NCBI GenBank assembly: GCA_023150455.1
Contig: JAKLKW010000004.1
Location: 1 to 64,000, forward strand
Origin: Alphaproteobacteria bacterium
GTDB taxonomy: Bacteria > Pseudomonadota > Alphaproteobacteria > JAEULC01
Direction: 5' to 3'
DNA length: 64,000 nucleotides
Shown one piece after another: positions 1 through 64,000 of the stretch; the first letter of the stretch is position 1; each line of letters begins with the position of its first letter. The notes under the pieces are model-generated. The model did no database searches. It saw nothing but the letters and a program-made list of their open reading frames with translations, and was not told the origin of the DNA. Both the position numbers and the translations under genes were made by a program.

Positions 1-777
1 GGCGACGGGCGCAGGTGCGGGCGCCGCGGCCGGTGCGGCGGCGGGGGCCGACGCGACGACGACGCCGGCCGGCGCGACGCCGGTCGCGGTGTCGAGCTTG
101 CATTCGACCAGTGCGCCGTTGGAATCCTTGTACTTCCACTGGATCGGGAAGCCGAGCTGCGGCGCGTACTGCGTCTGCAGGCTCGAGGAATAGAGATTGG
201 CCCAACGGTCCTCGTTGAGCATCACCACGGCGAGGTCGCCGAAGTCGCGATGATAGGCGACCTCGCGTCCGACCACGGTGATCGTGTAGTTCCACTCGAT
301 CGGCGACCCGCTGCCGCGCCGCTCGGTGACGTAGGACTTGAACGAGTTGCCCGGCGCGAGCTTGCGCAGCCCGCTGAAGCTGCCGGTGTTGCTCATCGTG
401 CGCGACTGCCCGTCGATGCGCTCCTGCGACACCAGCGTGGTGCCCATGGCATGGACCGGCTTCTCGTAGCTGTTCTGCCGCGTGCCCGTCAGCACGTCGA
501 CCTTGACGCCTTTGTCCGAGCTCGCCGCGATCTTGTATTCCTCGCGATAGGCCTGGCCGGCGGCGTCGGTGCAGGTGAAGGCGTAGCGCGCGCCGACGGG
601 CGGCGGCTGCATCTCGGTGGCGGGCGGCGTCTGGGCCGTCTGCGTCTGGGCCGTCTGCGTCTGGGCCGTCTGCGTCTGGGCCGTCTGCGTGTGTGCCATC
701 AAGGGGGCGAGGGGCAGCGGCGCCAGCATCGCGGCAAGCGCGAAACCGGCGCGGGTGACGACAGGGCGTGCTTGCAT
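1..777 (-). CDS. Exported protein with QTAQT repeats, partial
   Basis: This reading frame starts at ATG 777 and runs off the left edge, so the C-terminus is missing; 259 codons are visible. An N-terminal signal peptide of about 28 residues (ending near LAPLMA) is followed by four QTAQT repeats and then a globular part beginning GARYAFTCTDAAG. The visible C-terminal end turns into an Ala/Pro-rich linker, which suggests a further domain or a surface tail beyond the edge. I do not recognise a family. Two cysteines (in FTCTD and VECKL) could form a disulfide in the periplasm. It is divergent from the hydrolase gene at 891. Confidence is high that it is coding and exported; the function is unknown. 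Confidence 0.75.
   Translation of the reverse strand, partial: MQARPVVTRAGFALAAMLAPLPLAPLMAHTQTAQTQTAQTQTAQTQTAQTPPATEMQPPPVGARYAFTCTDAAGQAYREEYKIAASSDKGVKVDVLTGTRQNSYEKPVHAMGTTLVSQERIDGQSRTMSNTGSFSGLRKLAPGNSFKSYVTERRGSGSPIEWNYTITVVGREVAYHRDFGDLAVVMLNEDRWANLYSSSLQTQYAPQLGFPIQWKYKDSNGALVECKLDTATGVAPAGVVVASAPAAAPAAAPAPAPVA
629..688. repeat. Four perfect 15-bp tandem repeats inside a gene
   Basis: The 15-mer gtctgggccgtctgc occurs four times head to tail with no mismatch. On the minus strand it encodes QTAQT four times, straight after the signal peptide of the exported protein. The identical copies suggest a recent slippage expansion, and copy changes would keep the frame. Confidence 0.9.
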
Positions 778-890
778 CTTGCCAAGTCCCCGGGTTTTGA
801 TCGGCAATGCGGGCGATCTTTCGCCGATAATACTAGTCGAAGTCGGGGCGCTGTGTAATCAACCTCACTGAGGCGGGCGCCGGATTGGCC

Positions 891-1733
891 ATGGACGGAG
901 CGTTGACGATCGCGGCGCGGGGTGCCGGGCATCTGCGGCGATGGCGGCTCGCCGCACTGGCCGCCCTCGCGCTCCTCGTCTTCTGCCCGGATGCGCGCGC
1001 GGCCGAGGACGAGGTCGCGGCCACCTGGGATCGGGCGCATGTCGCCCTGCCGCGCCTGGCCGCCGGGCAGCGCCCGGTGCTCGGCCGGCTGCGCGACGCC
1101 GACGTCCAGGTGGCGCTCTCCGCGCTTTCCGCCGGGCTGCGCGTGCCCGCCGTGCTGCTGCTGCATGGCTGCAGCGGCATCGGGGCGGAGGAGGAAAGCG
1201 CGAAGCTGTTCTTCATGGAGCGGGGCTATCCGGTGTTCATGCCCGACAGCTTCGCCCGCCCCGGACGGCAATCGAACTGCGCCGTTCGCACCGCGCAGAC
1301 CGCGCTCGCGCCCGGAACGCCGTATCTCAGGCTGGCGGAGATCGACTACGCGCTGGCGGCGATCGCGGCGCTCGGCTTCGTCGAGCGCGTGTTCCTGGTC
1401 GGCTACAGCGAAGGCGGGCTTGCCGTCGCCGCCATCGAGCAGAGCCCGCTGCCGCTCGCCGGCATCGTGGTGCTGTCCTGGCACTGCCAGGGGCGCGAGC
1501 CCTATGTCGGCATCAAGGCGCCGCCCGAGGTGCCGGCGCTCGCCGTGATCGGCGACAACGACCCGTGGTACAAGGCGCGCGCCGGACGGCATTGCGGCGA
1601 GGTGTTCGGCGACCGGCGCCGGGCGGTCTCGCTGGTGCTGCCGGGCAACGGGCACGAGGTGTTCACCTCGTCGAGCCCGGCCAGCGCCGCGCGCGCGCTC
1701 GATGCGATCCGCACGTTCCTCGCGACGAACTGA
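891..1733 (+). CDS. Exported dienelactone-hydrolase-like protein
   Basis: Alpha/beta hydrolase of 280 residues. An N-terminal hydrophobic segment ending in PDARAAED looks like a cleavable signal peptide. The oxyanion region LLLHGCSG, the nucleophile elbow GYSEGG and a late acid/His pair (IGDNDPW, GNGHEVF) give a complete catalytic set. This pattern fits the DLH/YdhH-type hydrolases; the substrate cannot be read from sequence. ATG 891 was preferred over an in-frame TTG six bases upstream. Two other exported hydrolases follow on the opposite strand, so this is a small hydrolase cluster, although this gene is transcribed alone. Confidence 0.8.
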   Translation: MDGALTIAARGAGHLRRWRLAALAALALLVFCPDARAAEDEVAATWDRAHVALPRLAAGQRPVLGRLRDADVQVALSALSAGLRVPAVLLLHGCSGIGAEEESAKLFFMERGYPVFMPDSFARPGRQSNCAVRTAQTALAPGTPYLRLAEIDYALAAIAALGFVERVFLVGYSEGGLAVAAIEQSPLPLAGIVVLSWHCQGREPYVGIKAPPEVPALAVIGDNDPWYKARAGRHCGEVFGDRRRAVSLVLPGNGHEVFTSSSPASAARALDAIRTFLATN

Positions 1734-1759
1734 GCGGCGGGCCGATCGGCCAAGGGGCG

Positions 1760-2893
1760 CTATTCGTCGTCGAAGTCGCGCACCGCGTGCAGCACGATGC
1801 ACTGGGCGCCGGAGCGCCGGCACAGCGCCAGCACGTCGCCTTGCGCGGCGCCGATCGAAGGCAGCCCCGCCTTCCACACCGCCGCGCCGTCCTGCGTGAC
1901 GGCGAAGGCCTTGTTCGGCAGGGGCGAGCGCGCATAGGCGCGGAACGCGTCGCGCGCGCGGTCGCTCAGGCCCGGCGGCGGCACGAGCTGCGGCCGCGCC
2001 GGCATCACCGGCAGGCCGAGCCGGGCGAGGAAATTGTCGACCGTCGCGCCCCAGGCGACGGGATCCGCCAGGAACAGCGCGTGACCCTCGCTGACCGAGG
2101 CCGGCATCATGACGAGCTCGGCCTTGCCGCCCGCGGCGCGATAGGCGCGGTGCATCTGGCGCACGAGGGCGGGACGATAGAGCGTGTCGTTCTCGGCATA
2201 GATCCACAGGCTCGGCACGCGCGCGCCCTGGCCGAAGGCGCCCATGGCCGCCACCAGCTTCTCGGGCTCGCACACCGCGTTGCGCTCGCGGAAATGCCCG
2301 CGCCCGCCGGCGAAGTTGATCAGGCCCAGCACCTGGGCCGGGGCGCCGCGCGCCAAGGCCAGCGCGCCGAAGCCGCCGGCCGACTGGCCGACGACCAGCG
2401 CCCGGCGCCGGTCGACATGGGGAAGCCCCGCCATGATCCGCAGGACCTCTCTCAGCTCGCGCGCCGTCTCGAACCCGGACTCGACATAGCGCGACGCGCC
2501 GCACGGACCGCTCGATTCGGCATAGTCGCCGGCCGACACGCCATAGCCGCGGCGCAGGAAGGCGAGCGCCACGAAGCCGCGCCGCGCGAACTCGACGGCG
2601 ACGGTGGTGTAGGTGTCGACGCGGTACTCGCGGCGCAGCGCCTCCTCGCCCGGCGTGCCGTGCGCCAGCACGACCAGCGGGAACGGCCCGGGCCCGCGCG
2701 GGCGCACCTCCATCGCCGCCAGCGGCAGGACGACGCCGTCGAACGTGGCCGGCAGCTGCAGGAAGCGTCGCACCAGCGGCGCCGGCGCGTCCTGCGCCTG
2801 CGCCTGCGCCGGCGCGGCGATGAGGGCGCTCGCCAGCAGCAGCATCGGCAGGACCAGGCGCGGAAGGGAGCGGGCGAAGGTCGGCGCGATCAT
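1760..2893 (-). CDS. Exported alpha/beta hydrolase, paralogue 1
   Basis: This is a 377-residue periplasmic hydrolase. A signal peptide ends around AAPAQAQAQD. The core has LAHGTPG, the nucleophile elbow GQSAGG, the acid in YAENDTLYRP and the His in EGHALF. A C-terminal appendix of about 95 residues (from the DRARDAF region) ends with two cysteines spaced around GAQC. The start is placed at ATG 2893; an ATG seven codons upstream (2914) is possible. It is a clear paralogue of the next gene on the same strand (shared EVRPRG.GPFPL, INFAGGRGH and WIYAEND-type motifs). Substrate unknown. Confidence 0.8.
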   Translation of the reverse strand: MIAPTFARSLPRLVLPMLLLASALIAAPAQAQAQDAPAPLVRRFLQLPATFDGVVLPLAAMEVRPRGPGPFPLVVLAHGTPGEEALRREYRVDTYTTVAVEFARRGFVALAFLRRGYGVSAGDYAESSGPCGASRYVESGFETARELREVLRIMAGLPHVDRRRALVVGQSAGGFGALALARGAPAQVLGLINFAGGRGHFRERNAVCEPEKLVAAMGAFGQGARVPSLWIYAENDTLYRPALVRQMHRAYRAAGGKAELVMMPASVSEGHALFLADPVAWGATVDNFLARLGLPVMPARPQLVPPPGLSDRARDAFRAYARSPLPNKAFAVTQDGAAVWKAGLPSIGAAQGDVLALCRRSGAQCIVLHAVRDFDDE

Positions 2894-2948
2894 CGTCGGC
2901 CCGAGGCATAGCATGCCGCTGTGGGCCCGCGCGAGACGGATGCGACCG

Positions 2949-3004
2949 GGCGGCCGTGGATCCGGCCGCCGCTCAACTGCCGGGCGCGCGGATCAGCGCG
3001 TGCC
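2949..3004 (-). repeat. Twin-hairpin element, copy 3 (minus orientation)
   Basis: Read on the minus strand, an 8-bp stem with a six-base loop at 2983-3004 (GGCACGCG/CGCGCGCC, one G-U/A-C change from the other copies) is followed after 12 bases by a second 8-bp stem at 2949-2970 (GGCGGCCG/CGGCCGCC). It begins within the TAG stop codon of the hydrolase at 3004. The same two-stem layout is at 7284 and 62795. No U-run follows, so classic intrinsic termination is not obvious. Confidence 0.75.
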
Positions 3005-4107
3005 TACCGGTCCTCGATGTCGGCCTGCTGGCTGGACAGCTCGCAGGCGGGTGCGGAGCGCTGGCAGGTGGCGAGCGCCTGGCGCCGCGCCTCGCCCATC
3101 GAGCGCATGCTGGCGGCCCAGGCGAAGGAGCCGGTCGGCGCGGTGGCGAAGGCTTTGAACGGATAGGACGAGGCGGCGTATTGCTGGAAGGCGGCCTTGC
3201 CGTTGGGCCCGAGATTCGGCGGCTCGGCCGGCCGGCGCCCGACCTGCTGCGTCGGCAGGCCGAGCTTGCGCAGGAAGTCGTCCACCGGGCGGGTCCAGGC
3301 CGGCTCGCCCTGTGCGAACACGGCATGGCCGTTGCGCGGGATCGGGCCCAGCATCACCAGTTCGCCCCGCCCGCCGGCCTCGGCATAGGCCTGGTGCATC
3401 GACCGCGCGAGCGCGGGCTCGAAGGAGCGATCGTTCTCGGCATAGACCCACAGCGTCGGCAGGCGCCCGGCCGCGCCGAAGGCGCGGATCGTGTCGATCA
3501 GCTTCTCCTTCTGGCAGACCGTGCCGGTCTTCGGGTCGTGGCCGCGACCGCCGGCGAAGTTGATCACGCCCAGCACGCCCGACGGCGGCATCGACGCCAG
3601 CGCCAGCGCCGTGATCCCGCCGACCGATTCGCCGGCGACGACGACGCGGCTGCGATCGACGCCGGGGCGCGTCGCCGCGCCGGCGATGATCGCCGCCAGG
3701 TCCTTGGCGCCGGTCCGGCTTGCCTGCCGATAGCGCGTGGCCTCGCAGCTGCCGTCCGATTCGGAATAGCGGCCCTGCGAGGCGCCATAGCCGCGACGCA
3801 TCGCCGCGACCGCGACGAAGCCGCGCCGCGCGAAGGATGCGGCCTGGGCCGTCAGTCCCACGACCGACTGGCCGCGCCGGCCGTCCTCGCCGCTGGCCTT
3901 GCCGTGGGCGATCACCGCGAGCGGGAAGGGGCCGGCGCCGCGCGGCCGGACCTCCATGGCCTCGAGGCGCAAGGACTGGCCGTCGATCGTGACGGGCAGG
4001 TCGAAATGGCTCCGGAGCAACGGCGGCGGCTCAGCGCCCGCCGGCGCCGGCGCGAATACCGGGGCGGCAATGGCCGCCGCAATGGCCAGCACCAGGCGCA
4101 GCATCAT
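3004..4107 (-). CDS. Exported alpha/beta hydrolase, paralogue 2
   Basis: This 367-residue hydrolase has a signal peptide ending near PAGAEPPP. The catalytic set is HGKASG, nucleophile elbow GESVGG, acid in YAENDRSF and His in NGHAVF. Its C-terminal appendix matches that of the preceding paralogue and carries two cysteines (ATCQRSAPAC). The start is the first of two adjacent ATGs at 4107, preceded by a GGAGG-type site; longer in-frame extension upstream lacks such a site. Tandem duplication with the gene at 1760 is evident. Both lie on the same strand but a twin-hairpin element separates them, so they may not share one message. Confidence 0.8.
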   Translation of the reverse strand: MMLRLVLAIAAAIAAPVFAPAPAGAEPPPLLRSHFDLPVTIDGQSLRLEAMEVRPRGAGPFPLAVIAHGKASGEDGRRGQSVVGLTAQAASFARRGFVAVAAMRRGYGASQGRYSESDGSCEATRYRQASRTGAKDLAAIIAGAATRPGVDRSRVVVAGESVGGITALALASMPPSGVLGVINFAGGRGHDPKTGTVCQKEKLIDTIRAFGAAGRLPTLWVYAENDRSFEPALARSMHQAYAEAGGRGELVMLGPIPRNGHAVFAQGEPAWTRPVDDFLRKLGLPTQQVGRRPAEPPNLGPNGKAAFQQYAASSYPFKAFATAPTGSFAWAASMRSMGEARRQALATCQRSAPACELSSQQADIEDR

Positions 4108-4269
4108 CGTCCCCCGACGTCCTCCGACCGCCAGACCAACGGCGCATCCCGCGGATTCGTTGCATTGAACCGCCCGGGAATGGCGGGATTGTGGCAGGCC
4201 GACGGGCGGCGTGTCCTGCGACACGAACGTGACTTGCGGCGCGCGCCCCGCCGGTCCATCTAGACGCCC

Positions 4270-4770
4270 ATGCAACGCTCCCTGTTCGCGCCCGCCCTCG
4301 TGCTCCTCGGCAGCGCGGCCGTGGTCGGCACGGCGGTCGCATCGCAGTATCTCGGTGGCCTCGAGCCCTGCGTGCTGTGCTACTACCAGCGTTACCCGTG
4401 GTACGCGGTGATCGCGCTGATGCTGGCCGCGCTGGTCCTCGGCGGCCGCGCGCGCGCCGCGCTGCTGGGCCTGGCGGCGCTGCTGTTCGCGGCCGGCGCG
4501 GTCATGGGCGCCTATCACGTGGGCGTCGAGCACAGGCTCTTCGCCGGACCGGCGTCGTGCGGCTCCGTCACCATCGATGCCGGGTCGATCGAGGCCCTGC
4601 GCGCGCAATTGATCGGCAAGCCGGTCGTGCGCTGCGATCAACCGGCCTGGTCGCTGTTCGGCATCTCGATGGCCGGCTACAATCTCGTCGCTTCGCTCGC
4701 CATGGCGGCGCTGGCCGCCCGGCTGGCGCGACGGGAATGGCAGGCGCGGGGATGGAAATCGGCCGCATGA
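4270..4770 (+). CDS. dsbB: Disulfide bond formation protein B
   Basis: A 166-residue inner-membrane protein with four hydrophobic segments. The first periplasmic loop has the CVLC pair (C34, C37) followed by the YYQRYPW motif; the second loop has C97 and C122. This is the standard DsbB arrangement that reoxidises DsbA and passes electrons to ubiquinone. It overlaps coq7 by four bases (ATGA), so a ubiquinone-using enzyme and a ubiquinone-biosynthesis enzyme are translationally coupled. No DsbA gene is in the window. Confidence 0.92.
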   Translation: MQRSLFAPALVLLGSAAVVGTAVASQYLGGLEPCVLCYYQRYPWYAVIALMLAALVLGGRARAALLGLAALLFAAGAVMGAYHVGVEHRLFAGPASCGSVTIDAGSIEALRAQLIGKPVVRCDQPAWSLFGISMAGYNLVASLAMAALAARLARREWQARGWKSAA

Positions 4771-5324
4771 CGGAATCGCACAGGACGTTTCACCGGATGC
4801 CCGGCGACCCGCCGCCGCGCGAGATGGTCGAGCGCATCATCCGCGTCGACCAGGCCGGCGAATACGGGGCGGTCCGTATTTATGCGGGGCAGCTCGCCGT
4901 GCTGCCGGAAGGGCCGTCCAAGCAGGCGGTGCGCGACATGGCCGCCAAGGAAAAGGAGCACCTGGCGGAATTCGACCGGCTGATCGCCGAGCGACACGTG
5001 CGCCCGACCGCGCTGCAGCCGCTCTGGCACGTCGCGGGCTTCGCGCTGGGCGCGGCGACGGCGCTGCTGGGGCCGCGTGCCGCGATGGCCTGCACGGTCG
5101 CGGTGGAAGAGGCGATCGACGAGCACTACGCGGCGCAGGCGCGTGCCCTCGGTGACGACGAGAAGACGCTGCGCCGGCGCATCGAGACCTTCCGCGAGGA
5201 CGAGCTGGAGCATCGCGACACGGCGCTGCGGCACGAGGCCGAGAAGGCGCCCGCCTATCCGCTGCTGTCGGCCGCGATCAAGTCGGGCTCGCGCCTGGCG
5301 ATCTGGCTGTCGGAGCGCATCTGA
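4767..5324 (+). CDS. coq7: Demethoxyubiquinone hydroxylase
   Basis: A 185-residue di-iron monooxygenase of ubiquinone synthesis (5-demethoxyubiquinone to 5-demethylubiquinone step). The carboxylate-bridged iron ligands are visible as RVDQAGEYGA, AKEKEHLAEF, VEEAIDEHY and EDELEHRDTA, in two repeats of the helical bundle. Coq7 replaces UbiF in many alphaproteobacteria, which supports the taxonomic guess. The ATG overlaps the dsbB stop. The next gene starts three bases after its stop, so dsbB-coq7-gammaCA probably form one operon. Confidence 0.93.
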   Translation: MTESHRTFHRMPGDPPPREMVERIIRVDQAGEYGAVRIYAGQLAVLPEGPSKQAVRDMAAKEKEHLAEFDRLIAERHVRPTALQPLWHVAGFALGAATALLGPRAAMACTVAVEEAIDEHYAAQARALGDDEKTLRRRIETFREDELEHRDTALRHEAEKAPAYPLLSAAIKSGSRLAIWLSERI

Positions 5325-5326
5325 CG

Positions 5327-5920
5327 ATGAACGACGTCGCAGCGCGCCCAGATATTCCGGGGGCGAACGTGGCGGGCACAGGCGGGCTGATCCTGCCCTA
5401 TGGCGGCGTGCTGCCGACCATCGGCAGGGACGTGTTCATCGCGCCCAACGCCACGGTGATCGGCAACGTGACCATCGGCGACGGGTCGAGCGTGTGGTTC
5501 AACGTGCTGATCCGCGGCGACGACCACTGGATCAAGATCGGCGAGCGCACCAACCTGCAGGACGGCACCGTGGTGCACCTGAGCAAGGACACGGCGCCGA
5601 CCTGGATCGGCTCGGACATCACGATCGGCCATGGCGCGATCATCCACGGCTGCACCTTGATGGACCGCTGCATGGTCGGCATCGGCGCCATCGTGCTGGA
5701 CGGCGCCGTGGTGGAGACCGGCGCCATCGTCGCCGCCGGCGCCGTGGTCTCGCCGGGCAAGCGCGTGCCGGCGGGCGAGATGTGGGCGGGCTGCCCGGCC
5801 AGGAAGGCGCGCGACGTAAGGCCCGAGGAGCTCGTCTATATCGACCGCAACGCCGCGCATTACCGCGGCCTCGGCGACAGCTACCTCGCCATGCGCCGCG
5901 CGCCGGTGCCGGGGCGGTAG
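5327..5920 (+). CDS. Gamma-carbonic-anhydrase-family hexapeptide protein
   Basis: A 197-residue left-handed beta-helix protein. Repeated hexapeptide turns (VIGNVTIGD, DITIGHGAII) fill residues about 35-150. The three metal-ligand histidines of the gamma-CA family are in place: one in GTVVHL and two in IGHGAIIHGC. The family includes active carbonic anhydrases and many members of unknown activity (YrdA, PaaY-like), so the reaction is not certain. It follows coq7 by two bases. A second, degenerate relative lies at 9337. Confidence 0.85.
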   Translation: MNDVAARPDIPGANVAGTGGLILPYGGVLPTIGRDVFIAPNATVIGNVTIGDGSSVWFNVLIRGDDHWIKIGERTNLQDGTVVHLSKDTAPTWIGSDITIGHGAIIHGCTLMDRCMVGIGAIVLDGAVVETGAIVAAGAVVSPGKRVPAGEMWAGCPARKARDVRPEELVYIDRNAAHYRGLGDSYLAMRRAPVPGR

Positions 5921-6048
5921 CGTGCAAGATATTGGAAATATTATAGTTTTTTCTGATTGTGGCTGCGGCGCGCGCCTGTGCGCGCCTTGACTCGGCCGGC
6001 AGGGCAGCCTATCCAACCCGCTTCCGAGCAAAAGGTGGCTTGAAGAGC

Positions 6049-7284
6049 ATGTCGAGCATCGGGGTGCCGGTCGAACGGCGCAAGAGCGTGCCGGTCACGA
6101 TCGGCAACGTGACCATCGGCGGCGACTGGCCGATCATGGTCCAGTCCATGACCAACACCGACACGGCCGACGCCGACGCGACGGCCCGGCAGGTGAAGGC
6201 GCTGGCCGATGCCGGCTCCGAGGTCGTGCGCATCACGGTCAACAACGAGGACGCCGCCAAGGCCGTGCCGCATGTACGCGACAAGCTCGACAAGATGGGC
6301 TGCGACGTGCCGCTGGTCGGCGACTTCCACTATATCGGCCACAAGCTCCTGACCGAGTACCCGGCCTGCGCGCACGCCTTGGCCAAGTACCGCATCAATC
6401 CCGGCAACGTCGGCTTCCGCGAGAAGAAGGACAAGCAGTTCGCGATGATGTGCGAGGTCGCGTGCAAGAACCGGAAGCCGGTCCGCATCGGCGTCAACTG
6501 GGGCAGCCTCGACCAGGAGCTGCTGACGCGGCTGATGGACGAGAACTCGCGCGGCAACAACCCGAAGGACGCGATCGAGGTGACGCGCGAGGCGATGATC
6601 GTCTCGGCGCTCGAGAACGCGAAGGCGGCGGAGGAGATCGGCCTCGAGCGCTCGCAGATCGTGCTGTCGGCCAAGGTGAGCTCGGTGCAGGACCTCGTCG
6701 CGGTCTACACCGGCCTGGCGGCGCGCTGCGACTACGCGCTGCACCTGGGCCTGACCGAGGCCGGCATGGGCTCGAAGGGCATCGTCGCCTCGGCCGCCGC
6801 GCTCGGCATCCTGCTGCAGCGGGGCATCGGCGACACGATCCGCATCTCGCTGACGCCCGAGCCCGGCGGCGACCGCACGAAAGAGGTCATCGTCGGCCAG
6901 GAAATCCTGCAGACCATGGGCCTGCGTAACTTCACGCCGCTGGTCGCCGCCTGCCCCGGGTGCGGGCGTACGACCTCGACCGTGTTCCAGGAGCTGGCGC
7001 AGGACATCCAGGGCTACGTGCGCAACAAGATGCCGGAATGGCGCCGGCAGTATGTCGGCGTCGAGACCATGCAGCTGGCCGTGATGGGCTGCATCGTCAA
7101 CGGCCCGGGCGAGAGCAAGCACGCCAATATCGGCATCTCGCTGCCCGGCACCGGCGAGCAGCCGGCCGCCCCCGTGTTCATCGACGGGCAGAAGGTCACG
7201 ACGCTGCGCGGCGCCAACATCGCGCGCGAGTTCCAGGCGCTGGTCGACAAGTACGTCGCGGAGAAATACGCAAGGCGCGCCTAG
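6049..7284 (+). CDS. ispG: 4-hydroxy-3-methylbut-2-enyl diphosphate synthase
   Basis: A 411-residue enzyme of the MEP isoprenoid pathway, converting MEcPP to HMBPP. The N-terminal TIM-barrel part starts [10 protein letters not shown] and the C-terminal iron-sulfur part has CPGCGRTT and the third cysteine in [12 protein letters not shown] 6049 is chosen because AAAGGTGG precedes it and homologues begin there; a longer frame from 5959 has no support. An unusually AT-rich patch (5926-5955) upstream may hold the promoter. The stop codon TAG merges into a twin-hairpin element. Confidence 0.95.
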
Positions 7285-7341
7285 GCGCGCGTTGATCCGC
7301 GCGCCTTCCATTTAGGTCGGGCGGCCGGATCGACGGCCGCC
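7284..7341 (+). repeat. Twin-hairpin element, copy 1
   Basis: Two perfect 8-bp stems, each with a six-base loop: 7284-7305 (GGCGCGCG ttgatc CGCGCGCC) and 7320-7341 (GGCGGCCG gatcga CGGCCGCC), 14 bases apart. The first base is the G of the ispG TAG stop. Spacing and both stems are the same as at 62795, and close to the inverted copy at 2949. Confidence 0.8.
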
Positions 7342-7351
7342 TGATCGCCGC

Positions 7352-7369
7352 GAACGTTCCGGAACGTTC
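7352..7369. promoter_or_regulatory. 18-bp perfect palindrome, possible operator
   Basis: gaacgttccggaacgttc reads the same on both strands and contains two direct copies of gaacgttcc. A TTGACT box starts 13 bases downstream, but no good -10 follows and the next clear gene starts some 750 bases later. A transcription-factor site is possible; the target is unclear. Confidence 0.4.
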
Positions 7370-7530
7370 CGCGCTTGCCCCTTGACTCGCCGCGCGGTCG
7401 AGCGCAGCATTTCAGTCATTCTCCGACAATGCGTCCATCGCGCGCCGGCCGTCGGCTTGTCCGTCGGCGATCGATTCACGCGGAGCGGGACGGCTCGGTG
7501 GAAGCGTTCGGAGCGGAACGGCCGCGCATG

Positions 7531-8052
7531 CGTCACCATTCGTCACCACCGCCGGAAGCAGGCGAGCGTGGGGCGGCGTTCGGCTGCGCGCCGCGCCGGG
7601 GAAATCGACCCAAGGATGCGTCATCCGTCATCACCGCGGCGCGACCGCGGTGTAAGTGCTTGTAACCGCAATCGATTGCCGCGGGCGCGCCAGCTCGTGG
7701 GAAACCGCCGACGCGTCATCGCCCAGCGAGCAGGTTCGGCTGCCCGGGGCCCGCGAAGTCGGCCCGTCCTTCGACCGGCCGCGACACGCCGCGCCCTCCG
7801 CGTGCGGCATCCGGATCGGTTCACGGCGGAGGCGCGGAGACGCGGAGGAGCACGCGGAGGCAGGCCGGCTTTGGCGGAGGGGGCGCGGCGCCGGATCCGG
7901 TCCTTCGCCGCGCCGATGGGAACAACGGGAACGTGTCATCCGTCATCACCGCGCGCACGACGGCGGGGCAAGTCCTTGAGACCGCGTTCCGATTGGACGG
8001 GCCGCGCGCGCCTGCGGAAAACGTAAACGCGTCATCACCCGTCATCGCCGGC
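7531..8052 (+). repeat. Iterated CGTCATC repeats, period about 95 bp
   Basis: Units start at 7531, 7619, 7714, 7934 and 8030. The core in the best copies is GTCATCCGTCATCACCGCG, identical at 7620 and 7935. The two best units (7619-7720 and 7934-8036) align over their whole length of about 102 bases, sharing AAGT.CTTG, ACCGC, GATTG and ending in ACGCGTCATC, which is the beginning of the next unit. Spacing is 88, 95, 220 and 96 bases. Confidence 0.6.
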
Positions 8053-8127
8053 ATCTGGATGTCGCGCGCGGAAAGACCGAGAATGGCGCGCCGGCCGCCG
8101 TCCGGGGCGGCCGGGTGGGGGAGCGCC

Positions 8128-9321
8128 GTGGCGTCGAGCGACCTGCGGGTGTTCATCAACTACCGGCGTGACGACAGCCCCGGCTCGGCCGGGCGGCTGC
8201 ACGACCGCCTGGCGCTGGAGATTCCGCCCGAGCACCTGTTCATGGACGTCGACGCGATCGCGCCGGGGGTCGACTTCGTCGACGAGATCGACCGCAAGGT
8301 CAGGGCCTGCGACGTGATGCTGGCGATCATCGGCCGCGGCTGGCTCGACGCCGCCGACAAGGAGGGAAGGCGCCGGCTCGACGATGCGGCGGATTTCGTG
8401 CGCCTGGAGATCGCCATGGCCCTCAGGCACGGCGTCAACGTGGTGCCGATCCTGGTGGACGGCGCCAGGATGCCGGCGGCCGAGGACCTGCCCGAGGAGT
8501 TGCGGGCGCTGGCGCGGCGCAACGCGGTCGAGCTCAGCCATCAGCGCTTCGCCGCCGAGGCGAAGAGCCTGGCCCAGGCGCTGGTCAAGAGCCACGCCGA
8601 GGCGAAGGCCCGCGCGGCCGCAGCCGAGGCGGCGGCGCGGCCCCGGCTGCTGTCGTCTCGGCGCCTGGCCGGCGCGGCGGCGACCGCGTTCGCGTTCATC
8701 GCCTCGGGCGCGATCCCCGGCCATTTCTTCGCCGCGCCTGGCACGGAGTGGTGGTTCCTGCGGATCGGCCCCGGCGCGCAGCTCTGGGTCGCGTTCGGCG
8801 CGATGGTGGGTCCGGCGCTGGCGCTGAAGCTGTGGATTCCGCGCCTGGCGTTGCGCCAGTTCTGGAAGTGCGTCGCCGCCATCTTCGGCACGCTGGTCGC
8901 CATGGCCGCGCTGGCGCTGGGGCTGCAGGAGGCGTTCATGTCGTTCGTGCCGCCCAATCCCCAGCGCGGCGTCGACATGCTGGTGTGGATGGGAACGATC
9001 GAGATACCCGTCACCTTTGCCTCCGGCGCCGTGCTGGGATGGCTGCTCGCCTGGGCGCTCCGCTTCTGGTTCCCCGACAAGGGCGGGCCGGGCTTCTTCA
9101 GCCGCATGGTCCTGATCTGGATCGCTGCCGGGCTCAGCTATGCCGTCGCCAACTATCTGCTGATCTCGATCGCCGAGGCCGCCGCTGCGCGTGTGGCGGG
9201 CGCCGAGGATGCGCTCGGCGCGCGCGAGGCCATGCGGATGTGGACCGACACGGTGGTGTTCGGCTTGTGCTGGGCGCTGGGAATCGTGCTGACCTTCCGC
9301 CTGGCCGCGCGCGCCCGCTGA
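8128..9321 (+). CDS. TIR-domain protein with six membrane segments
   Basis: A 397-residue protein from GTG 8128, which has GGGGGAG just upstream; in-frame ATGs at 8059 and 8083 would add a tail lying in the repeat block. Residues 6-135 form a TIR domain (VFINYRRDDS, then VFMDVD-like LFMDVDAI, and VIGRGWL-like IIGRGWL). Glu94 in VRLEI aligns with the catalytic glutamate of NAD-cleaving TIR proteins. An Ala-rich helix (about 150-180) leads to six hydrophobic segments at roughly 175-198, 210-235, 248-272, 290-315, 325-350 and 374-397. A membrane-tethered NADase or signalling adaptor is inferred. No partner gene is adjacent. Confidence 0.8.
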   Translation: MASSDLRVFINYRRDDSPGSAGRLHDRLALEIPPEHLFMDVDAIAPGVDFVDEIDRKVRACDVMLAIIGRGWLDAADKEGRRRLDDAADFVRLEIAMALRHGVNVVPILVDGARMPAAEDLPEELRALARRNAVELSHQRFAAEAKSLAQALVKSHAEAKARAAAAEAAARPRLLSSRRLAGAAATAFAFIASGAIPGHFFAAPGTEWWFLRIGPGAQLWVAFGAMVGPALALKLWIPRLALRQFWKCVAAIFGTLVAMAALALGLQEAFMSFVPPNPQRGVDMLVWMGTIEIPVTFASGAVLGWLLAWALRFWFPDKGGPGFFSRMVLIWIAAGLSYAVANYLLISIAEAAAARVAGAEDALGAREAMRMWTDTVVFGLCWALGIVLTFRLAARAR

Positions 9322-9336
9322 ACCGCGCGCGCCGCT

Positions 9337-9942
9337 TCAATCCAGCCGGCGGTCCTCGAGGTGGCGCCGCAGCGCCCGCGTGTAGCGCGGCATCACGGTC
9401 GGCATGATCGACTGGCCCTCGGGCGGGCGGTCGATGCCGAACACCGTCCTGGGGAAGTCGAGCGGCTTCTGCACCGACCAGATCTCCTCGTGCTTCTCCG
9501 GCGGCAGGATGCGCGCCGGGTCGCCGACGGCGACCCAGCCGATCGGCACGGTGGCGTCGGCGGCCAGGCGCGTGCGCAAATGCACCGTGCCGTTGATGCG
9601 CACTTCCGCGCGCCGGCCGACGACGGCGCGATTGAAGACGCAGGCGCCGGTGGCGAGGAACGCCTCGGCCTCGACCGTGCAGCCGGTCAGATAGGCGCGC
9701 GGCCCGACCAGCACGTTGTCGCCGACCGTCAGCGGCGCCTCGGGCGCGCCGCGCAGCACGGCGTTCTCCATGATCACGCAGTCGCGCCCGATGCGGATCG
9801 GCCCGCCCTCCGCGCTCAGGACCGCGCCGAACAGCACGCAGCTGCCTTCGCCGATCTCGACGTCGCCCGAGACGACGGCGTTGGGCGCGATGTAGACGTC
9901 CTTGGCCAGGGTCGGCCCGGCGCCGCGGTGCTCGATCAGCAT
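9337..9942 (-). CDS. Hexapeptide-repeat protein, metal site lost
   Basis: A 201-residue left-handed beta-helix protein of the gamma-CA/acyltransferase group. Hexapeptide turns run from VYIAPNAVVSGDVEIGE to about residue 130. Unlike the relative at 5327, the second and third metal histidines are replaced (VGDNVLVGPRAYLTGC), so carbonic anhydrase chemistry is unlikely; only the histidine in GTVHL remains. The ATG (GGAG upstream) follows the DprE2-like stop by 12 bases, making it the last gene of the polyprenyl-pentose operon. It may be an acyltransferase or structural subunit acting with that pathway; this is inference. Confidence 0.75.
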   Translation of the reverse strand: MLIEHRGAGPTLAKDVYIAPNAVVSGDVEIGEGSCVLFGAVLSAEGGPIRIGRDCVIMENAVLRGAPEAPLTVGDNVLVGPRAYLTGCTVEAEAFLATGACVFNRAVVGRRAEVRINGTVHLRTRLAADATVPIGWVAVGDPARILPPEKHEEIWSVQKPLDFPRTVFGIDRPPEGQSIMPTVMPRYTRALRRHLEDRRLD

Positions 9943-9953
9943 GAGGTGCTCCG

Positions 9954-10697
9954 TCAGATATCCAGCCGCTTCATCACCCGCTCGGGAATCGCCTTGATGA
10001 CCGCCATGATCGGGGTCCAGAACCACGGCGCGTAGATCTCGTCGCGTCCCTTGAGCGCCGCCTTCAGCGCGGCCTCGGCCACCGCGCGCGGCGAGGCGAC
10101 CAGGAACAGCTCGGGGCGGCCGAAGGTCATGGCCGTGTCGACGAACCCGGGCTTGACCGTGGTCACCGTCACGCCGTGACGATGAAGGCGCGCGCGCAGG
10201 CCCTGCAGATAGGCATGCAGGCCCGCCTTGGTCGCGCCGTAGACATAGTTCTTGCGCCGGCCGCGGTCGCCGGCGACCGAGCCGAGCGCGATCAGGTGCC
10301 CGCCTTCCTGGTCCTCCAGATGCGGGGCGAGCCGGTGCAGCACGCTGACCGCGCCGGTGAACCCGGCGCCGATCGTGGCCAGCGCCAGGTCGGGCTCGGC
10401 GTCGACCGAGGCCTGCTCCTCCATGTAGGCGAAGGCGAGGAAGACGCCGAGACGCCCCGGCGCCAGCCGGCGGCAGTCGCGCGCGAAGTCGGGGTGCGAC
10501 GCGGTGTCCAGCGCGTCGAAGCCGAGCACGTGGACGGAAGCCGCGCCGCGCAGCGCCAGGTCCTTGGCGAGGATATCCAGGTCCTCGCGGTCGCGCCCGG
10601 CCAGGATGACGCCGTCGCCGCGCCGGGCGACCAGGCGCGCGAAGGCGCGCGCGATGGCCGAGGACGCGCCGAGCACGACCCAGGTTTCGCCGCTCAT
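9954..10697 (-). CDS. DprE2-like SDR, polyprenyl-P keto-pentose reductase
   Basis: A 247-residue short-chain dehydrogenase with a cofactor motif GASSAIA (10-16) and catalytic Ser140, Tyr153 and Lys157 (YGATK). Position behind a DprE1-like oxidase and a UbiA-like transferase identifies it as the likely 2-ulose reductase that finishes epimerisation of decaprenylphosphoryl-ribose to -arabinose. In mycobacteria the equivalent is Rv3791; related genes act in Nod-factor arabinosylation in Azorhizobium. Assignment rests on both family and operon. Confidence 0.82.
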   Translation of the reverse strand: MSGETWVVLGASSAIARAFARLVARRGDGVILAGRDREDLDILAKDLALRGAASVHVLGFDALDTASHPDFARDCRRLAPGRLGVFLAFAYMEEQASVDAEPDLALATIGAGFTGAVSVLHRLAPHLEDQEGGHLIALGSVAGDRGRRKNYVYGATKAGLHAYLQGLRARLHRHGVTVTTVKPGFVDTAMTFGRPELFLVASPRAVAEAALKAALKGRDEIYAPWFWTPIMAVIKAIPERVMKRLDI

Positions 10698-10710
10698 GGG
10701 GTCTCGCCGC

Positions 10711-12072
10711 TCACGCCACGTCCTCGCGGATGCGCAGGCGGCGCGCCATGTCCGAGCGGAAGCGTCCCTGCGGGTCGACCGCCGCCAGCACGCGGCGCAG
10801 CTCGTCGAGGCGCGGGTACATCCGGGCGAAGCCCTCCGGGCTCAGCGCCGAATCCTTGGCCAGGTAGATGCGCCCGCCGTGGTCGAGCGTGATGCGCTCG
10901 AGCCGGTGCAGCAGGTCCGGCGCGTCGGGCCGGTTCGGGAAGTCGAGCGCCAGCGTGATCCCGCGCATCGGGAACGACAGAAAGCCGCGCCCGTCGCCGC
11001 CCAGGGTCTTGATGACGGCGAGGAACGAGGCGGCGCGCGACTGCGCCGCCGCCTCCAGCAGCGCGCGCAGGCCCTTCTCGGCCTCGGCGTCCGGCAGCAC
11101 GCACTGGAACTGGCGGAAGCCGCGGCTGCCGTAGAGCCGGTTCCAGCCGCTGAGCGCGTCGAGCGGGAACAGGAACCGCCGCAGGCCGACGCTGCGCTCG
11201 CGCCCGCCCGCCGGCACGCGGCGGAAATAGAGCTCGTTGAAGGCGGCGACGCCGGCCGCGTTCAGCACGGAGCCCGGCAGGTCGAACGGCACGGGCAGCG
11301 CGCCGCGCCGGTCGCGCGCGACCGCCGTGCCGGCGGGCGCCGGCTCGGCCGTCTCGAGGATGCCGCGGCCGAGGCTGCCGCCGCGCGCCAGCGCGTCGAT
11401 CCAGCCGACCGACCAGGTCGCGGCGCGCGCGCGCGTGGCGAAGGCGGACAGGAAATCGTCGAGCGAGGCCATGCGCTCCTCGCGCAAGCGTACCGCCGGC
11501 GACGGCACGCGCTCGAGCGCGAGGCCGAGGCGCAGCACGATGCCGCTGAGGCCGATGCCGCCGCAGGTCGCCGCGAACAGCGCGGGATCGGAGTCCGGCG
11601 TGACGCGCCGGACCGCGCCGTCGGCGGCCAGCAGGTCGAACCAGCGCACGTGGTCGGCGAAGCTGCCGACGCGGTCGTGGTTCTTGCCGTGCACGTCGTT
11701 GGCGAGCGCGCCGCCCAGCGTGACGAAGGCGGTGCCGGGGCAGACCGGCGGCATCCAGCCGCGCGGCAGGAACACGTCGACCAGGTCGTCGATCGTGACG
11801 CCGGCCTCGCAATCCAGCGCCCCGGTCGCCGCGTCGAACGCGAGCAGGCGGTCGAGGCGCTCGGTCAGGATCGTGTCGCCGCCCTGGTTCAGCGCCGCGT
11901 CGCCGTAGGCGCGGCCCAGGCCCCGCGCGATGACGCCGCCGGGGCCTGCGGCCCAGAGCGCGGAGGCGACTTCGCCGATCCGCTCGGGCCGCCGCGCGGT
12001 CGTCTCCGCCACGGCCACGCGGCCCCAGCCGGAGAGGCGGAGCAGCGCCGCGCCCTGAGGGCGCTCAGCCAT
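10711..12072 (-). CDS. DprE1-like FAD oxidase, polyprenyl-P-ribose 2'-oxidase
   Basis: A 453-residue FAD-binding oxidoreductase. The FAD half shows ARGLGRAYGDAA and ANDVHGKNHDRVGSF (His132 equals the mycobacterial active-site His); the substrate half ends with IYLAKDS (Lys406, the active lysine) and the typical C-terminus SDMARRL. At the place of the mycobacterial cysteine that benzothiazinones attack there is Ala375 (GITLALDFP). It overlaps the UbiA gene by eight bases and is followed after 13 bases by the reductase, so the three are one operon. Confidence 0.88.
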   Translation of the reverse strand: MAERPQGAALLRLSGWGRVAVAETTARRPERIGEVASALWAAGPGGVIARGLGRAYGDAALNQGGDTILTERLDRLLAFDAATGALDCEAGVTIDDLVDVFLPRGWMPPVCPGTAFVTLGGALANDVHGKNHDRVGSFADHVRWFDLLAADGAVRRVTPDSDPALFAATCGGIGLSGIVLRLGLALERVPSPAVRLREERMASLDDFLSAFATRARAATWSVGWIDALARGGSLGRGILETAEPAPAGTAVARDRRGALPVPFDLPGSVLNAAGVAAFNELYFRRVPAGGRERSVGLRRFLFPLDALSGWNRLYGSRGFRQFQCVLPDAEAEKGLRALLEAAAQSRAASFLAVIKTLGGDGRGFLSFPMRGITLALDFPNRPDAPDLLHRLERITLDHGGRIYLAKDSALSPEGFARMYPRLDELRRVLAAVDPQGRFRSDMARRLRIREDVA

Positions 12073-12943
12073 AAATCACCACGGCGAAGGCGACGGCCCA
12101 GCCGACCACGCACACGATCATGAACGGATCGGTCAGCACGATCCGGGTCGGCGAGCCCGAGCGCTCCTCGACCAGCGCGATCTGCAGGTAGCGCAGGATG
12201 CCGCCGACGACGAAGGGCGTCGTCAGGTACAGGTTCTCGCCGAGCCGCGCCATCACCTGCTGGTCGGTCGTATAGATAAGGTAGGAGACCAGCAGCGCGC
12301 CCAGCACCATGGCGAGTGCCGCGTCGAGGAACGGCCTCGTGTAGCCGCTGAGGCTCTTGCGGTGCTGGTCGTCGAGCTCGCGCACCAGGTCGTCGCGGCG
12401 CTTGGCGATGGCGAGGAACAGCGCCAGCAGGCCCGAGCAGATCACGATCCACACGCTCGGCTTGATGTCGGCGACGGCCGCGCCGGCCTCGACGCGCAGC
12501 ACGAAGCCGATCGCGAGCACGACCACGTCGACGATCGAGACGTGCTTGAGCGCGAAGCAGTAGGCGACCTGCATCGCCAGGTACAGGGCGAGGAAGGTGA
12601 AGAACCGCATCGACAGCAGCGCGCCGACGACGATCGCGAAGCCGCCAAGCGCCGCCATCGCCGTCAGCGCGGTGCGCTCGTCCACCGTGCCGGCGGCGAG
12701 CGGACGCAGGCGCTTCAGCGGGTGCAGCCGGTCGGCCGCGCGGTCGCGCCAGTCGTTCAGGATGTAGACGGCGCTGGCCGCGGCGCAGAAGCACAGTGCC
12801 GCGATCAGCGTCGCCGCGATGTTGCCCGCGGTCTGCGCCTCGGGCGTGAAGAACAGCGGCGCCAGCACGAAGGCGTTCTTCACCCATTGATGCGGTCGCA
12901 TCAGGGCGATCAGGCCGCTCGTCGAAACCTGGCTTGGGCGCAC
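12065..12943 (-). CDS. UbiA-family polyprenyl-phosphate phosphoribosyltransferase
   Basis: A 292-residue membrane prenyl-acceptor transferase with about eight hydrophobic segments. The signature NDWRDRAADRLHPLKRLRP (63-81) has the Mg-binding NDxxDxxxD and the HPxKRxRP part typical of decaprenyl-phosphate phosphoribosyltransferases (Rv3806c type) rather than of UbiA or heme O synthases. It would join PRPP to a polyprenyl phosphate at the inner membrane. First gene of the operon; the phosphatase that removes the 5-phosphate is not encoded nearby. The start 12943 is the most upstream ATG; ATG at residue 15 is an alternative. Confidence 0.88.
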   Translation of the reverse strand: MRPSQVSTSGLIALMRPHQWVKNAFVLAPLFFTPEAQTAGNIAATLIAALCFCAAASAVYILNDWRDRAADRLHPLKRLRPLAAGTVDERTALTAMAALGGFAIVVGALLSMRFFTFLALYLAMQVAYCFALKHVSIVDVVVLAIGFVLRVEAGAAVADIKPSVWIVICSGLLALFLAIAKRRDDLVRELDDQHRKSLSGYTRPFLDAALAMVLGALLVSYLIYTTDQQVMARLGENLYLTTPFVVGGILRYLQIALVEERSGSPTRIVLTDPFMIVCVVGWAVAFAVVIYG

Positions 12944-13023
12944 GGTCGGCGAGATTACGGGCCATGCCCGCGCGTGGCAATTGCAGCCGTGCTAGCCTGC
13001 CGCATCGGCTCGTGGGCGGGGGC

Positions 13024-14652
13024 ATGTACCGGATCGGGGTCATCTTGTGCCGCGGCGCGGTGCAGCGCTGGCAGCGCGCCTGCATCGAGGCGATCGAGGC
13101 GCTGGGCTACGCCGAGATCGCGCTGGTCCTGGAACTGGACAATCCGTCGCCGCTGCGCCTGCCGGTCGGCGCGCGCGCCGGGGCGGAGGTGCCGGGCGAC
13201 TGGATCCCGCCGGGGACGGCGATCGTCGCCGGCCGCGCCGCGGCGTTGGATGGTGGCGCGGCTTGGACGCTGCGCGATGCCGACCGCGCCGCGATCGCCG
13301 GGCATACGCTGGACGTGCTGCTCGACCTGACCGGCCTGCGCCTCGCGGCCGGCCCCGGCCCGTCGGCCCGCCACGGCGTGTGGGGCCTGCATCACGGCGA
13401 TCCCGCGCGCTTCGACGGGCGCGATCCCGGCTTCCGCGAGGTCGCCACCGGCGCGCTTTGCAGCGCGGCGCTGCTCTATCGCGCGATCGGCGACGATGCG
13501 GGCGGCGGCCCGGAGGTCGAGGTGCTGCGCGAGGGCTGGTTCAAGACGCGGCAGACGCCGCGGCGCAACGCCGATTCCGTGCTGCTGCTCTCGGCGCGCC
13601 TGCCCGCGCTGGTCCTGCGCGCGATGGCGGAGACGCGCGGCACGCCGCTTGCGGTGCGCCGCCTGTGCCTGCCGCCGCCGGCGTCGCCGCCGCGCGCGCG
13701 CGACCGGTTCGCCGCCTGGGCCCAGGTTGCCGCCGCCATGGCCGGCAGCGCGCGCCGCCGGCTGTGCCGGGAGCGCTGGACGGTCGGCGTCGTGGCGCAG
13801 CCGGTCGACGAGGTCGTGCGCGCGCGCCGCCTCGACGCGCCGCGCTGGCTCGCCAACCAGCCCGACGACCGCTTCTACGCCGACCCCTTCCCGCTCGGCC
13901 GCGCGGGCGGGCGGCTCGAGGTCCTGGTGGAAGCGGCGCGGTACGCGGTCTCGCGCGGCTACCTGGCGCGCCTGGAGCTGGATGAACGGGCCTACGCGCG
14001 CGAGGCCGCGCTGCTGGAGACGCCGGAGCATCTGTCCTATCCCGCGATCCTCAACGAGGACGGCGCGACCTATGTCATTCCGGAGAGCTGGCAGACGGGG
14101 CGGCTCGCGGCCTATCGCCTCGATGCGGCGAGCGGCGCGATGGTGCACGACGGCGACCTGATGGTCGGCATGGCCGTGGTCGATCCGACGCTGCTCCGGC
14201 ACGACGGCAAGTGGTGGCTGTTCTGCTGCGACCGGCACGATCACGACCAGAGCAATCTCTACGTGTTCCACGCGGCGAGCTGGCGCGGTCCCTGGCTGCC
14301 GCACGCGCAGAACCCGGTGAAGATCGACGTGCGCTCCAGCCGTCCGGCCGGCGCGTTCCTCAGCGTCGACGGCGCGCTGTACCGCCCGGCGCAGGACTGC
14401 GCCCTGCGCTACGGCAGCGCGATCGCCGTCAACCGCGTGCTCGAGCTGACGGAACGGCGCTTCCGCGAGGAGGTCGCCTTCGTGCTGCGGCCCGACCCGG
14501 ACGGGCCCTATCCCGACGGGCTGCACACGATCAACGGCTTGGACGGGGTCACGGTCGTCGACGGCCAGAAGCTGAGCTTCGAGCCCCTGGCGGCGATCGC
14601 CGACCGCTTCGCCCGGCGCCGCAACCGGCGCCGGCGGGATGCGCGTGCCTAG
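13024..14652 (+). CDS. Formyltransferase-like + GINT1-N-like propeller protein
   Basis: A 542-residue protein divergent from the UbiA-DprE operon. The N-terminal ~230 residues (RIGVILCRGAVQRWQ, then HGVWGLHHGDPARF) resemble the formyltransferase-like half seen in some polysaccharide proteins. Residues about 270-530 carry the FYADPF, VEAARYA and YPDGLHTIN motifs of the glucosamine inositolphosphorylceramide transferase N-terminal domain, a GH43-like beta-propeller. It is probably cytoplasmic and acts on a glycan or glycolipid. ATG 13024 is preceded by a G-rich stretch. The basic C-terminus (ARRRNRRRRDAR) is notable. Exact activity unknown. Confidence 0.75.
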   Translation: MYRIGVILCRGAVQRWQRACIEAIEALGYAEIALVLELDNPSPLRLPVGARAGAEVPGDWIPPGTAIVAGRAAALDGGAAWTLRDADRAAIAGHTLDVLLDLTGLRLAAGPGPSARHGVWGLHHGDPARFDGRDPGFREVATGALCSAALLYRAIGDDAGGGPEVEVLREGWFKTRQTPRRNADSVLLLSARLPALVLRAMAETRGTPLAVRRLCLPPPASPPRARDRFAAWAQVAAAMAGSARRRLCRERWTVGVVAQPVDEVVRARRLDAPRWLANQPDDRFYADPFPLGRAGGRLEVLVEAARYAVSRGYLARLELDERAYAREAALLETPEHLSYPAILNEDGATYVIPESWQTGRLAAYRLDAASGAMVHDGDLMVGMAVVDPTLLRHDGKWWLFCCDRHDHDQSNLYVFHAASWRGPWLPHAQNPVKIDVRSSRPAGAFLSVDGALYRPAQDCALRYGSAIAVNRVLELTERRFREEVAFVLRPDPDGPYPDGLHTINGLDGVTVVDGQKLSFEPLAAIADRFARRRNRRRRDARA

Positions 14653-14682
14653 CGCGCGCTTCCGATCGGGGCGGCTCGTCCC

Positions 14683-15699
14683 TCAGTAACCGTCGAAGTC
14701 GCCGGTGATCACGCCCCAGTCGTAGGGCGGCGGCGCGTCGTCGGGGCAGCGCCGTCCGTCGAAGGGGACGGTGCCGGCGCGCAGGAAGGCGGCGCGGCGC
14801 AGAAGCGGCGTCAGCTCGTCGCGCGAGCAGATCGCCTCGAGCCGCCAGGCGCCGCCTTCGCGCGCGCGGTCGATCGCGGCGGCGAGCACGCAGGCGAGGC
14901 CGTCGCGATCGGTGCCGAGCAGCTCCATGAGGCCGGCGCGGCCGTTGGCGCGCTTGCCCCAGGACGCGTCGCGCATGCCCCACACCGCGGCGGCGACCGC
15001 CTCGCCGCCGCGCCGCGCGGTCAGCCACTCGTAGCCCATCGCCGCCTCGGGCGCGTAGCGCCATTCGAGCTCCGCGAGCGTGCGCACGACGCGGCACTCG
15101 CCCGGCGCGGGACGTGGCTCGATCAGCCGCGCCAGCGCAGCGCCGTCCGGCTTGCCGGCCGCGACCTCCACGCCGCTTCCGGTCCGTCCCCGCGGCAGCA
15201 GGGCGACCAGCCGGTCGAGCACGGCGCCGCCGGCGCCGGGGCGCCGGCGCGACGGCCGGATCCAGCGCACCCAGCGCGGCATGTCGTCGATGTAGTGGAA
15301 GGCCTGCGACTTGACGAACATCGGCAGGCTGGTGTCGTTGGGGAAGCCGTAGATCACCTCGATCCCGCGGGCGGCGGCTTCCTCGCGCGCCTTGCGCGCG
15401 AGCAATCCGAACAGCCCGCGGCCGCGGGCGCGCGGATGCACCATCGTGTCGATCGACTGGCAGGCGGCGAAGCGGCGCCCATCCAGCACCGCCTCGGTCG
15501 GGATCAGCGCGTTCAAGCCGGCGATGCCGTCGCTGTCCTCGCCGACCATCAGGACGGCGGGGACGTCCTTGCGGCCGAAGAAGCGCCAGCGGTCATGCGC
15601 GAGCGGGCGCTCGCCCTGCTTGACGGCGTCGAACAGGGCGCGGATGCCGGCGAGGTCGTCGGGCACGGCCGGGCGCCAGCGCCATGCCGCGGTATCCAT
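14683..15699 (-). CDS. GNAT-family N-acetyltransferase
   Basis: A 338-residue protein whose N-terminal 150 residues are a GNAT fold: acetyl-CoA loop region VHPRARGRGLFGLL and YGFPNDTSLPMF, typical of the long Eis/FemX-like GNATs with a second, degenerate GNAT half. It begins three bases after the TRAP permease stop, so it is in that operon. The acceptor is unknown; context might suggest modification of an imported acid, but that is inference. Confidence 0.75.
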   Translation of the reverse strand: MDTAAWRWRPAVPDDLAGIRALFDAVKQGERPLAHDRWRFFGRKDVPAVLMVGEDSDGIAGLNALIPTEAVLDGRRFAACQSIDTMVHPRARGRGLFGLLARKAREEAAARGIEVIYGFPNDTSLPMFVKSQAFHYIDDMPRWVRWIRPSRRRPGAGGAVLDRLVALLPRGRTGSGVEVAAGKPDGAALARLIEPRPAPGECRVVRTLAELEWRYAPEAAMGYEWLTARRGGEAVAAAVWGMRDASWGKRANGRAGLMELLGTDRDGLACVLAAAIDRAREGGAWRLEAICSRDELTPLLRRAAFLRAGTVPFDGRRCPDDAPPPYDWGVITGDFDGY

Positions 15700-15701
15700 C
15701 G

Positions 15702-17468
15702 CTAGACGCTCCAGCCGAAGATGAGGCCGAGCGCCGCGACCGTCGCCAGCCCACGCAGCGCCAGGGCGCCGTCGGTGCGGATCGCGGCGTAGCTGAGCAG
15801 CCAGACGCCGGCGCCGACCTTGACCGCCGCCGCCAGCGCGAGCAGCGGCGCGCTGGCCAGCAGCAGCAGCGACGGGTTGGCGACGAATCCCAGCGGCACG
15901 ACGAACAGCCCCAGTCCGATGCGCAGCGATTGCCAGGCCACCGGCAGCCACGGCGTCTCGGCGATGGCCGAGGCGATGTAGACGTTGCCGCAGACCGGCG
16001 GGGTGATGGTACACAGCAACGCGTACCAGAACACGAACATATGCGCGTTGAGCGGCGGCAGGCCGAGCTTGACCAGCGCCGGCCCGGCCACGGCGATGCA
16101 GATCAGGTAGGCCGCCGTGGTCGGCAGCTCCATGCCCAGCACGATGCAGGCGAGCGCCGTCAGCACGAGCGCGACCCACAGCCTGCCGCCGGACAGGCCG
16201 ACGATCAGCGAGGTGATCTTCACGCCGAGCCCGGTCATGGCGAAGGTGCCGACGATCAGCCCGGCGCAGATGACGATCGACGCGATCAGCGCGATCTGGC
16301 GCGCGGCGTCGACCAGCGCCTCCTGCGCGCGGCGCCAGAACAGGCCGAGCGAGGGGCCGATGGCGGAGTCGACCGGCAGCAGCAGGGCCGTCACCGCGGT
16401 CGCGAACACGGCGGAGTAGGCGGCGCCGTAGTCGCCGCCTGCCAGCATGCCGACCAGCATGCCGAACGGCAGCAGGAAGAACGGCATGGTGCGCGCGACG
16501 CGCGCCCAGCCGGGCAGGGCCGATGCGTCGAGCCCCTTGAGGTCGTGGCGGTGGGCGAAGTGGTGCACGCCGAACCAGCTCGTCACGAAGAACAGGATCG
16601 CGGGCAGGATCGCCGCGACCATCAGCTCGGCATAGGTCGTGCGCAAGAGCTCCGCCATCAGGAACACGCCGGCGCCCATGACCGGCGGCGTGATCTGGCC
16701 GCCGGTCGAGGCGACGGCCTCGACCGCCGCCGCCATGCTCGGCGGGTAGCCGAGCCGCTTCATCGCGGGAATGGTGACCGTGCCGGTCGAGGCGACATTG
16801 GCCGAGGCCGAGCCCGAGATCGTGCCGTAGAGCGCCGAGGCCAGCACCGCGACCTTGGCCGCGCCGGCGCGAAAGCGGCCGGCGAGCTGCGTCGACAGGT
16901 TCATGAACCCGTTGCCCGCCTCGCCCGCCGAGACGGAGGCGCCGAGGATCACGAAGGGCACGATCAGGTCGACCGAGATGCCGGTGAGCTGGCCCCAGAG
17001 TCCGCCCTCGGCGATCACCAGCGCGCCGAGGAAATAGTCGAGCGGGATGCCGGGATGGCCGAACGAGCCGGGGATGTGCTCGCCGAACAGGCCGTAGAGC
17101 AGCGTCAAGAGCGCGATCGCCGGCAGCACCGGCTGCACGGCGCGCCGCGCCATCTCCAGCGCCACCAGGATCAGCGCGACCGCCATCGCGTACTGATGCC
17201 AGCCCGCGAGCGCGCCGTACTGCTCGCTGACCGCGGCGCGGTTGAGGAGAATGTAGAAGCATCCGGTCCAGCCCGCCGCCAGCGCCAGAAGCCCCGAGAC
17301 GCGCAGCGCCGCGTTGCGCGCGGGCGCGAACAGGAACACGAACGGCAGCGCCAGCGCCATGTGCAGCGGCCGGCTGACCAGCGTCGGCACGAGGCCGGAG
17401 AACACCAGCCACAGATGCGCAGCCACCGATATCGCGGCGGCGGCAAGCATCAGCGGCGTGTGGGTCAT
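15702..17468 (-). CDS. TRAP transporter fused permease (4TM/12TM)
   Basis: A 588-residue inner-membrane protein with some 16 hydrophobic segments. The large-subunit signature is seen in ISGSASANVASTGT and STGGQITPPVMGAG, and a second related motif in LGMELPTTAAYL and TITPPVCGNVYIA. Fusion of the small and large subunits is usual for TAXI-type TRAP systems and matches the TAXI binding protein upstream (17527). Uptake of a carboxylate driven by a sodium or proton gradient is expected; substrate unknown. Confidence 0.9.
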   Translation of the reverse strand: MTHTPLMLAAAAISVAAHLWLVFSGLVPTLVSRPLHMALALPFVFLFAPARNAALRVSGLLALAAGWTGCFYILLNRAAVSEQYGALAGWHQYAMAVALILVALEMARRAVQPVLPAIALLTLLYGLFGEHIPGSFGHPGIPLDYFLGALVIAEGGLWGQLTGISVDLIVPFVILGASVSAGEAGNGFMNLSTQLAGRFRAGAAKVAVLASALYGTISGSASANVASTGTVTIPAMKRLGYPPSMAAAVEAVASTGGQITPPVMGAGVFLMAELLRTTYAELMVAAILPAILFFVTSWFGVHHFAHRHDLKGLDASALPGWARVARTMPFFLLPFGMLVGMLAGGDYGAAYSAVFATAVTALLLPVDSAIGPSLGLFWRRAQEALVDAARQIALIASIVICAGLIVGTFAMTGLGVKITSLIVGLSGGRLWVALVLTALACIVLGMELPTTAAYLICIAVAGPALVKLGLPPLNAHMFVFWYALLCTITPPVCGNVYIASAIAETPWLPVAWQSLRIGLGLFVVPLGFVANPSLLLLASAPLLALAAAVKVGAGVWLLSYAAIRTDGALALRGLATVAALGLIFGWSV

Positions 17469-17480
17469 GCTTCTTTTTGG

Positions 17481-17510
17481 CCCCCTCTCCCCTCCCGCAA
17501 GGGGAGGGGG
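17481..17510. repeat. C/G-rich palindrome between TRAP genes
   Basis: ccccctctcccc, a short cccgcaa-type loop and ggggaggggg form a long imperfect hairpin in the 58-base gap between binding protein and permease. On the transcribed strand it is followed by A residues, not U, so it is not an intrinsic terminator. Such elements are common intergenic repeats in alphaproteobacteria and may set the ratio of binding protein to permease. Confidence 0.5.
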
Positions 17511-17526
17511 GACTCAAACATGAGAT

Positions 17527-18504
17527 TCACTGCATCGACGCGGGCACCTGCACGCCGGCTTCCTTGTAGTACCTGGCGGCGCCGGGGTGCAGCTTGGCGC
17601 CCATCAGCGCGACCTTGTCCTGCGTGACCGCGGCCCACCACGGGTTGGTTTTCGCCATCTCGGCGCGCTGCGCCCAGAAGGCCTTGACGACGGCATAGGC
17701 GGTGGCGTCGTCCATGCGCGCGGTGGCGTAGGCGCCGACCGGGCCGCCCACGGTCTGGGCGTCCTTGTCGATGCCCTTGTAAGTGCCGCCGGCGATGGTC
17801 ACGGCGCCGATCTGGCGGTCGGAGTCGAGCACCGCCTTGAGCTCGGCCGGCGAGAAGCTCAGGAGGTTGAGCGCGGTGCCCGAGGCGAGCTCCTGCACCT
17901 GCGGCGTCGGATGCGGGCTGCAGGTGGCGAAGCCCGCGACCTTGCGGTTGCGCACGGCGTCGCCCGCGGCCTTCAGGTCGACGTCGACCGTGTTCACCTT
18001 GCCCGCGAGGCCGAGCACCTTGAAGATCGCGGCGGTGCGCTGCTCGCAGGCGGTGCCCTTGGCGCCGGCGATGAAGTCCTTGCCGGCGAGCCCGGGGATG
18101 CCGGCGATGCCGGCGTCGGTTCGCACCACGAGGTGCACGGTGATGAACGGCATCACGAACAGCGTGCGGATCTGGTCGTAGCCCTGGCCGCCGTCGGCCT
18201 CGAACGGCTTCTGCGCCTTGATCGCCTTGTCGATCAGGTCCGGCGGCGTCGTGAACACGAAGCCGCCCGGGCGCTTGGCCGCCTCCTTGATGTTCTGCAC
18301 GCTGCCCAGGCTCTCCTCGACCGTCGCCACGATCTGGCCCTTGCTCTCGGCCTTCAGCACCTCGCCGAGCTGCACCATCATCACGTAGTAGGACGTGCCC
18401 GACGCGGCCGACTTCAAGGTGACGCGCGTCTCGGCCATGGCCGGCGCAGATGTCATCGTCGCGGCGGCGACGATGGCCGCTGCCGCCAGAGAAAGGCGCT
18501 TCAT
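17527..18504 (-). CDS. TAXI-family TRAP solute-binding protein
   Basis: A 325-residue periplasmic protein with signal peptide ending SAPAMAE. The mature part begins TLKSAASGTSYY, contains KGTACEQRT and ends with the aromatic SBP pattern PWWAAV and HPGAARYYKEAG, the typical closing motif of TAXI proteins. It binds the ligand and hands it to the fused permease 58 bases downstream. ATG 18504 is preceded by GGGAGGAACC-like sequence. Confidence 0.9.
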   Translation of the reverse strand: MKRLSLAAAAIVAAATMTSAPAMAETRVTLKSAASGTSYYVMMVQLGEVLKAESKGQIVATVEESLGSVQNIKEAAKRPGGFVFTTPPDLIDKAIKAQKPFEADGGQGYDQIRTLFVMPFITVHLVVRTDAGIAGIPGLAGKDFIAGAKGTACEQRTAAIFKVLGLAGKVNTVDVDLKAAGDAVRNRKVAGFATCSPHPTPQVQELASGTALNLLSFSPAELKAVLDSDRQIGAVTIAGGTYKGIDKDAQTVGGPVGAYATARMDDATAYAVVKAFWAQRAEMAKTNPWWAAVTQDKVALMGAKLHPGAARYYKEAGVQVPASMQ

Positions 18505-18598
18505 CCCGTGGTTCCTCCCCAAGGCTCGATCGGGCGCGAGTGTGCCGCAGCGCCGCGCGTGCGTCCACACGGGCGGGCGCGCGTTCAGGCGGCGACCC

Positions 18599-19162
18599 TC
18601 AGTTCGGATCCAGCTCGCTGTCCCAGTACAGGAAGTCGCGCCAGCTCTCGTGCAAATAATTGGGCGGGTAAGCCCGCCCATTTTCCTGCAGCTCGAAGCT
18701 CGACGGCTGGAACGGTTTGATGCGCGGGTACATGCCGCATTCGTTCGGCAGGCGGCTGCCCTTGGCCAGGTTGCAGGTGCCGCAGGCGGTGACGACGTTG
18801 AGCCATGTCGTGCGCCCGCCGCGCGAGCGCGGCACGATGTGGTCGAAGGTCAGGTCGTTGGCGACGTTCCGCTCGTCGCAGTACTGGCAGGTGAAGCGGT
18901 CGCGCAGGAAGACGTTGAACCGCGTGAAGGCCGGGCGGCGCGCCGAGGGGATGTAGTCCTTGAGCGCGATGACCGACGGCAGGCGCATCTCGAAGGTCGG
19001 GCTGCGCACCACGCGGTCGTATTCCGAGACGATGTTGACGCGGTCGAGGAACACCGCCTTGACCGCTTCCTGCCAGGACCACAGCGACAGCGGAAAATAG
19101 CTGAGCGGCCGGAAATCGGCGTTCAGGACAAGGGCCGGGCAGCTTTCCGCCGAGACGGGCAC
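18599..19162 (-). CDS. HNH endonuclease-family protein
   Basis: A 187-residue protein with the zinc-type HNH fold: CQYCDERN, FDHIVPRSRGG, then TWLNVVTACGTCNLAKG. The N-terminal part (LNADFRPLSYFPLS) is shared with a broadly conserved alphaproteobacterial HNH group of unknown role. GTG start with GGAGG 11 bases upstream. Isolated gene; no defence or phage neighbours, so a housekeeping function is more likely than restriction. Confidence 0.85.
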   Translation of the reverse strand: MPVSAESCPALVLNADFRPLSYFPLSLWSWQEAVKAVFLDRVNIVSEYDRVVRSPTFEMRLPSVIALKDYIPSARRPAFTRFNVFLRDRFTCQYCDERNVANDLTFDHIVPRSRGGRTTWLNVVTACGTCNLAKGSRLPNECGMYPRIKPFQPSSFELQENGRAYPPNYLHESWRDFLYWDSELDPN

Positions 19163-19307
19163 GATGCGTTCAGGCCTCCGCGCAGCGGCGCCGACGCGAT
19201 CGGCGCCAACATCTGCCCAAACTCATAGCCGAGCCACGGCGAAATCACAATATCTGGTGTTTTGCGGTTTTGCGCGGTTTCGATGACGGTTGGACGGCGC
19301 GCCGCGG

Positions 19308-19676
19308 CTATTCGACCTTCTTCAGGAATCCGCCGAAGATGCAGTAGCCCTTCATGTCGAACCGGACGCGGTCGGCGGCGACCTGGCCCTTCACGTTCAT
19401 GATGCTGGCCTGCAGGTCGACCTGGCCGCCGAACGAGCCGTCGGGCGCGATCGGGAAGTCGAAGTTGCGCACCACGCGCCCGACCTGAAGCCAATGGCCG
19501 GATATGCGCCCGTTCTCGACGTTGGCGTGGATATCCAGCGTGTATCCCGGGCATTTCGAGCTGCCCGGCACGTTGATGCCTTGCCCGTGCCACGTGTACT
19601 TCACCGGCTCGGCCAGCGCGCCCGATGCCGAAAGCAGAAGCGCCGCGAGTGCGGCGGCCGTGATCCGGTTTCGCAT
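19308..19676 (-). CDS. Small exported protein
   Basis: A 122-residue protein with a clean signal peptide (cleavage after SGALAE). The mature part is beta-rich (TLDIHANVENGRISGHWL, GGQVDLQASIMNVKG) and has two cysteines (SSKCPG, KGYCIF) that could form a disulfide. I recognise no family, though it resembles small lipid- or matrix-binding beta proteins. ATG 19676 has GAGGGAG upstream; a start 13 codons earlier is less likely. Confidence 0.7.
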   Translation of the reverse strand: MRNRITAAALAALLLSASGALAEPVKYTWHGQGINVPGSSKCPGYTLDIHANVENGRISGHWLQVGRVVRNFDFPIAPDGSFGGQVDLQASIMNVKGQVAADRVRFDMKGYCIFGGFLKKVE

Positions 19677-19788
19677 GTTGGCTCCCTCGATCTTCTGACC
19701 GACGCGTATGTTCATCCCTGCGGCAATCGTACCGGCAGCCGAAGCGGAATTCCAACCATATGGATGCGTGCGCGAATGCGCGGCAGTT

Positions 19789-20238
19789 TCAGCCGCCGGA
19801 AGCGGGATCGGCGGCGCGCATCAGCCGGCCGCGATGGATGATGCGCGCGGTCTCGGCCCACATGCCGAGCTCGCCGACCGTGGCCGGATCGAACCAGGCG
19901 ACGTCCATGGCGTCGTCGCCGGCCACCGGCTCGCCGCTCTTCCATTCCGCCAGCACCTCGACCAGCGTGTAGTGGAAGCGGATGCGCCCGGCCTCGCCCG
20001 GCGTGATGGCGTCGACGATGTCGATCACCGCGCGCGTATCGATCTCGATCGCGCATTCCTCGCGCACTTCGCGCCGCGCCGCCTCGAACACCGTCTCGCC
20101 CAGCTCCTGCAGGCCGCCGGGCAGGCTCCACTGGCCGATGCGCGGCGGCTTGCCGCGCTTGATCAGCAGCACGCGGTCGCCGCGGAACACGACCACGCCG
20201 ACGCCGATCATCGGACGCGCGGGGTACTCGCGGGTCAT
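19789..20238 (-). CDS. NUDIX hydrolase
   Basis: A 149-residue protein with the Nudix box GGLQELGETVFEAARREVREE (broken here as GGLQELGET then REVREE), which binds Mg and hydrolyses nucleoside-diphosphate-linked substrates. Its size and the VGVVVFRGDRVLLIKRG start fit ADP-ribose pyrophosphatase- or MutT-like enzymes; substrate not determined. It lies downstream of phbB, separated by a palindromic repeat, so co-transcription is uncertain. Confidence 0.85.
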   Translation of the reverse strand: MTREYPARPMIGVGVVVFRGDRVLLIKRGKPPRIGQWSLPGGLQELGETVFEAARREVREECAIEIDTRAVIDIVDAITPGEAGRIRFHYTLVEVLAEWKSGEPVAGDDAMDVAWFDPATVGELGMWAETARIIHRGRLMRAADPASGG

Positions 20239-20259
20239 TGGACCGAGGCACGCTTCCCA

Positions 20260-20416
20260 CCGTCGTCATGGCCGGACTCGTTCCAGCCATCCACGTCGGC
20301 AGGAGCCAACAGCGCTACAGGAGACAGACACTGGCGTGATTCCTGCACGAGTTCACCGCCACGGCGGTTTGCTGCTGCCTCGACGTGGATGCCCGGGACG
20401 AGCCCGGGCATGACGG
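20260..20416. repeat. MITE-like element with 35-bp inverted ends
   Basis: The left arm (20260-20297) and right arm (20382-20416) are imperfect inverted repeats of about 35 bases; both carry GCCATCCACGTC/GACGTGGATGCC-type ends. The ~85-base interior is non-coding. The whole could fold into a long hairpin. This belongs to the class of intergenic palindromes common in alphaproteobacteria and fills the gap between NUDIX and phbB. Confidence 0.65.
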
Positions 20417-20437
20417 AATCGGGTAGAGAGGCGTATC

Positions 20438-21163
20438 TCACCCCGCGATGTACTGCGCGCCGTTGATGGTCAGCGTCGAGCCGGTGATGAAGCCGGCGTC
20501 GTCGGCGGCGAGGAAGGTCACGCAGCGCGCGACCTCGTCGGCTTCGCCGAGCCGCCCGACGGGAATCGTCGCGATGATCTTCTGCAGCACCGGCTCGGGC
20601 ACGGCGCGCACCATCTCGGTCGCGATGTAGCCGGGGGCGATGGCGTTGACGGTGATGCCCTTGTTGGCGTTCTCCTGCGCCAGCGCCTTGGTGAAGCCGA
20701 TCACGCCGGCCTTGGCGGCGGAATAGTTGGCTTGGCCGATCTGGCCCTTCTGGCCGTTGATCGAGCTGATGTTGACGATGCGCCCGAAGCTGCGGTTGCG
20801 CATGCCCTCGATCACGTTGCGGCTCATGTTGAACAGCGAGGTCAGGTTGGTCTCGATCACCGCGTGCCACTGCTCGGGCGTCATGCGGTGCAGCGTGGCG
20901 TCGCGCGTGATGCCGGCGTTGTTGACCAGCACGTCGACCGGTCCCAGCTCGGCCTCGACCCGGGCGATCCCGGCCTTGCAGTCGTCGAACTTGGCGACAT
21001 CCCACTTGTATACCGCGATGCCGGTCGCGGCCTTGAACTTGGCGGCCGCCTCGTCGTTGCCGTGATAGGTGGCGGCGACGTTGTAGCCGGCGCCCTTCAG
21101 CGCCTTCGAGATCGCCTCGCCGATGCCGCGGCTGCCGCCGGTGACCAGTGCCACGCGGGCCAT
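20438..21163 (-). CDS. phbB: Acetoacetyl-CoA reductase
   Basis: A 241-residue SDR with cofactor motif GGSRGIG, NNAGITRD and the catalytic YSAAK. It matches PhbB closely (VNISSINGQKGQIGQANY) and lies downstream of phbA, so it makes (R)-3-hydroxybutyryl-CoA for PHB synthesis, using NADPH. ATG 21163 has a strong G-rich site. The 90-base gap to phbA holds a very stable hairpin. Confidence 0.95.
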   Translation of the reverse strand: MARVALVTGGSRGIGEAISKALKGAGYNVAATYHGNDEAAAKFKAATGIAVYKWDVAKFDDCKAGIARVEAELGPVDVLVNNAGITRDATLHRMTPEQWHAVIETNLTSLFNMSRNVIEGMRNRSFGRIVNISSINGQKGQIGQANYSAAKAGVIGFTKALAQENANKGITVNAIAPGYIATEMVRAVPEPVLQKIIATIPVGRLGEADEVARCVTFLAADDAGFITGSTLTINGAQYIAG

Positions 21164-21202
21164 CTTTCGTTCCCCCCCCCTGCTTGGTTGTGGCGCCGTT
21201 TC

Positions 21203-21239
21203 CTCGTCCTCCCGCCGGCGGCGCCGGCGGGAGGACGAG
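21203..21239. other. 17-bp perfect hairpin between phbA and phbB
   Basis: Arms 21203-21219 and 21223-21239 are perfectly complementary over 17 bases with a three-base loop. Neither side has a T-run, so termination by the intrinsic route is doubtful. In the phbA-phbB transcript it would fold as a very stable stem, possibly stabilising the upstream mRNA or lowering phbB output. Confidence 0.7.
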
Positions 21240-21253
21240 CCGGCTCTACGAGG

Positions 21254-22429
<1,176 letters not shown>

Positions 22430-22510
22430 TGCAAGACTCCTTCCAACTGCGTTTCCCCCGTTACGGTCCGAGGGGATGGCGTCGTCGCCCCGTCACGTCT
22501 CGTCGAAGAT

Positions 22511-23833
22511 TCATACCGGCGCTCCTTGGCTGCGTCCAGCGCGCCGGCTCCTGGGCACCGGCGCGGAGTCGAGCGCAAGCAGGAACTCCGCCAGCGGGCG
22601 CCAGGCATGCAACGGCGCGCTTTCCGCCACGACCATGCCGATATGGCCGAGCGGCGGCGAGATCGCCATCGCGCCGGGCATGGCCGGCAGCAGCGCCGCG
22701 GCCGAGGGCGGCGGCACGATGCGGTCGCGCACCGGCACCAGCATCAGCGTCGGGCGCTCGATGCGCTGCGGGGTGACGGGGCGCCCGGCGATGCGCCAGG
22801 TGCCGCGCGCCGGCTGGTTCTCGCCGTACCAGCCGATCATGCAGTCGCGCGCCACCGGCCCCGACAGCGGCACGCCGTCGTTGAGCCAGTCCTCGAGCGC
22901 GACGAAGGCGCGCGCCTTGGGCGAGGCGGGATCGAGCGCGGCGAACTGGCGGAACTTGCGGATCACGAGATAGGGGTCGAGCGCGTAGAACATCATCTGC
23001 AGCGCGTCGACCGGCAATTCGCCCAGGAGCTGCATCGTCGCCGCGAAGCCCGGCGCCGTCAGCGGCAGGAACTGCTCGTAGCGATAGCGCGCGCCGGCAT
23101 GGAAGTCCCAGGGCGTCGCCATCAGCGCGAGGCCGGCGATGTCGCGCCGGCGCCGGTCGGCCAGCGCCACCGCCAGCAGCCCGCCCATGCAATATCCCAG
23201 CAGCGCCGGCTCGCGGCCGGTCAGCTTCAGCGCCTGGTCGAGCGCACCCTCGAGCCTGCCGGCGATGTAGTCGGTCAGCGTGAAGCCGCGCTCGAGCTCG
23301 CCCGGCCGGTCCCAGTCGACCAGGAGCGGCCGCAAGCCCCGTCCCTTGAGCCAGCGCGCGAGGCTGCGCTCGTGCGAGAGATCGAGGATGTAGGCGCGGT
23401 TGATGAGCGACGGCACCAGCAGCACCGGTAGACCGTCGTTCGTTCCGTTCGGGCCGCCGTAGTCGATGAGGCGCGTTGTGCCTTCGCGCCACACCGCGGG
23501 CGGATCGTCGACCTGGCGGCGATAGGGGTGGCGGCGATAGGCCTGGACGCCGGCGGCGAGCTGGTCGAGCAGCCGCCGCGTCTCGTCATTCAGCGCGCCG
23601 AGGAACTTTCCCGGGTCGACGCGGTTGATCTCTTCCACCAGCGCGGCCGCGTCGTCGCGCAGCTCCGCCTTCAAGGGCAGCAAGCCTTGCTTCAAGAGCG
23701 GCAAGGCGGCGGAGGAGGTCAGGCACGTCCACACCGCGGTCATGATATGAAGCGGCAGCGGGCGCGGGCCCAGCCTGCCCGTCGATGCCGGGGGCGCCTG
23801 TCCCGTTGGCGTATGCGGCGGCGTCGTGACCAT
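22511..23833 (-). CDS. phaC: PHA synthase, alpha/beta-hydrolase type
   Basis: A 440-residue polymerase. The lipase-like box GYCMGG puts the nucleophile at Cys215; the acid is in VPVRDRIV and the His in PLGHIGM. The motif LVDWDRPG and the length are nearer to class III PhaC than to the ~600-residue class I enzymes. LGPRPLPLH near residue 21-30 looks conserved, which supports ATG 23833; another ATG at residue 31 is possible. The first ~250 bases overlap the PhaE-like gene out of frame. Polymerises 3-hydroxybutyryl-CoA on granules. Confidence 0.85.
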   Translation of the reverse strand: MVTTPPHTPTGQAPPASTGRLGPRPLPLHIMTAVWTCLTSSAALPLLKQGLLPLKAELRDDAAALVEEINRVDPGKFLGALNDETRRLLDQLAAGVQAYRRHPYRRQVDDPPAVWREGTTRLIDYGGPNGTNDGLPVLLVPSLINRAYILDLSHERSLARWLKGRGLRPLLVDWDRPGELERGFTLTDYIAGRLEGALDQALKLTGREPALLGYCMGGLLAVALADRRRRDIAGLALMATPWDFHAGARYRYEQFLPLTAPGFAATMQLLGELPVDALQMMFYALDPYLVIRKFRQFAALDPASPKARAFVALEDWLNDGVPLSGPVARDCMIGWYGENQPARGTWRIAGRPVTPQRIERPTLMLVPVRDRIVPPPSAAALLPAMPGAMAISPPLGHIGMVVAESAPLHAWRPLAEFLLALDSAPVPRSRRAGRSQGAPV

Positions 23834-24092
23834 TCGGCTTCGCTGACCCGTTCGCGGACCCGGATGCGGCCGCGGCCTGCGGCCCGGCTGCCGGCTGTGC
23901 CGTGCCGAATCCGCCGGCCGCGCCCGGCTGCATCGCGGCAGCGCCCGCCATCCCCGCCTGGATGGCGCCGACCATGAGCCGCGACATGGTCGCCAGCCAC
24001 TCCGGGTCGGACGCCATCGACGCCAGCTGGTCCTGCCACAGATCCAGGTAGCGCTTGGCCAGTTGATCGAGATCCGGCGGCGGCTGCGACAT
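23586..24092 (-). CDS. PhaE-like synthase partner, overlapping phaC
   Basis: A 168-residue protein. The helical N-terminus (LDQLAKRYLDLWQDQLASM) is followed by an Ala/Gly-rich linker and a heptad-type stretch VPDLLRRLAALEARLAALE, then an Arg-rich tail. Small proteins of this layout precede phaC in alphaproteobacteria and resemble the PhaE/PhaR partner subunits of two-component synthases. It overlaps the start of phaC by 248 bases in another frame. The function is inferred from layout and context; a frameshift joining the two frames is an alternative. Confidence 0.6.
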   Translation of the reverse strand: MSQPPPDLDQLAKRYLDLWQDQLASMASDPEWLATMSRLMVGAIQAGMAGAAAMQPGAAGGFGTAQPAAGPQAAAASGSANGSAKPNGHDAAAYANGTGAPGIDGQAGPAPAAASYHDRGVDVPDLLRRLAALEARLAALEGGAARRRGRAGGRDQPRRPGKVPRRAE

Positions 24093-24235
24093 GGCGCGAG
24101 TATAGGCAGGTAACCCTGTAATTTCTAGCAGGTGCAGCATGAAATGCCGCGCCGCAACGTCATGCAAACCCGCCGTAACAAACAGCGGTGCTTTGGGCTA
24201 CAACTGGAACCGCGCCAGCGCAAACGGGGACGTAC

Positions 24236-25450
24236 ATGGACCAACCGATCTCGTCCGGCGACACGTACGCCGGTCTCGGCATCCGCCCGATGGTGAATGC
24301 CTGCGGCCCGTCGACCCGCCTGTCCGGGGGGCTGATGCGGCCCGAGGTCGCCGAGGCGATGGCCGCGGCGGCGCAATCCTGCGTCGATATCGCCGCGCTG
24401 CAGGCCGCCGCCGGAAAAGTGATCGCGGACGCCACGGGCGCCGAGGCCGGCTATGTCACGTCGGGCGCGGCGGCCGGCTTGATGCTGGGGGCGGCCGCGT
24501 GCATGACCGGACTCGATCCGGCGCGCGTGGAGCGCCTGCCCGACACGTCGGGCATGAAGAGCGAATGCGTCGTCGCGCGCAGCCAGCGCAACATGTACGA
24601 CCACGCCGTCGCGCAAGCCGGCCTGCGCTTGGTCGAGGTCGGCATCCCCGACCGCTATTCCGGCGCGGGCGTGCGCGACGCCGAGCCCTGGGCCTACGAC
24701 GCCGCGATCAACGAGCGCACCGCGCTGGTGCTGTGGGTCGCGCAGCCGGGCGCGGAGCCGGCGCTCGCCGACGTGGTCGCCGCGGCGCACGCGCGCGGCG
24801 TGCCGGTGATGGTCGACGCGGCCGGGCAATTGCCGCCCAGCGACAATCTCCGCCGCTTCACCGCCGCCGGCGCCGACCTCGTCGTCTTCTCCGGCGGCAA
24901 GGCGATCGGCGGGCCGCAGGCTTCGGGCATACTCGCCGGCAAGCGCGACCTGATCATGGCGGCCGCGCTCAACCATCTCGACCTCGACGTGCACTACGCG
25001 CAGTGGAACCCGCCGCCGGCCTTGTTCGACAAGGCGCGCATCAAGGGCTTGCCCGCGAGCGGCATCGGCCGCCCCGCCAAGGTCGGCAAGGAGCAGATCG
25101 TGGGCCTCGTTGCGGCGCTGCGCCTGTTCCTGGCGGAGGACCCGGCCAAGCGCCACGCCGGATGGCTCAAGACCTGCCGCGAGCTCGAGCGCACGCTCGC
25201 CGGCATCGCCAACACGAGCCTCAGCATCGTCGACGGCGAGGTGCCGGTGGTCGAGCTGGCGGTCGACCGCGAAGCCACGGGGTTGAGCGCGCTCGAGCTC
25301 GTGACCCGGCTGCAGGAGGGCGATCCGTCCGTCGCCGCCTATCACGGCAAGGTGCGCGAGGGAATCGTCGCCTTCCGCCCGCTCTGCCTGAGGCCCGGGG
25401 AAGCCGCGATCGTGGGCCAGGCGGTCAGGAAGGCGATGGGGCGAAGCTGA
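24236..25450 (+). CDS. SelA/DgaE-like PLP-dependent enzyme
   Basis: A 404-residue fold-type I PLP enzyme. Asp194 (VMVDAAGQLPP) and Lys222 (FSGGKAIGGPQ) are the expected PLP contacts; the GYVTSGAAAGL loop holds the phosphate. The set fits the selenocysteine synthase-like aminotransferase group that includes D-glucosaminate-6-phosphate ammonia-lyase, so an amino-sugar or amino-acid eliminase is likely; true SelA is unlikely because no selB or selC is near. ATG 24236 follows GGGGAC. It is divergent from the PhaE-like gene. Confidence 0.8.
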   Translation: MDQPISSGDTYAGLGIRPMVNACGPSTRLSGGLMRPEVAEAMAAAAQSCVDIAALQAAAGKVIADATGAEAGYVTSGAAAGLMLGAAACMTGLDPARVERLPDTSGMKSECVVARSQRNMYDHAVAQAGLRLVEVGIPDRYSGAGVRDAEPWAYDAAINERTALVLWVAQPGAEPALADVVAAAHARGVPVMVDAAGQLPPSDNLRRFTAAGADLVVFSGGKAIGGPQASGILAGKRDLIMAAALNHLDLDVHYAQWNPPPALFDKARIKGLPASGIGRPAKVGKEQIVGLVAALRLFLAEDPAKRHAGWLKTCRELERTLAGIANTSLSIVDGEVPVVELAVDREATGLSALELVTRLQEGDPSVAAYHGKVREGIVAFRPLCLRPGEAAIVGQAVRKAMGRS

Positions 25451-25489
25451 CCAGTGGCGATCCCGGCCGGTTCGCGCTAAACCGCCTGC

Positions 25490-26410
25490 ATGGAAGTCTA
25501 TCTGCCCATCGCCAACGTCGCGCTGCCGACCATCGCGCCGCTTGTCATCGGCGTCGTCGTCGGCGCGCTCAGCGGCATGTTCGGCGTCGGCGGCGGGTTC
25601 CTGATGAACCCGCTGCTGATCATGATGGGCGTGCCGCCGACCGTGGCGGTCGCGACCGGCGCGCTGCAGATCACGGCCTCGTCGATCTCCGGCTCGTTCA
25701 CCCACTGGCGGCGCGGCACGCTGGACGCGGCCATGGCCGGCTGCCTGATCGCCGGCGGCGTGGTCGGCGCGGTGCTCGGCAACCAGGCCTTCGTCTTCTT
25801 GAGGAGCCTCGGCCAGATCGACCTCGTCATCGCGCTCGCCTACGTGATCCTGCTCGGCACGATGGGCGCGCTCATGCTGAACGAGAGCATCCGCGCGATC
25901 GTGCGCTCGCGGCGCAAGATCGCGCTGCGCGGCAAGCTGCACCAGCACACCTTCCTGCACGGCCTTCCCTTGAAGGTGAAGTTCCGCAAGTCGCGCCTCT
26001 ACATCAGCATCTTCCTGCCGCTCGGCGTCGGCGTCGTGGTCGGCATCATGACCGCCATCATGGGCGTCGGCGGCGGGTTCCTGGCCATCCCGGCGATGAT
26101 CTACCTGATGGGCATGCCGACGACGCTGACCATCGGCACCTCGCTGCTGCAGATCACCGTCACCAGCGCCGCCGCCGTCTACCTGCACGCGCTCAGCACC
26201 CAGGGCGTCGACATCGTGCTGGCGCTGCTGCTGATCCTGGGCGGCGTGGCGGGCGCGCAGGCCGGCGTCATGTTCGGCCAGCGCCTGCGCGGCGAGCAGA
26301 CGCGGCTGCTGTTGGGCATCATCGTGCTGGCGGTATGCGCGCGCGTGGCCTTCGACCTGGTCGTCACGCCCGACGAGCTGTTCACGATCCAGTATCAGCC
26401 CGAGGGCTGA
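25490..26410 (+). CDS. TauE/SafE-family permease
   Basis: A 306-residue inner-membrane protein made of two homologous halves, each starting with the same motif (SGMFGVGGGFLMNPLL and TAIMGVGGGFLAIPAM), with about eight membrane segments and a basic loop in the middle. The family exports sulfite, sulfoacetate or other organic anions. It follows the PLP enzyme by 39 bases and may carry that enzyme's substrate or product; this is inference. Confidence 0.88.
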   Translation: MEVYLPIANVALPTIAPLVIGVVVGALSGMFGVGGGFLMNPLLIMMGVPPTVAVATGALQITASSISGSFTHWRRGTLDAAMAGCLIAGGVVGAVLGNQAFVFLRSLGQIDLVIALAYVILLGTMGALMLNESIRAIVRSRRKIALRGKLHQHTFLHGLPLKVKFRKSRLYISIFLPLGVGVVVGIMTAIMGVGGGFLAIPAMIYLMGMPTTLTIGTSLLQITVTSAAAVYLHALSTQGVDIVLALLLILGGVAGAQAGVMFGQRLRGEQTRLLLGIIVLAVCARVAFDLVVTPDELFTIQYQPEG

Positions 26411-26551
26411 GCGTCCGGACCTGTGGCCTTGCGCCGCAGATCGGAAAAATGCTCTACTGCCAGAGGGGGTTACGGACCGCCGCGGCGGTTTCACGGAACA
26501 CGGCCGCAGCGCGCCCCAGCCCGTAGACGTATCCGACAATGGGGCGACGTC

Positions 26552-27139
26552 ATGGCCGAACAGCAAGCCGCCAAACCACCCGTCACCATCAAGAAATACG
26601 CCAACCGGCGGCTCTACAACACTGCGACCAGCAGCTACGTGACGCTCGACCATCTCTGCCAGATGGTGAAGGAAGGCACCGACTTCGTCGTCTACGACGC
26701 CAAGACGGGCGAGGACATCACCCGCAGCGTGCTGACCCAGATCATCGTCGAGGAGGAGGCCAAGGGGCAGAACCTGCTGCCGATCAGCTTCCTCCGGCAG
26801 CTCATCAGCTTCTACGGCGACAACCTGCAATGGCTGGTGCCGGGCTACCTCGAGCACAGCATGAAGTCGTTCGCGCGCAACCAGGAGCAGATGCGCAAGT
26901 ACATGCAGGACGCGCTCGGCGGCCTGTTCCCGTTCGGCGGCCAGTTCGAGGAGATGAGCAAGCAGAACATGGCGCTGTTCGAGCGCGCCATGAAGATGTT
27001 CTCGCCCTTCCCGGCCGAGCAGCAGGGCGAAGCCGCCGCCGCCAAGCCGGGCGAGGCCCAGGGCGGCGACATCGACACGCTGAAGGAACGCCTGAACGCG
27101 CTGCAGCGCGAGATCGAGCAGCTGACGAAGAAGCGGTAG
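26552..27139 (+). CDS. phaR: Polyhydroxyalkanoate synthesis repressor
   Basis: A 195-residue regulator. The N-terminal domain (TIKKYANRRLYNTATSSYV) is the PHB accumulation DNA-binding domain; the middle part binds PHB granules and the C-terminus forms a coiled coil (LKERLNALQREIEQLTKK). It represses phasin and other PHB genes until polymer titrates it. ATG 26552 fits homologues; the longer frame is not supported. It lies apart from the biosynthetic genes on the other strand. Confidence 0.93.
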   Translation: MAEQQAAKPPVTIKKYANRRLYNTATSSYVTLDHLCQMVKEGTDFVVYDAKTGEDITRSVLTQIIVEEEAKGQNLLPISFLRQLISFYGDNLQWLVPGYLEHSMKSFARNQEQMRKYMQDALGGLFPFGGQFEEMSKQNMALFERAMKMFSPFPAEQQGEAAAAKPGEAQGGDIDTLKERLNALQREIEQLTKKR

Positions 27140-27146
27140 GAGGATT

Positions 27147-27191
27147 CACGCGGAGCCGTTGACAGCTCCGCGCTCCCCGCGCCTCCGCGTG
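27147..27191. repeat. Inverted repeat between phaR and tacT
   Basis: CACGCGGAG (27147-27155) and CTCCGCGTG (27183-27191) are perfect inverted repeats in a 54-base gap between convergent genes, with further ctccgcg pairs inside. gattcacgcggag also occurs at 7473. It could stop transcription in both directions. Confidence 0.5.
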
Positions 27192-27193
27192 CG

Positions 27194-27712
27194 TCATTCT
27201 CCTTCTTCCCCCACGGATCTATCGAGGTCGATCATTCGCACGATCATCGATCCCCTGGGATCGAAGGGCAGATCGACGAATCCCCAGCGCCGGTAGAACG
27301 GTCGTACCTGGTCATCGAGCGGGTGCGTGAGCACGCCGAAGCTGCCAACCTCGCGTGACGCACGGAGCGAGGCCGCCAGAGCATAGTGCAGCAGATCTCG
27401 CGCATGGCCCCGCCCCTGTGCGCTTTTGTCGACCGCCAGTTGCCCGAGCAGAGTCGCCGGCACCGGGTCAGGCTTGTTGCGCCGGTGCGCCTTGGGCAGG
27501 AACTCGCGCTCGATCTGCGCGGCGCTTAGCGTCACATAGCCGATTATCGAGCCGCTGGCGGAATTGCAGATGATGCTGACGCGTGAAATGCCCGCCGCGT
27601 GATTTTGCCAAGCATGACGTCGAAACCATGCGTTGAGCGACTCTCGTCCGCAATCGAAATGGCTGCGATCGTCCGTTTCGGAGAGCGGTCGCGGTGGCGC
27701 TATTTCCGCCAT
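27194..27712 (-). CDS. TacT-like GNAT toxin
   Basis: A 172-residue acetyltransferase. The acetyl-CoA loop is GQLAVDKSAQGRGHARDLL and the C-terminal FYRRWGF matches the region of TacT with its catalytic Tyr. TacT toxins acetylate aminoacyl-tRNA and block translation. The partner antitoxin is directly upstream and the two genes overlap by 13 bases. Codon use here is less GC-extreme than in neighbours, consistent with transfer. ATG 27712 is chosen for the overlap. Confidence 0.87.
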   Translation of the reverse strand: MAEIAPPRPLSETDDRSHFDCGRESLNAWFRRHAWQNHAAGISRVSIICNSASGSIIGYVTLSAAQIEREFLPKAHRRNKPDPVPATLLGQLAVDKSAQGRGHARDLLHYALAASLRASREVGSFGVLTHPLDDQVRPFYRRWGFVDLPFDPRGSMIVRMIDLDRSVGEEGE

Positions 27713-27963
27713 GTCGGCGGTTTGGCGAACAGTTCCTTGAGGGCCGGCACCGCGCGCGCCGGTTTGGCGGCCCAAGCTTCGAAGCGCGCCCAGTCCTCGG
27801 CCGGAATCGTCACGATGCGGCGTTCCAGCACTTCGAGTTCGGCCGCCTCGATAGCCTTCCGGCGCACGAAGTCGCTGACATTGGTACGGGCCTGGGTCGA
27901 TGCAGCTTCCAGGAGTGCACGCTCTTCATCGCTCAAGCGCACACTCAAGACCGATGATGACAT
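27700..27963 (-). CDS. TacA-like DUF1778 antitoxin
   Basis: An 87-residue protein. The N-terminal ribbon-helix-helix (LSVRLSDEERALLEAAS) binds DNA; the tail (ALKELFAKPPTW) is the part that usually neutralises the GNAT toxin. It precedes and overlaps tacT in the standard order. An inverted repeat 25-41 bases upstream is the probable autoregulatory operator. Confidence 0.9.
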   Translation of the reverse strand: MSSSVLSVRLSDEERALLEAASTQARTNVSDFVRRKAIEAAELEVLERRIVTIPAEDWARFEAWAAKPARAVPALKELFAKPPTWRK

Positions 27964-27987
27964 CGCGTCCTCGACTCGTCGAAGTTT

Positions 27988-28004
27988 GTATGACAATAGC
28001 ATAC
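27988..28004. promoter_or_regulatory. GTATG-N7-CATAC operator upstream of tacAT
   Basis: A perfect 5-bp inverted repeat with seven bases between the arms sits 25 bases before the antitoxin ATG, in an AT-rich patch. Type II RHH antitoxins repress their own promoter through such sites. Confidence 0.6.
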
Positions 28005-28040
28005 GCCGCCGTGCGATGGTAGCCGGTGAAGAGCGCACGG

Positions 28041-29269
28041 CTACTCCGTCCGGAGCGCCTCGATCGGGTCGAGCCGGGACGCGCGCTGGGCCGGGTAGAA
28101 GCCGAAGAACACGCCGACGGCGAAGCTGAAGCCGACCGCGAGCGCGACGGACTCGGGCTGGATCAGGGTCGCCCAGCCGGCGACGGCGGCGGCGGCGTGC
28201 GCGCCGACGGCGCCGATCACAACGCCGACGGCGCCGCCGATCGTGGCCAAGGTGGTCGCCTCGACCAGGAACTGGGCCAGGATGTCGCGCGGCCTGGCGC
28301 CGACCGCGAGGCGCAGCCCGATCTCGCGCGTGCGCTCGGTCACCGACACCAGCATGATGTTCATGATGCCGATGCCGCCGACGAGGAGCGACACGGTCGC
28401 CACGGCGGCGAGCAGGAAGGCGAGCGTGCGCGACGATGCGTCGCGCGTCGCCGCAACCTCGGTCAGGTTGCGCATCCAGAAATCGTCGTCCTGGTTGGCC
28501 TGCAGCCGGTGGCGCTGGCGCAAGAGGCCCCGGATCTGCTCCTCGGCCTCTTTCATGTCCTCGCCGTCGCGGATCTTGACGAGCATCGAGCCGACCGCGC
28601 GCGCGTTCGCCTGGCTGGTGCCGAGCACCCGGCGCTTGGCCGTCATCAGCGGGATCAGGATCGTGTCGTCCTGGTCCTGGCCGGCCATGTTCTGGCCCTT
28701 GCGCGCGAGCTGGCCGATGACCGTGAACGGCACGTTCTTGATGCGGATCTCCTGGCCGACGGCGCCTCCTTCCGGGAACAGGTTGATCGCCACGGTCTCG
28801 CCGATCAGCGCCACCTTGGCGGCGCCCGACATCTCCTCGGGCGTGAAGTTGCGGCCGCCCGACAGCGTCCAGTCGCGCGCCTCGAGGAACGTGTCGCTCG
28901 TGCCGTGCACGGTGGTCGACCAGTTGAGGCCCGCGGCGACGATCTGCGCCGTGCCGCGCACGACCGGGATCGCCAGCTGCACCGCGCCGATCTCGCGCTC
29001 CAGCGCGACCGCGTCGTCCTGCGACAGGGTCTGGCGCGAGCCCGATCCCATGCGCACGCCGCCCGAGGTGACCGAGCCCGAGACGATGATGATCAGGTTG
29101 GATCCCAGGCTGCGGATCTGCTCCATCACGCGCTCGCGCGCGCCCGTGCCGACCGCGACCATGGCCACCACCGAGGCGACGCCGATGATGATGCCGAGCA
29201 TGGTCAAGAGGCTGCGCAGCACGTTGGCGCGCAGCGCGTCGAGCGCCGAGCGGACCGCTTCGATGTAGC

Positions 29270-29273
<4 letters not shown>
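28041..29273 (-). CDS. MacB-like ABC permease (FtsX/MacB type)
   Basis: A 410-residue membrane protein with one N-terminal segment, a periplasmic domain (about 60-280) and three C-terminal segments. GGIGIMNIMLVSVTERTREIGLRLAVGAR is split here as GGIGIMNIML and REIGLRLAVGAR, the hallmark of the MacB/FtsX superfamily; LDPIEALRTE closes the protein. Overlaps the ATPase gene by ATGA. With the adaptor it should form a tripartite exporter of peptides, lipids or macrolides. Confidence 0.9.
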
Positions 29274-30013
<740 letters not shown>

Positions 30014-30026
30014 CGCCTTGGCCCGC

Positions 30027-31697
30027 CTAGAACCGCATCGCGAACGGGTTGCTGCCGCCCGCGGCCGGCGCCGGCGCCTTGGGGCCGCCGCCGACGATGA
30101 CGTCCTGCCCGGGCTTGAGCGGCCCGCCGATCAGCTCGGTCACAGCGCCGTCGCCGATGCCCAGGCGCACCGCCAGCGCCTGCGGCTTGCCGTCGGGGCC
30201 GAGCACCCAGATCTGCCCGGGCGTCGAGCCGCCGCTGCGCGCCGCCTGCAGCTGCTGGAAGCGCGGCCGCTGCTCGTCGTTCAGCATCGCCTGGATGCGC
30301 TGGCCCACGTTGCGCCGGATGCCGACGGCGCGGGCACGGCGCCGGTCGGGCTCGAGGTCCGCCTTCTGCAGCTCGGCGAACTTGGCCTTCGTCTCCTCGA
30401 CCAGCTCGGCCAGCTGGCGCTGCTGCTCCTCGCTCAGCTTGAGCTCGGTCCTCAGCGTCTCGACCATGGTGTCGAGTTGGGCCCAGCCGCGCCCGCCCTG
30501 GCGGCCGCCGCCGGTCGAGCCCGGCTCGCCCAGCACGCCGCCGGCGCCCGGCGGCGCGGCTTCGGTCGCCGTGCCGGCCGGCTTCCAGCGCAGCGCGGCG
30601 TTCGGCACCTTGATCGCGTCGTCCCGGCTGTCGGTGATGATGCGCGCCGTCGCCGTCATGCCGGGAAGCAGCTTGCGCTGCGCATTGTCGGCCGTGATCA
30701 CGACGACATAGGTGACGACGTTCTGGACCGTCTGCGGCGCCAGGCGGATCTGCTTGACCTCGCCGCGGAACGTGTCGGCGGGATGCGCCGTGACCGTGAA
30801 GGTGACCGGCTGGCCTTCGCGCACGCGCCCGATATCGGCCTCGTCGACCGAGGCATAGACCTCCATGCGGCGCAGGTCCTCGGCGATCGTGAACAGGGTC
30901 GGCGCCTGCAGGCTGGCGGCGACGGTCTGGCCCACGTCGACGGCGCGCTGCACGACGACGCCGTCGATCGGCGAGCGGATCTCGCTGCGCTCCAGGTCGA
31001 CGCCGACCTGCTGCAGCGCCGCCTGGCGCTGGTTGACCGTGGCCTCGGCGCTGGCGATCTGGGCCTCGGCGACGCGCGCGAGCGCCTGCGCGGCGACCAG
31101 CGCCGCCTCGGCGGAGTCGACCTGCGCGCGGGCCGAGATCGCCTGGCTGCGCGCGGTATCGAGCGCGGCCTGCGCCTTGTCGGCGTCGGCCTGCGTCGCC
31201 ACGCCCTTCGGCAGCAGGTCCTGCTTGCGCTTGTTGTCGCGCTCGGCGTCCTTGACCGCGACGTCGGCGCGCACCACGGCGGCGCGCGCGTTGGCGAGCG
31301 CGGCGCGCGCGCTCTCGATGTCGGCCTTGGCGCGCTCGGCCGCCGCGCGCTGCTGGAGCAGCTGCGCCTTCGACGACGCCAGGTCGGCCTCGGCCTGGGC
31401 CAGCCGTGCCTTGATCTGGTCCTGGTCGAGCCGCGCGATGAGATCGCCCTTCTTCACTTCGCTGTTGAAATCGGCCAGCAATTCGCGGATCTGGCCGCTG
31501 AGCTGCGAGCCGACCAGGACCGTGGTCACGGCGTTCACCGTGCCCGTCGTGCTGACCGCGGCCACGATCGGGCCCTGCTCGACCCTGGCGAATTTGTAGG
31601 CGGCCGCCGGTGCCGGGCCGGTATCGAGGAAATACGCCGTGCTCAAGGCCGCGGCGGCCAGCACGGCGATGCTCGATACGAGAAAGACGCGTCGCAT
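30027..31697 (-). CDS. Periplasmic adaptor (MacA-like) with helical insertion
   Basis: A 556-residue membrane-fusion protein. An N-terminal membrane anchor is followed by the barrel-sandwich half (GTVNAVTTVLVGSQLSGQI), a long alpha-hairpin (about 90-220, Ala/Gln-rich), and the second half RSPIDGVVVQRAVDVGQTV. Residues about 387-494 are extra: a Gly/Pro-rich linker, then two helices with LSEEQQRQLAELVEE and MLNDEQRPRFQQLQ, which look like LTxxQ repeats of Spy/CpxP-type proteins. The remaining beta domain ends the protein. First gene of the exporter operon. Confidence 0.85.
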   Translation of the reverse strand: MRRVFLVSSIAVLAAAALSTAYFLDTGPAPAAAYKFARVEQGPIVAAVSTTGTVNAVTTVLVGSQLSGQIRELLADFNSEVKKGDLIARLDQDQIKARLAQAEADLASSKAQLLQQRAAAERAKADIESARAALANARAAVVRADVAVKDAERDNKRKQDLLPKGVATQADADKAQAALDTARSQAISARAQVDSAEAALVAAQALARVAEAQIASAEATVNQRQAALQQVGVDLERSEIRSPIDGVVVQRAVDVGQTVAASLQAPTLFTIAEDLRRMEVYASVDEADIGRVREGQPVTFTVTAHPADTFRGEVKQIRLAPQTVQNVVTYVVVITADNAQRKLLPGMTATARIITDSRDDAIKVPNAALRWKPAGTATEAAPPGAGGVLGEPGSTGGGRQGGRGWAQLDTMVETLRTELKLSEEQQRQLAELVEETKAKFAELQKADLEPDRRRARAVGIRRNVGQRIQAMLNDEQRPRFQQLQAARSGGSTPGQIWVLGPDGKPQALAVRLGIGDGAVTELIGGPLKPGQDVIVGGGPKAPAPAAGGSNPFAMRF

Positions 31698-31816
31698 GGT
31701 GGTGATGTCCCGGACCGGATTTTCCTGTAATACGTCCCGGCAATTATACACGCGGGCGACCGCCGCTTCCTGCGCCGGCGGGCCCGCTTTTCTTGGGGAA
31801 GGATTTGGTCGGATCC

Positions 31817-33475
31817 ATGACCAGACCAGGGCAAGCCGGAGCCGGCGGGGCGCCAGGCGGCGCGGCCGGCATCCTGCTCGGCCGGGGCGAAGGGCCGGTC
31901 GGGCTGGTGGCCCGCATGGCCAATCGGCACGGGCTGATCGCCGGGGCCACCGGCACCGGCAAGACCGCAACCTTGTTAACCATGGCCGAGGGCTTCTCGC
32001 GCCTGGGCGTGCCGGTCCTCGTCGCCGACGTCAAAGGCGACGTGGCGGGCCTGAGCCAGTCGGCCGGCGACAATCCGAAGGTGGCCGAGCGCGTGGTCCG
32101 GCTCGGGCTCCAGGACTGGCGGCCCGAGGCCTCGCCGGTGGTGTTCTGGGACGTGCTGGGCGAGCAGGGCCATCCGCTCCGCACCACCGTGTCCGAGATC
32201 GGGCCCATGCTGTTCGCCCGCCTCCTGGGCCTGAACGAGGTGCAGGGCGGCGTGCTGACGGTCGCCTTCGCGCTCGCCGACGACGACGGCCTGCTGCTCC
32301 TGGACCTGAAGGACCTGCGCGCGCTGCTCGCCCACGTCGCCGAGAACGCGAAGGGGATCAACGCGCGCTACGGCGCCGTCAGCGCCGCCTCGGTCGGCGC
32401 CATCCAGCGCGCGCTGCTCGAGCTCGAGCGCCAGGGCGGCGGCCGGTTCCTGGGCGAGCCGGCCTTCGATCCCATCGAGCTGCTGACCCCCGGCCCCGCC
32501 GGCCGCGGCCCGATCCACGTCCTGGCCGCCGACAAGCTGATGGCGGCGCCGCGCGTCTACGCCTGTTTCCTGTTGTGGCTGCTGGCGGAGCTGTTCGAGC
32601 GCCTGCCGGAGGTCGGCGACGCCGACAAGCCGGGCCTGGTGCTGTTCTTCGACGAGGCGCATCTGTTGTTCGACGACGCGCCCAAGGCGCTGGTCGACAG
32701 CGTCGAGCGGGTGGCGCGGCTGATCCGCTCGAAGGGCGTCGGGGTCTATTTCGTCACGCAGTCGCCGCTCGACCTGCCCGACACCGTGCTGGGACAGCTC
32801 GGCAACCGCGTGCAGCACGCGCTGCGCGCCTTCACGCCGCGCGACCAGCAGGCGGTGCGCGCGGCGGCCGAGACCTTCCGGCCCAACCCGCGCATCGACA
32901 CGGCGCGCGCGATCACGGAGCTCGCGGTGGGCGAGGCGCTGGTTTCGGCCCTCCGCCCCGACGGCAGCCCGGGCATCGTCGAGCGCGTGCTGATCGCGCC
33001 GCCACGCTGCCGGCTCGGCGCGATCACGGCCGAGGCGCGCCGCCAGACCATGGCGGCGGGACCCTTCGCCGGGCGCTACGACGAGCCCGTCGACCGCGAG
33101 TCCGCCTTCGAGCTTCTGGCGCACCGGGTCGAGGCGCACGCCGCCGGCGGCTGGGCCCCGAACCCCTGGGGCGGCGGCGAAACCGCCGCGGGCGGCAAGA
33201 GCGCGGCGGAGATCTGGGGCAGCGGCGGCCGGCAGGAGCCGAAGCGCCCGGCACCACGGCCGCCAGCGCCGCCGTCGCGTCCGGCGCCGCGCCATCCGCG
33301 CCGCGACGAGCCGGTCGAGCGTGTCCCCATGCCCACATCGTCAAGTCATCGCGGCGGCGGGTACAGCCGGCGCGAGGGCCTGGCCGAGGCGATGATGAAG
33401 AGCGCCGGGCGCGCCATCGCGGGCGAGGTGGGACGCCGCATCATCCGCGGCGTCCTCGGGTCGATCCTGAAGTAG
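31817..33475 (+). CDS. HerA-like ATPase, DUF853 family
   Basis: A 552-residue P-loop ATPase. Walker A GATGTGKT (43-50), Walker B LFFDEAHLLF, then YFVTQSPLDLP and the arginine-rich region LGNRVQHALRAFT are standard for the HerA/FtsK-like DUF853 proteins (YjgR type). The C-terminal 100 residues are low-complexity (Pro/Arg) and end in a GEVGRRIIRGVLGSILK helix. ATG 31817 is preferred to TTG 31793. No nuclease partner (NurA) is near, so involvement in DNA end processing is not shown. Confidence 0.88.
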   Translation: MTRPGQAGAGGAPGGAAGILLGRGEGPVGLVARMANRHGLIAGATGTGKTATLLTMAEGFSRLGVPVLVADVKGDVAGLSQSAGDNPKVAERVVRLGLQDWRPEASPVVFWDVLGEQGHPLRTTVSEIGPMLFARLLGLNEVQGGVLTVAFALADDDGLLLLDLKDLRALLAHVAENAKGINARYGAVSAASVGAIQRALLELERQGGGRFLGEPAFDPIELLTPGPAGRGPIHVLAADKLMAAPRVYACFLLWLLAELFERLPEVGDADKPGLVLFFDEAHLLFDDAPKALVDSVERVARLIRSKGVGVYFVTQSPLDLPDTVLGQLGNRVQHALRAFTPRDQQAVRAAAETFRPNPRIDTARAITELAVGEALVSALRPDGSPGIVERVLIAPPRCRLGAITAEARRQTMAAGPFAGRYDEPVDRESAFELLAHRVEAHAAGGWAPNPWGGGETAAGGKSAAEIWGSGGRQEPKRPAPRPPAPPSRPAPRHPRRDEPVERVPMPTSSSHRGGGYSRREGLAEAMMKSAGRAIAGEVGRRIIRGVLGSILK

Positions 33476-33481
33476 GCCCCG

Positions 33482-34033
33482 ATGACCGATCCGCGCGACT
33501 TGCAGATCCAGGACAAGAGGCTGGTCGCGCTGTGGCACCACTGGCTCGGCGCGCGCGGCGGCCGCGCCATGCCGTCGCGCCGCGCGATCGATCCGACGGC
33601 GATGCCGGCGAGCCTGCCGCACCTGTTCGTCTACGACTACGACCCGACCGCCGGCCGGTTCTTCTGCCGCCTGGCCGGGGAGGAGATCAACGTCGTCGCC
33701 GGCACCGCCTGCTCGCGCCGCTACTTCGACGAGATATTTCCGCCGGCCATCGTCGCCATTGTGGGGGAACGGTACCGGCGCGTGGTGACCACGCCGACGC
33801 TCGCCCACATGCGCGGGACGATCATGACGGTGAACGGCATGCGGGTGCCGGGAGAGCGGCTTCTGCTGCCGCTGTCGGATGACGGGGCCGTCGGCGACGG
33901 GCTCATCGGCGTGTCCATCTATCAGCGGCCCGAAGCCTTCCAGGCCGGCGCCTGGCTGGACGAGCCCCTGGTCGAAGCGGTCTTTCCCGGGCTGCCGCCG
34001 GCGGATTGGGCGCCGCAGCCAGAGGTCGTGTGA
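33482..34033 (+). CDS. PAS-like domain protein (PAS_5 type), copy 1
   Basis: A 183-residue single-domain protein. LFVYDYDPTAGRFFCRLAGEEI and VPGERLLLPLSDDG are the typical blocks of the PAS_5 group, a cytosolic sensor-like fold of unknown ligand frequent in alphaproteobacteria. It starts seven bases after the HerA-like stop and overlaps its own paralogue by four bases (GTGA). No output domain is present. Confidence 0.78.
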   Translation: MTDPRDLQIQDKRLVALWHHWLGARGGRAMPSRRAIDPTAMPASLPHLFVYDYDPTAGRFFCRLAGEEINVVAGTACSRRYFDEIFPPAIVAIVGERYRRVVTTPTLAHMRGTIMTVNGMRVPGERLLLPLSDDGAVGDGLIGVSIYQRPEAFQAGAWLDEPLVEAVFPGLPPADWAPQPEVV

Positions 34034-34674
34034 ACGGCGGCCCGTCCGCGCCGCCGCCGCCGATCGGCGACAAGCGGCTGGCCGAGCTGTGGCGGCACTG
34101 GCTGGAGGCGCGCAGCGGCCGGATGATGCCGGCGCGCCGCGACATCGACGCGGCGCGCATCCCGTCGCTGCTCGCGCATCTCTTCGTCTACGACTATCAC
34201 CCCGACACGGACCGCTTCTACTGCCGCCTCGCCGGCGAGGACATCTTTGCCGCCGCCGGCATCCGCGGCGCGCGCAAGTTCCTCGACGAGCTGTTCGCCT
34301 TGCCGCCGACGCTCGAGCGCGTGCGCGATCGCTACCGCCGCGTGATCGGGCGGCCCGGAAGCGACCGGCCGATGATCCTGCATTCCAGGGGATTGCTGCG
34401 CGTCGCCAGCGGCTACCGCATCCCCGGCGAACGCCTCGTGCTGCCGCTCGCCAACGACGGCGAGACCGCCGACGGGCTGGTGGGTGCCACGATCTATCGC
34501 CGCAACGAGGCGCTGTCGCCTTGCCGCCGCCCGGCTAGCGACGCGCCGGGCTTACAGGTGCACGAGGGTCGGCGCGAACCAGGCGAGCCCGCCCAGCACC
34601 AGGCCGGCCGCGCTCAAGCCGCCGGCCAGGAAGACCAGCCAGCCGGCGCCGGTGATGATCGTGGCCGAGGCTAG
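34030..34674 (+). CDS. PAS-like domain protein (PAS_5 type), copy 2
   Basis: A paralogue of the preceding protein; they align through LFVYDY..DT.RFYCRLAGEDI and IPGERLVLPLANDG to IYRRNEA (about residue 160). Beyond that the frame continues for some 50 residues of unusual composition that overlap the 3' end of the DUF4337 gene on the other strand. A small indel that removed an earlier stop would explain the tail; a TAG lies in another frame near 34540. The start is GTG 34030, coupled to copy 1. Confidence 0.7.
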   Translation: MNGGPSAPPPPIGDKRLAELWRHWLEARSGRMMPARRDIDAARIPSLLAHLFVYDYHPDTDRFYCRLAGEDIFAAAGIRGARKFLDELFALPPTLERVRDRYRRVIGRPGSDRPMILHSRGLLRVASGYRIPGERLVLPLANDGETADGLVGATIYRRNEALSPCRRPASDAPGLQVHEGRREPGEPAQHQAGRAQAAGQEDQPAGAGDDRGRG

Positions 34675-35127
34675 GACGATCGCGATCTGGAACGCGGCCG
34701 ACGACAGCTCGAACAGGTGGTAGGCGGCCATCGAACGGTCGCGCAAGACTTCCTGCGCCTTGGCGCGGGCCATCAGCTCCTGGCGGCCCTCCTGTTTGTC
34801 CGGCTCGGATTCGTAGCGGTCGGCGGTGACGCGCCACTCGCCGATCTGCTTCTTGCGCGCCTCGACCAGCGGCGCGGGCAGCCCGTCGGTCGGATCGAGC
34901 GCCGCCGTGCTCGCGGCCACGCGCAGCGTCGTCTGCCGGATCGTCTTCGCCTGGAAGAACTGCCAGAGATTCGTCGCGTCGATGTTGTGGAACAGCGCGG
35001 CGGTCTGGGCGCTCTTACCGCCGGTCTCCGCGATCGCCAGGAGTGCGGCGAGCGCGGCGATGAAGATGGCGATCTTCTTGTTGCTGCCGTGTTCGGCGCC
35101 GTGTTCGGCATGATGGCCGTGAGCCAT
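34552..35127 (-). CDS. DUF4337-family membrane protein
   Basis: A 191-residue protein. A His-rich N-terminus (HGHHAEHGAEHG), one membrane segment (IAIFIAALAALLAIAET), a soluble helical middle (FFQAKTIRQTTLR) and two C-terminal membrane segments fit DUF4337, of unknown function. ATG 35127 has AAGGGGGA upstream. Its 3' end overlaps the tail of the PAS-like copy 2. Confidence 0.82.
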   Translation of the reverse strand: MAHGHHAEHGAEHGSNKKIAIFIAALAALLAIAETGGKSAQTAALFHNIDATNLWQFFQAKTIRQTTLRVAASTAALDPTDGLPAPLVEARKKQIGEWRVTADRYESEPDKQEGRQELMARAKAQEVLRDRSMAAYHLFELSSAAFQIAIVLASATIITGAGWLVFLAGGLSAAGLVLGGLAWFAPTLVHL

Positions 35128-35394
35128 GTCGTCCCCCTTGCGTGACGTTCAGGCGGCCGTTCACCCGCCTCGAAGGAAGGCGCGGCCGCGTTGTCGGTTG
35201 GAATGTGGTGAAATCGGCGAAGCGCACCGAGACGTGACGATGAAGGTTCCGCCGCTCCCGTCCGGGGCGCGCCGGAACGCGGGCGAAGCTAATGCATCGC
35301 CGGCGCGGAATCCATCGTGGCGCTTTCTCTAGTTGACGAACGGGGCCGGATTGATGTTTGGGGTTGGGGCGATCGGAAGGACAAGGAACCGTCC

Positions 35395-35964
35395 ATGGAC
35401 CCCATCCGCATGATCGAGACGCGCCGGTCGGTGTCGAACCTGGTGGAGCCGGCGCCCGGGCCCGAGGCGCTGGCGCGCGCCTTCCAGGCCGCGGTGTCGG
35501 CGCCTGACCACAAGCGCCTGCGCCCCTGGCGCTTCCTCGTGATCGAAGGCGAGGCGCGGGCGCGCTTCGGCCAGCTCGTGGCCGACGCGCTGAAGCAGCG
35601 CGAGCCCGGCGCGCCGGTCGAGGTCCTGCAGAAGGAAAGCCAGAAGCCGCTGCGCGCACCGCTGATCATCGTGGTCGCGGCGACGATCCAGCCGGACGTG
35701 CCGGGCGCGCCGCCGGTCGAGCAGACGCTCGCCGCCGGCGCGGCGACGCAGAACCTGCTGCTCGCGCTGCATGCCCAGGGCTACGGCACGGCCTGGAAGA
35801 CCGGTCCGGCCGCCTATTGCCCGGTCGTCAAGGCCGGGCTCGGCCTCAAGCCCGACGACCAGATCATCGGCTTCGTCTACACCGGCTCGATCGGCGCGCC
35901 GCCGGCTGCGGCGCCACCGCTCGCGCACCGCGATTTCGTCACGCGCTGGACGCCGGCGCGATAG
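35395..35964 (+). CDS. Nitroreductase-family protein (YdjA-like)
   Basis: A 189-residue FMN-binding oxidoreductase. The N-terminal RRSVSNL and APDHKRLRPWRF loops contact FMN, and GAATQNLLLALHAQGYGTAWKTG is the central helix region (broken here as GAATQNLLLAL). The short length matches YdjA-type nitroreductases. Substrate unknown. The 267-base gap before it contains no gene. Confidence 0.88.
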   Translation: MDPIRMIETRRSVSNLVEPAPGPEALARAFQAAVSAPDHKRLRPWRFLVIEGEARARFGQLVADALKQREPGAPVEVLQKESQKPLRAPLIIVVAATIQPDVPGAPPVEQTLAAGAATQNLLLALHAQGYGTAWKTGPAAYCPVVKAGLGLKPDDQIIGFVYTGSIGAPPAAAPPLAHRDFVTRWTPAR

Positions 35965-36041
35965 CGCGGCGGTCCGCACCATCCGGTGCTCACGTCCAGG
36001 ATTTCAGGCGGGAAAAGCGGACCGGAACGAACGGGAGGGAA

Positions 36042-36117
36042 TGGTGGAGCTGAGGGGAATCGAACCCCTGACCTTCTCATTGCGAACGAGACGCTCTCCC
36101 AACTGAGCTACAGCCCC
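36042..36117 (-). tRNA. tRNA-Ala, anticodon CGC
   Basis: On the minus strand GGGGCTG pairs with CAGCTCC, including the G3-U70 pair that identifies alanine tRNA. D arm GCTC/GAGC, anticodon stem TCTCG/TGAGA with loop TTCGCAA (anticodon CGC), T loop GGTTCGATTCC, and an encoded CCA give a complete 76-base cloverleaf. It reads GCG, a codon that must be very common here. Confidence 0.95.
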
Positions 36118-36166
36118 ACGGGAAATACTGCGGCCGCGCGTCGCTGCCCGGCCGCACGCGGCGCGG

Positions 36167-36194
36167 ATAATAGGTAGGGGGCAGGAAGTGTCAA
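36167..36194 (-). promoter_or_regulatory. Sigma-70 promoter of tRNA-Ala
   Basis: On the minus strand TTGACA (36194-36189), a 16-base spacer and TATTAT (36172-36167) form a near-consensus promoter about 50 bases before the tRNA. This is the clearest vegetative promoter in the window. Confidence 0.8.
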
Positions 36195-36312
36195 GCAAGA
36201 GCCCGGCAGGACCGCAATGGCGAAAAAGTTCGTGCCCTGTCCGCGCCTTGCGCCCCGGGGCCGCCGCCGCTAGGGTAGCGCCTTCCTTCCTCCAGGCGCG
36301 TCCGATCCCGCC

Positions 36313-36594
36313 ATGTACGAACTCGGCCAACTCCTGCTCCTGCTGATCCAGCTCTATTCCTACTGTGTGATCGCCTCGGTGATCCTCAGCTGGCTGGTCG
36401 CGTTCAACGTGGTCAACACGCACAACCGCGTGGTCAGCGCCATCGGCGAGTTCCTCTACCGCATCACCGAGCCGGCGCTGGCGCCGATCCGGCGCTACGT
36501 GCCGGCTTTCGGCGGCATCGACATCTCGCCCTTCATCCTGCTGCTGCTCCTTTGGTTCCTCAGCATGATCATCGCGCGCCGCTGGCCGTGGTGA
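36313..36594 (+). CDS. YggT-family membrane protein
   Basis: A 93-residue protein with two hydrophobic blocks (about 5-30 and 70-90) around the conserved loop [17 protein letters not shown], the mark of the YggT family (cell-division or osmotic-stress associated; exact role unknown). The first of four overlapping genes (yggT, DUF167, folD), an arrangement frequent in alphaproteobacteria. Confidence 0.92.
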
Positions 36595-36974
36595 AGCGGG
36601 ACCGGTCGTCCCCGGCAAACCCGGTGTCGTCCGCAGCCGCGCCGTCTTCCTCGGGCCCGTCGCCCATAGCGCCCATGCGGAACGGCGTGCGCGTGACCGT
36701 CAGGTTGACGCCCAAGGCGTCGGCCGACCGGCTGTCCGGGGTCGTGGTCGACGACGCCGGGCGACCGGCGCTGAAGGCCGCCGTCACGGCGCCGCCCGAG
36801 GACGGCAAGGCCAACGCGGCGCTGCTGAAGCTTCTGGCCAAGGCCTGCGGCGTGCCGCGCTCGGCGCTGGCGCTCGTCTCGGGCCAGACGCACCGCACCA
36901 AGCTGGTCGAGATCGGAGGCGACCCAGCGGAGCTGCAGCGCCGCCTCGGCGCCGTACGGGGGGAGAAGACGTGA
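36591..36974 (+). CDS. DUF167 (YggU-family) protein
   Basis: A 127-residue protein if the GTG at 36591, overlapping the yggT stop, is used; ATG 36675 would give 99 residues and removes a Ser/Pro-rich leader. The domain part has [31 protein letters not shown] and [12 protein letters not shown], all typical of DUF167. Its stop overlaps the folD start. Function unknown. Confidence 0.85.
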
Positions 36975-37843
36975 GCGCAACGCTGATCGATGGCAAGGCG
37001 ACCGCGCGCGAATCGAACGCCCGCGTCGCGGCGGCGGCGGCCGAGCTCAAGGCGCGGCATGGGCTGGTGCCCGGCCTGACCGTGGTGCTGGTGGGGGAGA
37101 ACCCGGCCAGCAAGGTCTATGTCGCGAGCAAGGAGCGCGAGGCCAAGGCCGCCGGCATGCACAGCACGGCCCATCGCCTGCCGGAGAACGCGACCCAGGC
37201 CGAGCTGCTCGCGCTGATCGCGCGGCTGAACGCCGATCCCGCCGTGCACGGCATCCTGGTGCAGCTGCCGCTGCCCAAGCAGATCGACGCCAATGCGGTG
37301 ATCGAGGCGCTCGACCCGGCCAAGGACGTCGACGGGTTCCACACCGTCAACACCGGGCGGCTGTGGAGCACCGGCGGCGGGCTCGTGCCCTGCACGCCGC
37401 AGGGCTGCATGCTGCTGCTGTCGCGCGCGCTGCCGCGCGCCGCCGGCGCGCACGCCGTCGTGCTCGGCCGCTCGATCATCGTCGGCAAGCCCGTCGCGGC
37501 GCTGCTGCTCGGCGCCGACTGCACGGTGACGCTCGCGCACTCCAAGAGCCGCGACCTGCCCGCGATCTGCCGCGGCGCCGACATCCTGGTCGCCGCCGTC
37601 GGCCGGCCCGAGATGGTGCGCGGCCACTGGATCAAGCCGGGTGCGGTCGTGATCGACGTCGGCATCAACCGCATGTCGGACGGCAAGCTCGTCGGCGACG
37701 TCGCCTTCGCCGAGGCGAGCGGGGTGGCCGGCGCCATCACGCCGGTGCCCGGCGGCGTCGGCCCGATGACGATCGCCTGCCTCCTGCGCAACACGCTCGT
37801 CGCCGCGTGCCGCCAGCGCAGCCTGCCGCAACCGGTCCTGTAG
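36971..37843 (+). CDS. folD: Methylenetetrahydrofolate dehydrogenase/cyclohydrolase
   Basis: A 290-residue bifunctional enzyme of one-carbon metabolism. [13 protein letters not shown] holds the catalytic lysine, LVQLPLP and [10 protein letters not shown] the folate site, GRSIIVGKP the NADP loop and [12 protein letters not shown] the closing signature. GTG start overlaps the DUF167 stop. Confidence 0.95.
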
Positions 37844-37915
37844 CCGGACAACGTCACCGAATCATCGCCAATCTCCGCTGGCGGGAATCGGGCGATCTGC
37901 CGATAATCGCCGCCC

Positions 37916-38614
37916 ATGATCGGCAGCCTGACCGGCTTGTTCCTCGCGCTGCTGGCGTTCGTCGCCGGCCATTTCCTGTTCGCCGGCACGCCGTTGCGCG
38001 CCACCATGGCCGATCTCGTCGGCGGGGAAGGGCGGTTCCGCGGCGTCTTCTCGCTGTTCTCGGCGGTGACGCTGATGTGGGTGATCCTCGCCTATGGCGC
38101 CGCGCCGCATCACCAGCTCTGGGCCGACGCGAAGCTGCTGCGGCTGATCACGGTCCTGCTGCTGCCGATCGCCACCATCCTGATCGTCTGCGGCCTGTCG
38201 ACGCCCAACGCGACGGCGGTCGGCGGCGAGCGGGCGGCCGATCTGCCCGATCCCCTGCCGGGCATCATGAAGGTCACGCGTCATCCGTTCCTCTGGGGCG
38301 TCGCGATCTGGGCGATCGCGCACATCCCCGCCAACGGCGACGCGGCCAGCGTTCTGCTGTTCGGCGGCATGGCGATCCTCGCGCTCGGCGGCATGCCGTC
38401 GATCGACGCCAAGTCGCAGCGCAGGCTGGGATCGGCATGGGGGCCGATCGCCATGCGCAGCTCGCTGCTGCCGTTCGGCGCCATCCTCAGCGGCCGCGCG
38501 CACCTGTCGTTCGCCGAGATCGGTTGGTTGCGCATCGCCGGCGGCGTCGCGCTCTACCTCGTGCTGCTGCTGGTGCATCCCTGGATCACCGGCAAACCCG
38601 TGATGCCGTTCTAG
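37916..38614 (+). CDS. NnrU-family membrane protein
   Basis: A 232-residue protein with about six membrane segments; VTRHPFLWGVAIWAIAHIPANGD (split as VTRHPFLWG and HIPANGD) is the NnrU/isoprenylcysteine-methyltransferase-like signature. NnrU is linked to nitrite/nitric oxide reduction in rhizobia, but no denitrification gene is here, so a different housekeeping role is likely. Confidence 0.85.
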   Translation: MIGSLTGLFLALLAFVAGHFLFAGTPLRATMADLVGGEGRFRGVFSLFSAVTLMWVILAYGAAPHHQLWADAKLLRLITVLLLPIATILIVCGLSTPNATAVGGERAADLPDPLPGIMKVTRHPFLWGVAIWAIAHIPANGDAASVLLFGGMAILALGGMPSIDAKSQRRLGSAWGPIAMRSSLLPFGAILSGRAHLSFAEIGWLRIAGGVALYLVLLLVHPWITGKPVMPF

Positions 38615-38632
38615 CGGAAAGGTCCCACGCCC

Positions 38633-39052
38633 GTGAGCACCGATGCGAATTGCGTGTTCTGCAAGATCGTCGCCGGCACGATCCCATGCTTCAAGCTGTT
38701 CGAGGACGACCGCACGATCGCCTTCATGGACATCAACCCCGGCAACGACGGGCATGCGCTGGCGATCCCCAAGGCGCACCATCCCGATTTCTATTCCATG
38801 CCGCCCGACCTGCTCGGCGCCGTCGCCGCGACCGCCCAGCGCGTGGCGCTCGCCGTCAGGAAGACGCTCGAGCCCGACGGGATCAACCTGGTGCAGGCCA
38901 ACGGCAAGGGCGCCGAGCAGTCGGTGTTCCACTTCCACCTGCACGTCCTGCCGCGCCGCATCGGCGACGAGCTCAAGATGAACTGGGGCCACCGCCCGGG
39001 CGACATGGCGCGCGTGAAGGAGATCTATGAAAAGGTCAAGGCGGCGATGTGA
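38633..39052 (+). CDS. HIT-family hydrolase
   Basis: A 139-residue nucleotide hydrolase/transferase. FCKIVAG with the usual N-terminal zinc-type Cys pair, and the histidine triad HFHLHVLP near residue 104. The Hint/FHIT branch cleaves adenosine phosphoramidates or dinucleoside polyphosphates. GTG start 18 bases after NnrU. Confidence 0.93.
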   Translation: MSTDANCVFCKIVAGTIPCFKLFEDDRTIAFMDINPGNDGHALAIPKAHHPDFYSMPPDLLGAVAATAQRVALAVRKTLEPDGINLVQANGKGAEQSVFHFHLHVLPRRIGDELKMNWGHRPGDMARVKEIYEKVKAAM

Positions 39053-39084
39053 GGCGCCGCGACAGGCGGCTTCGTCCGTGCAGG

Positions 39085-39107
39085 CGTCCTTCGACAAGCT
39101 CAGGACG
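39085..39107. repeat. CGTCCT/AGGACG palindrome
   Basis: cgtccttcgacaagctcagg plus acg is an imperfect hairpin of a type scattered through many proteobacterial genomes. It lies in the 81-base gap between convergent HIT and peptidase genes. Confidence 0.5.
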
Positions 39108-39133
39108 AGGCGACAGTCGAGAGCAAAGAGTCC

Positions 39134-40204
39134 TCACAGCCTGCCATGCCGCCGCATCGCGTCCGTGAGCTTGTCGAGCGGGAGCGCGTGGGCCACGCGG
39201 CCCTGGCGGCCGGTGGTGGTCTCGGCGGCGCACAGCGCGTTGAGGATGGCTTCCTCGGTCGCCTCGGCGGCGGCCTGGAACAGCGGCGTCATCTGGTCGG
39301 CGGCGAGCATGCGAACGTCGGTCATGGTGGCCGAAAGCTTCACACGGTTGGCGGTCGAGAAGGCGAGGAAGATATCGCCGCTGCCGTTGGCGCCGATGCC
39401 GCCGGCCCAGGCGAGCCCCGTGGTTGCGCGGCGCGCCAAGCGCTGGCACTGGATCGGCAGCAGTGGCGCGTCGGTGGCGAGGATCACGATGATCGAGCTG
39501 CCGAGGTCGGGCAGGTCGCGGTGCGACGGCACGACGTCGCGTCCGATCGCGCGGCCGACCGGCACGCCGTCGACGCGCAAGAGCTCGCGCGCGCCGTAGT
39601 TCGCCTGCACCAGCGCGCCCACCGTGTAGCGCGCGCCGGCGGTCTCGGCGAGGCGCGACGCCGTGCCGATGCCGCCCTTGAACTCGTGGCACACCATGCC
39701 GGTGCCGCCGCCGACGCAGCCCTCGGCGACCGGGCCGGGGGCGGCGCCGCCGAGCGCCGCGAAAACATGCGCGGCCGTGACCGGGAAACGCTCGGCCTCG
39801 CTCAGCCAGCCGTCAAAGGTCTCGGCCACGACCGGCAGGTGCCAGGGCTGCGCCGCGCGGTGGCGCACGGCGTAGTCGACGACCGCGTCGCGCACCACGC
39901 CGACCGAGTGCGTGTTGGTGATGCAGACCGGCATCGCCAGCAGGCCCTGCTCGGCGATCCAGATCGTGCCCGTCATCTCGCCGTTGCCGTTGAAGGAATG
40001 GAAGCCCGCGAACACCGCGTCGCTCCAGATGTCCGGCCCGGCCGGCCAGATCGCCGTCACGCCGGTGCGCGCGACAAAGGGCTCGTCATGCACGACCGTC
40101 GCGTGGCCGACGCGCACGCCGGCCACGTCGGTGATGGCGTTGAGCGGACCGGGCGGCAGCGCGCCGACCGCGATGCCGAGATCGCGCAACCTCGCGCGCG
40201 ACAT
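39134..40204 (-). CDS. P1-family peptidase (DmpA/BapA type)
   Basis: A 356-residue Ntn-type hydrolase. The self-processing bond is at GANGSGD (Gly274-Ser275), with Ser275 the new N-terminal nucleophile; GHATVV and NTHSVGVVRD are other family marks. Members release N-terminal D-, beta- or glycine residues. No signal peptide is seen. Its ATG overlaps the YgfZ stop. Confidence 0.9.
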   Translation of the reverse strand: MSRARLRDLGIAVGALPPGPLNAITDVAGVRVGHATVVHDEPFVARTGVTAIWPAGPDIWSDAVFAGFHSFNGNGEMTGTIWIAEQGLLAMPVCITNTHSVGVVRDAVVDYAVRHRAAQPWHLPVVAETFDGWLSEAERFPVTAAHVFAALGGAAPGPVAEGCVGGGTGMVCHEFKGGIGTASRLAETAGARYTVGALVQANYGARELLRVDGVPVGRAIGRDVVPSHRDLPDLGSSIIVILATDAPLLPIQCQRLARRATTGLAWAGGIGANGSGDIFLAFSTANRVKLSATMTDVRMLAADQMTPLFQAAAEATEEAILNALCAAETTTGRQGRVAHALPLDKLTDAMRRHGRL

Positions 40205-41103
40205 CAGAGGCGGAGCCAGTCGGGCTTGGCGGGAACGAGCCTGCTGCCGCCGGCCGCGAGCGCGCCGCCTTCGGCCTCGAGCTTGTCCACGAACTCGAGG
40301 CGCAGCAGCGCGAGGCCGAGCCCGTCGGCGGCCGAGCGCATCTCGCCCGCCTCCTGCTCGCCATAGGTGACCGTGGTGCCCGGCGCGGGCGTGGGGCCCT
40401 CGATGCGCACCGGCAGCAGGCGCTTCTTGATCAGGCCGCGGTACTTGGTGCGCGCGGTCAGCTCCTGCCCGACATAGCAGCCCTTCTTCCAGTCGATGCC
40501 GTTGAGCTCGTCGAAGCCGTTCTCCAGCAGGATCGAGCGCTCGACCTCGAGGTCGCGGCTGCCGTCGGGCAGGCCGAGCCCGAGGCGCAGGGCTTCATAG
40601 GCCGGCCGCTCGCCCGCGACGAGGCCGGCCGCTTCGAGCGTCGGCTTCAGCCGGTCGCGCGGCAGGATGGCGCGCGCGCCCATCGCCGCGAGGCGCGGAT
40701 CGACGAACACGGCGCCGTCCGCGATCGGCTTGCCCGCGCCCGGCTCGGCCGCGAGGCCCAGCGCCGCGGGAGCGGCGTCGCCAAGGATCGCGGCGACGGC
40801 AAGGCGATCGGTCGCGTCCTCGATCGTCACCTTCGAACGCAGCTTGTAGAGCTTGAGGCGCTTCAGCAGGTCGTCGCGCCGCGCCGCCTCGCAGTCCAGG
40901 TACAGGGAGCCCGCGATCTCGATCACGAAGAAGTCGTGCAGGTAGCGCCCCTGCGCCGTCAGCAGCGCGGCGTGGATCGCGCGGTCGGGGCCCGCGCGCG
41001 TCACGTCGTTGGAGACGAGGCCTTGCAGGAAGGTCCTTGCGTCCGGCCCCGAGACGGCCAGCACGCCGCGTTCCGGCAGCTCCACGTAACGTCGTTCGAC
41101 CAT
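40204..41103 (-). CDS. ygfZ: YgfZ-like folate-binding iron-sulfur protein
   Basis: A 299-residue protein of the GcvT fold. The signature KGCYVGQE (in the DWKKGCYVGQELTAR context) contains the reactive cysteine. YgfZ/IBA57 uses tetrahydrofolate to assist [4Fe-4S] cluster enzymes such as RlmN and MiaB; rlmN is 6 kb away. ATG 41103 is chosen over an upstream GTG at 41115. Confidence 0.9.
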   Translation of the reverse strand: MVERRYVELPERGVLAVSGPDARTFLQGLVSNDVTRAGPDRAIHAALLTAQGRYLHDFFVIEIAGSLYLDCEAARRDDLLKRLKLYKLRSKVTIEDATDRLAVAAILGDAAPAALGLAAEPGAGKPIADGAVFVDPRLAAMGARAILPRDRLKPTLEAAGLVAGERPAYEALRLGLGLPDGSRDLEVERSILLENGFDELNGIDWKKGCYVGQELTARTKYRGLIKKRLLPVRIEGPTPAPGTTVTYGEQEAGEMRSAADGLGLALLRLEFVDKLEAEGGALAAGGSRLVPAKPDWLRL

Positions 41104-41223
41104 ACCCGTGCCCACTGCGTGGCTTTTTGTCGCAGATCCGCCGCGCTAACGTGGGGCCGGCCGGCGCAGATGGCAAGGGTGCGGCTTTGCAAGGAAATTG
41201 CCCCGGCCGTATAACCGGCCGCG

Positions 41224-42186
41224 ATGCGGCTCTTGTTCATCACCGCGACGCGGATCGGCGACGCCGTTCTGACGACCGGGCTTCTGGAGCATCTGCGCCG
41301 CGCGCATCCGGGCATCGCCGTCACCGTGGCCTGCGGCGCGCCCGCGGCGCCCCTGTTCCGTGCGCTGCCGGGCCTCGAGCGGCTGATCGTGCTGAACAAG
41401 CGGCGCTGGGGCCTGCATTGGCTCGACCTCTGGCGCCGGGTCGCGTTCCATGGATGGGATATCGTGGTCGACCTGCGGCGCACCGCCTTGCCCTATCTGC
41501 TGTCCGCGCGCGAGCGCCATCGCGCGCCGCATCCCCAGCCGGGGCGCCACCGCGTCGGCGAGCTGGCGGCGGCGCTCGACCTGCCCGAGCCGCCGGCGCC
41601 CTGCCTGTGGCTCGGCGAGGCCGACCGCGCGGCGGCGCAGCGCCTGGTGCCGCCGGGCCCGCCGGTGCTCGCCCTCGGCCCCGCGGCCAACTGGCGCGGC
41701 AAGCAGTGGCGCGCCGAGCGCTTCGCCGCGCTCGCGCTCCGGCTCACGGCGCCGGGCGCCATCCTCGCCGGCGCACGCGTCGCGGTGATCGCGGCGGCGG
41801 CCGAGCGCGCGCAGGCGGCGCCCGTGCTCGACGCCGTGCCGGCCGAACGCCGCATCGATCTGGTCGGCGCCGCCGACCTGCCCGTGCTCGCCGCGTGCCT
41901 GGAGCGCGCGGCGCTGTTCGTCGGCAACGATTCCGGCCTGATGCACCTCGCCGCCGCCTCCGGCGTGCCGACGCTCGGCCTGTTCGGTCCCAGCCCGGAC
42001 GACCGCTACGCGCCGTGGGGGCCGCGCGCCGCGTTCGTGCGCACGCGCGAGAGCTACAAGGCGCTGGTCACCGCGCCGTCGTTCGACCATCGCACGACGG
42101 ACACGCTGATGGACGGGCTCGGCGTCGACGATGCGGTCGCGGCGGCCGAGGCGCTGTGGGACCGGCTGCAGGGCAAGGCGGCATGA
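41224..42186 (+). CDS. Glycosyltransferase family 9 (heptosyltransferase-like)
   Basis: A 320-residue GT-B enzyme. The N-terminal LFITATRIGDAVLTTGLL and the C-terminal FVGNDSGLMHLAAASGVP with the following GPSPDDRYAP are hallmarks of the ADP-heptose:LPS heptosyltransferases, though these also include other sugars. First gene of the polysaccharide operon; its stop overlaps the next start. Confidence 0.9.
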   Translation: MRLLFITATRIGDAVLTTGLLEHLRRAHPGIAVTVACGAPAAPLFRALPGLERLIVLNKRRWGLHWLDLWRRVAFHGWDIVVDLRRTALPYLLSARERHRAPHPQPGRHRVGELAAALDLPEPPAPCLWLGEADRAAAQRLVPPGPPVLALGPAANWRGKQWRAERFAALALRLTAPGAILAGARVAVIAAAAERAQAAPVLDAVPAERRIDLVGAADLPVLAACLERAALFVGNDSGLMHLAAASGVPTLGLFGPSPDDRYAPWGPRAAFVRTRESYKALVTAPSFDHRTTDTLMDGLGVDDAVAAAEALWDRLQGKAA

Positions 42187-42947
42187 GCACACCGCTTCTC
42201 TCGGCGCTGGTGGTCGCGCACAACGAGGAGGCGCGCATCGCCGCCTGCCTCGATGCGCTCGGCTTCGCCGACGAGATCGTCGTCGTGCTCGACCGCTGCA
42301 GCGACCGCACGGCCGAGATTGCGCGGCGCTACACCGACCGGCTGCTGCCGGGCGCCTGGGAGTTCGAAGGCGACCGGCGCAACGCCGGCATCGGGCAATG
42401 CCGCGGCCAGTGGGTGCTCGAGGTCGACGCCGACGAGCGCGTCCCGCCCGAGCTCGCCGCGGAGATCCGCGCGACCGTCGCCAGCTCGACGAACGACTGG
42501 CACGAGATCCCGGTCGACAACTATGTCGGCGAGCGGCTGGTGCGCTACGGCTGGGGCGCCTCGTTCGGCCGCTCGGCCTATGCCGGGCTGTTCCGCCGCG
42601 GCGCCAAGCGCTGGGGGCGCGAGCGCGTGCATCCCAGACTCGCGTTCACCGGCACGAAGGGCGTGCGCCTCGACACGCCGATCCGGCACTATGTCGACCG
42701 CGACATCTCCGACATGCTGCGCCGGCTCGACCGCTACACCACCGCGCGCGCCCGCGACCTGCGCGAGTCGGGCGACCCGGGCAGCTTCGCCGCCAATGTC
42801 CGGCGCATCTTCTCGCGCTTCTGGAAGTGCTATGTGGGGCGCAAGGGCTATCGCGAAGGCGGCTACGGATTCCTGATCGCGCTGTGCGCCGGTCTCTACC
42901 CGATCCTGTCCTATCTCAAGGCGACGCTGGAAGAGGACCATCCGTAA
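42183..42947 (+). CDS. Glycosyltransferase family 2 (WaaE/KdtX-like)
   Basis: A 254-residue GT-A enzyme. LVVAHNEEARIAACLDAL starts the nucleotide-sugar site, and the metal-binding motif is EVDADERV. The RRNAGI and WGRERVHPRL stretches fit the core-LPS beta-1,4-glucosyltransferase group. No membrane segment except a weak C-terminal one. Overlaps both neighbours. Confidence 0.88.
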   Translation: MSTPLLSALVVAHNEEARIAACLDALGFADEIVVVLDRCSDRTAEIARRYTDRLLPGAWEFEGDRRNAGIGQCRGQWVLEVDADERVPPELAAEIRATVASSTNDWHEIPVDNYVGERLVRYGWGASFGRSAYAGLFRRGAKRWGRERVHPRLAFTGTKGVRLDTPIRHYVDRDISDMLRRLDRYTTARARDLRESGDPGSFAANVRRIFSRFWKCYVGRKGYREGGYGFLIALCAGLYPILSYLKATLEEDHP

Positions 42948-43981
42948 TGGCCGACATCGTCATGGCCGACGACGGCATCGCCTTCGACAGCGAGGTGATG
43001 CGCCAGCGTCCGCTCGGCGGCGCCGAGACCGCGCTCACGAGCCTTGCCGAGGCGCTGGCGGCGCGCGGCAACACGGTCACGGTGTGCAACAACTGCGCGA
43101 ACCCCGGCGTGCACGAAGGCGTCGCCTGGCGCCGCATCGCCGACGGCCTGCCCGGGCGCGCCGACCTTTATATCGCCAATCGCGGGGACAGGCTGATCCT
43201 GGCGATGGGGCGGCGCGCGCGCCGCACCGTGTTCTGGATCCACAACCCCGCGCGCTACCTGATGAAGCTGCGCTATCTGTGGAAGCTCGCGTGGAAGCGG
43301 CCGGCGATCGTGTTCTCCGGCCCCAGCCATGTCGCGACCTATCCGCATTGGGCGCCGGGCGAGCGCGTCGTCATTCCCTACGGCATCGCCGACCTGTTCC
43401 GCCACGCGCAGCCCGCCGGCGAGCCGCCGCCGCCGCGCGCCATCTTCACCTCGAATCCCATGCGCGGGCTCGCCTGGCTGCTCGAGCTGTGGGCCTCGCG
43501 CATCCATCCCGGCATGCCGACGGCCGAGCTGCACGTCTTCTCCGGCCCCTCGACCTACGGCGCCGCCGGCCGCGCCAAGGCGGCGGCGATGCAGGCCGTG
43601 CTCGAGCGCGCGCGGCACCTGTCGAACTGCGGCGTGGTGCTGCGCGAGCCGGTGGCGAAATCGGTGCTGGTGGACGAGCTGCGCCAGGCGCGCGTGATGC
43701 TCTACCGCGGCGATCCCGGCGAGACCTTCTGCCTGGCCGTCGGCGAGGCGCAGGCGGTCGGCGTGCCCGCCGTGGTGCAGCCGATCGGCGCCACGCCCGA
43801 GCGCGTGGTCGACGGCATCACCGGCCACGTCGCCACGGACGACAACGAGTTCGCGGCGGCCGCGGTGCGCCTTCTGGCCGACGATTCGCTCTGGCGCATG
43901 GAGCACCGCGCGGCGCTGGAGCGCCAGCGCGCCTGGGGCTGGGACGATGCGGCGGCGGCGTTCGAACGGCTGATCCCGTGA
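42947..43981 (+). CDS. Glycosyltransferase family 4, first
   Basis: A 344-residue GT-B protein. RPLGGAETALTSLAEALAARG opens the acceptor domain; the donor half has VIPYGIADLF, the SNPMRGL loop and a degenerate E-x7-E region YRGDPGETFCLAVGEAQAVGVP. Start ATG overlaps the previous stop (TAATG). Donor and acceptor unknown. Confidence 0.83.
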   Translation: MADIVMADDGIAFDSEVMRQRPLGGAETALTSLAEALAARGNTVTVCNNCANPGVHEGVAWRRIADGLPGRADLYIANRGDRLILAMGRRARRTVFWIHNPARYLMKLRYLWKLAWKRPAIVFSGPSHVATYPHWAPGERVVIPYGIADLFRHAQPAGEPPPPRAIFTSNPMRGLAWLLELWASRIHPGMPTAELHVFSGPSTYGAAGRAKAAAMQAVLERARHLSNCGVVLREPVAKSVLVDELRQARVMLYRGDPGETFCLAVGEAQAVGVPAVVQPIGATPERVVDGITGHVATDDNEFAAAAVRLLADDSLWRMEHRAALERQRAWGWDDAAAAFERLIP

Positions 43982-45024
43982 CCCGGCTGTTCCAGGCGAT
44001 CGCCGGCGGCAAGCAGGGCGGAGCCGAGAACTTCTTCGTGCGCCTCGCCGTCGCCTTCGCGCGCGCCGGGCTGGAGCAGCGCGTGGCGATCAGGCGCAAC
44101 GCGGCGCGCGCCGCGGCGCTCCGCGCCGGCGGCGTCGAGCCGATCGAGCTCGGCTTCGGCGGCTGGCTCGACTTCGCCACGCGGCCGGCGCTCGCGCGTG
44201 CGATCGGCGCGTTCCGTCCCGACGTGGTGATGACCTGGATGAGCCGCGCGACCGCGCTCTGTCCCGCCGCCGATGCCACCCGGCCCTTCGTCCATGTCGG
44301 GCGCCTGGGCGGATACTACGACCTGAAATACTATCGGCGCTGCGACCACCTCGTCGGCAACACCGAGGACATCGTGGAGCATATCGTCGCCGCCGGCTGG
44401 CCGCGCGAGCGCGCGCATTACCTGCCGAACTTCGTCGACGCCGCGCCGGCGGCCGAGCCCGTCCCGCGCGCCGCCTTCGGCACGCCCGGCCAGGCCGCGG
44501 TGCTGCTGGCACTCGGCCGCCTGCACGTGAACAAGGGCTTCGACGTGCTGCTGCGCGCGCTGGCCACGCTGCCCGACGCCGTGCTGTGGCTGGCCGGCGC
44601 GGGGCCGGAGGAGGCGGCGCTGAAGCGGCTCGCACACGAGCTTGGACTCGGCGAGCGCGTTCGCTTCCTCGGCTGGCGCGACGACGTGGCGGCGCTGTTC
44701 GCCGCCGCCGACGTGTTCGTCTGCCCGTCGCGCCACGAGCCGCTCGGCAACGTGGTGATCGAGGCCTGGGCGCACGGCGTGCCGGTCGTGGCCGCCGCGG
44801 CGCAAGGGCCGGCGGCGCTCGTGCGCGGCGGGGTCAGCGGTCTCCTCGTGCCGGTCGACGACGCGCCGGCGCTCGCCGCCGCGATCAGCCGGGCGCTGGG
44901 CGACGCCGACCTGCGCCGCGCCCTCGTCGCCGCCGGACGGCGCGCCTACGAAGCGGATTTCACCGAGGCCGCCGTCGTGGCACGATACCGCGCCTTCTTC
45001 GACCGCATCACGGAAGGACGCTAG
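43978..45024 (+). CDS. Glycosyltransferase family 4, second
   Basis: A 348-residue GT-B protein, GTG start overlapping the preceding stop. AIAGGKQGGAENFFVRL and NFVDAAP are N-domain marks; the donor domain has ALGRLHVNKGFDVLLRAL and CPSRHEPLGNVVIEAWAHGVP with the E-x7-E pair. A standard retaining transferase, cytoplasmic side of the inner membrane. Confidence 0.9.
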   Translation: MTRLFQAIAGGKQGGAENFFVRLAVAFARAGLEQRVAIRRNAARAAALRAGGVEPIELGFGGWLDFATRPALARAIGAFRPDVVMTWMSRATALCPAADATRPFVHVGRLGGYYDLKYYRRCDHLVGNTEDIVEHIVAAGWPRERAHYLPNFVDAAPAAEPVPRAAFGTPGQAAVLLALGRLHVNKGFDVLLRALATLPDAVLWLAGAGPEEAALKRLAHELGLGERVRFLGWRDDVAALFAAADVFVCPSRHEPLGNVVIEAWAHGVPVVAAAAQGPAALVRGGVSGLLVPVDDAPALAAAISRALGDADLRRALVAAGRRAYEADFTEAAVVARYRAFFDRITEGR

Positions 45025-45028
45025 CGCC

Positions 45029-46834
45029 ATGTGCGGCATCGCCGGCCTCATGACGCGGAGCGGCGCGCCGGTCGACCCGGCGATCCTCGACCGCCTGGCG
45101 ACGGCGCTCGGCCATCGCGGGCCGGACGGCGAGGGGCGGCACCTCGCCCGCGACGTCGGGCTGATGCAGCGGCGGCTTGCCATCATCGACCTCGTGACCG
45201 GCGACCAGCCGCTCTACGCGCCGGGCGGCGCCGCGCTCGTCGCCAACGGCGAGATCTACAACTATGTCGAGCTGCGCGCCGCCATGCGCGACGTGAAGTT
45301 CGCCACCGGCTCCGACTGCGAGACGCCGCTGCATCTCTACGAACGGCATGGGCTCGACTATGCGCGGCACCTGCGCGGCATGTACGCGATCGCGATCCAC
45401 GACCCGGCGCGCGACCTGCTGGTGCTGTCGCGCGATCCCTTCGGCATCAAGCCGCTGTGCTACGCCGAGACCGCTGCCGGCCTCGCCTTCGCGTCCGAGC
45501 CGCAGGCGCTGGCCGCCGCGGGCCTGGTCGAGGCCGCGGTCGACCCAGACCGGCGCGCCGAGCTGCTGCAGCTCCAGTTCACGACCGGGGCGGACACGAT
45601 CTTCCGCGGCGTCAAGCGCCTGCTGCCGGGCGAGACCGTCGCGGTCAAGGCCGGCCGCATCGTCGAGCGCCGGCGGATCGCGGCGCTGCCCGAGGGCGGG
45701 CCGGTCGCGACCTCCGAGGCCGCGGCGCTGGCGCGGCTCGACGCGGTGCTCGCGGACAGCGTCAAGGTGCACCAGCGCTCCGACGTGCCCTATGCCATGT
45801 TCCTCTCCGGCGGCATCGACTCGACCGCGGTGCTGGCGATGATGGCGCGGCTGAACGAGCGGCCGGTCACCGCCTTCACCGCCTGGTTCCCCGGCACCGA
45901 GGCGCGCGACGAGCGCGCATTCGCCCAGGCGGCCGCGGCGGCCACGGGCGCGCGTCACGTCGAGGTGCCGTTCGACGAGGACGACTTCTGGTCGCTGCTG
46001 CCGGCCGTCGCGGCGGCGATGGACGAGCCGGCGGCCGACTACGCGACGCTGCCGAGCTACAAGCTGGCGCGCGCGGCCGCGCGCGACTTCAAGGTCGTGC
46101 TGTCGGGCGAGGGCGGCGACGAGATGTTCGCCGGCTACGGCCGCTACCGCGACGCGGTGCGGCCGTGGTGGTGGTTCGGCAAGGCGATGCGCCGGCGCGG
46201 CGCGTTCGACGGGCTGGGCGTGCTGCGACGCGAGCCCGAGCGCTGGCGCGACGGCATCGCCGCTTCCGAGCACGCGGCGCGAAACCCCAGGCGCAGCAAG
46301 CTGCAGCAGGCCCAGGCGACGGACTGCGCCGACTGGCTGCCCAACGACCTGTTGACCAAGCTCGACCGCTGCCTGATGGCGAGCGGGCTCGAGGGGCGCA
46401 CGCCCTTCCTCGATCCCGAGGTCGCGAAGTTCGCCTTCGCCCTGCCGGATGCCCTGAAGGTGCGCGACGACCTCGGCAAGTGGCTGCTGCGCCGCTGGGT
46501 GCACGAGCGCGTGCCCGCCGCGGACGCCTTCGCGCGCAAGCGCGGCTTCACCGTGCCGGTCGGCGAATGGATCGCCCGGCGCGGGGACGAGCTCGGCGAG
46601 CTGGTGGCGCGCCAGCCGGCGATCGAGGAGATCGCGATCCCCGGCGCCGTGCGCGCGCTCTACGCCAACCCGGTCGGCCGGCGCGGCTTCGCCTGCTGGG
46701 TGCTGCTGTTCTACGCGCTGTGGCACGCGCGCCACGTCGAAGGCCGCCCGATCGCCGGCGACGTGTTCGACGTGCTCGACGCCTATGCGCAAGGCGCCGG
46801 GCCGGCCAGCTCCTTCTCCGCCGTCGGGAAGTAG
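45029..46834 (+). CDS. asnB: Asparagine-synthase-like amidotransferase
   Basis: A 601-residue protein with an N-terminal glutaminase (Cys2 in MCGIAGL, HRGPDG, VANGEIYN) and a C-terminal synthase with the PP-loop FLSGGIDST and SGEGGDEMFAGY. It follows the glycosyltransferases by four bases, so in this place it probably amidates a sugar acid or lipid-linked glycan rather than making bulk asparagine, as for WbpS-type proteins. It ends 52 bases inside the convergent next gene. Confidence 0.88.
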   Translation: MCGIAGLMTRSGAPVDPAILDRLATALGHRGPDGEGRHLARDVGLMQRRLAIIDLVTGDQPLYAPGGAALVANGEIYNYVELRAAMRDVKFATGSDCETPLHLYERHGLDYARHLRGMYAIAIHDPARDLLVLSRDPFGIKPLCYAETAAGLAFASEPQALAAAGLVEAAVDPDRRAELLQLQFTTGADTIFRGVKRLLPGETVAVKAGRIVERRRIAALPEGGPVATSEAAALARLDAVLADSVKVHQRSDVPYAMFLSGGIDSTAVLAMMARLNERPVTAFTAWFPGTEARDERAFAQAAAAATGARHVEVPFDEDDFWSLLPAVAAAMDEPAADYATLPSYKLARAAARDFKVVLSGEGGDEMFAGYGRYRDAVRPWWWFGKAMRRRGAFDGLGVLRREPERWRDGIAASEHAARNPRRSKLQQAQATDCADWLPNDLLTKLDRCLMASGLEGRTPFLDPEVAKFAFALPDALKVRDDLGKWLLRRWVHERVPAADAFARKRGFTVPVGEWIARRGDELGELVARQPAIEEIAIPGAVRALYANPVGRRGFACWVLLFYALWHARHVEGRPIAGDVFDVLDAYAQGAGPASSFSAVGK

Positions 46835-47211
46835 CGCAGCACGATGCGCCGCGGAAACGCGCGGCGCTTGAAGGTCTCGTACTCGTAGGACGGCAGGCGC
46901 GGGTCGAGGAAGTCCTTGCTCGGGTCCAGCGTCATCGCCGCGCCGTCGAACTGGTAGAACGCGGTCATCGCCGCGTCGCCGGCTTTCGTGCCCTTGAGGA
47001 ACAGCCGCGCCTTGCCCACGCCGTAGTCGATCGGCGGGTCGAGGCGCTGCGCGCGCTCGCCCAGCGCAGCAGCGGCCGCGTCCACGCTCATGCCCCAGCG
47101 CAGGCCGGCGAGAACCCCATCGCCGGCGTGCGCCGGCGCGGTCAGCCACAGCATCGATGCAACCAGGCACCGTAATCGCATCCAGCAAGACAGCAGCGGA
47201 ATCGACCGCAT
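46783..47211 (-). CDS. Exported protein of unknown function
   Basis: A 142-residue protein. The N-terminus contains a signal peptide ending AHAGDG; ATG 47181 is an alternative start. The mature part starts GLRWGMSVDAAAAALG, a motif seen in small periplasmic proteins whose name is not certain to me, and includes a Phe/Tyr-rich stretch (FYQFDGAAMTLD). Convergent with asnB; the 3' ends overlap. Confidence 0.68.
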   Translation of the reverse strand: MRSIPLLSCWMRLRCLVASMLWLTAPAHAGDGVLAGLRWGMSVDAAAAALGERAQRLDPPIDYGVGKARLFLKGTKAGDAAMTAFYQFDGAAMTLDPSKDFLDPRLPSYEYETFKRRAFPRRIVLRYFPTAEKELAGPAPCA

Positions 47212-47252
47212 TACGCCGCTTCTTGCGGTGTGAAGCCGGTCACGTTCGGCCT

Positions 47253-48374
47253 TCAGGCGGCCGCGCGCCTCTGCCTCACGCTGTCGGATTTGAGCTGGCC
47301 GCAGGCGGCCAGGATGTCGCGGCCGCGCGGCGTGCGCACGGGGCTGGCGTAGCCGGCGTCGTTGACGACGCGGGCGAATTTCGCGATCTGCTCGTCGGTC
47401 GAGCATTCGAACGGCGCGCGGGGCCAGGCATTGAAGGGGATCAGGTTGACCTTGGCCGGGATGCCGGCGATCAGCTTCACCAGCGCCTTGGCGTCGGCCA
47501 CGCTGTCGTTGACGCCCTTCAGCATGATGTACTCGAACGTGATGCGGCGCGAGTTCTTGGCGCGCGGGTAGTCGCGGCAGGCCTTGAGCAGCTCGGCGAT
47601 CGGATACTTGCGGTTCAGCGGCACGATGCAGTCGCGGATCTCGTCGGTCACCGCGTGCAGGCTGATCGCGAGCCTGACGCCGAGCTCGACGCCGCAGCGC
47701 CGGATCATCGGCACGACGCCCGCGGTCGACAGCGTGATGCGCCGGCGCGAGATGCCGATGCCCTCGCCGTCCATCACGATGGCGAGCGCCTGGGCGACGT
47801 TGTCGTAGTTGTAGAGCGGCTCGCCCATTCCCATCATGACGATGTTGGACAGCATGCGCCCGTCCCTGGGCGAGGGCCATTCGCCGAGCTGGTCGCGCGC
47901 GTGCATGACCTGGCCGACGATCTCGCCGGCGGAAAGGTTGCGCACCAGGCGCTGCGTGCCGGTGTGGCAGAAGCGGCAGGTCAGCGTGCAGCCGACCTGG
48001 CTCGACACGCACAGCGCGCCGCGGTCCTCCTCGGGGATGTGCACGCACTCGACTTCCTGGCCGTCCGCCATCTTGAGCAGCCATTTGCGCGTGCCGTCGA
48101 GCGAATGCTGCGCGCGCGAGACGCCCGGCCGGGTCGCGGCGCAATGTTCGGCCAGCACCTGGCGCAGCTCCTTCGACAGGCTGGTCATGCGCTCGAAATC
48201 GGTCTCGCCGCGGTAGTAGATCCAGTGCCAGACCTGACGGGCGCGGAAGGCGGGCTGACCCAGGCGGGCGAGCTCCGCCTCCAGCTCGGCCCGGCTCAGG
48301 CCCACCAGCTCGATGCGGCCATCCGCCCGGCGGTTGTCCGGTGCGGCCATCAGGGCGTGTTTCTCGGCGCTCAT
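47253..48374 (-). CDS. rlmN: 23S rRNA (A2503-C2)/tRNA methyltransferase
   Basis: A 373-residue radical-SAM enzyme. The cluster is bound by CTLTCRFC (Cx3Cx2C); the methylation cysteine lies in the FECSTDEQ region and a second conserved cysteine near the C-terminus in [22 protein letters not shown] is a family signature. Methylates A2503 of 23S rRNA and A37 of some tRNAs. ATG 48374 is the first after the frame opens sensibly. Confidence 0.95.
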
Positions 48375-48442
48375 GCCGGCACATATAGTGAATGCCGGGC
48401 CGATCGGCAAAGCCCCATGGCGATCCAGGCGACCGGCCCGGG

Positions 48443-48471
48443 TGATCCGGGACGCCGGCCGGGGCGTATTT
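48443..48471 (+). promoter_or_regulatory. Possible RpoE-type promoter
   Basis: TGATCC (48443-48448), a 17-base spacer and GTATTT (48466-48471) lie about 95 bases before rpoE. TGATCC is the -35 element described for RpoE of Rhodobacter; the -10 match is poor. Autoregulation is plausible. Confidence 0.35.
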
Positions 48472-48564
48472 CGCTTGATGATTGCGACCCTTGCCTTCGA
48501 CCCGCCGCTGCCATTGCGGCTCCGTCTTGCGGTGCGGCGCAACCCTCGCCAGAGTGTCGCCCGC

Positions 48565-49161
48565 ATGGGTGGGTCATCGGATACCAGCCGGGCCGGCGGG
48601 CCCGCATCGGGCCTCGAGGCTCGGTCGCTCGACGACCTCGTCGTCGACGTCGCCCTGCGCCGCGACCGCCAGGCCTTCGCCCGCCTGTTCGACCATTTCG
48701 CGCCGCGGCTCAAGGCCTATCTCGCGCGCAGCGGCGCCGACCAGGCGACGGCGGAAGAGGTGGTGCAGGACGTCATGCTGACATTGTGGCGGCGGGCCGA
48801 CCAGTTCGACCGCGCCCAGGCCTCGGCCGGCACCTGGATCTACACGATCGCGCGCAACCGCCGCATCGACCTGTTGCGGCGCGAGCGCCGGCCCGAGATC
48901 GACCCGTCCGACCCGCTGCTGACGCCGACGCCCGATCCGGCCGCCGACGATGCGCTGATGGCCGGAGAGCGCGAGCAGCGCCTGCGCGCGGCGCTCGGCC
49001 AGTTGCCGCGCGAGCAGGCGGATCTGCTGCGCATGGCGTTCTTCGACGACAAGCCGCACAGCGCGATCGCTGCCGAGACCCGGCTGCCGCTGGGAACCGT
49101 CAAGTCGCGGCTGCGTCTTGCCATGGTGCGCCTGCGCAAGGTCCTGAGGGACAATCCATGA
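48565..49161 (+). CDS. rpoE: ECF sigma factor, RpoE/ChrR type
   Basis: A 198-residue sigma factor with region 2 ([35 protein letters not shown]) and region 4 ([23 protein letters not shown], then [16 protein letters not shown]). It overlaps the ChrR-type anti-sigma by ATGA. In Rhodobacter this pair answers singlet oxygen and organic peroxides. ATG 48565 is preferred; an ATG at 48478 is in frame. Confidence 0.9.
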
Positions 49162-49844
49162 GCGTCTCGACCGCGATCCCGCCGGGCTCCATGCCCTCGC
49201 ATCACCCGGACGAGGCGCTGCTGCTGGACTACGCCGCCGGCGCGCTGGGCGAGGCCGAGTCGCTGGCCGTCGCCACCCATCTCGCCCTCTGCCCCGACTG
49301 CCGGCACGAGGTCGCCGATCTCGAATCGGTCGGCGGCGCCATGCTCGAGGAGATCGAGCCGGCTCCGCTTTCGGGCGACAGCCGCGCCGCCGTCATGGCG
49401 CGCCTGGACGAGGCGCCGCCGGCCACGCCCCGCCGCCGCCCGGTGCCCGTCGCGCCGGGTGTGGCAGGCTTGCCGCTGCCGGAGCCCTTGCGCAGCTACC
49501 TCGGCGAAACGGGGCCGAGCTGGCGGCGGATCATGGCCGGCGTGGCCGAGCACCAGATCCTGGCGGGTCCCGACGGCTACCGCGCGGTGCTGCTGCGCAT
49601 CGAGCCCGAGATCGCCATGCCGGTGCACACGCATCGCGACCGCGAGCACACGCTGGTGCTCGCCGGCGGCTTCACCGACGCGTTCGGGCATTTCCTGCGC
49701 GGCGACTTCAGCTCGACCGACCCGTCGGTCACGCACCAGCCCGTCGCCGACCCGGGCGAACCCTGCATCTGCCTCGCGATCACCACGGCCCCGCTCCGGC
49801 TGACGGGAAGGTGGGCACGATTTCTGAACCCGTTCCTGCGCTGA
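49158..49844 (+). CDS. chrR: ChrR-family zinc anti-sigma factor
   Basis: A 228-residue protein. The N-terminal anti-sigma zinc site is His16, His41, Cys45 and Cys48 (HLALCPDC), with exactly the 25-residue spacing known for ChrR. The C-terminal cupin (HTHRDREHTLVLAGGF and a later His in SVTHQP) supplies the second zinc. It holds RpoE inactive until singlet oxygen or peroxide disrupts the complex. Confidence 0.92.
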   Translation: MSVSTAIPPGSMPSHHPDEALLLDYAAGALGEAESLAVATHLALCPDCRHEVADLESVGGAMLEEIEPAPLSGDSRAAVMARLDEAPPATPRRRPVPVAPGVAGLPLPEPLRSYLGETGPSWRRIMAGVAEHQILAGPDGYRAVLLRIEPEIAMPVHTHRDREHTLVLAGGFTDAFGHFLRGDFSSTDPSVTHQPVADPGEPCICLAITTAPLRLTGRWARFLNPFLR

Positions 49845-49900
49845 CCCTGTCCTTCGCCGAACCGCGCTGATCCGCTCCTGCCGATCCGGCTTCGGGGGCG

Positions 49901-49914
49901 TTGACCTCGGTCAA
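49901..49914. promoter_or_regulatory. TTGACC-TC-GGTCAA inverted repeat
   Basis: A perfect 6-bp inverted repeat with a two-base centre sits 53 bases before the exported protein at 49967. CATAAT at 49937 could be a -10, but the 30-base distance is too long for the TTGACC arm to be its -35, so an operator is more likely than a promoter pair. Confidence 0.35.
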
Positions 49915-49966
49915 ACGCGTTCGTTCCTGCGCGTGCCATAATGCCCGCGGTAAGCGGAGGTGCGCC

Positions 49967-50497
49967 ATGGATATCCGAACGAGCCTCCTGTCCCTCGCCG
50001 CCGCCCTCGTCGCGGCGGTCGGGGCGGTCGCGGCCGAGCCGGCATCGATCGACCGGTTCGTGGGCCGATTCTACGGCGCCGGCATCGTCGACGAAGGCGG
50101 CGGCGCGCTGCGTCCGAGCGGCATCCGCGAAGCCAGCGTCGTCGTCGGAAAGCTGCCGGATGGCGGGTTCCTGCTGACCTGGAGCGCCATCACCCGGGTC
50201 GAGGCGCTGCACGAGCCGAAGTCCAAGACCACCACGCTGCGCTTCGTGCCCACGGCGAAACCGGGCGTGTTCGTCGCCGCCGGCGAGGCGGGCGCACCCG
50301 GCCGGCGGACCTGGGCCGAGATCCACGGGGCCACGCTCACCGTCTACGTGATGGACGAGGGCGCCAGCGGAGGGCCGGAGCTGCAGCAATGGGACCGCAA
50401 GGTCGACGGCAACCGGATGGAGCTGACCTATCGCCGCGTGTCGGCGGGCGAGCCCGTCCGCGTCGTCCGCTCGACCTTGGCGAGGGAAGTGGATTGA
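49967..50497 (+). CDS. Exported protein of unknown function
   Basis: A 176-residue protein. Signal peptide ending GAVAAEPAS; the mature part starts IDRFVGRFYGAGIVDEG and is rich in beta strands (FLLTWSAI, TTLRFVPTA, RRTWAEIHGATLTVYVMDEG). I see no known domain. AGCGGAGG precedes ATG 49967. Following the rpoE-chrR pair it might be a sigma target, but no RpoE motif is evident. Confidence 0.72.
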   Translation: MDIRTSLLSLAAALVAAVGAVAAEPASIDRFVGRFYGAGIVDEGGGALRPSGIREASVVVGKLPDGGFLLTWSAITRVEALHEPKSKTTTLRFVPTAKPGVFVAAGEAGAPGRRTWAEIHGATLTVYVMDEGASGGPELQQWDRKVDGNRMELTYRRVSAGEPVRVVRSTLAREVD

Positions 50498-50639
50498 ACG
50501 GCCTGCCGCGCTGCCGCCGTCGTGCCTGCCGCAGCGCTGCGACGCCGACCCAATCCGCGTCGCTTCAAGCTGGACAATTCCCGCTCGTCTCCGGCACGCT
50601 CGGGGAACCCTTGCGTATCGCTCGACCGGATGGCGGAGC

Positions 50640-51479
50640 TTGGACGTAACGATCTCGGAATGGCGAACCGCGCCGTTCGCGGTGGGCCGCGAGGCGATCT
50701 TCGCCGTCGGCGACGTCCACGGCTGCGCCGACGAGCTCGCCGCTCTGCTCGCGGCTGTCGGGGTTGCGGCGGTCCCGCATGGTCTGCGCAAGCGGCTGGT
50801 CTACCTTGGCGACCTGATCGATCGCGGGCCGCGCAATCTCGACACCCTGAAGCTGTGGGCCGAGCCGGAAGCGGCGCGCGGAGTCGACGCCATCGACCGT
50901 CTGATGGGCAACCACGAGCAGCTCCTGCTGCTGGCGATGACCGGCGGCCCGCATGCCGGCAAAGCCGAGTCGATGTGGCTGAGCGAGGCAATGGGCGGCG
51001 GGTGCGTGCTGGCCGAGATGAATGCGGCCACGGGCTCCGCCGCGGAGCGGCCGACCGCGGCGCTGTTCCGGGCCGCGCTCGGCGACGACATCCATCGCCT
51101 GTTCGCTTCCATGCGGTCGCATGTCGCGGTCGGCAACACGATCCTCGTGCACGGCGGCCTCGAGCCCGGCGAGGAACCCGACCAATACCTGGCGCGGCCT
51201 TGGCAGTCGTTCACCGATGCGCGCTGGGCCTGGGTGCATGGCGAGTTCCTGCAATGGCAGGGCGGGTTCGGCGGGCGGATGGTGGTCCACGGCCACACGC
51301 CGCCGCACAAGCACCGCGAGCTGACCGGTCAGGAAGACCCGCATCTGTTCGCGTTCGACCGGCTGGGACTCGACGGCGGCACCACGCGCACCGGCATCGT
51401 CACGGGCGCGCAGATCGAGACCGGGCGCTATCGCATCCTGCGGGCGGGCGTGGCCGCGGCGTTCGCGCCCGCGGCGTGA
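50640..51479 (+). CDS. Metallophosphoesterase, PPP-phosphatase type
   Basis: A 279-residue protein. GDVHG, GDLIDRG, GNHE, HGGL and GHTP are the complete set of metal and phosphate ligands of the ApaH/PPP1-like bacterial phosphatases. Candidates are Ap4A hydrolase or protein Ser/Thr phosphatase. TTG start at 50640 with GCGGAG upstream; no better start is in frame. Confidence 0.85.
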   Translation: MDVTISEWRTAPFAVGREAIFAVGDVHGCADELAALLAAVGVAAVPHGLRKRLVYLGDLIDRGPRNLDTLKLWAEPEAARGVDAIDRLMGNHEQLLLLAMTGGPHAGKAESMWLSEAMGGGCVLAEMNAATGSAAERPTAALFRAALGDDIHRLFASMRSHVAVGNTILVHGGLEPGEEPDQYLARPWQSFTDARWAWVHGEFLQWQGGFGGRMVVHGHTPPHKHRELTGQEDPHLFAFDRLGLDGGTTRTGIVTGAQIETGRYRILRAGVAAAFAPAA

Positions 51480-51488
51480 AAGCCTGGC

Positions 51489-52427
51489 CTATCGCGCCGC
51501 CTTCCTCCGGTCCTCGGCCAGCCAGCGGAACAGCTCCTTCATGCGCGCATCGACGAGCGCCTGGCGGTCGCGCCTGCTCCAGTCGTAGAGGCCGGGCCAG
51601 CCGCCGGCGCCTTGCTGTTTCGCCAGCGTTTGGGCGACCGCCTGCGGCGGCTCGGGCGCCGTCGACAGGTCGGGCTGCAGGAAGCGGGAGAAGTTGTACA
51701 TGGTCGCGAGCCCGCCGACATCGGCCGACTCGATCGGTCCGGTGACGCCGAGGCGCCGCCCGAACGACATGCGCACCACCGCGTCGATCACCTCGGGCGC
51801 GGCCACGCCGTCGGCCCACAGCGCCCACGCCTCGCGCAGCAGCGCGAACTGCAAGCGGTTGCCGATGAAGCCCTTCACCTCCTTGTCGATGACGACCGGG
51901 TGCTTGCCGGCGCGCCGGATGAGATCGACCGTGCGATCGACCACCTCGCGCGCGCAATGCGGCCCGCCGCAGACCTCGACCAGCGGGATGAGCTGCGGCG
52001 GATACCAGAAATGCGCGGCGATCACGCGCTCCTTGCGCGCGACCCTGGGCACCAGCGCGCTCGCCGGCTGGCCGCTCGACGAGGCCAGGATCGCCTCGGG
52101 CCGGCAGGTCGCATCCAGCCGCGCGAAGATGCCGATCTTGAGGTCAAGGTCCTCGGTGACCGCCTCGAGCACGAAGTCGGCGGGCTTCGCATCCTCGAGC
52201 ACGGTCGACACCGCGACGCGCCCGACGGCGGCGTCGGCCTCGCCCGACGAGACGATGCCATGGGCAACGAAGTCCTTCAGGCTCGCCTTGATGCGGCCGA
52301 TCGCCTTCTCGAGGCTTTGCGGGTTGCGGCCGATCATCGTGACCGGATGGCCGGCCATGGCGAAGACCTGCGCCGTGCCGTGTCCGATGATGCCGTTGCC
52401 GACGATGGCGATGCGTTCGCTGCCCAT
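51489..52427 (-). CDS. 3-hydroxyacyl-CoA dehydrogenase, NAD-binding
   Basis: A 312-residue protein: Rossmann motif VGNGIIGHGTAQ, the conserved catalytic region ASSSGQPASAL and AHFWYPPQLIPLVE (His at the catalytic place), then a helical half with FIGNRLQFALLREAW. Length fits single-domain HBDH-like enzymes (also L-carnitine dehydrogenase), so the precise substrate is open. Convergent with the metallophosphoesterase. Confidence 0.87.
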   Translation of the reverse strand: MGSERIAIVGNGIIGHGTAQVFAMAGHPVTMIGRNPQSLEKAIGRIKASLKDFVAHGIVSSGEADAAVGRVAVSTVLEDAKPADFVLEAVTEDLDLKIGIFARLDATCRPEAILASSSGQPASALVPRVARKERVIAAHFWYPPQLIPLVEVCGGPHCAREVVDRTVDLIRRAGKHPVVIDKEVKGFIGNRLQFALLREAWALWADGVAAPEVIDAVVRMSFGRRLGVTGPIESADVGGLATMYNFSRFLQPDLSTAPEPPQAVAQTLAKQQGAGGWPGLYDWSRRDRQALVDARMKELFRWLAEDRRKAAR

Positions 52428-52448
52428 GACCTTGTCCCCCAGTTTGTC

Positions 52449-53003
52449 CTATCGCTTGCGCGTGGCGCCGAGCGGCACGCGCTTGCCGGCGCGGCGCACG
52501 ACCACGTCGCCGAACACGGGCGGCGGCGGCGGCGCGGCTTCGCCGCCCGGCGTGAGCGGGCGTTCGGCGAAGCGGCCGGTCGAGATCAGCCGGTCGTACA
52601 TGATGATCGAGCCGGCCACCGCCAGGTTGACGCAGAACCGCGTCGGTATCTTCACCAGCAGGTCGCAATGCCCGGCCAGGCGCGGCGACAGCGAGCCGCG
52701 CTCCGGCCCCAGCACATAGGCGGCCTGGCGCGGATGGCGGAAGCTCGGCAGCAGCGTCGCGTCGTCGCGGAACTCGACGCCGACCAGGAGGCAGTCCGAC
52801 GGCAGGCGCAGCGCGTCGAGATCGGGGAAGTCGTAGTAGGGCAGGTTGGCGCGCACGTCCGTCGTGTCGGAGCTCGCCTTGCGGTACTCGGCGGCGATCG
52901 TGAACACGAAGCTGGCGCCGAAGGCGTGCGCCGAGCGGAACAGCGCGCCGAGGTTCATCGGCTTGCTGATGCCTTCCACGCCGATGCCGAAATAGCCGCG
53001 CAT
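52449..53003 (-). CDS. TrmH/SpoU-family RNA methyltransferase
   Basis: A 184-residue SPOUT-class enzyme. MRGYFGIGVEG and NLGALFRSAHAFGAS (motif 1), YVLGPERGSLSP (motif 2) and FCVNLAVAGSIIMYDRL (motif 3) form the trefoil-knot SAM site. A Pro-rich C-terminal tail of about 35 residues ends the protein. Likely 2'-O-methylates tRNA or rRNA. Confidence 0.9.
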   Translation of the reverse strand: MRGYFGIGVEGISKPMNLGALFRSAHAFGASFVFTIAAEYRKASSDTTDVRANLPYYDFPDLDALRLPSDCLLVGVEFRDDATLLPSFRHPRQAAYVLGPERGSLSPRLAGHCDLLVKIPTRFCVNLAVAGSIIMYDRLISTGRFAERPLTPGGEAAPPPPPVFGDVVVRRAGKRVPLGATRKR

Positions 53004-53115
53004 GCCGAGCGTCCCTCCGGCGGCCAGTCTAGCCGGAACCCGGGGCGGCGCGCGCGCCGCCGCTGCGCCTGAGCCCGGATCGGCCCGGATGGCGGAATTC
53101 CGCCTTTTTCCCCAG

Positions 53116-53267
53116 GAGATGCACGGGAGGCCGGCACTATCACGCGTCTGTGAGGCAGTGGCGCCGACCAGTGATGGTATGACCTTGTTCGCCCTGTTGA
53201 ACGGGGCGACCCCCCAAGAACCTTGGACGGGCCTGGCGGCTTAACGGCCCCGGCCCTCTTCTTTTTT
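53116..53267 (+). ncRNA. Candidate structured RNA, 6S-like
   Basis: The 240 bases between the TrmH gene and the transporter pseudogene hold no gene but can form a long rod: gaggccgg near 53116 pairs with ccggccctc at 53250, with internal hairpins such as ccaag-aac-cttgg (53212-53224) and cgccc/gggcg around 53190-53206. A U-rich terminator closes it. Size (about 150) and rod shape recall 6S RNA; the name is a guess. Confidence 0.4.
53229..53267 (+). terminator. Intrinsic terminator with U-tract
   Basis: gggcc/ggccc outer stem, an inner gg-c-ggc/gcccc part and a ttaacg loop are followed by tcttcttttttcc. The only upstream plus-strand source is the candidate RNA, which supports that a transcript exists here. 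The U-tract lies in the 3' end of the minus-strand pseudogene. Confidence 0.65.
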
Positions 53268-53744
53268 CCGGGCGGGCTTTCGGCGCGGCTCGGTCGTCGC
53301 GATCCAGATGCCGGCGGCGACGGCGGCGACCCCCAGCACGAGCGAGGGGCCGATCGGCTCGTCCAGCAGCACCGCCGCCAGCAGCGCCCCGCGACGGGGT
53401 TGAGCGTCATGGTGCCGGCGACCCGGGTCGGCGTGGTCCGCGCCAAGGCGAACACCCAGAGGACGAACGCCGCGGCGCCGCCGAAGCCGGCGCGATAGGC
53501 GACGGCGACCCATTCCCCCGGCCCGAAGCCGCCGACCACGTCGAAGCCGCCGGTCCACCAGGATGCCGCCGCGACGCCGGAGATGGCCATCAGCACGCCC
53601 GCGCTCTTGCGCAGCGTCAGCCGCTCGATGCCGAGCAGCGCGGCGACCAGCATCGTCGCCAGCGGAAGGGTCGGCAGCGCCATCGCGCCGCGCGCCGCCG
53701 AAGGTGCTGGACAGGATGGCGGCAGCGCCGAGACGCGGGTTCAT
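53241..53744 (-). pseudogene. Decayed EamA/DMT transporter
   Basis: Two overlapping frames together encode pieces of one EamA protein: MNPRLGAAAILSSTFGG (frame 1), TLPLATMLVAALLGIERL to TMTLNPVAG (frame 2), then LLAAVLLDEPIGPSLVLGV (frame 1 again). Joined they make about 165 residues of the usual ~300, so there are two frameshifts and one or more internal deletions. The short C-terminal tail is Lys/Arg-rich. Confidence 0.75.
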
Positions 53745-53879
53745 CGCCGGCAGGCTGCTGCCGGGCGGCCGTGCGGACAACTACCTCCCGGGTAGTCGTC
53801 GATCGGGCAGACGCCCAAGCGTCTTGCGCCCGGGCGGCGAGGGCGGCATGGTGCGGGCCGCTCTGCCGAGGTCAAGTCC

Positions 53880-54914
53880 ATGAACGCCATGCCCCTGACC
53901 GCCGCCGCGAACCGCGGCGCCGCCATCGCGGCGCCGGTGCTGGTCGAGGTCACGCGCGGCGGCATGGTCGAGAGCCGCCATGCCGGCACCGTCGCCGTGG
54001 TCGATGCCAAGGGCAAGACGGTCCTTGCCTGCGGCGACATCGCCCAGCCCGTCTATCCGCGCTCGGCCATCAAGCCGATCCAGGCCCTGCCGCTGATCGA
54101 ATCGGGCGCGGCCGAGCGCTACAGGCTGGGCGACGCCGAGATCGCGCTGGCCTGCGCCTCGCACGGCGGCGAGCCGCGCCATGTCGCGACGGTGCTGACC
54201 TGGCTCGGACGCATCGGCTGCACGGTCGACGACCTGGAATGCGGCGGCCATCCGCCGAGCCACGAGGCCTCGGCCGAGGCGCTCTATCGCGGCGACGGCG
54301 TGGTGACGCCGCTGCACAACAACTGCTCGGGCAAGCACACCGGCTTCCTGTCGCTGGCGAAGCATCGCGGCTGGCCGACGCGCGGCTACATCAACGAAGA
54401 GCATCCCGTGCAGCAGATCGTGCTGCGGGCGCTGGCCGAGCTCGGCGGCGCCGACCTCGCCCGCGGCGCGCGCGGCATCGACGGGTGCGGCATTCCCGTC
54501 GTCGGCATGCCGATCGAGCGCCTGGCGCTGGCCATGGCGCGCTTCGCCGATCCCGGCGGCCTGCCGGACGAGCGCGTCGCGGCGATCAAGCGCATCCGCG
54601 CGGCCATGGCGAAGGAGCCGTTCATGGTCGCCGGCACCGGCCGCTTCTGCACCCGCGTCATGAGCACGCTCGGCGCGGCGGCGATGGTCAAGACCGGCGC
54701 CGAGGGCGTCTACATGGCCGCGCTGCCGACGCTCGGATACGGCATCTGCCTCAAGATCGCCGACGGGGCGTCGCGCGCCTCGCAGGTGGCGCTCGCCGCG
54801 GTGCTCGACCGGCTCGGCATCGAGGGCGCGCGGGAGCTGGCCGAGACGCCGCTCAAGAACGTCGCCGGCCGCCCGGTCGGAGTCGTGCGGCCCGCCGGCG
54901 ATCTGCCGTTCTGA
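53880..54914 (+). CDS. Asparaginase, rhizobial (AnsA/PF06089) type
   Basis: A 344-residue protein. VYPRSAIKPIQALPL with Ser and Lys of the catalytic centre, CASHGGEPRH, HNNCSGKHTGFL and GTGRFCTRVM are the conserved blocks of the thermolabile rhizobial L-asparaginase family, unrelated to the E. coli enzymes. Two cysteines in these blocks bind zinc in the known structure. Cytosolic. ATG 53880 has GAGG upstream. Confidence 0.9.
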   Translation: MNAMPLTAAANRGAAIAAPVLVEVTRGGMVESRHAGTVAVVDAKGKTVLACGDIAQPVYPRSAIKPIQALPLIESGAAERYRLGDAEIALACASHGGEPRHVATVLTWLGRIGCTVDDLECGGHPPSHEASAEALYRGDGVVTPLHNNCSGKHTGFLSLAKHRGWPTRGYINEEHPVQQIVLRALAELGGADLARGARGIDGCGIPVVGMPIERLALAMARFADPGGLPDERVAAIKRIRAAMAKEPFMVAGTGRFCTRVMSTLGAAAMVKTGAEGVYMAALPTLGYGICLKIADGASRASQVALAAVLDRLGIEGARELAETPLKNVAGRPVGVVRPAGDLPF

Positions 54915-54919
54915 CGCCG

Positions 54920-55885
54920 ATGCGCGCCGCGGTCGTCCGCCAATGGGGCTCGATCGAGCCGGGCGAGCTGCCCGAACCGGCAGCTGGGCCGGGCGAGGTC
55001 GTGATCCAGGTCGAGGCCGCCGGCGTCAATTTCGCCGACACGCTGCTGGTCGCCGGCAAGTACCAGGAGAAGCCGCCCTTCCCTTTCAGCCCCGGGCTCG
55101 AGGCGGCCGGAACGGTGCTCCGGTGCGGCGCCGGCGTCGGGCGCGTGAAGCCGGGCGACCGGGTGCTGGCGATGCTCGATCGCGGCGGCTTCGCCGAGCG
55201 CGCCGTCGCGAAGGAAAGCGACGTCTATGTCACGCCGGCGGGCATGGACGCGGCAACGGCTGCCGGCTTCCCCGTCACCTACGGCACGGCGCATTGCGTG
55301 CTGTGCTGGTATCTGCGCGTGCAGCCGGGCGAGACGCTGGTCGTGCACGGCGCCGGCGGCGGCGTCGGCCTCGCCACGGTCGAATGCGGCAAGGTGCTCG
55401 GCGCCACGGTGATCGCGACGGCCGGCTCCGACGACAAGCTGGCGCTGGCGCGCGCGCACGGCGCCGACCACGGCATCAACTATGCGCGCGAGGATCTGCG
55501 TACGCGGATCAAGGAGCTGACCGGCGGCCGAGGCGCCGACGCGGTATTCGATCCCGTCGGCGGCGACGCGTTCGACGCCTCGCTGCGCTCGACCGCCTGG
55601 GGCGGACGCATCGCGGTGATCGGCTTCGCCTCGGGCAAGGTGCCGCAGATCCCCGCCAACATCCTCCTCGTGAAGAACATCACCGTGCACGGCGTCTACT
55701 GGGGCGCGCATCGCAAGCATCGGCCCGAGAAGATGCCGGAGGAGTTCGCCGAGCTGTTCCGATGGTACACGGAGGGGAAGCTCGAGCCGCATGTCTCGCA
55801 TCGCTTCCCGCTGGCCGAGGCGAAGCGGGCGCTCGAGCTGCTGACCACGCGCAAGGCCCAGGGCAAGGTCGTGGTGGTGATGTGA
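54920..55885 (+). CDS. NADPH:quinone reductase-like MDR protein
   Basis: A 321-residue zinc-free medium-chain reductase. ALRxxxxG-type start is replaced by MRAAVVRQWG; NFADTLLVAGKYQ, GAGGGVGLATVE (cofactor loop) and FASGKVPQIPANILLVKN are family motifs. Reduces quinones or enones with NADPH. Five bases after the asparaginase stop and overlapping the methyltransferase start, so the three are one transcription unit. Confidence 0.9.
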   Translation: MRAAVVRQWGSIEPGELPEPAAGPGEVVIQVEAAGVNFADTLLVAGKYQEKPPFPFSPGLEAAGTVLRCGAGVGRVKPGDRVLAMLDRGGFAERAVAKESDVYVTPAGMDAATAAGFPVTYGTAHCVLCWYLRVQPGETLVVHGAGGGVGLATVECGKVLGATVIATAGSDDKLALARAHGADHGINYAREDLRTRIKELTGGRGADAVFDPVGGDAFDASLRSTAWGGRIAVIGFASGKVPQIPANILLVKNITVHGVYWGAHRKHRPEKMPEEFAELFRWYTEGKLEPHVSHRFPLAEAKRALELLTTRKAQGKVVVVM

Positions 55886-57144
55886 GCGAGCCGGCCAGTT
55901 TGGACCCGGTCCAGGCGCAGTACGAGGCCTATCCCTATCCCGCGCGCGATCCGCGCGACGAAGCCAAGCGTCTCGTCATCGGCTCGCCGAGCGACCTGCG
56001 CGAGGTCGACCACTACCTGTTTGGCGGCAAGCGCGACTGGTCGCGCCCGTTCCGCGCGCTGGTCGCCGGCGGCGGCACCGGCGACGCGCTGGTGATGCTG
56101 GCGCAGCACCTGGCCGACCGGCACTGCCCGGCCGAGCTGCACTATCTCGACCTGTCCGACGCGGCGCGGCGCATCGCCGAGGCGCGCATCGAGGCGCGCG
56201 GCCTCGGGCGCCTCGTGACGTTCCATCACGGCTCGCTGCTCGGCCTCGCGGCGGCGGCGCCGGGACCCTACGACTACATCGACTGCTGCGGCGTGCTGCA
56301 TCACCTCGATGACCCGCGGGCCGGCCTGAGGGTGCTCGCGGCTTCGCTTGCGCCCGGCGGCGGCATGGGCCTGATGGTCTACGGCGCGCTCGGCCGCACC
56401 GGCGTCTACGACGCGCAAGAGATGCTGCGCACGCTGGCCGCCGGCGCGCCGGACCGCGAGCGGCTCACCGTCGCGCGCGCGCTGATCCGCGAATTGCCGC
56501 CGACCAACCGGCTCAGGCGCAATGCGCTGGTCGGCGACCACCTCGCCGGCGGCGACGCCGGCCTCTACGACCTGCTGCTGCACGCGCGCGACCGCGCCTA
56601 TCGCGTGCCCGAGCTGGCGGCGATGATCGACGCCGCCGGGCTCGCGATCGTCGCCTTCATCGAGCCGGCGCGCTACGAGCCCGCGACGTACCTCAACGAC
56701 CGCGACCTGCTCGAGCGCCTCGGGCCGCTCGGGGCCGTCGAGCGCGCCGCCTTCGCCGAGCTGCTCGCCGGCAACCTCAAGACCCATGTCTGCTACGTCG
56801 CGGCCAGGGACCGCGCGGCGACGGCGGCGGCGCGGGCGGACGATCCGGCGGCGGTGCCGGTCGCGCGTGACGTCGACTTCGCCGCCATCGCGCGCGGCAT
56901 GGTGTCGGGCAGCCCGGTGCTGTCCGCCAGCTTCGACGGGCTGACGCTGCGGCTCAAGCTGCCGCGCCTCGCCACCGCGATCCTCGCGCGCATCGACGGA
57001 AAGCGCAGCCTCGGCGAGATCCACCGCGCCGTGGCCGAGACGGCGGCGCCGGGCTTGGCGTGGGACGATTTCCTCGCCGAGTTCCGAGTGCTCTACGCCG
57101 CCTTCAACGGCGTCAACCGGATGCTGCTGCGCGTGCCGGGCTGA
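55882..57144 (+). CDS. SAM-dependent methyltransferase with C-terminal domain
   Basis: A 420-residue class I methyltransferase. YEAYPYPARDPRDE opens the protein; the SAM loop is VAGGGTGDAL, then YLDLS and CCGVLHHLDDP. The C-terminal ~80 residues (LKLPRLATAILARIDGKRSLGEI) look like a small winged or PqqD-like domain. GTG start overlaps the previous stop. Methyl acceptor not known; YPYP-type proteins are often peptide or small-molecule modifiers. Confidence 0.83.
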   Translation: MSEPASLDPVQAQYEAYPYPARDPRDEAKRLVIGSPSDLREVDHYLFGGKRDWSRPFRALVAGGGTGDALVMLAQHLADRHCPAELHYLDLSDAARRIAEARIEARGLGRLVTFHHGSLLGLAAAAPGPYDYIDCCGVLHHLDDPRAGLRVLAASLAPGGGMGLMVYGALGRTGVYDAQEMLRTLAAGAPDRERLTVARALIRELPPTNRLRRNALVGDHLAGGDAGLYDLLLHARDRAYRVPELAAMIDAAGLAIVAFIEPARYEPATYLNDRDLLERLGPLGAVERAAFAELLAGNLKTHVCYVAARDRAATAAARADDPAAVPVARDVDFAAIARGMVSGSPVLSASFDGLTLRLKLPRLATAILARIDGKRSLGEIHRAVAETAAPGLAWDDFLAEFRVLYAAFNGVNRMLLRVPG

Positions 57145-57778
57145 CTGCCTCGCCGCGCGCGACGGCCTGCGCCCAGGGCAGGAACCCGTCGAGAAAGCGC
57201 GTGGTCGCCGGCATGAAATGGCTGCCGTGGTGGTAGAACGGGTCGAGCGTGCTGACGATCAGCCGGCCCTTCGTGCTGACGCGGTCGTCGTACAACAGGC
57301 AGCCGCCGTCGTCGCGGCCGCCGGGCTCGGGCGGCACCACCATCAGCGCCTCGGCGCCCGGCGGCGGACGCAGCACGCCGTGGAAATGCCAGATCGTCGC
57401 GGCGGGATCGACGAAGCGGAACAGCTCGTGGTCCGGGCGGACCACGCGCTGCGCCGGCGTCGCTCCCTGCTGGCGCCACCACCAGAAATTGGTCGGGCGA
57501 AACGTCCAGTCGACGCCCGGGACCCAGGCATGGGCCTGCGTCTCGGCAAAGACCACCAGCGTGCCGCCGCGCGCAAGATGGCCGAGCAGCAGCGGGCGAT
57601 GCCGGCGCAGCAGGGACGGGTTCAGCCGGTCGGGCACGATCAGCACGCCGACGCCGTCGAGGTCGCCCGGTTTCAGATCGGGCGCGTAGATCACGCGCTC
57701 GAAGCGGTCGCGGTAGCGCGCGCCCAGGATCGCCTCGGCGTGGTAGTAGGTGCCGCCGTGCAGGATCGCGAGGCTCAT
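57113..57778 (-). CDS. Amidotransferase-like protein B in ABC operon
   Basis: A 221-residue protein with a Rossmann-like beginning (MSLAILHGGTYYHAEAIL) and LIVPDRLNPSLLRRH, GGTLVVFAET. This resembles the ThuA/GATase-like fold, without a visible Cys nucleophile (LVVFAETQAH). The C-terminal half has a WHFHG and HHGSHFMP His-rich pair. Function unknown. It overlaps the related gene by ATGA and ends 32 bases into the convergent methyltransferase. Confidence 0.7.
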   Translation of the reverse strand: MSLAILHGGTYYHAEAILGARYRDRFERVIYAPDLKPGDLDGVGVLIVPDRLNPSLLRRHRPLLLGHLARGGTLVVFAETQAHAWVPGVDWTFRPTNFWWWRQQGATPAQRVVRPDHELFRFVDPAATIWHFHGVLRPPPGAEALMVVPPEPGGRDDGGCLLYDDRVSTKGRLIVSTLDPFYHHGSHFMPATTRFLDGFLPWAQAVARGEAVSPARAAASG

Positions 57779-58386
57779 GCGTCTGCCCCCGCGCCGATCC
57801 ACGCGAACAGCTGCGGGATCATCCGCTCGGCGCTGTTGCCGGCGCCGAGATACGTCCACAGGTCGTTGCCGCCGTGGAACAGCACGCGGCCGCGCCCGAG
57901 CGCGTAGCTGAAATCGAGCGGAAGGCGCCTGGGCCCCAGGCTGTGGATCACCGTGGCGCCGGCCGGCGGCCGGTGCCAGCCGCGCCCGTAGAACCCCGCG
58001 ACGCCGCGCCGGAACGTCAGGTCCTGCGGCGCGACGCCGCGCCAGACCGGGTGCTCGCGCTCGCGCCGCACCTCGAGGTCGGCGACGCGATAGTCGGGGA
58101 TCGGCTGGAAATGGTCGAGCCCGGAAAGGAACGGCCAGGCGACGTGGCCGCTCGCCAGCACGGTGCCGCCGGCGCGCACGAAGGCCTCGATGCGATCGCG
58201 CCGCCCGGACAGATAGAGCTGATCGCAATGCATCGAGACCAGGAGCGCGCGGAAATCGTCAAGCGTGACCCTGTCGAAGTCATACATGCCGACGGTCATG
58301 ATCCGCGGCCCGACATCGGGCCGGCGGATCATGTCCGGGACGCCGGACTCGGGCTGCTCGCAGTCGATCAGCAGCGTGTCGATCAT
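57775..58386 (-). CDS. Amidotransferase-like protein A in ABC operon
   Basis: A 203-residue protein. LLIDCEQPESG begins the fold; FRALLVSMHCDQLYLSG and AGGTVLASGHVAWPF lie where ThuA/class I GATase proteins have the elbow, and LGRGRVLFHGGNDLWTYLG closes the sheet. A cysteine (MHCDQ) sits near the place of a nucleophile, but I cannot confirm. It overlaps the binding-protein gene by four bases and protein B by four. Confidence 0.7.
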   Translation of the reverse strand: MIDTLLIDCEQPESGVPDMIRRPDVGPRIMTVGMYDFDRVTLDDFRALLVSMHCDQLYLSGRRDRIEAFVRAGGTVLASGHVAWPFLSGLDHFQPIPDYRVADLEVRREREHPVWRGVAPQDLTFRRGVAGFYGRGWHRPPAGATVIHSLGPRRLPLDFSYALGRGRVLFHGGNDLWTYLGAGNSAERMIPQLFAWIGAGADA

Positions 58387-59345
58387 CGCTGCCGGAACGC
58401 CATCGGGTGCACCAGGTCCTTGCGGATGTCGATGCGACGCTCGATCATCCGGCTTTCCAGCATGAAGTCCTGGTCCGCGTTCAGGTTGGCGATGTCCGCA
58501 TCGGTCATGACCGGCGAGAAGTCGTACCAGGCGAGCATGCGCGCGGCGTCGGCGAGCGAGATCTTCTGCTCCTCGGCGGCGAGCTTCAGCGCCTCGGCCC
58601 GGTTCCTGGCGACGAAGTCGACGGCGTCGCGGTGGACGGCGAGGAAACGCTCGACCTGCGCCGGATGCTTGTCGAGGAAGGCCTTGTTGACGGCGATCAC
58701 CGTGGTAGGTTGGATCAGGCCCTTGCCCGAGGCGATAACCTTGCCGCCCGCCGCCTCGACCGCCAGCGAGTGGTTGCCGGCGAGGGTCGCCGCGTCGACC
58801 TTGCCGGCCAGGAGCGCGGCGCGCGCGGCCGGCAGGTCCATGTTGATGTAGCTGACGTCGGCCAGCGTCATGCGCCTCGACGCCAGCGCCGCGACCAGGA
58901 GCTGGTTCAGCGTGGTGCCCTTCGGCCCGGCGACGGTCTTTCCCTTCAGGCTCTCGATGGTGGCCGGGCCCTTGGCTAGGCTCATGACGAAGAAAGCCTC
59001 GGCATTGCGGCTGTAGGCCGCGACGATCACCACCTCGGCGCCGTTGGCGCGGCCGATGATGGCCGAGGTCCCGCCCAGCACGCCGGCGATGTCGAGCGAG
59101 CCGGCGGCGAGCGCCTGCACCTGCTTGGCGCCCGAGGTGATTTCGGGCAGCTCGACCTTGATGCCGTCGGCGGCGAAGGCCTTTTCCAGCATGCCGGTGC
59201 GCTGCATCACGATCGACGGCACGTTGAACGGCGACGTCACGTGCGACACGACGACCTTCGCCGGCTTTCCTTCGGCGTGGGCCACCGGGGCGCCGAGGCA
59301 CAGGACGGCGGCCGTCGCCGCCAGAAGTCGGAATGGCGTCTTCAT
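58383..59345 (-). CDS. ABC substrate-binding protein, NMT1/SsuA type
   Basis: A 320-residue periplasmic protein; signal peptide ends APVAHAEG. VTSPFNVPSIVMQRTGML, then SLKGKTVAGPKGTTLNQLL and PAQVERFLAVHRDA are characteristic of the nitrate/taurine/pyrimidine-precursor binding family. It overlaps the ATPase by four bases. Substrate unknown. Confidence 0.88.
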   Translation of the reverse strand: MKTPFRLLAATAAVLCLGAPVAHAEGKPAKVVVSHVTSPFNVPSIVMQRTGMLEKAFAADGIKVELPEITSGAKQVQALAAGSLDIAGVLGGTSAIIGRANGAEVVIVAAYSRNAEAFFVMSLAKGPATIESLKGKTVAGPKGTTLNQLLVAALASRRMTLADVSYINMDLPAARAALLAGKVDAATLAGNHSLAVEAAGGKVIASGKGLIQPTTVIAVNKAFLDKHPAQVERFLAVHRDAVDFVARNRAEALKLAAEEQKISLADAARMLAWYDFSPVMTDADIANLNADQDFMLESRMIERRIDIRKDLVHPMAFRQR

Positions 59346-60118
59346 TGCAGGGTCCTTTCGTTTGAATGCGATTCCGTGATGGTGTCGATCAGCCGCTCGC
59401 GCAGCGCGACGACGTTGATATCCTCCGGCCGGCGCGGATAGGCGAGCGGCACCGCGACTTCCGCGACCAGGCGGCCTGCACGCATGACCAGCACCCGCTC
59501 GGCCAGCAGCACGGCCTCCTCGACGTCGTGGGTGACGAACAGGACGGTGCGCCGGCGCTCCGCGCCGAGCCAAAGCTGGACCAGCTCGCGCTGCAGCGCC
59601 CGGCGCGTGAAGGCGTCGAGCGCGCCGAACGGCTCGTCCATCAGCAGCACGTCGGGATCGAGGCAAAGCGCCCGCGCCAGCGCCACGCGCTGCGCCATTC
59701 CGCCCGAAAGCTGGTGCGGCAGCGCGTCGGCGAAGGCGGAAAGCTCGACGAGCTCCAGCAGGCGCGCCACGGCCTGCTCGACGCCGGCGCGGTCGGGTGC
59801 GTCCATCATGCCGAAGCCCACGTTCTGGCGCACGGTCAGCCAGGGCATCAGCCGCGGCTCCTGGAACACCATGGCCGCGCGCGCGGGGCGGCCGCCGGGG
59901 CGGCCCCAGCGGAACGTGCCGCCGTCCGGCTGCTCGAGGCCCGCGACGGTCCGCAGCAGCGTGGTCTTGCCGCAGCCGCTGCGGCCGACCAGGGCCACGA
60001 ACTCGCCCGGACGGCAGGCGAGCGACAGGCGGTCGATGGCCAGCACGTCGCGGCCCCGCAGCGCGTAGCGCTTGGTGATCGCCTCCAGCGCGAAGGCGGC
60101 CGGCTCAGCCGCGGCCAA
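59342..60118 (-). CDS. ABC ATPase, NrtD/SsuB type
   Basis: A 258-residue ATPase: Walker A GRSGCGKT, Q-loop VFQEPRLMPW, LSGGMAQRVALARAL signature, Walker B LLMDEPFGALD and switch His THDVEEA. TTG start overlapping the permease 3' end by 14 bases, with AGGAG eight bases upstream. Group typical for nitrate, sulfonate, taurine and related importers. Confidence 0.92.
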   Translation of the reverse strand: MAAAEPAAFALEAITKRYALRGRDVLAIDRLSLACRPGEFVALVGRSGCGKTTLLRTVAGLEQPDGGTFRWGRPGGRPARAAMVFQEPRLMPWLTVRQNVGFGMMDAPDRAGVEQAVARLLELVELSAFADALPHQLSGGMAQRVALARALCLDPDVLLMDEPFGALDAFTRRALQRELVQLWLGAERRRTVLFVTHDVEEAVLLAERVLVMRAGRLVAEVAVPLAYPRRPEDINVVALRERLIDTITESHSNERTLQ

Positions 60119-60968
60119 GGTTCAGCTCCTGCCTGACCCAGGGCACCAGCCGGCGCGTCAGCGCGAGCGCCAGCGTGTCGAAGGCGAGGCCCATCAGCCC
60201 AATCGTGACGATGCCGACGAAGATGATGTCGGTGCGCGCCAGCATCTCGGCGTCGAGGATCATGAAGCCGAGGCCGGCGGAAGCAGCGATCAACTCGGCC
60301 CCGACCAGGGCGCGCCAGCAGTAGCCCAGCGCCAGGCGCAGGCCGACGATGATCGCCGGCGTGGCGGCGGGCACCACGATGCGGCCGATGATCGCGCGCC
60401 GCGAGAAGCCGCAGATGCGCCCGACCTCGATCAGCTTCGGGTCGCATTGCGTGATGCCGCCGAGCGTGCCGAGGAACAGCGGGAAGAACGCGGCGAGCAC
60501 GATGACGGCGACCTTCGACGCCTCGCCGATGCCGAACCACAGGATCAGCAGCGGCACCAGGCCGAGCGGCGGGACGTGGCGGAGGAACTCGAGCGGCGGC
60601 AGCAGCAGCGCGCGCGCCGGCGCCAGCGCCGCGATGATGGTCGCGAGCGGAATCGCCAGCAGCACCGCGAGCGCGAAGCCGGCGGCCACGCGCACGAAGC
60701 TGACGGCGAGATGACCGATAAGCGTGCCGTCGGCAACCAGGCGCGTCCCTGTTTCGAGGACGGCGAGCGGCGCGGGCAACAGGAAGGGCGTGGTCAGCCC
60801 GGCGGCGCTGGCGGCGGCCCACAGGCCGACCAGCATGGCGAAGGACAGCCACGAGCGGAGCCGGCCGACCGCGACATGCCCGGCCGGCGCGCAGGCCAGC
60901 AGCGCCACCGCGCCGCGCAGCAAGCGCGACCAACGGGTCGTTGGCTTGGGAATGACGGTTGCAGACAC
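60105..60968 (-). CDS. ABC permease, NrtB/SsuC type
   Basis: A 287-residue membrane protein with about six segments. EFLRHVPPLGLVPLLILWFG is split as EFLRHVPPLG and LLILWFG; GLRLALGYCWRALVGAELI (GLRLALGYCW) is the EAA-like loop. GTG 60968 is chosen since a promoter places the transcript start at about this base; homologues begin near here. A frame extending to 61070 has a non-conserved leader. Confidence 0.87.
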   Translation of the reverse strand: MSATVIPKPTTRWSRLLRGAVALLACAPAGHVAVGRLRSWLSFAMLVGLWAAASAAGLTTPFLLPAPLAVLETGTRLVADGTLIGHLAVSFVRVAAGFALAVLLAIPLATIIAALAPARALLLPPLEFLRHVPPLGLVPLLILWFGIGEASKVAVIVLAAFFPLFLGTLGGITQCDPKLIEVGRICGFSRRAIIGRIVVPAATPAIIVGLRLALGYCWRALVGAELIAASAGLGFMILDAEMLARTDIIFVGIVTIGLMGLAFDTLALALTRRLVPWVRQELNLGRG

Positions 60969-60974
60969 GCAGAG

Positions 60975-61003
60975 ATAAGAGTGCAAGTCATCTGCATTCG
61001 CAA
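60975..61003 (-). promoter_or_regulatory. Promoter of the ABC operon
   Basis: On the minus strand TTGCGA (61003-60998), 17 bases, then TCTTAT (60980-60975). Four of six bases match each sigma-70 box. The start of transcription would fall at or next to GTG 60968, implying a leaderless message. Confidence 0.4.
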
Positions 61004-61119
61004 GTTTGATCTTGCCGCACCACGGGCCGCGCGAGCTGGGGCAGTGTCGACTGCCGCGCTGGAAATCCATTAAGGCATTGTTTTTCCTAGATCTCTGTGA
61101 CGTGTGGCGGCCAGCCCTC

Positions 61120-61308
61120 TCAGCGCTGCCAGAAGCCCCGGCGCAGCTCGACCGCGACGCCGATGCGCGTCAGGCCGATATCGGCAAGCGCGTGTTTGTC
61201 CATCCGAGCCAGGGCGTGGCGCTGCGTGGCGCGGGCTGCGCGGCGCGCGAGCAGCGCGCCGAGCACGTGGCCGGGGAAGCTCTGCGAAAGTACCGAAATC
61301 GTCGCCAT
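61120..61308 (-). CDS. DUF1127 protein, first
   Basis: A 62-residue basic protein. The C-terminal RHALARMDKHALADIGLTR is the DUF1127 motif; the N-terminal VLSQSFPGHVLGALL is hydrophobic. These small Arg-rich proteins modulate RNA turnover or phosphate/carbon metabolism in alphaproteobacteria. The tail keeps LRRGFWQR, typical of the long form. Confidence 0.85.
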   Translation of the reverse strand: MATISVLSQSFPGHVLGALLARRAARATQRHALARMDKHALADIGLTRIGVAVELRRGFWQR

Positions 61309-61451
61309 GGCGAGCTTCTTTTCGCCCGAAGCGACGGCGCGACGATTGAGGGGGGAGGCCGGCCGCCCGATGCGACCGGTGTCACCCGCGGGCCCGCGCA
61401 TTTCGCCGACCCGCCATGCGCGCGGCTGAGGGCTTGATCGATTCTGCCGGT

Positions 61452-61679
61452 TCAGGCCCGCCAGAAGGGCTTGGCTGCCTCGCTCAGGGCCGCGCAGCGC
61501 GCGACGCCGATGTCTGCCAGTGCACGGTCGTCCATCTGCGCAAGGGCGCGGCGCTGGATGGCACGCTCCTGCCACGTGAGCAGCAGGTCGAGGACGCGGG
61601 AGGTCGGGCGCTTGCAGCCGAAGGTGCGGCCGAGCAGCGTGGCAGGGGCGGTCGCCGCGGGCAAGAGCATCCGGGTCAT
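61452..61679 (-). CDS. DUF1127 protein, second
   Basis: A 75-residue relative of the preceding protein with RRALAQMDDRALADIGVAR and the tail AAKPFWRA. ATG 61679 has GGAG eight bases upstream; a start ten codons further up is less likely. Divergent from the LysR gene over a 168-base gap that contains a palindrome. The two DUF1127 genes are separated by 143 bases. Confidence 0.85.
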   Translation of the reverse strand: MTRMLLPAATAPATLLGRTFGCKRPTSRVLDLLLTWQERAIQRRALAQMDDRALADIGVARCAALSEAAKPFWRA

Positions 61680-61737
61680 GGCGCAGCTCCATTCATGAAA
61701 TCGCAGCATGCAAGCCGGCGTGCCGATTTCAGGAAAA

Positions 61738-61756
61738 CTGTTTGTATGGCAAACAG
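61738..61756. promoter_or_regulatory. CTGTTTG-N5-CAAACAG operator
   Basis: A perfect 7-bp inverted repeat with five bases between arms, in the gap between a DUF1127 gene and a LysR gene. Size and T-N11-A content are right for a LysR-type site (GcvA-like), so the regulator may control both itself and the DUF1127 genes. Confidence 0.65.
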
Positions 61757-61773
61757 ATACGGGAGAGCCGGCC

Positions 61774-61803
61774 TTGCGCGCAAACGATACTTTCTCATAG
61801 AAT
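61774..61803 (+). promoter_or_regulatory. Promoter of the LysR gene
   Basis: TTGCGC (61774-61779), 18 bases, TAGAAT (61798-61803), 45 bases before the ATG. The operator palindrome ends 17 bases before the -35, in the usual LysR position. Confidence 0.5.
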
Positions 61804-61847
61804 TCCAAAGAAAAACTAATCCGATTCCGGTCCTGTCGGAGGTCCCC

Positions 61848-62786
61848 ATGGCCCGGTTCCTGCCGCCGCTCAACGCGTTGCGCGCGTTCGAGGCGGCGGC
61901 GCGGCTGCTCAGCTTCACCCGCGCGGCGGAGGAGCTGAACGTCACGCAGGCCGCGGTCAGCCACCAGATCAAGGCGCTGGAGGAGCGGCTGGGCGTCACG
62001 CTGTTCAAGCGCATGAATCGCAACCTGCTGCTGACCGATGCCGGCCAGGCCTATCTGCCGGCGGTGCGCGAAGCGTTCGACGGGCTGGCGCGCGCCACGG
62101 CGCTGCTGTTGAAGCGCGACCGGACGGGGGCGCTGACGGTCAGCGTGCTGCCGTCCTTTGCCGCGAAGTGGCTGGTGCCGCGGCTCGGCCGCTTCCGCGA
62201 CCTGCATCCCGAGATCGACGTGCGCCTGTCGACCGATCACCACATGGTCGAGCTGGGCCGCGACGACGTCGATGCGGCGATCCGCTACGGCCAGGGCGAC
62301 TATCCCGGCCTCGACTCCGTGCGCTTCCTGACCGAGGACATCTTTCCCGTCTGCAGCCCGCGCCTTCTCAAGGGCAAGCACCCGCTCAGGCGGCCGGACG
62401 ACCTGCGCTACCACACGCTGCTGCACGACGACTTCCGCATCGACTGGCGGCTGTGGCTGCTGGCCGCGGGCGTGAAGGACGTCGACCCCGACCGGGGGCC
62501 GGCCTTCACCGATTCGAGCATGGTGGTGCAGGCGGCCGTCGAAGGGCAGGGCGTGGCGCTGGCGCGCAGCGCGCTGGCGGACGTCGACCTGGCGACGGGC
62601 CGGCTGGTCAAGCCGTTCGACGTCAGCATGCCGGCGCGCTGGGCGTACTATTTCGTCTGCCCGGTGGCGACGCGCGACAACCCCAAGATCGTCGCGTTCC
62701 GCAACTGGTTGCTGGCGGAGGCCCGGAACACGGCGGGTGCCGGCGCACCGGCGGCACAGGTCGCGGTCGGCGAATCGGCGACCTGA
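61848..62786 (+). CDS. GcvA-like LysR-family regulator
   Basis: A 312-residue transcription factor. The DNA-binding domain MARFLPPLNALRAFEAAARLL, SFTRAAEELNVTQAAVSHQIK and LEERLGVTLF is of the GcvA type; the effector domain follows (VSVLPSFAAKWLVPRLGRF). Such proteins control amino-acid or beta-lactam-response genes; the target here is not certain. ATG 61848 has GGAGG upstream. Confidence 0.9.
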   Translation: MARFLPPLNALRAFEAAARLLSFTRAAEELNVTQAAVSHQIKALEERLGVTLFKRMNRNLLLTDAGQAYLPAVREAFDGLARATALLLKRDRTGALTVSVLPSFAAKWLVPRLGRFRDLHPEIDVRLSTDHHMVELGRDDVDAAIRYGQGDYPGLDSVRFLTEDIFPVCSPRLLKGKHPLRRPDDLRYHTLLHDDFRIDWRLWLLAAGVKDVDPDRGPAFTDSSMVVQAAVEGQGVALARSALADVDLATGRLVKPFDVSMPARWAYYFVCPVATRDNPKIVAFRNWLLAEARNTAGAGAPAAQVAVGESAT

Positions 62787-62794
62787 TCGCCCTC

Positions 62795-62852
62795 GGCGCG
62801 CGTTGATCCGCGCGCCGTCCTTTCCGGCATGGCGGCCGGACCAGCGGCCGCC
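62795..62852 (+). repeat. Twin-hairpin element, copy 2
   Basis: Stems 62795-62816 (GGCGCGCG ttgatc CGCGCGCC) and 62831-62852 (GGCGGCCG gaccag CGGCCGCC), 14 bases apart, in the 65-base gap between convergent LysR and aminotransferase genes. Its last base is the G of the aminotransferase TAG on the minus strand. Same spacing as copy 1. Confidence 0.8.
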
Positions 62853-64000
62853 TACCGCAGGGCCGGCGCCAAGCGCTCCATCGCCTCGGACAGGCGCGCG
62901 GCGGAGCTGGCGAAGCACAGGCGCACGCAACCCTCGCCGCCCGGCCCGAACGCGGCGCCCGGTGCCAGGCCGACGTCGGTCTCGAGCAGCAGGTCCTTGC
63001 AGAACTGCACGGTATCCCGGACGCCGTCGACCTTGAAGAACGCGTAGAAGGCGGCGCGCGGGCGCACCATCTCGACGCGCGGCAAGGCCGACAGGGCCTG
63101 GTGGACCAGGTCGCGCCCGACGCGACAGCGCCCGACCATCTCCTTGACGAAGGGCTCGCCGTCGCGGATCGCAACCACGCCGGCATGCTGCAGGAAGGGC
63201 GTGGTGCCGCTGGTGTTGAACTCCACCGTCTTGCCCAGGGTCTCGCCGAAGGCGGGCGAGGTGGTCAGCCACCCCAGGCGCCAGCCGGTCATCGCCCAGG
63301 GCTTGGAGAAGCTGTTGACGACGATCAGGTCGTCCTCCGGCTCGGCGATCGACAGGAAGGACGGTGCTGTCGCGCGGTCGTAGACGAAGCGCGTGTAGAC
63401 CTCGTCGGCGATCAGCCAGATGCCGTTGCGGCGGCAGAAGTCCAGCACGGCGCGCTGCTCGTCCGCGGACATCATCCAGCCCGTGGGATTGCCCGGCGTG
63501 TTGATGAACATCGCCTTGGTGCGCGGCCCACAGGCGGCAAGCAGCCGGTCCAGGTCGAGCGACCAGCCCTGCGGGGTCAGGTCGAGCGCCACCGGCCGCG
63601 GGACGGCGCCCATGATGCGCGCGGCGGCGAATATGTTGGGCCAGACCGGCGTCACGGCGACGATCTCGTCGCCCTGCTCCAGCAGGCACTCCATGGTCAT
63701 CATCAGCCCGTTCATGCCCGCGGTCGTGACGGTGACGCGGTCGACCGCGATCGGCGCGGGGCGCTCGGGCGTGCCGTGCAGCCGGTTCATGTAGCGGGTC
63801 AGCTCGTCGCGCAGCTCCGGCTCGCCGCGCTTGTAGGAATAGAAGGTGCGCCCGGCTTCGAGCGCCTCGGCGGCGGCGTGGCGGATGAAGGCGGGGGTCA
63901 CCATGTCGGACTCGCCCACCCAGAGCGGGATCAGGTTCTTGCGTCCGAACCCCAGTTGCCAGACCTCGACGATCTGCGATTCCTCCAGCTCCTCGATCTG
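62852..64000 (-). CDS. Class I/II aminotransferase, 5' end outside
   Basis: The frame is open to the right edge (residues before GTG 63919 continue as IPLWVGESDMVTPAF), so the N-terminus is missing. 382 residues are seen. The PLP lysine is in NSFSKPWAMTGWRLG; NTPGNPTG and DEVYTRFVY are family marks. Groups with aspartate/aromatic aminotransferases of the AspC-like branch. Convergent with the LysR gene, which may control it in other genomes. Confidence 0.9.
   Translation of the reverse strand, partial: QIEELEESQIVEVWQLGFGRKNLIPLWVGESDMVTPAFIRHAAAEALEAGRTFYSYKRGEPELRDELTRYMNRLHGTPERPAPIAVDRVTVTTAGMNGLMMTMECLLEQGDEIVAVTPVWPNIFAAARIMGAVPRPVALDLTPQGWSLDLDRLLAACGPRTKAMFINTPGNPTGWMMSADEQRAVLDFCRRNGIWLIADEVYTRFVYDRATAPSFLSIAEPEDDLIVVNSFSKPWAMTGWRLGWLTTSPAFGETLGKTVEFNTSGTTPFLQHAGVVAIRDGEPFVKEMVGRCRVGRDLVHQALSALPRVEMVRPRAAFYAFFKVDGVRDTVQFCKDLLLETDVGLAPGAAFGPGGEGCVRLCFASSAARLSEAMERLAPALR

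Follow-up and report, generated by a model that had tools for sequence, protein, structure and literature searches.

A mycobacterial-type UbiA-DprE1-DprE2 operon for a probable lipid-linked arabinofuranose donor in an alphaproteobacterium

The mycobacterial DPA pathway comprises Rv3806c, Rv3807c, DprE1, DprE2, Rv3789 and the Emb/Aft proteins. In Gram-negative bacteria, DPA-type arabinosylation has been documented for Nod factors (PMC5080398), O-antigens (PMC11127046) and the pilins of Pseudomonas paraeruginosa, which carry D-Araf oligomers (PMC12369383). For Nod factor arabinosylation, NoeC, NoeH and NoeO, encoded by noeCHOP of Azorhizobium and noeCNHOP of IRBG74, perform the same three steps as the enzymes described below (PMC2443382, PMC5080398). 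The P. paraeruginosa pilin system (PSPA7_6245-6251 and TfpW) is likewise a case of Gram-negative DPA-type donor synthesis (PMC12369383). The GT136 three-component pentofuranose systems share a UbiA-type PPPRS entry from PRPP, with DprE1/E2 homologues in their Araf versions (Kelly et al. 2024, PMC11127046). The lipid-linked arabinose pathway is already known in Gram-negatives, and the rarity implied in the initial annotation is not supported, given the three cases above and the presence of DprE1 in 52 of 387 genomes sampled from the same class.

Here we analyzed a 64-kb stretch of DNA (the window) from an alphaproteobacterial genome (termed G000). Four ORFs were confirmed at positions 9337-12943, all of which lie on the minus strand (Table 1). 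The UbiA and DprE1 ORFs overlap by 8 bp, whereas gaps of 13 and 11 bp separate DprE1 from DprE2 and DprE2 from the hexapeptide gene, respectively.

Table 1. Coordinates of the genes discussed, given in the window unless a contig of G000 is named.
Feature	Position	Strand	Remarks
Left-handed beta-helix hexapeptide protein, gamma-carbonic-anhydrase-like	9337..9942	-	judged a bystander, outside the pathway
DprE2-type SDR 2'-keto reductase	9954..10697	-	247 aa; YxxxK present
DprE1-type FAD oxidase (polyprenylphosphoryl-ribose 2'-oxidase)	10711..12072	-	453 aa
UbiA-family polyprenyl-phosphate 5-phosphoribosyltransferase (DPPR synthase / Rv3806c / NoeC type)	12065..12943	-	292 aa, single domain, without HAD phosphatase
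Divergent gene with C-terminal GINT1_N / GH43-like domain	13024..14652	+	PF24793, E 2.7e-24
GNAT acetyltransferase-like protein	14683..15666	-	PF13527
Calcineurin-type phosphoesterase	50640-51479		
PF03706 flippase-like gene	G000:C198:46066-47079		
GT-C-like protein	G000:C198:48790-50274		1.7 kb from the PF03706 gene

Profile searches scored the UbiA protein at 233.6 bits against the DPPR synthase profile NF008977 (cut-off 234), the DprE1-like protein at 432.8 bits against the DprE1 profile NF053785 (E 1.9e-129; cut-off 500) and the DprE2-like protein at 178 bits against the DprE2 profile NF053786 (E 2.6e-52; cut-off 250). Because all three scores fall under the curated equivalog cut-offs, that of UbiA by less than 1 bit, the three proteins are, as judged from sequence, homologues and not certified equivalogs. 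The top PDB matches are the mycobacterial DPPR synthase for UbiA (8j8j, E 8.6e-35), mycobacterial DprE1 for the oxidase (4aut, E 1.9e-85), with the catalytic residues aligned, and mycobacterial DprE2 for the reductase (21gq_C, E 1.1e-29), which scores ~50 bits over any other SDR. Alignment with 4aut revealed that the DprE1-like protein retains the equivalents of Mtb Y60, H132, K134, Q334, Q336, K367 and K418, the roles of which are established for DprE1. Three positions lining the active site are changed (Y314 → L, N385 → T and C387 → A), and the mycobacterial DprE1 that has Cys387 is the benzothiazinone target. The NDxxDxxxD motif of UbiA keeps all of the N/D/D/D residues that are reported to be required for full activity (Kelly et al., PMC11127046). 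No second UbiA of the DPPR-synthase type was found in the genome. Altogether, the profiles, PDB matches and catalytic motifs bear out the enzyme identities and the pathway order proposed in the initial annotation.

The hexapeptide gene is co-oriented with DprE2 and close to it, and had been read as the last member of the pathway. This reading fails, as genomes G002 and G010 carry the gene but no DprE1, and in G043, G163 and G180 the two are unlinked; the sister genome G002 keeps it, although the syntenic site there has none of the pathway genes. Its identity as a gamma-carbonic anhydrase was rejected, since an alignment with the gamma-CA homologue encoded in the window shows R, P and T at the three zinc-binding His positions.

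Of 80 loci, which represent many genera, most have UbiA, DprE1 and DprE2 linked, and the set is found in dozens of Proteobacteria; therefore, their grouping in one operon is not due to chance. Other alphaproteobacterial operons (e.g. L003, L007, L104, L105 and L107) arrange the three genes identically and also encode a stand-alone UbiA, which is 52-57% identical to the one here, but their flanks differ, and in L005, L006, L102, L103 and L106 a PF03706 gene sits between UbiA and DprE1. On a plasmid of Rhizobium laguerreae, the DprE1/DprE2 set is linked with a HAD-length UbiA as well as with genes for GtrA and a glycosyltransferase of family GT87. In Rhodobacterales, 18 loci have a DprE1/DprE2 cassette adjacent to genes for Tad/Flp pili.

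Compared to the mycobacterial pathway, steps 1, 3 and 4 are represented by homologues, with a stand-alone UbiA like Rv3806c, whereas linked phosphatase, flippase and Emb/Aft genes are absent, and the polyprenol and the acceptor probably differ. The operon also lacks the NoeP or NoeN neighbour of the noe operons and the linked pilin or TfpW-like gene of P. paraeruginosa. The initial annotation had noted the lack of symbiosis genes, and indeed nod genes and NoeP were not seen when the window's gene list was read by eye. Unlike the GT136 systems, UbiA here has no PRP (HAD) domain, nor was a HAD copy found in the genome; the MATE flippase and GT136 are not linked, and the flippase and GT-C candidates lie apart from the operon on contig C198.

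The three genes (12943-9954) very probably serve to make a lipid-linked arabinofuranose donor, a reading already suggested by the initial annotation and supported at the level of sequence. The donor would be polyprenyl-P-D-Araf, made from PRPP for periplasmic arabinosylation. The stand-alone UbiA would act as the entry enzyme with PRPP as the source, after which a putative 5'-phosphatase encoded elsewhere would remove the phosphate. Oxidation by DprE1 and subsequent reduction by DprE2 would then invert C2 to yield polyprenyl-P-D-arabinofuranose. The lipid-linked arabinose would be flipped across the membrane, with the PF03706 protein on C198 as the candidate flippase. In the periplasm, a GT-C enzyme, for which the GT-C-like protein on C198 is the candidate, would transfer arabinose to an envelope glycan or a surface protein.

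The first step varies within the genus. Two sister genomes carry a UbiA fused to a HAD phosphatase, which belongs to a separate subfamily and a different locus. In a midpoint-rooted FastTree phylogeny, the UbiA studied here clusters with Rv3806c, apart from HAD-UbiA. Tree analysis of the UbiA proteins gave the stand-alone clade a support of 100/100. As far as the 64-kb window was checked, it holds no arabinosyltransferase or 5-phosphatase near the operon, as the initial annotation had stated, and a calcineurin-type phosphoesterase gene is present in it. The absence of a linked dedicated phosphatase, flippase and arabinosyltransferase counts against the synthesis of an arabinofuranose donor. 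In the genome search, which covered part of what was proposed at the outset, genes for GT87, GtrA and PF03706 proteins and for one unnamed protein of GT-C type turned up, but no HAD-type phosphoribose phosphatase (PRP) domain, a weak absence in an assembly that is ~90% complete. The statement that these parts are missing thus stands for the window but is incomplete for the genome, since the latter holds GT-C candidates. The phosphatase gap is not fatal, because arabinosylation or ribosylation partly persists in noeN-deletion and PRP-mutant strains.

Comparison within the genus, where pathway genes are present, absent or exchanged at the first step, sorts them from bystanders and flags one unnamed GT-C-like protein. 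The syntenic site of G002 lacks the whole operon segment, including the GNAT-like gene. The DprE1 and DprE2 proteins are 75-77% identical to their counterparts in G003, like many neighbouring genes. The GINT1_N gene belongs to the genus gene block and is linked to DprE1 in G000 and G003 only, being absent from G002; a role as a dedicated partner is not supported across the class, as 5 of its 23 carriers there have DprE1 against ~3 expected.

The GT-C-like protein on C198 belongs to a family found in two of the 387 class genomes, namely G000 and G043, and the G043 relative adjoins a DprE2-DprE1-GtrA-HAD-UbiA cluster. Its association with DprE1 is thin, because the candidate was found by searching near DprE1 and the family has only two members here. 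The candidate had no match on plasmids, and neither the GT-C alignment nor P0005 found a match when searched against the PDB. We tentatively suggest, as a possibility well short of an even chance, that the two proteins form a new unclassified family of D-arabinofuranosyltransferases, alongside stand-alone and HAD-fused UbiA that are interchangeable within one genus. A search for GT87, the AftC-type Pfam family, gave a clear match on C50 and a borderline one on C109. GT87 genes co-occur with DprE1 in the class, which speaks for the donor reading: 19 of the 52 genomes with DprE1 have one, compared with 42 of the 335 that lack DprE1 (Fisher p 6e-5, with genomes treated as independent of kinship). 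The C50 gene, found in G000, G001 and G003 and not in G002, may encode the arabinosyltransferase; its presence pattern fits, but its neighbour, a DPM1-like-looking GT2 gene, and the occurrence of GT87 in only 19 of the DprE1 genomes weigh against this role. The C109 GT-C-like protein, which is accompanied by GtrA and GT2, was rejected as the transferase, as it resembles a hexose three-component set and has a homologue in the DprE1-less G002.

As to the acceptor, it is unlikely that the donor serves arabinosylation of a type IV or Tad/Flp pilin and not of a polysaccharide. The D-Araf oligomers on P. paraeruginosa pilins (PMC12369383) and the Tad-adjoining DprE1/DprE2 genes of Rhodobacterales are consistent with a pilin; however, pilus assembly genes were not noticed near the operon, and the UbiA of the Rhodobacterales sets is mostly of the HAD-fused subfamily and not, as here, stand-alone. 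Still less probable is that the DprE1/DprE2 homologues act on polyprenyl-P-ribose while ribofuranose or another epimer is transferred in place of arabinofuranose. Ribofuranose is the sugar that three-component systems transfer when they have no epimerase, and in one system that has an SDR epimerase it is xylofuranose (PMC11127046); the changes lining the DprE1-like active site also point this way. Against this, both C2-epimerase partners are present with best matches specifically to DprE1 and DprE2, the catalytic residues are conserved, and DprE1/E2 homologues go with Araf glycans in the surveyed O-antigens. A degenerating remnant, in which DPA would be neither made nor used after loss of the phosphatase and transferase partners, is highly improbable: the unlinked partner genes, the missing segment in G002 and the different step-1 enzyme in the sisters would fit it, but the ORFs are intact and tightly packed, the catalytic motifs are conserved, and the identity of DprE1/DprE2 to G003 is comparable to that of many neighbours.

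With synthesis of an arabinofuranose donor as the preferred reading, the operon adds one alphaproteobacterial lineage to the growing list of Gram-negatives with mycobacterial-type lipid-linked arabinose. DprE1 is a tuberculosis drug target, and both the spread of its relatives and the absence of the reactive cysteine here bear on the selectivity of DprE1 inhibitors. What is new is mainly the reshuffling of pathway parts among close relatives, together with a candidate gene for sugar attachment. If the proposed transferase family and the interchangeable UbiA types are true, the entry enzyme, flippase and transferase modules would have been swapped independently, while the DprE1/DprE2 pair was retained.

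The initial annotation's grouping of UbiA, DprE1, DprE2 and hexapeptide-protein genes was confirmed, as the ORFs, NCBIfam profiles and PDB matches agree. In a PDB sequence search, the first three proteins best match mycobacterial DPPR synthase, DprE1 and DprE2, respectively, although a generic SDR model of NCBIfam outscores the DprE2 model for the third (252 bits; own cut-off 267). Using residue roles and M. tuberculosis (Mtb) numbering that we take to be established, the alignment of DprE1 shows that the equivalents of Y60, H132, K134, Q334, Q336, K367 and K418 are all retained, with deviations at those of Y314, N385 and C387, the last being Ala. In the UbiA protein the NDxxDxxxD motif has its N/D/D/D residues intact; the Citrobacter homologue is reported to require them for full activity (PMC11127046).

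Features of the operon, of its surroundings and of comparison loci (own genome G000, with unprefixed positions on contig C176, bases 1-64000 of which form the window; an L-number marks a locus from another public genome)
Feature	Position	Strand	Remarks
UbiA-type ORF	12943-12065	minus	DPPR synthase NCBIfam, 233.6 bits (cut-off 234)
DprE1-like ORF	12072-10711	minus	DprE1 NCBIfam, 432.8 bits (cut-off 500)
DprE2-like ORF	10697-9954	minus	DprE2 NCBIfam, 178 bits (cut-off 250)
Hexapeptide protein ORF	9942-9337	minus	Close to the other three ORFs
TIR-domain protein	8083-9321	plus	Matches Thoeris ThsB weakly; its C-terminal part is hydrophobic
GINT-like protein	13024-14652	plus	GINT1_N domain at the C-terminus; the domain name comes from plant glucosamine inositolphosphorylceramide transferase
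Glycan cluster	41224-46834	plus	29 kb from operon; GT9 heptosyltransferase-like, GT2, two GT4-type, asparagine-synthase-like
Flippase-like gene	C198:46066-47079		PF03706/TIGR00374
GT-C candidate	C198:48790-50274	minus	494-aa polytopic protein, some 1.7 kb from PF03706 gene
Rhizobium laguerreae plasmid set	L202:6037-14517		HAD-fusion-length UbiA, GtrA, DprE1, DprE2, two hypothetical proteins, GT87
Tad-linked locus	L043:8986-21251		CpaB, secretin, OmpA-like, CpaE-like, TadA-like ATPase
LptF/LptG-like genes	L003:52-1161, L007:6701-8923		Divergent beside UbiA-DprE1-DprE2; identified by eye

The most likely pathway leads from PRPP to polyprenyl-P-D-arabinofuranose, followed by flipping and periplasmic transfer. 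UbiA would join PRPP to polyprenyl phosphate, the presumed lipid, to give polyprenyl-P-ribose-5-P, which a further enzyme would dephosphorylate; DprE1 and DprE2 would then epimerise C2 to yield polyprenyl-P-D-arabinofuranose, to be flipped and used on a putative periplasmic acceptor. The lack of an assigned dedicated phosphatase gene is tolerable, because deletion of the proposed phosphatase gene noeN lowers Nod-factor arabinosylation without abolishing it (PMC5080398), and in Citrobacter some side-chain addition persists when the PRP site of the enzyme is mutated (PMC11127046).

A scan of public bacterial genomes revealed at least 579 stretches encoding DprE1 relatives; in most of the best 80 loci, compared using a simple gene caller that shortened some proteins at locus ends, DprE2 lies immediately downstream of DprE1 and a UbiA gene is adjacent. 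DprE1 occurs in 52 of 387 sampled genomes of the class (E below 1e-60), a lower bound like all per-genome family counts, since a limited number of first-look candidates was scored. UbiA/DprE1/DprE2 is therefore a recognised gene set of patchy distribution and no isolated oddity.

The UbiA tree has two well-separated groups of 20 and 65 rows (split support 100/100), which also differ in domain content and whose exact joining is uncertain owing to long branches. The UbiA of the operon falls in the stand-alone group, on whose side the M. tuberculosis enzyme joins in a midpoint-rooted FastTree tree; the other group mostly carries an N-terminal HAD fusion, some of its "single" rows being calls shortened at locus ends. 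In the HAD group the 5'-phosphatase would come from the fusion, as in Citrobacter ORF15 (PMC11127046). Both kinds occur within the genus. G003 and G001 have DprE1-DprE2 with 75-80% identity to ours; UbiA is missing at this place in G003, the G001 contig starts inside DprE1, and both genomes encode HAD-UbiA at a separate locus, divergent from a PF03706 flippase-like gene. In our genome (5.86 Mb, 279 contigs), the stand-alone UbiA is the only one of this type that was found, and no HAD domain of the fusion type was found, absences that carry little weight in an assembly about 90% complete. G002 yielded neither DprE1 nor UbiA of this type; in its syntenic region the HNH-endonuclease gene directly adjoins the hexapeptide gene, and the intervening TAXI/TRAP, GNAT, GINT-like, UbiA, DprE1 and DprE2 genes are missing. 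Hence either G002 lost this segment, of which the hexapeptide gene is not a part, or the other genomes gained it.

Accordingly, the hexapeptide gene, initially annotated as the last member of the operon, is excluded from the pathway: it is kept in G002 without the pathway genes, shows no linkage with DprE1 in G043, G163 and G180, and is present in G010, where DprE1 is not. Its product is not a canonical γ-carbonic anhydrase either, because non-His residues occupy all three zinc-ligand positions.

As the initial annotation had stated for arabinosyltransferase and phosphatase, no transferase, flippase or phosphatase gene is linked to the operon. The genome search it proposed for GT-C arabinosyltransferases yielded unlinked genes, namely a GT87 at C50, with a borderline match at C109, and the GT-C-like candidate at C198; GtrA is encoded at C109 and C248. 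Among the gathered proteins, the C198 flippase-like protein best matches mainly DprE1-adjacent copies. The nearby 494-aa protein matches no Pfam or NCBIfam family, and of the proteins gathered only one is related to it, with 30% identity over 476 aa (E 2.6e-19), encoded in G043 next to DprE2-DprE1-GtrA-HAD-UbiA; a two-member profile found no further member in the 387 class genomes. Both share a C-terminal DFTPFA motif and, near the first membrane segment, an LSxDSxxY motif, where the GT-C catalytic Asp would be expected. Found by searching near DprE1 and backed by one linkage, the 494-aa protein is the leading candidate for the arabinosyltransferase that the operon lacks. GT87 genes form a second candidate class, present in 19/52 DprE1 genomes of the class versus 42/335 others (p 6e-5, ignoring phylogeny), and near DprE1 in L006, L020, L071, L108 and the R. 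laguerreae plasmid. The plasmid genes apparently form a complete, compact arabinosylation set.

In L043 and 17 other Rhodobacterales loci (e.g. L025, L032, L033, L037, L044, L065), DprE1-DprE2 are located within 2-5 kb of Tad/Flp pilus genes, in most cases together with a PF03706-type gene and HAD-UbiA. This arrangement suggests that Flp pilins, or some other Tad component, are arabinosylated. The LptF/LptG-like genes in two Rhodospirillales genomes are a possible hint of LPS as acceptor, and the glycan cluster is possibly an LPS core or surface glycan locus. With 60% identity between members of the genus, the GINT-like protein is comparatively divergent, and it has no PDB relative by sequence; the TIR-domain gene is absent from the syntenic region of G003.

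Gram-negative DPA-type arabinosylation is already on record, with Nod factors (PMC2443382, PMC5080398), pilins (PMC12369383) or O-antigens (PMC11127046) as acceptors, so the operon adds another case of a known pathway. It contributes one specific transferase candidate, the exclusion of the hexapeptide gene from the pathway, and a first enzyme that differs within one genus.
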